NCBI GenBank assembly: GCA_001303665.1
Contig: LJUF01000015.1
Location: forward strand, 8,064-41,894
Direction of reading: 5' to 3'
DNA from: Phycisphaerae bacterium SM23_33
GTDB taxonomy: Bacteria; Planctomycetota; Phycisphaerae; SM23-33
DNA length: 33,831 nt
Shown here: one piece after another, positions 1-33,831 of the stretch
Layout of the letters: every line of letters starts with the position of its first letter
Numbering within the stretch: the first letter of the stretch is position 1
Position numbers and translations under genes: made by a program
Notes under the pieces: generated by a model
Databases searched by the model: none
Seen by the model: the letters and a program-made list of their open reading frames with translations, nothing else
Told to the model about the DNA's origin: nothing

Positions 1-630
1 CTGCCGCTCCTCGCTGACGTTCAGCGGCACCTTCACCGGCCACTTCTGCTGCATCGTTACCGACATGGTCTCGCCGTCGCGGCTGAGGGTGGCGATTTCC
101 TCTTCCACGGTGTATTCCCCGCCGGGGGCCACCTTCTCGACATTCCACTCATCGCGCGCCCCGAACGGAACCATGAGCTGGTGCTCGAAGATGCCTTCGG
201 GGACGGTCCCGAGCGTATCACCGGCCGCCACGACCTGGCCCGGTTCAGCCGCGGGGGTGAACTGCCACTTCTTCTGGGTGTCCAGGGCGTGGACGTACAC
301 GCCGGGCGTGAGGAAGTAACCCTCGGTCTGGCCCACTTGGTAGAGAGGGTTCTGCAGGCCGTCGTACACCTGCCCCAGCAGCCCCGGGCCCAGCACCACC
401 GAAAGCATCTCGCTGGTGAACTCCGCGTGGTCCCCCACCTTGAGTCCGCGGGTCTCCTCGAAGACCTGCAGGTCGGCCCGGTTGCCGCGCACGCGGATGA
501 CCTCGCTCAGCAGGCGTCGGCCGTCGCCGCGGCAGCAGTACGCCACGGCGTTCTGCACCACGTCGTGGTCCAGCTCAGCCGTCACCATGTTTCCGAAAAC
601 GGCAACGATTCTTCCCGTAACCGATTCCAT
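1..630 (-). CDS. atpA: V-type ATP synthase subunit A, N-terminal part (runs off window start)
   Basis: Reverse-strand translation from ATG at 630: MESVTGRIVAVFGNMVTAELDHDVVQNAVAYC...; typical V/A-ATPase A-subunit N-terminus; directly follows the DUF2764-like and E genes. Confidence 0.88.
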   Translation of the reverse strand, partial: MESVTGRIVAVFGNMVTAELDHDVVQNAVAYCCRGDGRRLLSEVIRVRGNRADLQVFEETRGLKVGDHAEFTSEMLSVVLGPGLLGQVYDGLQNPLYQVGQTEGYFLTPGVYVHALDTQKKWQFTPAAEPGQVVAAGDTLGTVPEGIFEHQLMVPFGARDEWNVEKVAPGGEYTVEEEIATLSRDGETMSVTMQQKWPVKVPLNVSEERQ

Positions 631-1335
631 CTACGCGTCCTGACTGATTGTGTTCCCGGCCTCCTCACGAGCGAGGACATGCCACCTGCTCACCAGGATG
701 AGCCTTCTTGCGTAGGCCGCCAGTTCGTCCAAGGCAAAGCTGAAGTACTGCGAGTGCTCCTGGGTCCACCGCCAGCGGCCTTCGTCCAGGACGCGCAAGG
801 CGGCCAGGGGGTTGGGCGCCTCCGACCAGGCCGCCACGACGTCGTCCACGCCCGCCTCCGCGAGGGCGAGCTCCTCGGCCACCAGGTAGTTCTGCGGATC
901 CAGCTTCAGGGCCGCCGCCCGGGCGACGACCAGGGCGTTGCGCAGCCCCACCTCGAATCCGACCCAGCGGCGGGCGAAGTCGCAGCGGCGCTGCCCGGCC
1001 AGGCGGTCCACGTACCGGTAGTAGGCCTCCCAGATCGCGTCGGCCGGGATGCGCCGCGCTGCGGCCGGCTCCACCGAAAGGAATTGCGGCAGGGGCGCCT
1101 CGCCGCGGGCCTGCTCGCGCGTCAACACGGCCGGCGTGGGGGCGGGGATCTCGCCGGCCATCGCCGCTTCGCGCAGCACCAGGTCGTGATCCAGCAGCAG
1201 GGCGTCGATCAGGCCCGCCGCGGCGGCGTCTTCCGCCGCCATTCGCCGGAAGTCCGCCAGCTCCACGGGAGGCGTCTCGCCCAGGACCGGCAAGCCCGGC
1301 AGCGATGTCAGAAGGAAGTAGTACCGTCTGGCCAT
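631..1335 (-). CDS. DUF2764-like protein of V-ATPase operon
   Basis: MARRYYFLLTSLPGLPVLGETPPVELADF... between subunits E and A, the usual position and N-terminal pattern of DUF2764 proteins. Start chosen inside ORF 631..1368. Confidence 0.7.
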   Translation of the reverse strand: MARRYYFLLTSLPGLPVLGETPPVELADFRRMAAEDAAAAGLIDALLLDHDLVLREAAMAGEIPAPTPAVLTREQARGEAPLPQFLSVEPAAARRIPADAIWEAYYRYVDRLAGQRRCDFARRWVGFEVGLRNALVVARAAALKLDPQNYLVAEELALAEAGVDDVVAAWSEAPNPLAALRVLDEGRWRWTQEHSQYFSFALDELAAYARRLILVSRWHVLAREEAGNTISQDA

Positions 1336-1348
1336 GGCGATACCGGCG

Positions 1349-1984
1349 CTACTGGCCCTTTTCGGCAATGACCTGATCGATCGTCTGGCGGATCCGGGGG
1401 GAGAGCATCTCGCCCAGGACCGACGCCACGGATTCCGGCGTCACCTCCACCACCCCGCCGGTGGCGTTGTACTCGAACCCCGCGGACTTGAGCTTGCCCT
1501 TGAGGTCGATGCGCGATTGCCAGTCCTCCCGGCCGCGCTGCTTCATTTCGCTGATGGCCCACTCGGTCGCGACCTTGAGCTTCTCCTCGCTGACCCGCAC
1601 TTCCACCGGCTGGTCGCCCGTGGCGTCACTCTCGGCATACTGCACGCAGACGTCGTGCAGCAGCACCCGGAGGAAGCCATCGTCATTGAGGGTCTGTTCG
1701 GCCGCCTCGCGCAGAACGGTCTCCAGCACGGCCACGATCGTTTCGCGCAGTCGCAGCAGCGCGTCCCGCGAGGCCAGTTGCAGCTCGTTCCGTCCCTGCC
1801 GGAGCGTCTGCTCGCCCTTCTCGCCGGCGTCCTTACGGATGCGCTCGGCCTCGGCCTGGGCATCCGCGATGATCTTGTCAGCCTGGGCCTTGGCCTGGTC
1901 CACAATCTTGGCGGCCTCGGCCCGCCCGGCATCCACGCCCTCTTCCTGCAACCTCTGCACAAAGGTCTCAATTGAGCCCGCCAT
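1349..1984 (-). CDS. atpE: V-type ATP synthase subunit E
   Basis: MAGSIETFVQRLQEEGVDAGRAEAAKIVDQAKAQADKIIADAQAEAERI...; coiled-coil N-terminus typical of subunit E. Confidence 0.85.
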   Translation of the reverse strand: MAGSIETFVQRLQEEGVDAGRAEAAKIVDQAKAQADKIIADAQAEAERIRKDAGEKGEQTLRQGRNELQLASRDALLRLRETIVAVLETVLREAAEQTLNDDGFLRVLLHDVCVQYAESDATGDQPVEVRVSEEKLKVATEWAISEMKQRGREDWQSRIDLKGKLKSAGFEYNATGGVVEVTPESVASVLGEMLSPRIRQTIDQVIAEKGQ

Positions 1985-2396
1985 AGGCAACTCCACGCCT
2001 CCCCTGCCCGTGCTCGCGCACAGCTTCGCTTATGACATCGGCATATTCGCTAAGAGCTATAACCTCACAAAGCATTTATTACAGCCGCACGCCAGGCGAA
2101 CTCAAGGCTTCGACCTCACCGCGTACACGACCTCAGGATCTTCACCAACAGACATCCCAGCGTCGGACCCGAGCAACCGAATTCCAGTGCCCGTATCCTA
2201 CGCAATCCGGGCCGCCGGCGCAAGTGGTTTCTCAAACCTCGCCACTGCCACCATTCTATGTGCTGCTGGCAAGGCCCGCGCAAAAAGGGTAAGCTCGCAC
2301 CGGCTCGGCGCGGGCTCAGGCGGCGGAATGGCCGGTTCCGCCGGCCGGGCCCGTTCAGGCCGCAGTGGAGGATCCGATTGTGCCCGGAGTACCCAC

Positions 2397-3137
2397 GTGA
2401 GCCAAGTGTTCCGCAGCGACGACTGGCAGCGGTACCGGATGGACTGGCACCACCCCCACCGCCAGCTCGAGCCGCCGGCAAAGGAGATCGCCATCGTCGA
2501 TGACGCCCTGGCCGTGCTGCGGCAGGCGGGCCTGCCGGACGTGCCCTACGACCGTGAGAAGATGCTCGCGCACCGCGCGGCCGTGGCGGAGCTGTTTGAA
2601 ATCCCCTGGACGGCGATCACGCCGCGGATGGAACGCCTGCTGTACGCCATCAACGCGGCGGCCCGCCCGGCCCACATGATCGCGGCCGGGGTGTTCTGCG
2701 GCTTCACGTTCATCTCAAACGCCGGAGCCGCCGTCGGGCCGGGGGCGTGCTACGCCGCCGGCCAGCTCATCGGCATCGAGATCAAACCCGAGGAAGCCCA
2801 ACGCGCCGAGCGGAACGTCCGCCGGATCGACCCGACCGGCGTGGCCCGGGTGGTGGCGGCCGACGCCGTGGAGTTTGCCGGGAGATTCCGCGACCCGATC
2901 CACCTGCTGTATCTCGACGCCGACGGGGCCGGCGGAAAGGGCAAGGGCATCTACCTGGACATCCTTCAGGCCGCCTACGACCGCATCCCGCCCGGCGGGG
3001 TCGTGCTGGCGCATAACAGCGTGAACGGGGGCAATCGCATCCAGCCTTACCTGGACTTCGTCCGCGACGAACACCATTTCGGCGCCAGCGTCAACGCGGT
3101 CCTCGACGCGGAAGGCCTGGAGGTATCGATGAGATAG
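2397..3137 (+). CDS. Class I SAM-dependent (O-)methyltransferase-like protein
   Basis: In-frame GTG at 2397; AAGVFCGFTFISNAGAAVGPGACYAAGQLIGIEIKPEEAQRAERNVRR...LLYLDADG...PPGGVVLAHNSVN Rossmann methyltransferase pattern. The ORF-track extension to 1461 is antisense to atpE. Confidence 0.6.
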   Translation: MSQVFRSDDWQRYRMDWHHPHRQLEPPAKEIAIVDDALAVLRQAGLPDVPYDREKMLAHRAAVAELFEIPWTAITPRMERLLYAINAAARPAHMIAAGVFCGFTFISNAGAAVGPGACYAAGQLIGIEIKPEEAQRAERNVRRIDPTGVARVVAADAVEFAGRFRDPIHLLYLDADGAGGKGKGIYLDILQAAYDRIPPGGVVLAHNSVNGGNRIQPYLDFVRDEHHFGASVNAVLDAEGLEVSMR

Positions 3138-3169
3138 CGCCGCGCCCCAGCCGCCCTTCGCACGCGGCG

Positions 3170-3976
3170 TCATGGGGCGGCCCCGGACGACTTCCGCCCT
3201 GACTCCAGCCTGCGGATCAAGTCCACGAGCACGGCGACCATGCCCTGGAAGATCTTGCGGCCCCATTCGGCGCTGGCCTTGGTCGGATCGCCCTGGACGC
3301 CGACCTTCATGTCATCGTGCTGGCGAATCCTGGGCACGACGGCCGGGTCGTCCACCAGCTTCTCGCCGACGAAGATGCCGAGCTGGCCGGCAAAGAGCTT
3401 CCGCATGAATTCGGGGGAATCCACCGGCATGTCCGGGCGGACCCACTCCGGCTTCAGGTGCATCATCAGGGACGTTTCGTAGAAGCCCGCGTGGCAGTCG
3501 AGGTGGCCGACGGGAGACGTCCCGCCCAGCCCGTCCTGGCTGAAGACCGTCGCCTGGGCCACCATCACGTCCGGCGGCAGATTCCGCAGCCACTGGGCCA
3601 TCTTGGCGCCCAGCTCCAGCATCTGAAGGAAGATCGTGTCGCCGTGGCCGGGAACCAGAATGATCGTCTTGAAGGCCTGCCTGGCCAGAGACTCCACCGT
3701 GTCGGCCACCATCAGTGAGACGGTCTGGGGGGAGAGGTTGATCGTCCCGGGCAGGGTTCCGCCGGAGTATCCGCAGGTGTAGGGCGGCGTCACGAACGCG
3801 CCCGTCTGCTCGGCCGCGGCCTTGCAGGTTTCGTAGCCGATGAGTGTGTCGGTGCACAGCGGCAGGTGGTAGCCGTGCTGCTCAGTCACCCCCATGGGCA
3901 CCAGGACTGTCTGGGTTTCCTTCAGGGCCTCCATCACGTCCTGGACGGTCATGGACTCCATCAGTTTGGCGGGCAT
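3170..3976 (-). CDS. Creatininase (creatinine amidohydrolase) family protein
   Basis: VLVPMGVTEQHGYHLPLCTDTLIG...GTINLSPQT...ILVPGHGDT; creatininase-family motifs. Confidence 0.85.
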   Translation of the reverse strand: MPAKLMESMTVQDVMEALKETQTVLVPMGVTEQHGYHLPLCTDTLIGYETCKAAAEQTGAFVTPPYTCGYSGGTLPGTINLSPQTVSLMVADTVESLARQAFKTIILVPGHGDTIFLQMLELGAKMAQWLRNLPPDVMVAQATVFSQDGLGGTSPVGHLDCHAGFYETSLMMHLKPEWVRPDMPVDSPEFMRKLFAGQLGIFVGEKLVDDPAVVPRIRQHDDMKVGVQGDPTKASAEWGRKIFQGMVAVLVDLIRRLESGRKSSGAAP

Positions 3977-4016
3977 GAATCGCTCCTTCGGCCGTCGGCG
4001 CCGCCGGCGTCGGCGG

Positions 4017-5159
4017 TCACTGTTTTCCGGAACCCAGCAGGCGGGCGCTGATGGCCTGGGCCAGGGCGGCCCCCAGCCGGTGGTAGTCGTCCATCCCGTA
4101 GTACGTCGTTCCGTTGCCCTGGTAGCTGATCTCCAGGGAGATAGCCTCCGCGCCCAGGACGGTCTGGGCCCAGGTCCGGCTGCTCATGCCGGCGTAGATG
4201 AAGGCGGTGGGACTTGGGGCAACATGCGACGTCGGCGAGCGGATGTCCTCCGGGCAGGCGGCCTGGAAGGCCAAGGCGAATTCCTCGGCGATGGGGTTGG
4301 CCGGGGAATCGGGGTCCCAGCCCCGCAGCGGGACGTAATTGGCCTGCTCGCCGTGGCCGGGAGCGTGAATGTCGGCAAAGAAGACGCGCTTGGCCGCGCC
4401 CTTGAGCCGTTCGGCGTCGCGCTGCACCGCGCCGACTTCGGGACGCCTCGGCCCCGGCGGGCCGTACGCCCGGTTGCAGTCGTGAGGCCACGGATCCTTG
4501 CCGTAGCTGCCGGCAATGGCGTCGTCGAGGTCGACGATGGGCACCGCCCACCAGGTGATGCTCTCGTACAGGCGTTTCTCGGCAGCCACGTGCCGCAGCA
4601 GGCCGTCCAGCACCCAGGAGCCGGGGGTCTCGCCGGCGTGGTGGCGGGCGGTCAGCATCACGGCCGGGCGGCCGGCGTCAGGCAGGCTGCTGAAGACCCT
4701 CGGCAGCGGGCGACTGCCCAGGGTGAGGCCGATCATCGTCTTCTGGAACGCCCCACCCAGCTCGTCCAGGGTGGCATCCAGGTCGGCCAGTTGGTACGGG
4801 AAGCAGTGGGCCAACTCGACGGCGTCGCCGCCGGCGTCCAGGTCCCAGGCCCACTCCACCCGGCCGCCGGGCGTCTGGAGCCGCTGGGGGGTGCCGATTC
4901 GCGCCCAGGGCCGGGGCTGCCGGCGGGCCACCGGACGATTGGCTGACCAGTCCACCCCGCCCAGGGTCTGCTCCGGATTGGCCAGCACGATCCTGGCTGC
5001 GCGGCCGGCCAGGGCGGTGACGCGAAAGTGGAACCACAGCGCCTGCGGGCAGTTCCTGGGCTCGGCCGCGAAACGCAACACCGGCCGATCGGCCGATTCG
5101 TCAACCTCCAACAACAGGCCGTTGCCGCCGGGAAAATCCGTCCGCCATGAAATCGACAT
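4017..5159 (-). CDS. M14-type zinc carboxypeptidase-like protein
   Basis: ATG at 5159 (MSISWRTDFPGGNGLLLE...); PAVMLTARHHAGETPGSWVLDGLL resembles the M14 HxxE zinc motif; later NRAYGPPGPRRPE and FFADIHAPGHGEQ. Confidence 0.7.
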   Translation of the reverse strand: MSISWRTDFPGGNGLLLEVDESADRPVLRFAAEPRNCPQALWFHFRVTALAGRAARIVLANPEQTLGGVDWSANRPVARRQPRPWARIGTPQRLQTPGGRVEWAWDLDAGGDAVELAHCFPYQLADLDATLDELGGAFQKTMIGLTLGSRPLPRVFSSLPDAGRPAVMLTARHHAGETPGSWVLDGLLRHVAAEKRLYESITWWAVPIVDLDDAIAGSYGKDPWPHDCNRAYGPPGPRRPEVGAVQRDAERLKGAAKRVFFADIHAPGHGEQANYVPLRGWDPDSPANPIAEEFALAFQAACPEDIRSPTSHVAPSPTAFIYAGMSSRTWAQTVLGAEAISLEISYQGNGTTYYGMDDYHRLGAALAQAISARLLGSGKQ

Positions 5160-5298
5160 CGAAGGCCTCCGACCGCGATCACCGAGGAAACAGCGGACAA
5201 AGGGACCACGAAGAACGGAGAAATGCAAGTCTGCAGCCGGCAAGGAAGGGGTGGCGGTTCCGCAGCGGCCGCCTCGGCGGCTCCGGCAGGAAGCAGGC

Positions 5299-6294
5299 TC
5301 AGAACTGCCGCAGGAAGCGGACGTCGTTCTCGAACAGCAGGCGGATATCGGGGATGTTGTACTTCCGCATCAGCATCCGCTCGATGCCCAGCCCGAAGGC
5401 CCAGCCCGTGTACCTTTCGGAGTCGTACCCGACGGCCTCCAGGACGTTGGGATCGACCATGCCGCAGCCGCCCAGCTCCAGCCAGGCCGTCGAGCCGTCC
5501 GCGTAATGGAAGAGCATGTCCACTTCCGCCGAGGGCTCGGTGAAGGGGAAGAAGCTGGGGCGAAAGCGCGTCGCCACCTCCGGGCCGAAGTAGGCCTTGC
5601 AGAACTGGTCGACGTCGCTTTTCAAGTCGGCCATGGTCACGCCCTCGTCGACGTACAGGCCCTCGAGCTGGTGGAACATGTAGCTGTGGGTGGCATCCAC
5701 GGTGTCGGGGCGGTACACCCGCCCCGGGCTGATCACGCGCACGGGGGGCGGCTGCGATTCCATCACCCGGATCTGGACGGTCGAGGTCTGGCTGCGAAGC
5801 ATGACCGAAGGGGTGATGTAGAAATTCGCGAGTTCATCGCGGGCCAGGTGATCCGGCGGGATGTTCAGCGCCTCGAAGTTGTGGCGCTCATCCTCGACCT
5901 CCGGGCCGTAGGCGACGGAGAACCCCATCCGAGCGAAGATCTCGGTGATCTCCTCGATGGTCTGGGTGATGACGTGCCGGTGGCCGATCCGCAGCCCCGC
6001 TCCGGGCAAGGTGACGTCGACGGCCAGCCTGCGGCTTTCCTCCCCGCCGCCCAGCTCGGCCTTGCGCCGCTCATAGGCGGCCGTGAGGGTGTTCTTCACC
6101 TCATTGGCCAGCCGGCCAAAGTCGCGGCGCTGCTCCGGGGAAAGCTCCTTCAGCAGCGTCATCGCGGCCCGGACCGCGCCCTTCATGCCCAGGTAGCGAA
6201 TCCGCCACTTCTCCAGCGTGTCGGCGTCGACGACGAGGTGCAGCGCCTCCATCGCCTCCTGGCGAAGCCTCTCAAGCCGGACGTCTGATGCCAC
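5299..6294 (-). CDS. pheS: Phenylalanine--tRNA ligase subunit alpha
   Basis: 331 aa, GTG start; class II aaRS motifs (RVISPGRVYRPDTVDATHSYMFHQLEGLYVDEGV; FRPSFFPFTEPSAEVDM; GWAFGLGIERMLM). Confidence 0.95.
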   Translation of the reverse strand: MASDVRLERLRQEAMEALHLVVDADTLEKWRIRYLGMKGAVRAAMTLLKELSPEQRRDFGRLANEVKNTLTAAYERRKAELGGGEESRRLAVDVTLPGAGLRIGHRHVITQTIEEITEIFARMGFSVAYGPEVEDERHNFEALNIPPDHLARDELANFYITPSVMLRSQTSTVQIRVMESQPPPVRVISPGRVYRPDTVDATHSYMFHQLEGLYVDEGVTMADLKSDVDQFCKAYFGPEVATRFRPSFFPFTEPSAEVDMLFHYADGSTAWLELGGCGMVDPNVLEAVGYDSERYTGWAFGLGIERMLMRKYNIPDIRLLFENDVRFLRQF

Positions 6295-6329
6295 CTCTGT
6301 CTCCGACCCCGCCGGCCGGGCCCCGCCAG

Positions 6330-6968
6330 CTACCCCTTGGGGTCGTCTTGGCCCTTGGACTTTTTCCTGGCAGGCCTCTTCGGGGCGGGCTTGCTGGCCC
6401 TGGGCTTGGCGGCGGTCTTCTTCCTGGCGGGCTTGGCCTTTTCACGGGCCTTGGCCGCTGCCGGGGCCTTCTTGGCTGCTCGTCTTCGCGCGGGCTTGGG
6501 TTCCTCCTTCGCCGCGGGCTCCTTGGCGACCTCGACGGGCTCGGCTTGGGCCTGGGCGGCTTTCGGTCTGGGCTCGGCCGCAACCTTTTGCGCGGCGGGC
6601 TCTACCGGCTCGGCACGCTTCTGCCCGGCCGCCACGGCGACCAAGTCGTCGAAGGCCGCCGGGTCGGACACAGCCAAGTCGGCCAGGACCTTCCGATTGA
6701 CGGAAACGTGATTCTGCGACAATCCGTGCATGAAGCGGCTGTAGTTCAACCCTCGCCGTCGGCAGGCGGCCGAAATCCGGGTGATCCAAAGCTGGCGGAA
6801 CTCGCGCTTCTTGAGCTTGCGGCCGACGATGGCGTGCTGGCCGGCACGCAGCAAGGCCTCCCGGGCCACGCGGTACCGGCGAGAGGCGGCGCCGATATAG
6901 CCCCGGGCAGCCCTCAGAATCTTCTTGTGCTTGCGGGCGCGGGCGGCGCCCTTTCTTGCTCGTGGCAT
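6330..6968 (-). CDS. rplT: 50S ribosomal protein L20 with long low-complexity C-terminal extension
   Basis: MPRARKGAARARKHKKILRAARGYIGAASRRYRVAREALLRAGQHA...RKLKKREFRQLWITRI is L20; about 95 extra Lys/Ala/Pro-rich residues follow the conserved core. Confidence 0.95.
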   Translation of the reverse strand: MPRARKGAARARKHKKILRAARGYIGAASRRYRVAREALLRAGQHAIVGRKLKKREFRQLWITRISAACRRRGLNYSRFMHGLSQNHVSVNRKVLADLAVSDPAAFDDLVAVAAGQKRAEPVEPAAQKVAAEPRPKAAQAQAEPVEVAKEPAAKEEPKPARRRAAKKAPAAAKAREKAKPARKKTAAKPRASKPAPKRPARKKSKGQDDPKG

Positions 6969-7050
6969 CACAAGCTCCTCAAGGGCCGGTGAACGATCCC
7001 GCCTGAGGAAGTCCGTTCGCAGTCCCAGTCGGCCTCACGAATACGTATTC

Positions 7051-7245
7051 TCACAGTCCCAGCAGCTTCTTGGCTTGCTTTGCAAAGCACTTGGAGACGC
7101 CTCTGCCTTGACGCAGGAAGCGGACCCGCTTAGGCGTCTTCCGCGACTTCAGATGCCGGCCCAGAGGCCGGCCGCGCCGCAACTTGCCCCTCCCGGTCAC
7201 CTTGATCCGCTTGGCCACAGCTTTGCTTGTCTTCATCTTCGGCAT
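7051..7245 (-). CDS. rpmI: 50S ribosomal protein L35
   Basis: MPKMKTSKAVAKRIKVTGRGKLRRGRPLGRHLKSRKTPKRVRFLRQ...; start placed at the conserved MPKMKT inside ORF 7051..7335. Confidence 0.93.
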   Translation of the reverse strand: MPKMKTSKAVAKRIKVTGRGKLRRGRPLGRHLKSRKTPKRVRFLRQGRGVSKCFAKQAKKLLGL

Positions 7246-7566
7246 AAGCACAGGCTCGAATCGTTTGACCAATAAGGCCCTTGGCAGGCCAGTTGTCGGC
7301 GACGGCGAATCCGACTCGCGGAAAGGCAACGCCAACCGCCGCCCGGCACATAGAACAGCGTATTCTAATCAGCGCCCCGGCCCTGGAAAAGCTTTTTCCG
7401 GCGCATTTCGGCAGGAGAGACGCCGACCCCGTTTACAGGGCTTTGAGGGCACTGAAGATTCCCCCTGGGCTGTCTGACGCCGGCCAGCTCCATCTTCCGG
7501 ATGGGCGGCAACACACACATCGGCAGCCTGCCCGAGACCCACGGGCCGAGCCCGGCCGCAACAGAC

Positions 7567-8196
7567 TCATGTCGGCGGGGCCGAAGAGCCCTCCTCCGTG
7601 GGGGCCGCGCCGGAATCGCCGGTCGGCTCCTCAGCCGGTGCCGGCCGCTCGGCGGGGGCCGCTTTGGGCCTCTCCCGCTTGCTCTTGACCACCGGGACCA
7701 GCAGCATGGTCGCGGCCCGCCTGTCCATGTGAAGCCCTTCCTCGACCTTGGCGATGTCGGCCAGCGACGCGGCAGTGGCAGCAAGGATCTCCTGTCCCAG
7801 GTCGGTGTGGGCCATCTCCCGGCCGCGGAACCGCAGGGTGAAGCGCACGCGGTCGCCGCGCTGGAGAAACTCTCGGGCACGGCTGACCTTGATCTGAAGG
7901 TCATGCCGACTGATCTTGGGGGTGCGGATTCGGATCTCCTTCAGCTCCGTCGCGTGCCGGCGGGCCTTCGCCTTGCGCTCCTTTTTCTTCTGGGCGTACT
8001 TCCACTTGCCGTAGTCCATGATGCGACAGACGGGAGGCTTGGCCTGGGGGGCCACTTCGACCAGATCCAGCCCGGCGGCGCGGGCTTTCTCCAGCGCTTC
8101 ACGGGTGTCGAGGATGCCGACCTGGCTGCCGTCGGCGTCGATCAGACGGATCGGCGAGATGCGGACGCGTTCGTTACGGCGGAGTTCCTGTGCGAT
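7567..8196 (-). CDS. infC: Translation initiation factor IF-3 (probable AUC start codon)
   Basis: The ORF-track start at 8055 truncates the protein. Frame extension gives AIAQELRRNERVRISPIRLIDADGSQVGILDTREALEKARAAGLDLVEVAPQAKPPVCRIMDYGKWKY. In-frame stop TAA lies 24 nt upstream of ATC (8194-8196), with no ATG/GTG/TTG until the GTG at 8055. Confidence 0.9.
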   Translation of the reverse strand: MAQELRRNERVRISPIRLIDADGSQVGILDTREALEKARAAGLDLVEVAPQAKPPVCRIMDYGKWKYAQKKKERKAKARRHATELKEIRIRTPKISRHDLQIKVSRAREFLQRGDRVRFTLRFRGREMAHTDLGQEILAATAASLADIAKVEEGLHMDRRAATMLLVPVVKSKRERPKAAPAERPAPAEEPTGDSGAAPTEEGSSAPPT

Positions 8197-8279
8197 GGCT
8201 CTTACCCTCGAATTTCCTTACAAACCGGCGGCCCCGGCCCACCGCGGGCCGGTCCGCGGCGGCAAGCATTATTTTACCA

Positions 8280-10274
8280 CTAGGTTTTGCAAAACGCCGC
8301 CCGGGCGCCTCGGGAATTTACCTCTTCCCGCAGCGCCTGCACGGCCTCAGCCAGCGGGAAAGAGCCCACCTCGCCGACACCGCGGCGGCGGACGGATACG
8401 CTCCGCGCCCCGGCCTCGCGCGCCCCGACAATAAGCAGGTAAGGCACCTTCTGGAGGGTCCAGCGGCGGATCTTGGCCGCAATCTTGTCCGGTGTGTCGT
8501 CGTTTTCGACGCGCAGGCCGGCCGATCCGGCCGACCCCGCGACCTCGGCGGCATAGTCGTTGAACTTCTCGCTGACCGGCAGCACCGCCAACTGCACCGG
8601 CGAAAGCCACAGGGGAAACGCCCCGCCGAAGTGCTCGATCAGGATGCCGATAAACCGCTCCAGCGAGCCGAACGGCGCCCGATGAATCATCACCGGGCGG
8701 TGCACGGCGTTATCGGCGCCGACGTATTCCAGGCCGAACCGCTCGGGGATGTTGTAGTCCACCTGGATCGTCCCAAGCTGCCACTCTCGCCCGAGGCAGT
8801 CCTTGACGATGAAGTCGATCTTGGGGCCGTAGAAAGCGGCCTCATCCGGCTCCTCGGTGAAGTTCATTCCCAGCGCCGACACCACGGAACGGATGTTGGC
8901 CTCGGCCAGGTCCCAGTTCCTGGGCTCGCCGACGTACTTGGAGGAGTCCGGGCCGCGCAGCCCGATCCGCACGCGGTAGTCCCTCAGCTCCAGCGTCCCC
9001 AGCACCAACTCGACCAGCCCGACGCAGGACTCGAGTTCCGACTCAAGCTGCTGGGGCGTGCAGAAGATGTGGGCGTCGTCGCAGCAGTACCCGCGGACCC
9101 GGGTCAGGCCGGTCAGCTCGCCGGATTGCTCAAAGCGATAGACGGTGCCGAATTCCGCCAGCCGCAGCGGCAGCTCGCGGTAGCTGCGCTGGGTGGACTT
9201 GTATATCTGCACGTGGTGCGGGCAGTTCATGGGCTTCAGCAGGTAGCCCTGCTCCTGCCCCTCCGCCGAGGTGCCCGTCAGGATCGGCGGGAACTGCGAT
9301 TCCTTGTAGTAAGGGTAGTGGCCGCTGGTGCGGTACAGGCCCAGCTTGCCGATGTGCGGGGTCACCACCATCTGGTAGCCGCGCTTGACCAGCTCTCCGC
9401 GCAGCCAGGATTCCAGTTCGTGGCGGACGATCGCGCCTCGCGGCAGCCACAAAGGCAGCCCCGGCCCGACCTCGTCGGACAGCAGAAACAGCCCCAGCTG
9501 CCTGCCCAGGACGCGGTGATCGCGCTTCCGGGCCTCCTCGATCCGCTGGAGGTGCTCGTCCAGCTGCTTCTTGTCGAAAAAGGCCACGCCGTACACCCGC
9601 GTGAGCATCTGCCGGGCTTCGTCGCCGCGCCAGTAGGCCCCGGCCACGGACAGCAGCTTGAACACCTTGACCTTACCGGTGGACGGCAGGTGCGGGCCCC
9701 GGCACAGGTCCAGGAAGTCGCCCTGCTCGTACAGGCTCACGGTGGAGAGGCCCTCCTGCCGGGCCCGGTCGTCGATCATCTCCACCTTGTACTGCTGGCC
9801 CAGCTCGGCAAAACGCTTCCTGGCCTGCTCAACGGGCAGTTCCGTGCGGCGGATGGGAATATCCTCGGCGACGATCTTCCGCATTTCCTGCTCGACCTTC
9901 TCCAAGTCTTCCGCCCCCAAGGGCTTGGGAAGATCGAAATCGTAGTAGAAGCCGTACTGGAAATCGTCGGTCAGCGGGGGGCCGATGGTGTACTGAACTT
10001 CCCGGCCGTACAGTCGGCGCATCGCCTGCGCCAGCACGTGGGCCACGGTGTGGCGCAGCACCTGCAGGGACTGCTCGTCGCGGTCGGTAAGGATCCTCAG
10101 CCGGTGGGAGCCCTGGGTCAATTCCGCGGTCAGGTCGGTGGGCTGACCGTCCACCTCGGCGGCCAAGGCGGCCTGGGCCAGGCGCGGAGAGATGTCGGCC
10201 GCCACGCAAGCGGGTGTGACGGCCTTGTGGTATTTGAGGCTGCTTCCGTCGGGCAGCTCGATCAAGACGGTCAT
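8280..10274 (-). CDS. thrS: Threonine--tRNA ligase
   Basis: 664 aa; N-terminal TGS-like domain, RHTVAHVLAQAMRRLYG, LMKPMNCPHHVQIYKS-type motif, C-terminal anticodon-binding region; followed by infC. Confidence 0.97.
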   Translation of the reverse strand: MTVLIELPDGSSLKYHKAVTPACVAADISPRLAQAALAAEVDGQPTDLTAELTQGSHRLRILTDRDEQSLQVLRHTVAHVLAQAMRRLYGREVQYTIGPPLTDDFQYGFYYDFDLPKPLGAEDLEKVEQEMRKIVAEDIPIRRTELPVEQARKRFAELGQQYKVEMIDDRARQEGLSTVSLYEQGDFLDLCRGPHLPSTGKVKVFKLLSVAGAYWRGDEARQMLTRVYGVAFFDKKQLDEHLQRIEEARKRDHRVLGRQLGLFLLSDEVGPGLPLWLPRGAIVRHELESWLRGELVKRGYQMVVTPHIGKLGLYRTSGHYPYYKESQFPPILTGTSAEGQEQGYLLKPMNCPHHVQIYKSTQRSYRELPLRLAEFGTVYRFEQSGELTGLTRVRGYCCDDAHIFCTPQQLESELESCVGLVELVLGTLELRDYRVRIGLRGPDSSKYVGEPRNWDLAEANIRSVVSALGMNFTEEPDEAAFYGPKIDFIVKDCLGREWQLGTIQVDYNIPERFGLEYVGADNAVHRPVMIHRAPFGSLERFIGILIEHFGGAFPLWLSPVQLAVLPVSEKFNDYAAEVAGSAGSAGLRVENDDTPDKIAAKIRRWTLQKVPYLLIVGAREAGARSVSVRRRGVGEVGSFPLAEAVQALREEVNSRGARAAFCKT

Positions 10275-10334
10275 GATCTGGCGGCTCCCTGCCGCTCCGG
10301 GGCTCGCCTCGAGTTGCGCCTTGTCGCTGTCGGC

Positions 10335-10456
10335 AAAAAAGCCGGTACACGAAGGTCCGGAGGACCCACGGCAAGCGCGCGCCCCGGGCTGACCCGGAGG
10401 GCCCTTAGCACGTCGTGGTGATCCTCGTCGTCTTCGGCATAGTTCGTGTACCGGCT
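10335..10456 (-). terminator. Putative transcription attenuator terminator in thrS leader
   Basis: Perfect 14-bp inverted repeat AGCCGGTACACGAA (10340-10353) / TTCGTGTACCGGCT (10443-10456). On the - strand the 3' arm TTCGTGTACCGGCT runs directly into TTTTT (10339-10335), about 60 nt before the thrS ATG. Confidence 0.65.
10405..10440 (-). CDS. Putative Thr-rich leader peptide MPKTTRITTTC
   Basis: ATG CCG AAG ACG ACG AGG ATC ACC ACG ACG TGC TAA: 5 Thr in 11 codons, located between the two arms of the attenuator inverted repeat. No clear Shine-Dalgarno. Confidence 0.55.
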   Translation of the reverse strand: MPKTTRITTTC

Positions 10457-10483
10457 GACCCGATAAAGGTCACTGCAAACCAT

Positions 10484-10511
10484 AGGGTATCGCCCGGGGC
10501 TCGAAAGTCAA
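10484..10511 (-). promoter_or_regulatory. Putative sigma70-like promoter of thrS operon
   Basis: - strand TTGACT (10511-10506), 16-nt spacer, TACCCT (10489-10484). Confidence 0.45.
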
Positions 10512-10563
10512 ATGGAATTTGGCCCCGGCGAAGCGCCATTCCGGCGTCCGCCGGGTGGACCCA

Positions 10564-13119
10564 TCATGCCCAGCGGACGAGGCCCATCTCGCGGGGATCC
10601 GGCATGGCCTGATGGCGCGGCAGGACGCGGACGGTATAGCCGGCCAGGCCGCTCTTCCTGCAAGGCATGTCCGCGGCGTACCGCACGCGCCCTTCGGTGT
10701 CGGGGTCGCCCTGCGGCTCCATTTGCACGGCCTCGCCGGTGATCAACTGGCCGTCGGGGTCCAACTGCCCGTGGTACAGTTGCACCGACACGTCGCCGGG
10801 CGAGACCTTGCCCAGCATCACCGTGGCCTCGACCCGCACCGGCCGGCCGACGCGGGAAACGCCGTCCATGTCGTCGTGAACGAACTCGATCCGCACCTGA
10901 TTGAACTGCTCGAGGAACCACCGCTTCCATTCGGCCAGGGCCTGGGCCCCGCCCATCTCATCGGCGGTCAGCTTGCGCCAGCGCTCGGAGGCCGGCAGGT
11001 AGGACTTCTCGCAGTACTCCCGGACCATTCGGTTGGTGTTGAAGCACGGGGCGAGCTTCCGCATGGCGGCCTTCATCCGCCCGATCCACTGCCGCGGCAG
11101 GCCGTCCGGGCCCCGGTTGTAGAACATCGGAACGACTTCCCTCTCCAGGAGATGGTACAGCGCCTGGCTTTCCACGGCGTTCTGGTAGTCCAGGTCCTCG
11201 TAGGTCTCGCCGGAGCCGATGGCCCAGCCCACCTCGGGGCTGTAGCCCTCGTCCCACCACCCGTCCAGGATGGAGACGTTCAGCCCGCCGTTGGCGGCGA
11301 CTTTCATGCCGCTGGTGCCGGAGGCCTCCATCGGCCGCAGCGGCGTATTCAGCCAGACGTCCGCGCCCTGAACCATGTAGCGGGTCAGGTTGATGTCGTA
11401 ATCTTCGAGGAAGACGATGTTTCTGCGGAACTCCGGACGGCGGGCGATGTGCACGATCTGACGGATGAGTTCCTTGCCGGGGTTGTCCCGCGGGTGGGCC
11501 TTTCCGGCAAAGAGGATCTGCACGGGCATCTTGGGGTCGTTCAGCAGCCGACCCAGCCGCTCGATGTCCTGCAGGATCAGGTTGGCCCGCTTGTACGTGG
11601 CGAACCTGCGCGAGAAGCCGATGGTGAGGGCTTCGGCGTCGAGGACCTCCTCGGCGGCGGCCAGCTCCGCCTGGCCGGCGCCCCTGCGGGTCAACTGCTC
11701 CCTGAGCCGCCGCCGGGCAAACGCCACCAGCCGCTCACGACGCCGCTCGTGCGTCCGCCACAGCTCGGTATCGGGGATCTGGTCGACCGCGTCCCAGACG
11801 TGGACGTCGGCGGGCTGTTCCTGCCAGTCCGGGCCAAGATACCGGTCGTACAGCCCCGCCAGGTCGTAGCTGATCCAGCTGCCGGTGTGGATGCCGTTGG
11901 TGATGTGGTCGATGGGGATTTCGTGGTCCGGCAAAGAGGGCCAGACGCCCGACCACAGCCTCCGGCTGACCTGCCCGTGCAGCCTGCTGACGCCGTTGCG
12001 GCAACTGCTCAGCCGCAGGGCCATCACCGTCAGGGACATCGGCTCCTCGGCGTTGTTGGGGTCCTGGCGACCCAGGCCGAGGAACTCGTTCCGCGACAGC
12101 CCGAGTTTTTCCCAGAAATCCTTGAAGTACTTCTCAATCAGCCAGGCCTCGAAGGCGTCGTTGCCGGCCGGGACCGGCGTGTGGGGCGTGAACACATTCG
12201 AGGCGATGACCGCCTCGCGGGCGGCCTGGAACGAAACTCCCCGCTCGGCCATGAGCACGCGGATCCGCTCCAGGCTCAGAAAGGCCGAGTGGCCCTCGTT
12301 CATGTGAAAGACTTCCGGCTGAATGCCCAGCGCGGCCAGCGCCCGCACGCCGCCGATGCCGAGGATAATCTCCTGGCGGATCCGCATCTCCTGGTCGCCG
12401 CCGTAAAGCTGGCCGGTAATCTGCCGGTCCTCGGGGGAGTTCTCCGGCACGTTGGTGTCCAGCAGATACAGGTTCACGCGGCCGACGTGGACCACCCAAA
12501 TGCGAACCTTGACCGGCCGGCCGGGGAATGCCACCTCCGCCGTCAGCGGCTGGCCGTCCCGGGTGACCGGCTCGACCGGCATGTTGTAAAAGTCATTGCG
12601 AGGGAACAGTTCGAGCTGCCAGCCATCGGCGTTGAGCCTTTGCCCGAAATACCCTTGCTGATACAGCAGCCCGATCCCCGCCAGGGGCACGCCCAGGTCG
12701 GAGGCGCTCTTGAGATGATCGCCGGCCAGCACGCCCAGCCCGCCGGAGTACATGGGGATACACTCGGTCAGGCCGAATTCGGCGCAGAAGTAACCGATTC
12801 TCGGCTTGTCCGCCTCGCCGTAGTTCTGGTTCCACCACGACCCCCTGGCCAGGTAGTCCTGCTGCTCGCCCAGGGCCCGGCGGAACTGGGTGAGAAAACC
12901 GGAATCCCTGCTGACCGCCTCCAGCCGTTCCTGGTCGATCTGGCCGAGCATGGCCACGGGGTTGTGACCCGTCTGGTCCCAGCCCTTAGGGTCCAGGCGG
13001 CGGAACACCTCGCGGATCTCGCCCCGCCAGGACCATCGAAGGTTGTAGGCCAACTCGACCAGACCGGTCAGGTTCTCGGGCAAGGCCGGCTCGACTCTGA
13101 ACGAGCGAAGCGGTCTCAT
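10564..13119 (-). CDS. glgP: Alpha-glucan family phosphorylase
   Basis: 851 aa; [31 protein letters not shown]..., [57 protein letters not shown]. Confidence 0.93.
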
Positions 13120-13272
13120 ACGCCATCCCTATCCTCATCCGGGCAGGCGGGGGCGCGCAGAACCCCTGCGTGCCCTGCACAGCCTTAATCGGCCATTCCG
13201 GTCGGAAAGATTACAGGCATTGCGGTACTCGCCCGCCGCTGCGAAGCAACTGGGCCCGCCCCCCGGTCCCGC

Positions 13273-13300
13273 TTGCCCTCAGGACACGCCATGCTAGAAT
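13273..13300 (+). promoter_or_regulatory. Putative promoter TTGCCC-16-TAGAAT
   Basis: TTGCCC 13273-13278, TAGAAT 13295-13300, 40 bp upstream of the lipoprotein ORF. Confidence 0.45.
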
Positions 13301-13339
13301 AATACGCCGTCGAGGTCGAAGCCGATACCAAAAGCCGAA

Positions 13340-14002
13340 ATGTTACCTGCACGTCAGAAAGCTCGCGCGTTGTGCCCCATCAGCTTTCTCGCCGCCTTGG
13401 CGGCCGCGGGCGGGCTCGGCTCCTGCAAAAGCGGCGTACCTCGCCCCCAACAGCCGACCACCACCGCGGCCAGCCTGCCCGCCGCCTCACCGGTGAAAGC
13501 AGACGCCCTGGAGAAGCTGGACGAGCTTATGCAACAAGGGCTTATGGAAATCCGGCAGCGCCGGCATGGGCCGCTGCTGCGGATCGCCCAGGCCATCGAG
13601 CAGCTGGCCTTTCAAGACCCAGACACCGCACAGCGACGGGATGCCCTGGCCGAGACGTTCCGCGGCGAGGCCGCAATCATAAAAGACGCGCTGCACCGCT
13701 TTCTATTTGTCGAGTTGCGGCCCCTTCCGGATGCGGAAAGAAAGGAATGGCTGGCCGCAGGCGACCGCGGCGAGGAGGATGCCCTCAGCCGTTCGGCCTG
13801 TGCCCTGGCCGAGCATTTCTTCCAGGCCGGCCAGGCCCACCTGCGGGCGACGCCGGCCCTGCGATCCGGCAGCGCCGACCCGGCCACCCAACTGCCGGTC
13901 CGCTACGCCGGGCCGACCGACTCGCCCTGGAAGCGCCAGTTCGATGAGGCATTCAATGCCCGCATGCGTGCCCTGGCCCTGGCCGGCCGGTCGCACCAGT
14001 AG
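13340..14002 (+). CDS. Hypothetical lipoprotein
   Basis: ATG with N-terminal hydrophobic stretch ending in lipobox-like GLGSC; 220 aa, no recognised domain. Confidence 0.6.
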   Translation: MLPARQKARALCPISFLAALAAAGGLGSCKSGVPRPQQPTTTAASLPAASPVKADALEKLDELMQQGLMEIRQRRHGPLLRIAQAIEQLAFQDPDTAQRRDALAETFRGEAAIIKDALHRFLFVELRPLPDAERKEWLAAGDRGEEDALSRSACALAEHFFQAGQAHLRATPALRSGSADPATQLPVRYAGPTDSPWKRQFDEAFNARMRALALAGRSHQ

Positions 14003-14263
14003 GCAGAGGCGCGGAGGCATGGCAGGGGAGCCAATCCGTCGCGGCCTGTCGCGCAGCCGACAAACACGTCGGATGGAAAGCCATTTGGATCAATCCCTGC
14101 CGGGGCCGTGACGCAATCAAACTGTAGCAAGGAACTGCCGATAAAGTAGTTGGCTCGGATTTCCCTTGCGGTATGGCCCGAGAACGGGTACTAATCCGGC
14201 CCGGCCGTGGCCGACATCGAGTAATAGGTCCATGAGGACGCAGAACCTGATCTGGAGAGCGAC

Positions 14264-15655
14264 ATGAGTGATACCAAGATTTTCCTGCAAGAAAAGGACA
14301 TTCCGCGGCAGTGGTACAACCTGGCCGCCGACCTGCCCACACCGCTGCTTCCCCCGCTGGGTCCGGGCGGGAAGCCGGTCACGCCCGACATGCTGGCGCC
14401 GGTTTTCCCGATGAACCTGATCGAGCTGGAAGTCAGCACGGAGCGGTGGATCGACATCCCCGAGGAGATCCTGCAACTGCTGTATCTGTGGCGCCCGACC
14501 CCGCTGTACAGGGCCCACCGGCTGGAGGAGTTCCTGGGGACGCCGGCCCGGATTTACTACAAGAACGAGGGCGTCTCCCCGCCGGGCAGCCACAAGCCCA
14601 ATACCGCCATCCCCCAGGCCTGGTACAACAAGCAGTTCGGCATCCAGCGGATGACCACCGAGACCGGGGCGGGCCAGTGGGGCAGCGCCCTGGCCTTCGC
14701 CTGTGGCCTGCTGGGCCTGGAATGCAAGGTGTTCATGGTCCGCATCAGCTACGACCAGAAGCCCTACCGGCGGCTCATGATGGAGACCTGGGGCGCCACG
14801 TGCACTCCCAGCCCGTCGGAAGAGACCCAGGCCGGCAAGCAGATCCTGGCCAAGAACCCCGACACGCCCGGGTCGCTGGGGATCGCCATCAGCGAGGCCA
14901 TCGAGGCGGCCGTGACCGACCAGAGCGGCAAGACCCGCTACAGCCTCGGCAGCGTCCTCAACCACGTGCTGCTGCACCAAAGCATCATCGGCCTGGAGGC
15001 CAAGAAGCAGTTGAAGAAGGCCGGCGAAAAGAAGGTGGACGTGGTCATCGGCTGCGCCGGCGGCGGGTCGAACTTCGCGGGGACGGCGTTTCCGTTCGTG
15101 GCCGACAAGATCGCCGGGGCCAAGATCGACATCATCCCGGTGGAGCCGACCTCCTGCCCCACCATGACGCGGGCGCCGTTCGCCTACGACCACGGCGACA
15201 CCGCCGAGATGACCCCGCTGCTGCCCATGCACACGCTGGGGCACAGCTTCGTTCCGCCGCCGATCCACGCCGGCGGGCTGCGGTATCACGGCATGGCCCC
15301 GCTGGTCAGCCAGGCCATCGTCGAGGGCCTGCTGGCGCCGCGGGCGTACGGCCAGTTGACCTGCTACGAAGCCGCCATCACCTGGGCCAAAACCGAAGGG
15401 TTCATCTCCGCCCCCGAGACCTCCCATGCCATCGCCGCCGTCATCGACGAGGCGAAAAAGGCCAAGCAAGAGGGCAAGGAGAAGGTGATCCTGTTCAACT
15501 GGTCCGGGCACGGGCTGATGGACCTGACCGGCTACGAGAGTTACCTGCGCGGCAAGCTGGTCGACTACCCGCTTCCGGAAAAGGAAATGGCCAACAGCCT
15601 GACGGCCATCAAGGGCCTGCCCAAGGCGGAAGCCCGCAAGAGCGGAAAGTGGTGA
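14264..15655 (+). CDS. trpB: Tryptophan synthase beta chain, TrpB2-like
   Basis: 463 aa; [16 protein letters not shown]...[16 protein letters not shown]...[16 protein letters not shown]; extended N-terminus typical of TrpB2; no trpA nearby. Confidence 0.9.
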
Positions 15656-15682
15656 CCCCGCCCGCTTCGCTGTGGTAGAATA

Positions 15683-15712
15683 CAGGCGTCCTTCCGTGGG
15701 GAAGGACGCCTG
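15683..15712 (+). terminator. Strong hairpin after trpB (overlaps a putative promoter start region)
   Basis: CAGGCGTCCTTCC GTGG GGAAGGACGCCTG, 13-bp perfect stem with 4-nt loop; no good U-tract follows. Confidence 0.5.
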
Positions 15713-15730
15713 ATTCTTCGGGCCGAATCC

Positions 15731-16006
15731 GTGGACCAGGAGATTACCAGTCAGGACTACCGCAGGCGCCGCTGCCCCATGCTGGGGCACGACGTCGGCT
15801 TCGGCTATTGCCGGGCGCCGGGCAGGCCCCTGCCCTGCGGAAAGGTCTTCGATTGCTGGTTTGAGACCTTCGACGTGCAGGCCTTCATCCGGAAGCACTT
15901 CAGCGAGCACGAGGTCCAGGAGATACTGGCCCCCCGCCAGGAAAAGCTCACCTCGCTGGTTGAGCTCATCGAAAAGGCCAGGAAGGCCAACGAGTCGAAG
16001 CCGTAG
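15731..16006 (+). CDS. Small conserved-looking protein with four-Cys motif
   Basis: 91 aa, GTG start; CPMLGHDVGFGYCRAPGRPLPCGKVFDCW (C-X11-C-X8-C-X5-C). Confidence 0.6.
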   Translation: MDQEITSQDYRRRRCPMLGHDVGFGYCRAPGRPLPCGKVFDCWFETFDVQAFIRKHFSEHEVQEILAPRQEKLTSLVELIEKARKANESKP

Positions 16007-16143
16007 CAGCCGCCCCGGCGGGTGGCCATGGGATGTCGAAGACGTAAGCCAAGCGAAAGAAGGCCGATCTCTCGACGAGCTGCGCGGCCGGCCGCGCGGC
16101 GAGCCCACTTCAACTCTGCACCGCATTGCCCGGGGGTACGCGG

Positions 16144-17483
16144 CTACAAGAGCTCGGCGGCGTAGCCGTCAGGGTCGAGCTGACGGACCCGCGGGTCGAG
16201 GGCGGCGGCCTCTTCGCGCAGCGGCTCGATCCTCTCGGCGAGATACCGCCGGATCCAGATGGGCTCGACCAGCCCTTGGTAGGCCCGCGCTTGAGGGACG
16301 ACACCAGGTGGCTGCCGGCGCGGCGGCGGGCGTCCAGTGTGCACATGACCGTCTGCTCGCGCAGCACGGCCAGGTGCCGCCAGCCGGCCTCCCGGGCGCG
16401 GGCGAGCTGCTGCATGGCGGCCCGGCAGGCTTCGAAGGGCTGCTTCTCGCCGAGCTCCGCCAGCGCCTCGACGCACGCAGGCAGCCCCCCGGCCGGTGGG
16501 CGGCCGTCGTGAAGGATCGCCGCCACATTCACCAGCGAATCCAGCGCGGCATCGATGGTTTCGCAATGCACGTTATGCGTGCTGTACCGGCTCCAGGCGG
16601 TGGCGAAGACCCCCTTCATGCCGTATCGCGCCGCCACCTCCGCCCAGCCCAGGGCGTTGACCCGGTGCACCTCCTGATCGGTCAGGTCGGCGTTGTGCCC
16701 GCTGGCGCCCTTGTAGGCCGTCCCGCCCCACATGGGCACGCCCTGGGCCTGGAACCGCTCGATCACCCTGATGGAATGGTGGCCCGTGGTGGTGTCGGGA
16801 TGCCCCCTGTAGCCCCAGACGCACAGGTCGGCCTTCCCCGCCAGTTGCTTCAGCGACTGGGCGTCCCAGTGCTGCATCATGTCGTGCCACAGGATCGGGC
16901 GGACGCGGCGGGCGTTCAGCGAATCGAGGATCGGCCCAACGTGGTGCAGGTACAGCGCCCCCTTGCCGTGCTTTTCGACGTAGGCCTTCGTGTCCGGATG
17001 CGTGCCGAAGCTCCAGGCCTCATCGCCGCCCAGATGAAAATGCTTCAGCCCCGGCGAGAGGGCCAGGACGTCGTCCACCATCTTCAAGACCAGCTCCCTG
17101 GCCCCCTCGGCCAGCGGGTTCAGCACGTCCGCCCGATGCGGCACCTCGCGCAGGCGCTCGTAGCCGGGCACGCTTAACGGCGTCTCCATGTGCCCCAGGC
17201 ACTGGACGAGCGGGATCACCTCGATGCCCAGCCTCTCGGCCGCGGCGTGGAACCGCCCCACGTCCTCGGGCGTGTACGCCGTCTCGCAGCGGAAGCGCTC
17301 GTCCACCGTCCAGGGGAACGTGTCCTCCCATTCCAGCAGCACCGCGTTGTAGCGCAGCGCCGCGAACAGCTCCAGCAGGCTCATCAGCCGCCCGGCGGTC
17401 GGCGGCGTGCCCTTCAGGTCCAGGTGCACGCCGCGGATCGCCACGACCGGCTTGCCGGCGGTGAAAAGCTCTTTCAGGGACAT
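16144..17483 (-). pseudogene. Family 20 glycoside hydrolase-like (beta-N-acetylhexosaminidase) gene with apparent frameshift
   Basis: ATG at 17483 (MSLKELFTAGKPVVAIRGVHLDLKG...HFHLGGDEAWSFG). The main frame degenerates after SSLKR near 16283-16290; the coherent C-terminus AYQGLVEPIWIRRYLAERIEPLREEAAALDPRVRQLDPDGYAAELL* is in another frame ending at 16144. Confidence 0.75.
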
Positions 17484-17667
17484 CGGCTGTCCTTTCAATC
17501 CCGGGTCGCAGACAGAAGCTACCGCCGGAACCGGGCCCTGGCAATACTCCGCGGGAAGCCCCCGAGCCGCGAACCCGATATCAGGGCGCCTCGGTCCGGC
17601 CGCGGGCGGGGGCCGCCAGTCGGATCCATCTCGGCGGCCTGTGAGAAGGCGCCGCCCGCGCAAAGAG

Positions 17668-17697
17668 CGGCGGGCCGACCCGCAGGCCGGCCCGCCG
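17668..17697 (-). terminator. Possible terminator hairpin after porin gene
   Basis: Perfect 10-bp stem CGGCGGGCCG / CGGCCCGCCG with 10-nt loop, 30 bp past the stop of the 17727 gene; weak U content. Confidence 0.4.
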
Positions 17698-17726
17698 AAT
17701 GGCACCTTCACAAGTGCTCGCGGGCG

Positions 17727-19151
17727 CTACCAGGTGAAGACGATCTCGTACCGGAACATGCCGGCGACCTCGTTCCTGACGTCGGAGTAGTAGTCGCCCG
17801 GGAAGAACAGCTCCGCCAGCACGTGCCCGGCGATGTGCTTATTGAACTTGTACTTCAGCAAGCCGGTGAGAAGCTGCCCCTTGAAGCAGCCGTGGTCGGT
17901 GAAGAAAGGCCTGTCCCTGAAGGTGTTCTTGTCGGCGAACAGCAGGTGGTAGTCCGCGCACAGCTCCAGCTTCTCGTGGGGGGTGCAGCTCCAGCCGACG
18001 CCGACGCGGTGGAGGTTGGTCTGCTCGCCGGGGCGGTTCTCCAGAGCCACCGTGTAGGCCAGCAGCTCGCTCCACTGCGGCCAGCGTCCCCAGAGAGGGT
18101 CGAACTGGCTGTCGCTGCCGCTGTCCGGGTCGTTTTCGCCGGAGAGGTACTCGTAGCCGACGCGGAAGTTGTTGTTCCAATTGTCCCTGAGGAAGTAGCT
18201 GACCTGGCTGTTGAAGCCGAAGGCGCACAGGTCCCGGCCGTTCTTGTCCCCGAACTCCTGGGCGAACTCGGCCCGATACTTCCAGTGCTCGCCGACGTCC
18301 CCGGCCACGCGGGCGCCGAAGGTGAAGATGTCGGCATTCGTGCCCACCTGCCAGGGGGCGAGCGGGCCGATGTCCCCCGGCTCACTGCCCAGGTCCTGCT
18401 CGTCGTGCTTGTAGATGAAGTAGCCGTCGATCTGGGTTCTGTCCAGGGACTTGTTGGTGACGTACACGATGACGCCCTGCTCGTCCTGCTCGATGTTGTG
18501 GAAGTCCTTGTCGCAGAAGGGCGGCAGGCGCTGGTCGCTGTCGGCCTGCTGGCAGATGTAGATCAAGTCGACCGTGGTGTTGATGTCCTTCAGGTCCAGC
18601 GTGCCCCGGATGGCGTCGAAGAAGATGGTTCGCGAGCCGTCCAGCGGCGTGCCGTCCAGCACCAGCCAGCCGTTGCCGAAGATGATGTCCTGCCGGCCGG
18701 CCTTGACCGTCACGGGCAAGCCGAAAATGTTCTTCCATTCGATGTTGAACTGGTCGGCGATGGCCTCGTTCACGGTCCATTCGTCGATGATCCGCGCGTT
18801 TCGCGCGTTCAGCGTCCGCGAGGGCTGACAGAAGTGCCTCGGCTCCCAGACGAGTCGGGCGTTGAAGCTGAGGTTCTCCACCGGCGTGACCGTGGTCCAG
18901 ATCCGGAACCGGTACCGCTGGAAGTGGCGGTCCTCCCGGTCCAGCAGCAGGTTGGGGGTGAAGATTTCCCTCAGGCGGGCATCCGCGCCCCACGTCAGCC
19001 ACGGCACCGGCTGCTTGGTCTTCTGGATGAAATCCTCGACGGGATCCGCCGCCGGCTCCGTCGCCTGGGCCAGCGCCGCAGACCAGCTCCCGCCGACGAC
19101 CGCGGCCGCCAGCGCCATGCTGAGCAGCCCCATCCATGTTCTTGCCTTCAT
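17727..19151 (-). CDS. Alginate export (AlgE-like) family outer-membrane beta-barrel protein
   Basis: Signal peptide; WGADARLREIFTPNLLLDREDRHFQRYRFRIWTTVTPVENLSFNARLVWEPR...RQDIIFGNGWLVLDGTPLDGSRTIFFDAIRGTLD; aromatic C-terminus ...RYEIVFTW. Confidence 0.8.
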   Translation of the reverse strand: MKARTWMGLLSMALAAAVVGGSWSAALAQATEPAADPVEDFIQKTKQPVPWLTWGADARLREIFTPNLLLDREDRHFQRYRFRIWTTVTPVENLSFNARLVWEPRHFCQPSRTLNARNARIIDEWTVNEAIADQFNIEWKNIFGLPVTVKAGRQDIIFGNGWLVLDGTPLDGSRTIFFDAIRGTLDLKDINTTVDLIYICQQADSDQRLPPFCDKDFHNIEQDEQGVIVYVTNKSLDRTQIDGYFIYKHDEQDLGSEPGDIGPLAPWQVGTNADIFTFGARVAGDVGEHWKYRAEFAQEFGDKNGRDLCAFGFNSQVSYFLRDNWNNNFRVGYEYLSGENDPDSGSDSQFDPLWGRWPQWSELLAYTVALENRPGEQTNLHRVGVGWSCTPHEKLELCADYHLLFADKNTFRDRPFFTDHGCFKGQLLTGLLKYKFNKHIAGHVLAELFFPGDYYSDVRNEVAGMFRYEIVFTW

Positions 19152-19221
19152 AAGTTTTGTCTCCTTCTCCGGGACCCTTTATTTCGGGGCCAATGCCTTG
19201 TTATGAGGCCATCCGCCAAGC

Positions 19222-21234
19222 TCAGGACGTCTTGGCTTGGGACGGAAAACACCTAGCCAACTGCTCCTCCGACGGGCGCCGAGTCAGCAGGCTCACTACG
19301 ATCGCCACGCGAAAAGACAGCGGCAGCGCCACCACGATGGGGTCCACCACGTGCCAATTGGGGCTGATCGGCGTGGCCAGGGGCATGGTCAGGGAGCGCT
19401 TGTTGAACAGGGCCTGGCAAAGGCCCAGGGCGCGGGCCTCCTGGTCCTTGACGAACAGCAGCCAGAAGGCGGTCACGACAAAGCCCACCACCATGGAGGC
19501 GATGGCCCCGGCCTTGGTGGTGCGCTTGAAGAACAGCCCGCCGATGAAGGTCGGCAGGAAGGCCGAGGCGCACAGCCCGAAGAAGATCGACGTGGCCCGG
19601 GCAATGATGTAGCCGCCGCGGGCGTACCCGCTGATCAGCACGGCGATCACGATGCCGATGATGATCCCGATGCGCGTCACGGCCACGCCCCGGCCGTGCC
19701 GCCCGGTGACCTGCTCGTAGACGTCCCGGCCGATGCTGGTGCCCAGGGCGTGGAACTGGCTGGACAGGGTGCTCATGGCCGCCGCCAGCAGCGTCAGCAG
19801 GAAAAGCAGGCCGAACCATCTCGGCATCGCCGAGGTGATGAACATCGGGATGATGCTATCGCCGTTGAACTCCCACTTGCCTTCCTTCTCCACCACCGCC
19901 CGCGTGTAGGCCGTAGCCCTCGGGTGGACGACGACCTGCTGGCCGATCCTGGAGGCGACGTCCTCGCCCTCCCCCAGGCCCTCGATGCTGGCGGCAGGCA
20001 TGATCGCCGCCGCTCCGCCATAGCCCTTGTACACCAGGTGCGTGTCGGCCTCCCCGCTGCCGGTGGTGTCCAGGTGCATCAGCACGCAGGGGACGGACTT
20101 CTCGTCCGGGCCGATGGCCGGGTTGGCCAGCGTGCCGTCCTTATTGAGGTTCAGCCCCCGCTCTTTCTTGGCGATGACCCAGTCCCACTCGGCCGGCTTC
20201 TTGCCCACGCCGCTGAGGCTGATGAGCCTGCCCCTGACGGTCTCGTGCTGCTTGAAGTACACGTTGCTCAGTGCCCCGACGGTAAACGCCACGCCCGTCA
20301 TGGTCAGGATGAAGATGCCGCCCACCAGCACCGCCCGGTTCAGCTCGCGCTTGGACTTGACGGTCATGAACCGCACGGCCAACTGCGGCTGGGCAAGCAC
20401 GCCAATGCCCACGCCCAGGGTGATGGTGCTGACCACGATCCACCACAGGTCGTACCCGGTGGGATTCGGCTGCTTGCCTGGGACGAGCTTCTCGCCCCAG
20501 CCGAACTCCGGCATGGAGGTCCACCCCCGGAAGCCGATCCCGCCGAAGAGGTTGGGGGCCTCCCCCGCCTTGGCCAATCCGTCGTGGGCCGGACCCACCC
20601 CGCCCAGAATCGCGTACGTGCCGATCAGCAGGATCACCATGCCCACGAACATGATCGAGCCTTGCAGGGCATCCGTGTACATGACGCCCTTCAAACCGCC
20701 GATGACGACGTAGACGGCCACGATCACGGAGAACACAAACAGCGCCACCTCGTAACCAATGTGGAAGTTGGTCGAAATGAACTCGCACCCCCCGATCAGC
20801 ACGGCGGCGGCGTACAGGGGCATGAACAGGAAGATCACCAGACCGCAGAAGACCTGGACGAACTTGCTTTCGAAGCGTTTCCCCAGAAGCTCCGGGAAGG
20901 TATGGGCATCGAGGCGATGACCCATGTGACGGGTGGGTCCGGCCAGAAAGACGAAGGCGATGAAGATGCCCACGAAGATGTTCAGAAACGTCAGCCACAG
21001 CAGGCTCATCCCGAACATGCCGGCCACCCCGCCGAAGCCCACGATGGCGCTGGTGGAGATAAACGTCGCCCCGTAACTCATGGCCATCACGAACGGGTGG
21101 ATTCTCCGCCCCGCGATCATGTAGTCGGTGGCCGTCTTGGTCCGTCGATACCCCAGCCAGCCCAGATAGCCCACCACCAACAGGTAAACCACGACAATGG
21201 TGATCTCCGGGGCACCAACCGCTCTTGCCAGCAT
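19222..21234 (-). CDS. Sodium:solute symporter (SSS) family transporter
   Basis: 670 aa, multiple TM segments; VVYLLVVGYLGWLGYRRTKTATDYMIAGRRIHPFVMAMSYGATFISTSAIVGFGGVAGMFG; a roughly 120-aa hydrophilic insertion in the C-terminal half. Confidence 0.92.
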   Translation of the reverse strand: MLARAVGAPEITIVVVYLLVVGYLGWLGYRRTKTATDYMIAGRRIHPFVMAMSYGATFISTSAIVGFGGVAGMFGMSLLWLTFLNIFVGIFIAFVFLAGPTRHMGHRLDAHTFPELLGKRFESKFVQVFCGLVIFLFMPLYAAAVLIGGCEFISTNFHIGYEVALFVFSVIVAVYVVIGGLKGVMYTDALQGSIMFVGMVILLIGTYAILGGVGPAHDGLAKAGEAPNLFGGIGFRGWTSMPEFGWGEKLVPGKQPNPTGYDLWWIVVSTITLGVGIGVLAQPQLAVRFMTVKSKRELNRAVLVGGIFILTMTGVAFTVGALSNVYFKQHETVRGRLISLSGVGKKPAEWDWVIAKKERGLNLNKDGTLANPAIGPDEKSVPCVLMHLDTTGSGEADTHLVYKGYGGAAAIMPAASIEGLGEGEDVASRIGQQVVVHPRATAYTRAVVEKEGKWEFNGDSIIPMFITSAMPRWFGLLFLLTLLAAAMSTLSSQFHALGTSIGRDVYEQVTGRHGRGVAVTRIGIIIGIVIAVLISGYARGGYIIARATSIFFGLCASAFLPTFIGGLFFKRTTKAGAIASMVVGFVVTAFWLLFVKDQEARALGLCQALFNKRSLTMPLATPISPNWHVVDPIVVALPLSFRVAIVVSLLTRRPSEEQLARCFPSQAKTS

Positions 21235-21306
21235 AAAGGTGTCTCCTTATTCACGGGAGAAGAAGGGACGCACGAGGCAGATCGGTCAACGGACCTTGAA
21301 AAAGTC

Positions 21307-21486
21307 CTAGAGCTCCTCTTCGACCTTCTTCTCCTCGGCGGCCCACCGCCGGTCATCCGGTTCAATGGCTTCCTCGCCACGGTTCCAGGTGACCAGGCCG
21401 TAGACCACGCACAGAAGGCTGCTGAGGATGCACAACAGGTATGCCAGCCAGACGTAAATGTCCTTTATCCCGAGCATCCACCGCAT
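21307..21486 (-). CDS. Symporter small accessory protein-like
   Basis: MRWMLGIKDIYVWLAYLLCILSSLLCVVYGLVTWNRGEEAIEPDDRRWAAEEKKVEEEL; one or two TMs plus acidic tail, directly upstream of the symporter. Confidence 0.7.
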   Translation of the reverse strand: MRWMLGIKDIYVWLAYLLCILSSLLCVVYGLVTWNRGEEAIEPDDRRWAAEEKKVEEEL

Positions 21487-21824
21487 ACGCCGAGATTCCT
21501 TTCTCTGCGGGGTCGGCACAAGAAGTGCTCGGCCCCGAGGCACGTTGTGATATGTTGGGCGCGGTTATTAAACGAATCTTCGTCAATTGTACAGTAATTT
21601 CTGGAGGAAAATTTGCCTGCCGCTTACCGCAAGTTCAGGGCCTAAAGGCCCTACCTGCAACGGGGCCGAGCCCACCGCACGGGCTGCAAGAGGCCCTGCC
21701 ATGGTGCCCGATTCGCGCCCGAGGATGCCCGGCGTGGCCTGCGCGGGCCCGGCCGGCCGAAGCAAAGGCCGCGGCAGCGGCGAGGTTTCGACAGCCCGAA
21801 GCGTAGCACGCGGCTGTGGCGGGA

Positions 21825-22688
21825 TCATTCCTCCTGGACGTGCCTCCAGGACATCAGGAACGAGATTCTCTCGTAAGTCTCTTTCGGCAAAGCCTTTTTG
21901 AGGATTCTTCGGGCCTCGGCCAGATTCGTCCGCCGGGTGAGGTGGGTGATGATGATCCGCTGGTTTTCGGTCCCTTCCAGGACTTCCGGCAGGTCGGCGA
22001 CGTGGAGGTGTCGGCCGGCGCGGGCCCGGCCGACATGCTCGGGGTCGAAGAAGGTGCACTCGATCAAGAGGGTCTTGGCGCCCCGGACGTAGGGCAGATC
22101 GGAGTAATTGGCCTTGGCCGTGTCGCCCAGGTAGGCCACCAGCGGCAGCTCCACCCGCCGGGTAATCTCCACGCCCCGTTTTTTCAGCGCCACCAGTTGC
22201 GGGCCGGTCCGGTCGGCGAACTCTTCCTTGAGCTTGTGGCGGACCTCGATTACGGAAAAGCCCAGGGAATTGCCCAGGTGCTGCGTCGAGAAGGCCCGGG
22301 CCAGCAGCGACCGGCGAATCTCATAATCCTCCCCGTGGGCCATCCCGACAAACCGGTGCGGCGAGGAATGGCCCTCGACGCCGGCCACGGCCTCCATGAG
22401 GCGCTCGAGCGGCTCGACGAGTGACCTGGCCGCCAGCACCACGCCGTCGGCGATGCCCTGGAAGTCGCGCTGGGAGAAGTAGTAGGCCACCCCGGCGGCG
22501 TGATCCATGTGGCCGTGGCTCAGCAGCACGTGGTTGATCGGCAGCGCCTCCCGCGGGCACTTGCCGATGTCAAAGACAACGTCCAGCTCCGGTACGATGA
22601 CGACCGACTCCTCGCCGGCCACGCTGTATCCCGCCAGCGTAAGGTCGTCCACCTTCACCAGGCTGAGTTGATAGGTCCGTGTTCTCAC
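21825..22688 (-). CDS. MBL-fold metallo-hydrolase, RNase Z-like
   Basis: INHVLLSHGHMDHAAGVAYYFSQRDFQG (HxHxDH), LVAYLGDTAKANYSD, LLIECTFFDPEHVGRARAGRHLHVADL, RIIITHLTRRT. GTG start at 22688 preferred over 22769. Confidence 0.85.
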   Translation of the reverse strand: MRTRTYQLSLVKVDDLTLAGYSVAGEESVVIVPELDVVFDIGKCPREALPINHVLLSHGHMDHAAGVAYYFSQRDFQGIADGVVLAARSLVEPLERLMEAVAGVEGHSSPHRFVGMAHGEDYEIRRSLLARAFSTQHLGNSLGFSVIEVRHKLKEEFADRTGPQLVALKKRGVEITRRVELPLVAYLGDTAKANYSDLPYVRGAKTLLIECTFFDPEHVGRARAGRHLHVADLPEVLEGTENQRIIITHLTRRTNLAEARRILKKALPKETYERISFLMSWRHVQEE

Positions 22689-22806
22689 GAGCGGGTCATC
22701 GTAAGTCAGGGCGGCGGTCAGGTCAAGCCGGGCGGGCCGGAAGCTTCCTGAAACACGTGGCCGGCGCATGCGTTACAATGGTAGCGAAGGAGGCGCGAAC
22801 GGAAAA

Positions 22807-24516
22807 ATGTCCGCGACGGCAAGACCAAGCGTATGGGCGGTGCTGGCGGTGCTGACCTTTGTGGCCGTGGCGGCGGGCGAAACCGTGTACCTCCGCGACG
22901 GCCGGACCCTCGTGGGCAAGGTCACGAGGCAGAAGGGCAAGGTCCGCATCGAGATGTCCTATGGGACCGTGGTCGTCAATGAATCCGACGTGACCTACAT
23001 CGGCCAGGGCCAGCCAGAGACCCAGCCGGCCGTCTCGGCTGCGGTGGATGATTACCGTCCGGCGGCCGCCCAGGTTCGCCCGGTCGTCCAGTGGGACCAG
23101 AGTCAGGCCACGCTCCCGGAACCCATACTGTTCATGACGGCCCGGCGGGTCGAGCTGCTGCCGGAGACCCTCACTCACGGCGGCCAGCAGGAACTCCAGC
23201 AGTGGCGAGCGGCCGTCCACGACCGCCAGCGCAAGATCAGCGGGCAGTGGGTCGCACGGGATCAGCAGGACCGCCGCCGCGCCGCATTCCAGGAAAAGCT
23301 CCAGCAGGCCAACGAGAAGGCCCGCCAGGCGGCCCGCCTGTACGACAGGACCCCTGCGGACAAGGCCCGAAAGCGGCGGCTGGAGGCCGAGGCGCAGGAG
23401 GAGCTGCTGGCGGCCGCCCAGCTCTGGCCGGACACCGTGATCCGGCTGTTCTTCCTGGCCACGCTGGACCTCCGGTCCAAGGAATACGCTCAGGCCGAAG
23501 GCAGATTCCGCTGGTGCGTTGAGGCGGAGCCGCTGGTGGCCGCCTTCCGCCAGGGCCGCGGACTGGCCTTGGTGGGACTCAAGCAGCACCTCCAGGCCCT
23601 GGAAGAGTTCATCCTCTGCCTGAAACTCCGCGACGATACCTACCAGACGCTCAAGCTGCTGGAGGACGCGATGAAAGAGACGCCCGGCAGCCTGATCAAG
23701 CACCCCACCTACGGGCAAGCCAAGGAGCTGCTGGACCGCTACGAAAAGCCGAAATACCCTTACCGTTCCTACGGCCGGGACATCTCCTGGCTGATGCCCG
23801 GCAAGCCCTGGACCACCCGCGACGACACGCTCTTCGCGCCGCCGTACGACCGTATCGTCGCCAAGCAGGCCCTGGCCGTGCCCGTGTCGGAAAACGGCGT
23901 GCTGCTGGTGGACAGCAACGCCATCTCCGGGGCATACCTGATGTACGTCGAGGTGGCCCCCGACCAGTTCGCTCGCGCCGACACGCCGCGGTACGTATCG
24001 TACAGCGCGCGAGCCAGGGACCAGGACGTTCCGGTCACGGCCATCGCCGTACGGGGCGTCACGTTCACGCCGGTGGACGTGGAAAAGCCCGCCCCGCTGA
24101 AGGCCCAGCAGAAGCTGACGATTCGGGCGGCCAACGTCTACCGCCAGATGGGCACGGAAATCCGCACCGGCGAGACCACGGTCGTCTCCGTCGACGGGGA
24201 CGCGGTGCAGTTGGAGTCGGCCTTGCTTCCGGGCGAGGCCGTGGGCGCTGCGTTCGCAGACGGCAGATTCGCGGGGTTCCTCACGGCCCGGGACAAGCCG
24301 GAGGCGGAAGGCTGCGGCCAGAGCGTCTTCGTCAAGCCGGCAGACGTGACCGCCTGGATGGCGCGGATGAAGAGGTACCTGACGGGCCCGCCGAGCTACC
24401 GCTCGTCCACGGCACCGGTCCTGAAAGAAGACGCCCGCAAGCTCACGGCGACCGGAAACGTCTTCCTCGTTCACATCCTCCACGGCGAGAAGCCGCCCCC
24501 AAAACTCGTAAAATAG
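22807..24516 (+). CDS. Hypothetical secreted protein
   Basis: ATG at 22807 followed by signal peptide-like sequence, then GETVYLRDGRTLVGKVTRQKGKVRIEMSYGTVVVNESDVTYIG; alpha-helical middle region. Confidence 0.65.
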   Translation: MSATARPSVWAVLAVLTFVAVAAGETVYLRDGRTLVGKVTRQKGKVRIEMSYGTVVVNESDVTYIGQGQPETQPAVSAAVDDYRPAAAQVRPVVQWDQSQATLPEPILFMTARRVELLPETLTHGGQQELQQWRAAVHDRQRKISGQWVARDQQDRRRAAFQEKLQQANEKARQAARLYDRTPADKARKRRLEAEAQEELLAAAQLWPDTVIRLFFLATLDLRSKEYAQAEGRFRWCVEAEPLVAAFRQGRGLALVGLKQHLQALEEFILCLKLRDDTYQTLKLLEDAMKETPGSLIKHPTYGQAKELLDRYEKPKYPYRSYGRDISWLMPGKPWTTRDDTLFAPPYDRIVAKQALAVPVSENGVLLVDSNAISGAYLMYVEVAPDQFARADTPRYVSYSARARDQDVPVTAIAVRGVTFTPVDVEKPAPLKAQQKLTIRAANVYRQMGTEIRTGETTVVSVDGDAVQLESALLPGEAVGAAFADGRFAGFLTARDKPEAEGCGQSVFVKPADVTAWMARMKRYLTGPPSYRSSTAPVLKEDARKLTATGNVFLVHILHGEKPPPKLVK

Positions 24517-24643
24517 CTTGACGCCCAACATCTGGCGGTATAGCTTTCCGCGAGCCCCTACATCTTTGAAAATCGCCCTTTATGAGGGGCCAAGGGAGCT
24601 TCCCGGGCCCAAGTGCCGGGAGCCCGGGTGAGAGAGCGCCGCC

Positions 24644-25144
24644 ATGCAGTGTCCATATTGCGGCCAGGATAACGACAAAGTCATTGATTCCCGCAGCAGC
24701 AACGGCGGGCGAGCCGTGCGGCGGCGGCGCCAGTGCCGTCATTGCCGCCGACGCTTCACCACCTATGAGCGGGCTGAAGAGTCCCCCCGCATCACCGTCA
24801 TCAAGAGGGACGGCTCCCGGATGCCGTACGACCGCCAGAAGGTCCTGGCCGGGCTCCAGAGCGCCTGCTACAAACGCCCGGTCAGCCAGGAGCAATTGCG
24901 CCGGATCGTGGAAGCGGTCGAGGAGGACGTCTTCGGCACGTTCGAGAAGGAGGTACCGTCCCAGTACATCGGCGACGCGGTCAGCAACCAGCTTCGGCGG
25001 ACGGACAAGGTGGCGTACGTCCGCTTTGCCAGCGTGTACCGCAAGTTCCAGGACGTGGGGGAGCTGATCGAGGAGGCCCAGGGGGTCCGCGACATGCCCG
25101 CGGAGACCCCCGGACAGGGAGAGCTTTTCGAGAAGGAAGGTTAG
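24644..25144 (+). CDS. nrdR: Transcriptional regulator NrdR
   Basis: MQCPYCGQDNDKVIDSRSSNGGRAVRRRRQCRHCRRRFTTYERAE...; zinc-ribbon plus ATP-cone. Confidence 0.97.
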   Translation: MQCPYCGQDNDKVIDSRSSNGGRAVRRRRQCRHCRRRFTTYERAEESPRITVIKRDGSRMPYDRQKVLAGLQSACYKRPVSQEQLRRIVEAVEEDVFGTFEKEVPSQYIGDAVSNQLRRTDKVAYVRFASVYRKFQDVGELIEEAQGVRDMPAETPGQGELFEKEG

Positions 25145-25199
25145 AGCGCAGCCGTCGGGTCGCAGGAATAAGGAGATTCCGGCCCTGATCCCATCAAGG

Positions 25200-25733
25200 A
25201 TGGTCTTCGTGCTCAAGCACGACGGGACGTTTGAGCCGTTCGATCGGCAGAAGCTTCGCGCGTGCCTGCTGCGGGTGCTGCCCGCGCCCCGGGAGGATTT
25301 CCACTTTGCCGAGGCCCTTTCCATCGCGATCCGATGTTACCTGAGGGGGCGCCGAATCCGGTGCCTGAGCAGCGCGGCGGTCCTGGAGATGGCCCTGACG
25401 GTGCTGAGGGCGGTGGGCCTGACCGGGGCGGCGGCGGAGCTGGAAAGCCAGCACGCGGCCCGGCTGCAAGGCCGCAGCCGGTTGACCATTCACCACAATG
25501 ACGGACGGCGAACGGCCTGGTCAAAGGAGTGGCTCGCCCGGCAGGCGGCGAGCCGGTGGGGCCTGGGGCGGCCGGCGGCCAGAATCCTCGCCGGCCAGAT
25601 CGAGCGGGAGCTCATCCGCCAAGATGTTCGGGACGTCGGCCGCGCTGAACTGATGCAGATGCTGGCTGTCAACGCCGCCGCCTACGGCCTGGCCGGTCCG
25701 GGCCAGCGCCAAGCCATAAGCCGCTCCCGCTGA
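25200..25733 (+). CDS. ATP-cone-like domain protein (no catalytic domain)
   Basis: FVLKHDGTFEPFDRQKLRACLLRVL resembles an ATP-cone start; a second similar unit LTIHHNDGRRTAWSKEWLARQAASRWGLGRPAARILAGQIERELI; 177 aa only, 55 bp after nrdR. Confidence 0.55.
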   Translation: MVFVLKHDGTFEPFDRQKLRACLLRVLPAPREDFHFAEALSIAIRCYLRGRRIRCLSSAAVLEMALTVLRAVGLTGAAAELESQHAARLQGRSRLTIHHNDGRRTAWSKEWLARQAASRWGLGRPAARILAGQIERELIRQDVRDVGRAELMQMLAVNAAAYGLAGPGQRQAISRSR

Positions 25734-25863
25734 TGCCGCCGTTCTCCCCCGCGGCAGCCCTGCTCACGAACTCACCCTCGTCCCGCCAAGCCGCAGCCGG
25801 CCGCGCGGCCGCCGGCGACGCTCCGCATGCGATTTTCGTGTTGACGCGTCGCTTCAAAACTGA

Positions 25864-27408
<1,545 letters not shown>

Positions 27409-27492
27409 AACCGGACCGCCGCGGAAACTCACGTTGCAGAATTCACACGGAAAAGGTAGGGTGAGCCCGGCTCGTCAATGTAGGGAGACAGC

Positions 27493-28014
27493 ATGATGAG
27501 GCAAACGACACGGCTACGCTGGATTCTGCTGGCCGGCGCGCTGGGGGCCGCCGGATGCAATATGGAGCAGTACCGCTCTCAGCCCCTGGGACAGGTGCCG
27601 TACCCCGAGGCCTTCCAGGCCGCCCGCACCGTTTTCTCGCAGTACTTCCCGGTGGCCTCGGCCGATCCACAAACAGGCAAGATCATCGGCCGGCCGAAGC
27701 TGGTCGAGGCCGCCCCGGACCGGCTGCTGGGCGTCACGCCGGCCCGGCAGGTCGCCAAGATGCGGATCCGCGAGAAAAAGGGCGGCCAGGTGTTCGCTGA
27801 AGTTCGGGTGGACGTTCAGCGACAGGACGTCGAGGCCTTCGGCGCCATGCGGCCCGTCACCGTGGACAACGAGCTGCCCAGCCGGACCCCGGCCCAGGAT
27901 GTCGCCCCGATCTCTGCCGAGCAGAACCAGGCCTGGCAGACGACCGGCCGAGACGCGGCGAAGGAACGCGACATCCTAATGGACCTGCTGCGGCGGGTAT
28001 CAGAGAAAAGCTAG
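27493..28014 (+). CDS. Hypothetical lipoprotein
   Basis: Signal peptide with lipobox LGAAGC; 173 aa. Confidence 0.65.
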   Translation: MMRQTTRLRWILLAGALGAAGCNMEQYRSQPLGQVPYPEAFQAARTVFSQYFPVASADPQTGKIIGRPKLVEAAPDRLLGVTPARQVAKMRIREKKGGQVFAEVRVDVQRQDVEAFGAMRPVTVDNELPSRTPAQDVAPISAEQNQAWQTTGRDAAKERDILMDLLRRVSEKS

Positions 28015-28340
28015 CAGTCCAGGCCGCATTCTCCGACCGGATTCCCGGCGGAGGGCGGCGATCCGGGCCGGCCCGCATGCCTACCGCAGGTGGGCAGGCC
28101 TCATCGGGTCGGCGGAAGCCTCGCCGCCGGCCGCGGTGCCGACCGCCGGGCTCGGCCCCCTGCGAGCATCCCGCCCAATCAATCCTTGCGGCCGTTCCCG
28201 CTCGTGGTAACTGTGCCAGCGTGCGTGGTCACCGGATCGAGGCACGACCCGTTGGGCCGCGAGCCCTGTCCCAAGCCCCATAAGTTGCGGTCTGGAAAGG
28301 GTCGCACAATCGTTGGGACAGTTGCCGCTCGCGAAAACCC

Positions 28341-28368
28341 TTGACAGCCGGCCACTTCGCGGTAGAAT
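28341..28368 (+). promoter_or_regulatory. Putative sigma70-like promoter TTGACA-16-TAGAAT
   Basis: TTGACA 28341-28346, 16-nt spacer, TAGAAT 28363-28368, in the long intergenic region before the PEP-CTERM gene. Confidence 0.65.
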
Positions 28369-28407
28369 ACATGCAAGCCTGGAGGGCGCCAAATCGCCAG
28401 GAGGTAA

Positions 28408-28509
28408 GCTCTGCTCAATGGCTCACGGGGGGCGGTGTGCGCTGAGGGCTCGCCGATGTGCAGCGGGCGGACAAGCGCCGTGACAGCGAGCTTCTGACAT
28501 GAGCAGAGC
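28408..28509 (+). ncRNA. Candidate structured 5' leader RNA
   Basis: Perfect 10-bp inverted repeat GCTCTGCTCA (28408-28417) / TGAGCAGAGC (28500-28509) enclosing TCACGG/CCGTGA (28423-28428/28478-28483) and CGCTG/CAGCG (28440-28444/28461-28465). Confidence 0.4.
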
Positions 28510-28556
28510 AGCCATATCCGATGGGCGGCGATTCGACGCCTGAAAGGAGAGCACAG

Positions 28557-29861
28557 ATGAGATCCAAGAGCCTGCTAATCGGCAGCGCGGTTGCGCTCGG
28601 GGCGCTGTGGCTTTGCGCCCCAGCCATTGGCGACGTACCGGAGGCCTTCGACTATCACTATCAGTGGACCCCCGCCGGCGAGTGGTTCATGATCCGTGAC
28701 GACTACGGCCTCGGGCCGCCGGTGCCGAGCAGCGACGGCTTCGAGGCCCCCAATCGCGAGGTGCTGGGCTACGTTAAGGCCGTGGCCCTGGAGGTGGAGT
28801 GGGTTGAAGGGCACACGCCGGGGGTCCCGCCGACGATGACCCTCACCTGCCCGGACCCGGGGGCTGAGATCATGGCCTCGCCGGCGTACCCCACGGACAA
28901 CGGCATGGGGTACACCTACCGTTGGGCCGTCGACCCCCAGCCCAGCGGCGAGGCGGTCTGGTACCCGGGGCTGGGCGAGTTCCACCTGTCCGAGGTGGCC
29001 GCGATGGACTTCGCGACCATCTGCGTCCCGGGCCAGCAGACCTACAACATCCAGAAGCCGGTCAACAAGTACGGCAATCTCGACCAGCACGACATCCCCA
29101 ACATCGGTGGCTGCGCCTGCGGACCGACGGCCGCCACCAACTCGCTGGCCTACCTCCAGAACGCCTACGGCGGCCACTACGACACCTTGCTGGTGCCCAC
29201 CCAGGGCCAGGACCTGGACGGGGATGGGGACGTGGACTCCTACGACGACCTGATCGCCGTGGCCCAGACCCTGGGCGACGCCAACCACATGAACTGCAAG
29301 TGCCCCGGCGGGACGTACTGGGACATGTTCATCTACGGCAAGCAGAAGTACATGGAGGAGGTCGCCCCGAACAAGACGGTGTACGCCGCCCAGTCCAGTT
29401 ACCTCTGGGGCCTGCCGGGCGGACGGCCGGGGCCGGACGACTACCCGCCGGCCGAGGCGCTGCCCGACTGGCTGGAGCAGAACAGGGCCCCCACGTGGCA
29501 GTTCATCTACGACAACCTGGTGGCCTGCGAGGACGTGGAGGTCCTCATCGAGGGCGAGAGCTTCGGTCACTACCTCACCGTCACCAGTTTCAGTTGGTTC
29601 GACGCCGACAACGATCGCGTGGTGGACTTCGCGGAAGGGGCGACGATTGACTACATCGACCCCTGCACCGGCACCAACCGGAACTCGCCGATCTGGCAGA
29701 ACAGCTACGAGGACCCGCTGGACCTGAAGTATTTCTTCGAGGAAGGCGGTTACACGGTGGCGCAGATCACCATGGCGATGAAGGAGAGCATCCCCGAGCC
29801 GGCCACGCTGGCCTTGCTGGCCCTGGCCGGGGGGCTGCTGCTGATCCGCCGCCGGAAGTAG
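28557..29861 (+). CDS. PEP-CTERM protein with C39/papain-like cysteine protease signature
   Basis: Signal peptide; GGCACGPTAATNSLAYLQN and GHYLTVTSFSWFD; EF-hand/dockerin-like DLDGDGDVDSYDD; C-terminal IPEPATLALLALAGGLLLIRRRK. Confidence 0.8.
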   Translation: MRSKSLLIGSAVALGALWLCAPAIGDVPEAFDYHYQWTPAGEWFMIRDDYGLGPPVPSSDGFEAPNREVLGYVKAVALEVEWVEGHTPGVPPTMTLTCPDPGAEIMASPAYPTDNGMGYTYRWAVDPQPSGEAVWYPGLGEFHLSEVAAMDFATICVPGQQTYNIQKPVNKYGNLDQHDIPNIGGCACGPTAATNSLAYLQNAYGGHYDTLLVPTQGQDLDGDGDVDSYDDLIAVAQTLGDANHMNCKCPGGTYWDMFIYGKQKYMEEVAPNKTVYAAQSSYLWGLPGGRPGPDDYPPAEALPDWLEQNRAPTWQFIYDNLVACEDVEVLIEGESFGHYLTVTSFSWFDADNDRVVDFAEGATIDYIDPCTGTNRNSPIWQNSYEDPLDLKYFFEEGGYTVAQITMAMKESIPEPATLALLALAGGLLLIRRRK

Positions 29862-29877
29862 CCGTGCAAGATGAAAC

Positions 29878-29895
29878 TCAGCCGCTGGCGGCTGA
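29878..29895 (+). terminator. Short hairpin terminator between PEP-CTERM genes
   Basis: TCAGCCG CTGG CGGCTGA followed by CTTTTC. Confidence 0.4.
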
Positions 29896-29955
29896 CTTTT
29901 CGGAAAAATCGGTAGCTTGCAGGCGATAAGCTCGGGTTTTGTTAGGAGGCTCTAG

Positions 29956-30867
29956 ATGAGTGCGACAAGAATCCTTCAGTGGGCGACGTGCGCGGCGGCG
30001 CTGTGCGTGTTCGCGTCGGCCGGGGCGGCGGACAAGGTCATGATCAACGTGCCGGACTGGAACCAGCCCGACAACTACGCCGCAGCCACCCCGGGGTTGA
30101 ACGTGGGCGACTGCCCCCAGTGGTGCAGTCCCACGGCGGCGGCGGACCTGATGGGCTACTGGGATGACGTGAAGGGTTGCGCGGGGCTGACGGATGGACA
30201 GCCTCCCTCAGCCTTCCCCAATCCGGCAAACCAGGTCCCGTGCTGGCAGCAGAACCTCTGGCACGACGGCACGGTCGAGCTGGGATGGTTCATGAATACG
30301 GGGCTCTGGCAGGGCATGGGGCCCCCGCCGATGTTCCCGCCAAAGGCCGGCGTGACGGGCCTGGGCGCCATCGGCCCGGGCGCGGTGGCCTATGCCATCG
30401 GAGCCTGGAATGATCCGAACGGTGCGGTCAAGGTCGCCTTCCCCAACGCCAACAACAGCCTGGACAACGCCTTCAACGCCCAGATGTGGGCCAACTACAA
30501 GGCCGACATTGACGCCAACAAGCCGGTGCTTGTCTCGTTCGAGTATTGGCTCGACGTCAGCGACCCAGGCGCCATGGGCACCAAGATCGTGGACGGCCAG
30601 GTGGTCGAGATCTGGCCACTCAACCCCTTGGGCACCGGGCACACGGTCTGCGGCGTGGGCTACGTGGACCCGACCCCGAACCAGTGGATCGGCGACGAGG
30701 AGATGGTCGTCCAGGACAACTGGTCCGCGACCGGGCAGTATGTGCTGGCCCCGATCTGGGCTCAGGTCGGGTGGTGGCAGCAGAATGACTACATCTTCGT
30801 TCCCGAGCCGATGACGCTGGGGCTGCTGCTGGCAGGCGGAATGGTCCTGATCCGTCGGAGGAAGTAG
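29956..30867 (+). CDS. PEP-CTERM protein with papain/C39-like fold signature
   Basis: Signal peptide; CPQWCSPTAAADLMGYW, GTGHTVCGVGYVDP, VVQDNWS; C-terminal VPEPMTLGLLLAGGMVLIRRRK. Confidence 0.8.
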   Translation: MSATRILQWATCAAALCVFASAGAADKVMINVPDWNQPDNYAAATPGLNVGDCPQWCSPTAAADLMGYWDDVKGCAGLTDGQPPSAFPNPANQVPCWQQNLWHDGTVELGWFMNTGLWQGMGPPPMFPPKAGVTGLGAIGPGAVAYAIGAWNDPNGAVKVAFPNANNSLDNAFNAQMWANYKADIDANKPVLVSFEYWLDVSDPGAMGTKIVDGQVVEIWPLNPLGTGHTVCGVGYVDPTPNQWIGDEEMVVQDNWSATGQYVLAPIWAQVGWWQQNDYIFVPEPMTLGLLLAGGMVLIRRRK

Positions 30868-30931
30868 CAATCGAGAAGCTGCAAACGGCAGACGCGTTAC
30901 CAAGCGTTTGCTGGAGAGGCAAGATTCAGAA

Positions 30932-30974
30932 GCGCCGAACGGCAAGCCAGGCGGCTTGCCGTTTGGCGCTTTTT
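30932..30974 (+). terminator. Rho-independent terminator
   Basis: 17-bp stem GCGCCGAACGGCAAGCC / GGCTTGCCGTTTGGCGC, AGGC loop, then TTTTT. Confidence 0.85.
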
Positions 30975-31021
30975 GTATTTCGCGGAACCGGCGGCGGCCG
31001 CCACGGCGCCGGCCCGGGGGA

Positions 31022-32866
31022 TCACTCCACGGTGACGGACTTGGCGAGGTTGCGCGGCTTGTCCACGTTGCAGCCGCGGGCCACCGCCGCGTGATAGGCC
31101 AGCAGCTGAAGCGGCAGCACCGTCAGCAGCGGCTGCAGCGGCACCGGGCAGTCCGGCACGTAGAAGACATGCTCGGCGCAGCGAGCGATCTGCTCGTCGC
31201 CCTCGGTGGCCACCGCGATGACGTGCCCGCCGCGGGCGCGAACCTCCTCAATATTGCCGAGGATCTTCTCATACGTCCCGCAGCGCGGAGCCACGAACAC
31301 CACCGGCATGCCCTCCTGAATGAGGGCGATGGGCCCGTGCTTCATCTCGGCCGCCGGCAGCCCCTCGGCGTGGATGTAGCTGATCTCCTTCAGCTTCAGC
31401 GCCCCCTCCAGGGCCACGGGATAGTTGTACCCCCTGCCCAGGAACAGCCAGTTCTCGCAGTCCACGTACCTCGCCACCGTCTGCTGGATGGCCTCGGAGT
31501 AGCCCAGGACCTCTTTCATCTGGCCCGGAATGGCCTCCAGCGCCTCCAGGTACCGCCGCAACTGGGCCTCGGACATGAACCGCCGCCGCCCCAGGTACAG
31601 GCTCATCAGCGCCAGCACCACCACCTGGGCCGTGAACGCCTTCGTCGAGGCCACGCCGATCTCCGGCCCCACGTGCAGGTACACCCCCGCGTCGGTCTCG
31701 CGGGCAATCGTGGAGCCGACCACGTTCACCACCCCCAGGGCCAGGGCGCCCCTGCGCTTGGCCTCCTGCAGCGCCGCCAGGGTGTCGGCCGTCTCGCCCG
31801 ACTGGCTGATGGCGATGACGACCGTGCCGTCCTCGATGATGGGGTTGCGGTAGCGGAACTCGCTGGCGTACTCCACTTCCGTCGGGATCCGCGCCAGGTC
31901 CTCAAAGAGAAACTCCCCGATCAGCCCGGCGTGCCAGGCCGTGCCGCAGCCGGTCAGGATCACCCGCTTCGTCTTGACCAGCTCGCGCGAGAGCTGCTCG
32001 ATGCCGCCCAACTGGATGCGGTTTTCCCGGGCCAGCAGCCGCCCGCTTATGCAGGTACGAATGGCCTCGGGCTGCTCGGCGATCTCCTTCAGCATGAAGT
32101 GCTGGTGCCCGCCCAGGGCAATCTGCTCCAGCGACCACTCGATCTGCTGAACCTGCTTGGAGACGGGCACGTTGTCGATGGTGAGCGTCCGCAGGCCCTG
32201 CCCGTCCAGCACCGCCATCTCGTTGTCGTTGAGATACACCACGTTGACGGTGTGCTCGACGATGGCCGAGGCGTCGGAGGCGACAATGTACTCATCGGCC
32301 CCGACGCCGATGATCAGCGGCGAGCCCTTGCGGGCGGCCACGAGCTTGTCCGGCTCGTCGGCGCACAGCACGGCCAGGCCATACGTGCCCGTAACCTCGC
32401 GCAGGGCCATCTGAACCGCCCGCTCGATGGTCTCGCAGCCGTCGTTGTTGTAGAACTCGCTGATCAGGTGGGCCAGCACCTCCGAGTCGGTCTCGGAGCG
32501 GAAGCTGTGCCCCTTCTCCACCAGCAGCTGTTTCAGGGCGGCGTAGTTCTCGACGATGCCGTTGTGGACGATGGCGATGCGGCCGGTGCAGTCGGCGTGG
32601 GGATGCGCGTTGGCCCCGGTCGGCGCGCCGTGCGTGGCCCATCGGGTGTGGGCGATGCCGACCACGGCGTGCTCGCCGACCGACTCGGCGGCCACGCGCT
32701 CCGCCAGGCGGCTGATCCGCCCCGGGCATTTGACGATGCGCAGCTCGCCGCCCTCCAGGACCGCGATCCCGGCGGAGTCATAGCCGCGGTATTCCAGCCG
32801 CTTCAGCCCCTCGATGAGGATCCCGGCGGCCTGTTTCCGCCCCACGTAGCCGACGATCCCGCACAT
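31022..32866 (-). CDS. glmS: Glutamine--fructose-6-phosphate aminotransferase (isomerizing)
   Basis: MCGIVGYVGRKQAAGILIEGLKRLEYRGYDSAGIAVL...THGAPTGANAHPH; SIS domains; C-term KPRNLAKSVTVE. Start at conserved MCGIVGY. Confidence 0.97.
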   Translation of the reverse strand: MCGIVGYVGRKQAAGILIEGLKRLEYRGYDSAGIAVLEGGELRIVKCPGRISRLAERVAAESVGEHAVVGIAHTRWATHGAPTGANAHPHADCTGRIAIVHNGIVENYAALKQLLVEKGHSFRSETDSEVLAHLISEFYNNDGCETIERAVQMALREVTGTYGLAVLCADEPDKLVAARKGSPLIIGVGADEYIVASDASAIVEHTVNVVYLNDNEMAVLDGQGLRTLTIDNVPVSKQVQQIEWSLEQIALGGHQHFMLKEIAEQPEAIRTCISGRLLARENRIQLGGIEQLSRELVKTKRVILTGCGTAWHAGLIGEFLFEDLARIPTEVEYASEFRYRNPIIEDGTVVIAISQSGETADTLAALQEAKRRGALALGVVNVVGSTIARETDAGVYLHVGPEIGVASTKAFTAQVVVLALMSLYLGRRRFMSEAQLRRYLEALEAIPGQMKEVLGYSEAIQQTVARYVDCENWLFLGRGYNYPVALEGALKLKEISYIHAEGLPAAEMKHGPIALIQEGMPVVFVAPRCGTYEKILGNIEEVRARGGHVIAVATEGDEQIARCAEHVFYVPDCPVPLQPLLTVLPLQLLAYHAAVARGCNVDKPRNLAKSVTVE

Positions 32867-33105
32867 GGGTCTCTCCCTGCGCTGCGATGCTGCCCTGCAT
32901 CTTATCGGCCGTCCAGGGGCGCGGGTTGGGCAAGCAGGGCAATTCAAAGCGTATCGGTCGCCACGAGCCGAAGGGCGGCCGGCGGCTCGGCCCACGCGAC
33001 TTTCTAGGCCGCCGCCTGCCCCATTCTATCTATTACGCGGGCGGATCGGCTTCCTGCCGGCCCCTTGGGGGCGGGCGGCCGGCCCGGGAAGCACTGCAGG
33101 CATGC

Positions 33106-33831
33106 TCACACGCTCAGGATGCCGCTGCCGGCGACGGGCTGGCAAACGTGGACGTCGAAAGGCAGCCTTCGCCGGACATAATAGCCGTTTCGCAGGGCCG
33201 TCAGCAGCGGCCGGAGGGATTCGCTCCGCACGAGGACCATGGCGCAGCCGCCCAGGCCGGGTCCGGCAAGCTGGGCCCCCACCACACCGGCCTGCGCGCA
33301 AGCCAGGTCCACCATGCAGTCGATTTCCGGCGTGGAGCAAGCATAGCGCCCGGGCTGGGCCCAGAGGGCGGCGGCCTCGCGCCGGCGAGCGTCTTCGCTG
33401 GCGGCGTCGCGGATCAGGCGATCCAGCCGCGCGTCGCTGTACAGCGGACCGTGCCGGACGGCCCGGCCGTCGCGATAGCGGGCCACGCGGTCGCCGTCGT
33501 GGCTGACCCGCATCAGCTCGCCGAGCTGCCCCAGGCGGCCGCCGGCCAGAAGCCGGGTGAACATCTCGCTGCGGTGGCACTCGGCGATGCCGTACATGGC
33601 CACATCGCGCAGCCGGTACTCGCCGACGTGACGGTGCGTGGCAAAGACTTCCTCCAGCCGATCGCGATGCTCGCCCAGCAGCCGCAGGGCGCCGCGGCGG
33701 GTGAGCTGCCGGGGCAGGCGCTGGAGCACGCGGTAGATCTCGGCCGGCGAGACGCCCAGCGACCTGGGGCTGACGTCGCGGAGGTGCTCCATGGAACGCA
33801 GGATGGCGTTGCGCTTCCGCATCAGCATCTC
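33106..33831 (-). CDS. Galactokinase-like GHMP kinase, C-terminal part (runs off window end)
   Basis: ...MRVSHDGDRVARYRDG... and GVVGAQLAGPGLGGCAMVLV (GHMP C-terminal glycine-rich motif). Confidence 0.7.
   Translation of the reverse strand, partial: EMLMRKRNAILRSMEHLRDVSPRSLGVSPAEIYRVLQRLPRQLTRRGALRLLGEHRDRLEEVFATHRHVGEYRLRDVAMYGIAECHRSEMFTRLLAGGRLGQLGELMRVSHDGDRVARYRDGRAVRHGPLYSDARLDRLIRDAASEDARRREAAALWAQPGRYACSTPEIDCMVDLACAQAGVVGAQLAGPGLGGCAMVLVRSESLRPLLTALRNGYYVRRRLPFDVHVCQPVAGSGILSV

Follow-up and report, generated by a model that had tools for sequence, protein, structure and literature searches.

A threonine-rich leader precedes thrS

The threonyl-tRNA synthetase gene thrS of Phycisphaerae bacterium SM23_33 is preceded by a short threonine-rich ORF and a putative intrinsic terminator. 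Leader-peptide attenuation of thrS is well supported, because the Thr ORF is conserved in relatives, the terminator helix covaries and is followed by a U-tract, the element is specific to thrS, and sister families carry textbook Thr leaders at the same gene. Although neither transcript nor starvation data are available, we consider it very probable that this leader responds to charged tRNA-Thr and acts as an attenuator of thrS. The most interesting result is the existence of two different leader layouts at thrS within one class.

The window is the whole stretch of DNA analysed, 33,831 nucleotides in length. A base-by-base reading of its - strand recovered every element of the preliminary description (the promoter-like element, the arms, the leader ORF, the hairpins, the T-tract and the thrS start) exactly where it had been placed, and the Pfam domains upheld the operon order thrS-infC-rpmI-rplT-pheS that had been given (Table 1). 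The promoter halves TTGACT (10511-10506) and TACCCT (10489-10484) are separated by 16 nt, and a same-strand phosphorylase gene (DUF3417 and carbohydrate phosphorylase domains) ends upstream of them at 10564. The 3′ end of arm 1 lies 2 nt upstream of the leader start codon. Five of the 11 codons of the ORF ahead of thrS specify Thr (codons 4, 5, 8, 9 and 10), as can be read directly in the sequence. Arm 2, TTCGTGTACCGGCT (10353-10340), is indeed the perfect 14-nt complement of arm 1, AGCCGGTACACGAA, with 14/14 positions matched, and the T-tract that follows runs to 10335.

The RNA from 10460 to 10336 folds at -63.3 kcal/mol with the 14-bp helix included, and none of 200 shuffled sequences was as stable (z = -3.7). 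In the MFE structure, segment 3 (CGTGGGTCC), which is complementary to GGATCACCACG in the region of the leader Thr codons, pairs with the leader ORF inside the helix formed by the two arms; covariation does not show this inner pairing. Hairpins after the leader stop were noticed by eye in many relatives, and the one in the window is possibly an RNA polymerase pause or nucleation hairpin, a role that is inferred. A simple scan for promoters and terminators picked up neither in the window because of the weak -10 element and the long loop of about 90 nt, and the support for both comes from comparison with the sequences of relatives. Two further observations concern coding regions of the window: the rplT frame (7034-6330, - strand) carries a Lys/Ala/Pro-rich C-terminal tail of about 100 residues beyond the L20 domain, and the protein encoded at 28521-29861 (+ strand) ends with a weak PEP-CTERM motif (E = 0.0005, 20.5 bits, cut-off 20.7).

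Table 1. Features of the thrS leader and operon in the window.
Feature	Position	Strand	Basis
Sigma70-like promoter, TTGACT-16-TACCCT	10484..10511	-	Sequence and comparison of leader loci
Arm 1, AGCCGGTACACGAA, 5′ strand of the putative terminator helix	10443..10456	-	Pairing with 10353-10340; covariation in 24 loci
Leader ORF, MPKTTRITTTC, TAA stop	10405..10440	-	Short Thr-rich ORF, same place in relatives; mixed Thr codons
Hairpin CCGGG-TCAG-CCCGG directly 3′ of the leader stop	10384..10397	-	Sequence and fold
Segment 3, CGTGGGTCC, and small hairpin GGTCC-TCC-GGACC (10366-10354)	10354..10370	-	MFE fold
Arm 2, TTCGTGTACCGGCT, and U-tract, 3′ strand of the putative intrinsic terminator	10335..10353	-	Complementarity, covariation, conserved U-tract
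thrS, threonyl-tRNA synthetase, ATG at 10274	8280..10274	-	Pfam tRNA-synt_2b, HGTP_anticodon, tRNA_SAD, TGS
infC, IF-3, stop-to-stop frame, start codon not fixed	about 7567..8217	-	Pfam IF3_N, IF3_C
rpmI, ribosomal protein L35, gene start inside the frame	7051..7368	-	Pfam Ribosomal_L35p
rplT, ribosomal protein L20, frame, start codon not fixed	6330..7034	-	Pfam Ribosomal_L20
pheS, phenylalanyl-tRNA synthetase alpha	5299..6294	-	Pfam tRNA-synt_2d, Phe_tRNA-synt_N

The leader ORF is conserved across the order

The thrS loci of 38 genomes from the window's order yielded 36 usable upstream regions. A short ORF was found at the corresponding place in 32 of them, for example MRQNTTTTTC, MPKMTTTTTTQ, MNTTTTTTTTC and MTRTTTTTA, some of these ORFs being accepted on position as much as on Thr content. 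Among all 20 residues, Thr was the only one enriched in the short ORFs upstream of thrS (mean score 5.96, compared with -0.57 for the next-best residue and -2.37 for Thr after shuffling), and its score passed the cut-off at 23/36 loci versus 0/36 shuffled ones. Conservation of the Thr codons in relatives, on which the preliminary reading had been staked, is thus borne out. The first Thr codon occupies codon 2 to 5 in the order (codon 7 in L016), and several leaders contain only two or three Thr codons (L016, L018, L022 and L023). The Thr codons are mixed and tilted towards the less used ones rather than ACC: ACG and ACC account for 54% and 20% in the leaders versus 30% and 58% in the thrS genes.

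Outside the order, the 79 listed thrS matches from other phyla showed no Thr-rich ORF of this kind, and in other classes of the phylum such an ORF precedes thrS in 1 of 40 cases, far upstream and AT-rich. Leader ORFs rich in I, L, V or T were also sought before hom, ileS, leuS and valS in ten genomes of the family, and none was convincing. The leader ORF is absent from four of the 36 loci of the order. Where the leader is lost in L111, a large near-perfect inverted repeat (ggtggcatggcgacacgcg...) fills the region upstream of thrS. In L025 and L017, long REP-like inverted-repeat insertions part the terminator from thrS, which they push to about 200-300 nt from the leader, and L115:41-89, upstream of the thrS attenuator, matches the Rfam Acido-Lenti-1 RNA above its gathering score.

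A promoter-like score of at least 9 was reached at 78% of the 32 order leader loci versus 15% of shuffles, the commonest geometry being a spacing of 16 with the end of the -10 element about 36-43 nt upstream of the leader ATG. The core Shine-Dalgarno motif was detected in 0/45 leaders; translation of the ORF would therefore have to begin without one. The PLA46 16S signature was not found in 61 genomes of the class; the 16S of the window genome carries ACTCCTACGGGAGGCTGC, and ACACCTACGGGTGGCTGC is present in three other class genomes, both of which suggest a Phycisphaerae-like affiliation within the Planctomycetota.

The terminator helix covaries and is specific to thrS

In most of the 24 loci tested, arm 1 ends 0-7 nt upstream of the leader ATG or overlaps it, and its pairing partner lies 43-80 nt past the leader stop and is followed by a U-tract. 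Arms taken from the same locus scored 31.3, versus 20.4 for arms exchanged between loci (p = 5e-5). In the alignment, 85% of the cells of the AGCCGGTACACGAA/TTCGTGTACCGGCT helix are paired, compared with 32-39% when the arms are slid by 1-3 columns, and in 11 of its 14 pairs both partners have changed in a compensatory manner; no more than 1 shuffle in 500 reached any of these values. The ends of the aligned sequences were picked for each locus by complementarity, which inflates the share of paired cells. Furthermore, RNAalifold recovered the helix between the arms without a supplied structure. The terminator that had been described is therefore conserved in relatives, through both helix covariation and the U-tract. 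A covariance model built from the aligned sequences gave a single strong match per genome, always before thrS, the best match elsewhere in the 38 genomes having an E value of 0.004. Sequence comparison thus shows that the elements are present and conserved, that the helix covaries and that the structure is specific to thrS.

In L021 the ORF is lost and the hairpin with its U-rich tail is kept (-25.5 kcal/mol). A U-tract terminator of the window type could not be accepted in eight loci with a Thr ORF (L002-L004, L006-L008, L010 and L013), where the control is possibly Rho-dependent or translational. The Thr-rich ORF is retained in these loci, for example as MLTNTTTNS in three species, and several of them carry a CCGGACAAGTCGAG-like stretch after the leader stop.

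Two layouts at thrS within one class

In the window's order, the 5′ strand of the terminator lies directly upstream of the leader start codon, and the entire ORF is therefore inside the terminator loop. Thr-rich thrS leaders of textbook arrangement were found at 13 loci of four sister families (f5, f8, f16 and f22). These leaders are longer (mean of 19 codons versus 10.8 in the window's order) and are followed, 27-41 nt past the stop, by a compact GC-rich terminator whose 5′ arm can pair with the last codons of the ORF. When the RNA was truncated before the 3′ arm and folded, the mean probability of this antiterminator was 0.76 for a ribosome placed on the first Thr codon but only 0.17 for one placed at the stop; shuffled ORFs gave 0.36. 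According to this modelling, the sister-family leaders behave like textbook attenuators. A search for a conserved alternative partner of arm 1 in the window's order came up empty. The attenuator reading of the preliminary description is thus sustained by the conserved Thr ORF and terminator and needs refining in one respect: the layout departs from the textbook one, the terminator strands flanking the ORF and no conserved antiterminator having been found.

The sister families also bear on the possibility that ThrRS represses its own mRNA through a tRNA-Thr-like operator, in the manner of E. coli thrS, the ORF being incidental. Autoregulation by E. coli ThrRS is on record (PMC2965389), and a structured leader does stand before thrS. 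However, an operator would leave unexplained the run of in-frame Thr codons that differ in their third base, the terminator helix with its U-tract and the textbook Thr attenuators of the sister families, and no anticodon-like conserved loop was noticed in the alignment, inspected only by eye. We regard this explanation as very improbable.

Ribosome position and terminator formation

In the attenuation mechanism that we propose, the transcript would begin about 30-36 nt upstream of the 11-codon ORF. When threonyl-tRNA is ample, the ribosome would clear the ORF and the leader RNA would fold, arm 1 pairing with arm 2 ahead of the U-tract with the ORF enclosed, and transcription would end near 10335. 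When threonyl-tRNA is scarce, the ribosome would stall at the start-proximal Thr codons, where it would cover part of arm 1 and prevent the folding of the ORF; the arms would fail to meet in time and RNA polymerase would read through into thrS. Inference alone supports the transcription start, translation of the leader, the termination event, a Thr-tRNA response and the masking switch. The control probably extends to infC-rpmI-rplT-pheS, for which there are no expression data.

The contribution of ribosome position was evaluated by modelling. With the A site at codons 2-4, the ribosome overlies arm 1, and the helix is weakened or lost altogether; at later codons the helix is still allowed at equilibrium. 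The mean helix probability is 0.44 when the first Thr codon is occupied and 0.80 when the ribosome is at the stop. Beyond codon 4 or 5, a ribosome on Thr codons fails to melt the helix in the equilibrium fold. Equilibrium folding with a masked ribosome, considered as a sufficient switch for the embedded layout, gave no switch and was rejected; the switch would therefore need kinetics. Folding of the inner region indicates that the path between the arms lengthens from about 8 to 29 units with the ribosome at the first Thr codon, which makes slower closure plausible. As we found nothing conserved that would compete for arm 1, we favour the inference that the ribosome itself acts as the antiterminator by masking arm 1 and keeping the loop from closing, and we put this at about an even chance.

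The persistence of the helix with the ribosome on late codons would also suit a constitutive partial terminator or 5′ stabiliser without sensing, in which the ORF is merely repetitive ACG RNA pairing with segment 3; the GTCGTGGG-like segment 3 is complementary to ACC/ACG codons. Yet ACG represents only 130 of the 244 leader Thr codons of all families pooled, so that 47% are other codons, the ATG and the stop hold the Thr run in frame, and the Thr ORF is kept in sister families despite their unrelated downstream structure. We give this explanation little chance. That the ORF works through reinitiation at thrS or translational coupling to it, and not through transcription termination, is scarcely credible: a proposal that covers many phyla, Planctomycetes among them, is that leader genes near start codons enhance translation, the distances peaking at 10-11 bp (PMC4833913), and the eight order members without an accepted terminator do have the ORF, but the leader stop lies about 80-300 nt from the thrS start, far past 10-11 bp, with the terminator in between.

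Relation to known attenuators

Ribosome-mediated leader-peptide attenuators control the trp, his, thr and pheST operons of E. coli. The window leader resembles them in its short ORF rich in cognate codons, in the intrinsic terminator before the operon (termination being inferred) and in the presumed signal, ribosome stalling. It differs in that the 5′ strand of its terminator is upstream of the ORF, which is held in the loop, in that no conserved antiterminator helix was found in its order, and in its target, thrS of a Phycisphaerae planctomycete. The Rfam scan of the window gave nothing relevant. The thrABC leader (RF00506, Thr_leader) likewise encodes a Thr-rich peptide, but the window-type leader is nearly pure Thr and controls a synthetase rather than biosynthesis. 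This model had no match in the window at its gathering score, and its single sub-threshold match was at one sister-family locus (23.2 bits versus a gathering score of 55). In Firmicutes, thrS is controlled by T-box riboswitches. Control by charged tRNA is common to both systems, as inferred for the window; however, the T-box senses the tRNA through its pairing with the leader and the window leader would sense it through codons. The T-box model of Rfam found no match in the window up to E = 5.

In Streptomyces lividans, the short ORF thrL upstream of thrS has been proposed as an attenuator, with 2 Thr in 18 residues and without a clear Rho-independent terminator (PMC8079986); it shares its position with the window leader and is weaker in both Thr and terminator. 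Leader-peptide attenuators are also described for hisS/hisZ in bacilli (PMC2965389) and for trpS and leuS in Streptomyces (PMC1262725). Like pheST, these are synthetase operons under codons for their own amino acid, but they concern other amino acids and phyla, and the placement of the ORF in the loop is not described there. We found no literature report of a leader-peptide attenuator for planctomycete thrS. Attenuation of aminoacyl-tRNA synthetase operons is reportedly the subject of Lopatovskaya et al. 2010 (Mol Biol 44:128), and a thrS case in that work is not excluded. We know of no attenuator with its leader ORF inside the terminator loop, our literature search on this point not being exhaustive.

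Implications

These data bring probable amino-acid-specific leader-peptide attenuation to thrS in deep-branching Planctomycetota. The window's order may hold a second attenuation architecture, restricted to one order, with the ORF enclosed in the terminator loop, the 5′ arm overlapping the initiation region, and closure of the terminator prevented by the stalled ribosome rather than by an antiterminator helix; the case for it stands at about even. If such a layout works without an antiterminator, searches that expect a compact terminator 3′ of the ORF would overlook these attenuators, and the failure of the simple scan in the window is one instance. The two layouts, at one gene and in one class, form a natural series for how ribosome position becomes termination.

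Follow-up and report, generated by a model that had tools for sequence, protein, structure and literature searches.

The window, a 33,831 nt stretch of contig LJUF01000015.1 from Phycisphaerae bacterium SM23_33, carries a short threonine-rich open reading frame between a phosphorylase-like gene and thrS (Table 1). The start of thrS is 60 nt past the T run at the foot of a long hairpin. On the same strand, rplT and pheS are found downstream of thrS (window positions 5302-6971, minus), and an attenuator at this site may therefore influence genes beyond thrS. An initial annotation of the sequence had described an attenuator here, and its arms, T6 run, leader and inner helix were all found where it had placed them, on the minus strand upstream of thrS. 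The leader, MPKTTRITTTC*, reads ATG CCG AAG ACG ACG AGG ATC ACC ACG ACG TGC TAA and ends at 10405; it has 11 codons before the stop, with threonine at codons 4, 5, 8, 9 and 10. As annotated, two bases separate the end of the 5′ arm from the leader ATG (10440-10438, minus) and the arms are 89 nt apart. They form a perfect 14-bp complement, and the 3′ arm runs into the T6 run.

Table 1. Features of the thrS leader region, in window coordinates
Feature	Position	Strand	Basis
thrS, threonyl-tRNA synthetase, presumed target	8280..10274	minus	Pfam tRNA-synt_2b, HGTP_anticodon, tRNA_SAD, TGS
T6 run, foot of hairpin	10340-10335	minus	sequence
3′ terminator arm TTCGTGTACCGGCT	10353-10340	minus	sequence, fold, arm complementarity, covariation
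Inner helix 3′ strand CGTGGGTCCTC	10360..10370	minus	fold; ORF pairing over relatives
GC-rich apical hairpin region 3′ of leader stop	10381..10404	minus	fold
Inner helix 5′ strand GAGGATCACCACG, inside ORF, codons 5-9	10414..10426	minus	fold; ORF pairing significant across relatives
Leader ORF MPKTTRITTTC*	10440-10405	minus	ORF call; Thr-rich frame kept in relatives
5′ terminator arm AGCCGGTACACGAA, -16 to -3 of leader ATG	10456-10443	minus	sequence, fold, arm complementarity, covariation
Promoter-like pair TTGACT (10511-10506), 16 nt spacer, TACCCT (10489-10484)	10484..10511	minus	motif scoring
Phosphorylase-like gene, upstream side of leader	10567-13119		DUF3417 and Phosphorylase domains

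By its sequence and structure, a terminator-like hairpin with a T run is present between the leader and thrS. The segment 10480-10325 folds with -72.8 kcal/mol (z -3.4; none of 200 shuffles as good), the two arms pair in this fold as had been proposed, and the element is predicted to be one long hairpin (z -3.4 to -3.9 in folding against shuffles). The complementarity of the arms was likewise reached by none of 200 shuffles of the 5′ region. Inside the outer helix, the annotated pairing of CCACG (10418-10414) with CGTGG (10370-10366) is present and is extended by GAGGAT/GTCCTC to 11 pairs in the minimum-energy fold. A generic terminator scan of the window allows loops of no more than 8 nt and for that reason did not report the terminator. 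No Rfam family matched in the window, including the Thr_leader model (gathering score) and the T-box covariance models. The promoter-like pair is weak by itself, as 16% of shuffles score equally well; most relatives have a similar pair at a comparable distance from their leader ATG. A small hairpin, GACCT-TTATC-GGGTC, lies directly 5′ of the 5′ arm at 10471-10457 (minus), near the presumed transcript start.

The element is conserved. Among the metagenome-assembled genomes compared, 21 thrS loci of the window's family and order, the window included, have a Thr-rich leader with the 5′ arm against or over the leader ATG, a locus being counted if its long-range pair of arms, with T behind it, was matched by no more than 10 of 200 shuffles. 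The end of the 5′ arm falls between -8 and +7 of the ATG, and the arm covers the ATG itself in about half of these loci. Leaders of the relatives include MRQNTTTTTC*, MFTTTTTTRC*, MTRTTTTTA* and MNTTTTTTTTC*. In an alignment of 22 thrS leaders, both sides have changed at 13 of the 14 outer-helix pairs, and covariation is 0.427 against 0.234 (sd 0.021) when shuffled and 0.08-0.14 when slid; the MAFFT alignment (A2) misplaces the 3′ part in a few rows (e.g., L022 and L027), which is expected to reduce rather than raise these pair counts. Unconstrained RNAalifold predicts the outer helix and no other. A strictly unbranched fold is found in 11 of the 21 leaders, compared with 6% of shuffles.

A covariance model built on the thrS element matched in 26 of the 38 genomes of the order at E ≤ 0.01, and every one of the 24 matches at E 4e-8 or better, on what are rough E-values, is at thrS. 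The weaker matches that were inspected look like chance. Weak model hits at L162-L167, L169-L171 and L294-L299 were set aside, since the sequence there is coding, repetitive or of low complexity. Seven other thrS loci of the window's family (L003, L004, L006, L007, L008, L010 and L013) have a short Thr leader, such as MLTNTTTNS* or MQTTRMITTTC*, at which the arm-pair detector found no long-range outer arm; these possibly represent another mechanism or decay, and such relatives weigh against the explanation given below.

The composition of the leader frame points to coding. In thrS leaders, threonine makes up 50% of residues in frame, against 5% and 3% when the other two frames are read, and all four threonine codons are in use (62 ACG, 19 ACC, 12 ACT and 12 ACA), so that the frame is enriched in codons for the amino acid handled by the downstream gene. 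In 20 of 21 leaders threonine first appears at codon 2-5, a position also expected by chance when half of the residues are threonine. Because an SD-like 4-mer is absent just 5′ of the leader start in all 22 thrS leaders, initiation at the leader remains a prediction, and this counts against the explanation given below.

With a probability of about 0.7, the thrS element is a threonine-sensing transcription attenuator made from one hairpin and opened by the ribosome itself. The 5′ strand of this long hairpin would comprise the leader's ribosome-binding region, its start codon and its Thr codons; the 3′ strand leads into a U-run. As long as the leader is free of ribosomes, the hairpin would close, and RNA polymerase would stop ahead of thrS. 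If charged tRNA-Thr became scarce, a ribosome held up at the early Thr codons would lie over some or all of the 5′ arm and would open the helix formed by the Thr codons; the terminator would then fail and thrS would be transcribed. With sufficient threonine, the ribosome would complete the 11 codons and leave, and the hairpin would form. The ribosome would thus act in place of an antiterminator. Sequence comparison establishes the pairings and their covariation, the codon content, the placement of the element relative to the start codon and the failure to detect an antiterminator; from these we infer leader translation, termination at the U-run, a response to threonine starvation, and which stall positions count. 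The annotated role as a threonine-sensing attenuator of thrS, with an arm next to or over the leader start, is in keeping with the conservation in the 21 loci.

A search of 298 genomes of the class with the thrS model gave a single strong match outside the order, upstream of asd (aspartate-semialdehyde dehydrogenase), where a leader, MTKTTKTTTI*, is accompanied by a pair of 20-nt arms that takes in the ATG. In this second Phycisphaerae family, of 26 genomes, sixteen asd loci have Thr/Lys-rich leaders (e.g., MTQTTTTKTTKQTR, MKTTRKTPATK and MRTRKTTKKMLGR) within single long terminator-like hairpins (L193 at G137:C592, L190, L263-L269, L271-L273, L275, L183, L188 and L195). Each of the 16 folds into a single hairpin without branches, in which the leader gene makes up the 5′ strand (5.5% of shuffles fold unbranched), and the asd arms covary; a few arms lie farther upstream of the ATG (L183, L195 and L275). 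A model of the asd leader gave strong matches in 14 genomes of the family. The product of Asd is a precursor of threonine, lysine and methionine, and Thr and Lys codons therefore fit a sensor at asd. In both cases, thrS and asd, the downstream gene is threonine-related. The geometry was not found at asd in the window's own family (L197, L198 and L201), nor at the ilvB loci examined in the window's order.

A detector of the geometry, run over 1.95 Mb with both strands counted, picked out the leader in the window together with further thrS and asd leaders; its remaining matches were dispersed palindromic repeats and some three chance hits. Other synthetase and amino-acid genes were sampled through the family searches, and pheS upstream regions were screened in passing. 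The dispersed repeats are long palindromes (e.g., TTAGCAGGGATGCAGGGGATACA) present near thrS at L004, L007, L032; L056, L062, and they resemble the arm geometry but have no leader to go with it.

Long hairpins can also serve as RNA-processing or protein-binding sites, and E. coli ThrRS binds the leader of its own mRNA. The E. coli-type thrS operator has a tRNA-Thr-like element beside the thrS ribosome-binding site, to which ThrRS binds; the element described here ends 60 nt ahead of the thrS start. An analogous autoregulatory or processing function for the hairpin, with no termination, is nevertheless highly improbable, as it has to be set against the T-rich tract 3′ of the 3′ arm, the in-frame Thr-rich ORF with varied third bases, the recurrence at asd with Lys codons added, and the absence of an Rfam match. 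An attenuator opened by the ribosome is preferred.

Comparisons of pairing bear on how such an attenuator would be opened. In the 21 thrS leaders, pairing of the ORF with the segment that precedes the 3′ arm is stronger than with shuffled versions of it (combined z -8.0), in line with the annotated inner helix built with Thr codons, and the asd ORF also pairs inward (z -5.0). An antiterminator, in which the segment before the 3′ arm would pair with that arm, was not detectable in the 21 thrS leaders (combined z -1.2 against shuffles) or in the 16 asd leaders (z +1.95), as the initial annotation had anticipated for thrS. The positive control consisted of nine classical-looking thrS leaders from other Phycisphaerae families (L313, L314, L315, L319, L320, L118, L121, L122 and L081). 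These share the Thr-run ORF and a terminator before thrS, but the terminator is compact and 29-44 nt past the stop, and here the test does pick up an antiterminator (z -4.9) but no pairing between the start region and the 3′ arm (z +0.8); all combined z values overstate significance because relatives with shared ancestry are treated as independent.

A classical attenuator whose antiterminator was missed would have the segment freed by a ribosome on the Thr codons pair with the 3′ arm and block termination. Pairings between a local segment and the 3′ arm do occur in single sequences (L027, L029 and L116), of a kind that GC-rich RNA readily gives; given the lack of signal at both thrS and asd and its detection in classical-looking leaders of the same class, this alternative is unlikely. 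Opening of the single hairpin by the ribosome itself is favored.

The effect of a ribosome was modelled by masking positions -14 to +15 around the P site and folding the remainder, with the stability contributed by the outer helix as output. The mean over the 21 thrS leaders is 13.8 kcal/mol on ribosome-free RNA and drops to 0.2 when a ribosome is initiating; having the first Thr codon in the A site gives 2.6, a stall at the last Thr codon 9.5, and a ribosome that has reached the stop 9.9. These stabilities (2.6 compared with 9.9) suggest that a stall at the first Thr codon would weaken or remove the outer helix and that a ribosome at the stop for the most part would not. In the window itself the values are 14.5 free, 0.0 initiating, 6.4 with a Thr4 stall, 12.6 at the last Thr codon and 14.4 at the stop. 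Modelled occlusion is thus complete at initiation. At the first Thr codon it is nearly complete in most of the relatives and partial in the window, and at late Thr codons it is weak.

The annotated occlusion of the arm by the ribosome is supported in part. An initiating ribosome would cover the arm completely, and one that reaches the stop would release it, as had been proposed; in the window, given the -14 edge, a stall at Thr4 hides only 6 of the 14 arm bases and one at Thr5 only 3, which leaves 8 or 11 outer pairs possible, respectively. A stall at Thr8-Thr9 had been expected to block the second helix. It would do so, but at Thr8-10 only the inner helix is broken and 13-14 of the 14 outer pairs are kept; read-through there would therefore need kinetic or steric effects. 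Whether late stalls suffice would depend on folding speed, polymerase pausing and a ribosome in the loop, matters beyond static folding, and this is the weakest step both of the initial annotation and of the model given here.

As only the initiating ribosome fully removes the modelled outer helix, the element might instead sense occupancy: initiation on the leader, rather than charging of tRNA-Thr, would decide, and read-through would track translation capacity or growth rate. Such a sensor would leave the Thr codons at thrS and the Thr/Lys codons at asd unexplained and is improbable. Sensing of threonine by stalling near the leader start is the reading retained.

Textbook amino-acid attenuation requires alternating hairpins. 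As with the classical leader-peptide attenuators (trp, thr and his operons; proteobacterial pheST), the thrS element has a short ORF rich in the regulatory codon and a predicted intrinsic terminator ahead of a gene that deals with that amino acid, and read-through is expected on starvation. In the classical systems antiterminator and terminator alternate; here the leader gene lies inside the 5′ strand of the terminator. Amino-acid-sensing leaders usually follow the alternating design, with the terminator >20 bp past the leader gene (PMC4824070); here it is not a separate downstream unit. The element is predicted to work like an occlusion attenuator and would fall outside the classical alternating-hairpin family, since the antiterminator that defines that family was looked for and not found. 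The geometry had been termed unusual; it does differ from the classical one, but it is not a one-off, being a trait of the order that is found again at asd in another family.

In E. coli pyrBI, UTP is sensed via polymerase pausing and coupling, the terminator is inside a 135-bp leader gene and there is no run of regulatory codons. The two systems would share a ribosome on the leader ORF that keeps the terminator open, with no need for an antiterminator; in pyrBI the terminator is obstructed by the leader ribosome through polymerase-ribosome coupling (PMC4824070). At the macrolide-responsive msrDL, a ribosome on the leader ORF directly obstructs the intrinsic terminator (PMC10314930), as would be the case, at least in part, at thrS. 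However, msrDL senses a drug and the stall is at the stop codon; here an amino acid would be sensed and the effective stall should be near the start. T-box riboswitches also control synthetase genes by tRNA charging via a terminator, but sensing at the thrS element would be through the ORF.

To our knowledge, based on the open-access literature searched, no amino-acid attenuator is known whose leader gene itself supplies the 5′ strand of the terminator. It is reasonably likely that there is a class of amino-acid attenuators whose single terminator hairpin has the entire leader gene for its 5′ strand and which have no antiterminator other than the ribosome, with members at thrS in one order and at asd in another Phycisphaerae family. 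In the asd family, thrS has classical-looking leaders wherever a leader was seen, and three genomes (G137, G127 and G172) carry both designs. No prior description of thrS, asd or Planctomycetota leader peptides was found in the open-access literature. Leader-peptide attenuation was known only from Proteobacteria and Actinobacteria until a 2010 survey, which added Firmicutes (PMC2965389). The elements described here would extend leader-peptide control of the amino-acid type to the Planctomycetota. If the proposed mechanism is true, a single hairpin and a single ribosome are enough for a minimal, easily tested switch, and the presence of both designs in sister families and in single genomes allows conversion between attenuator types to be asked about.
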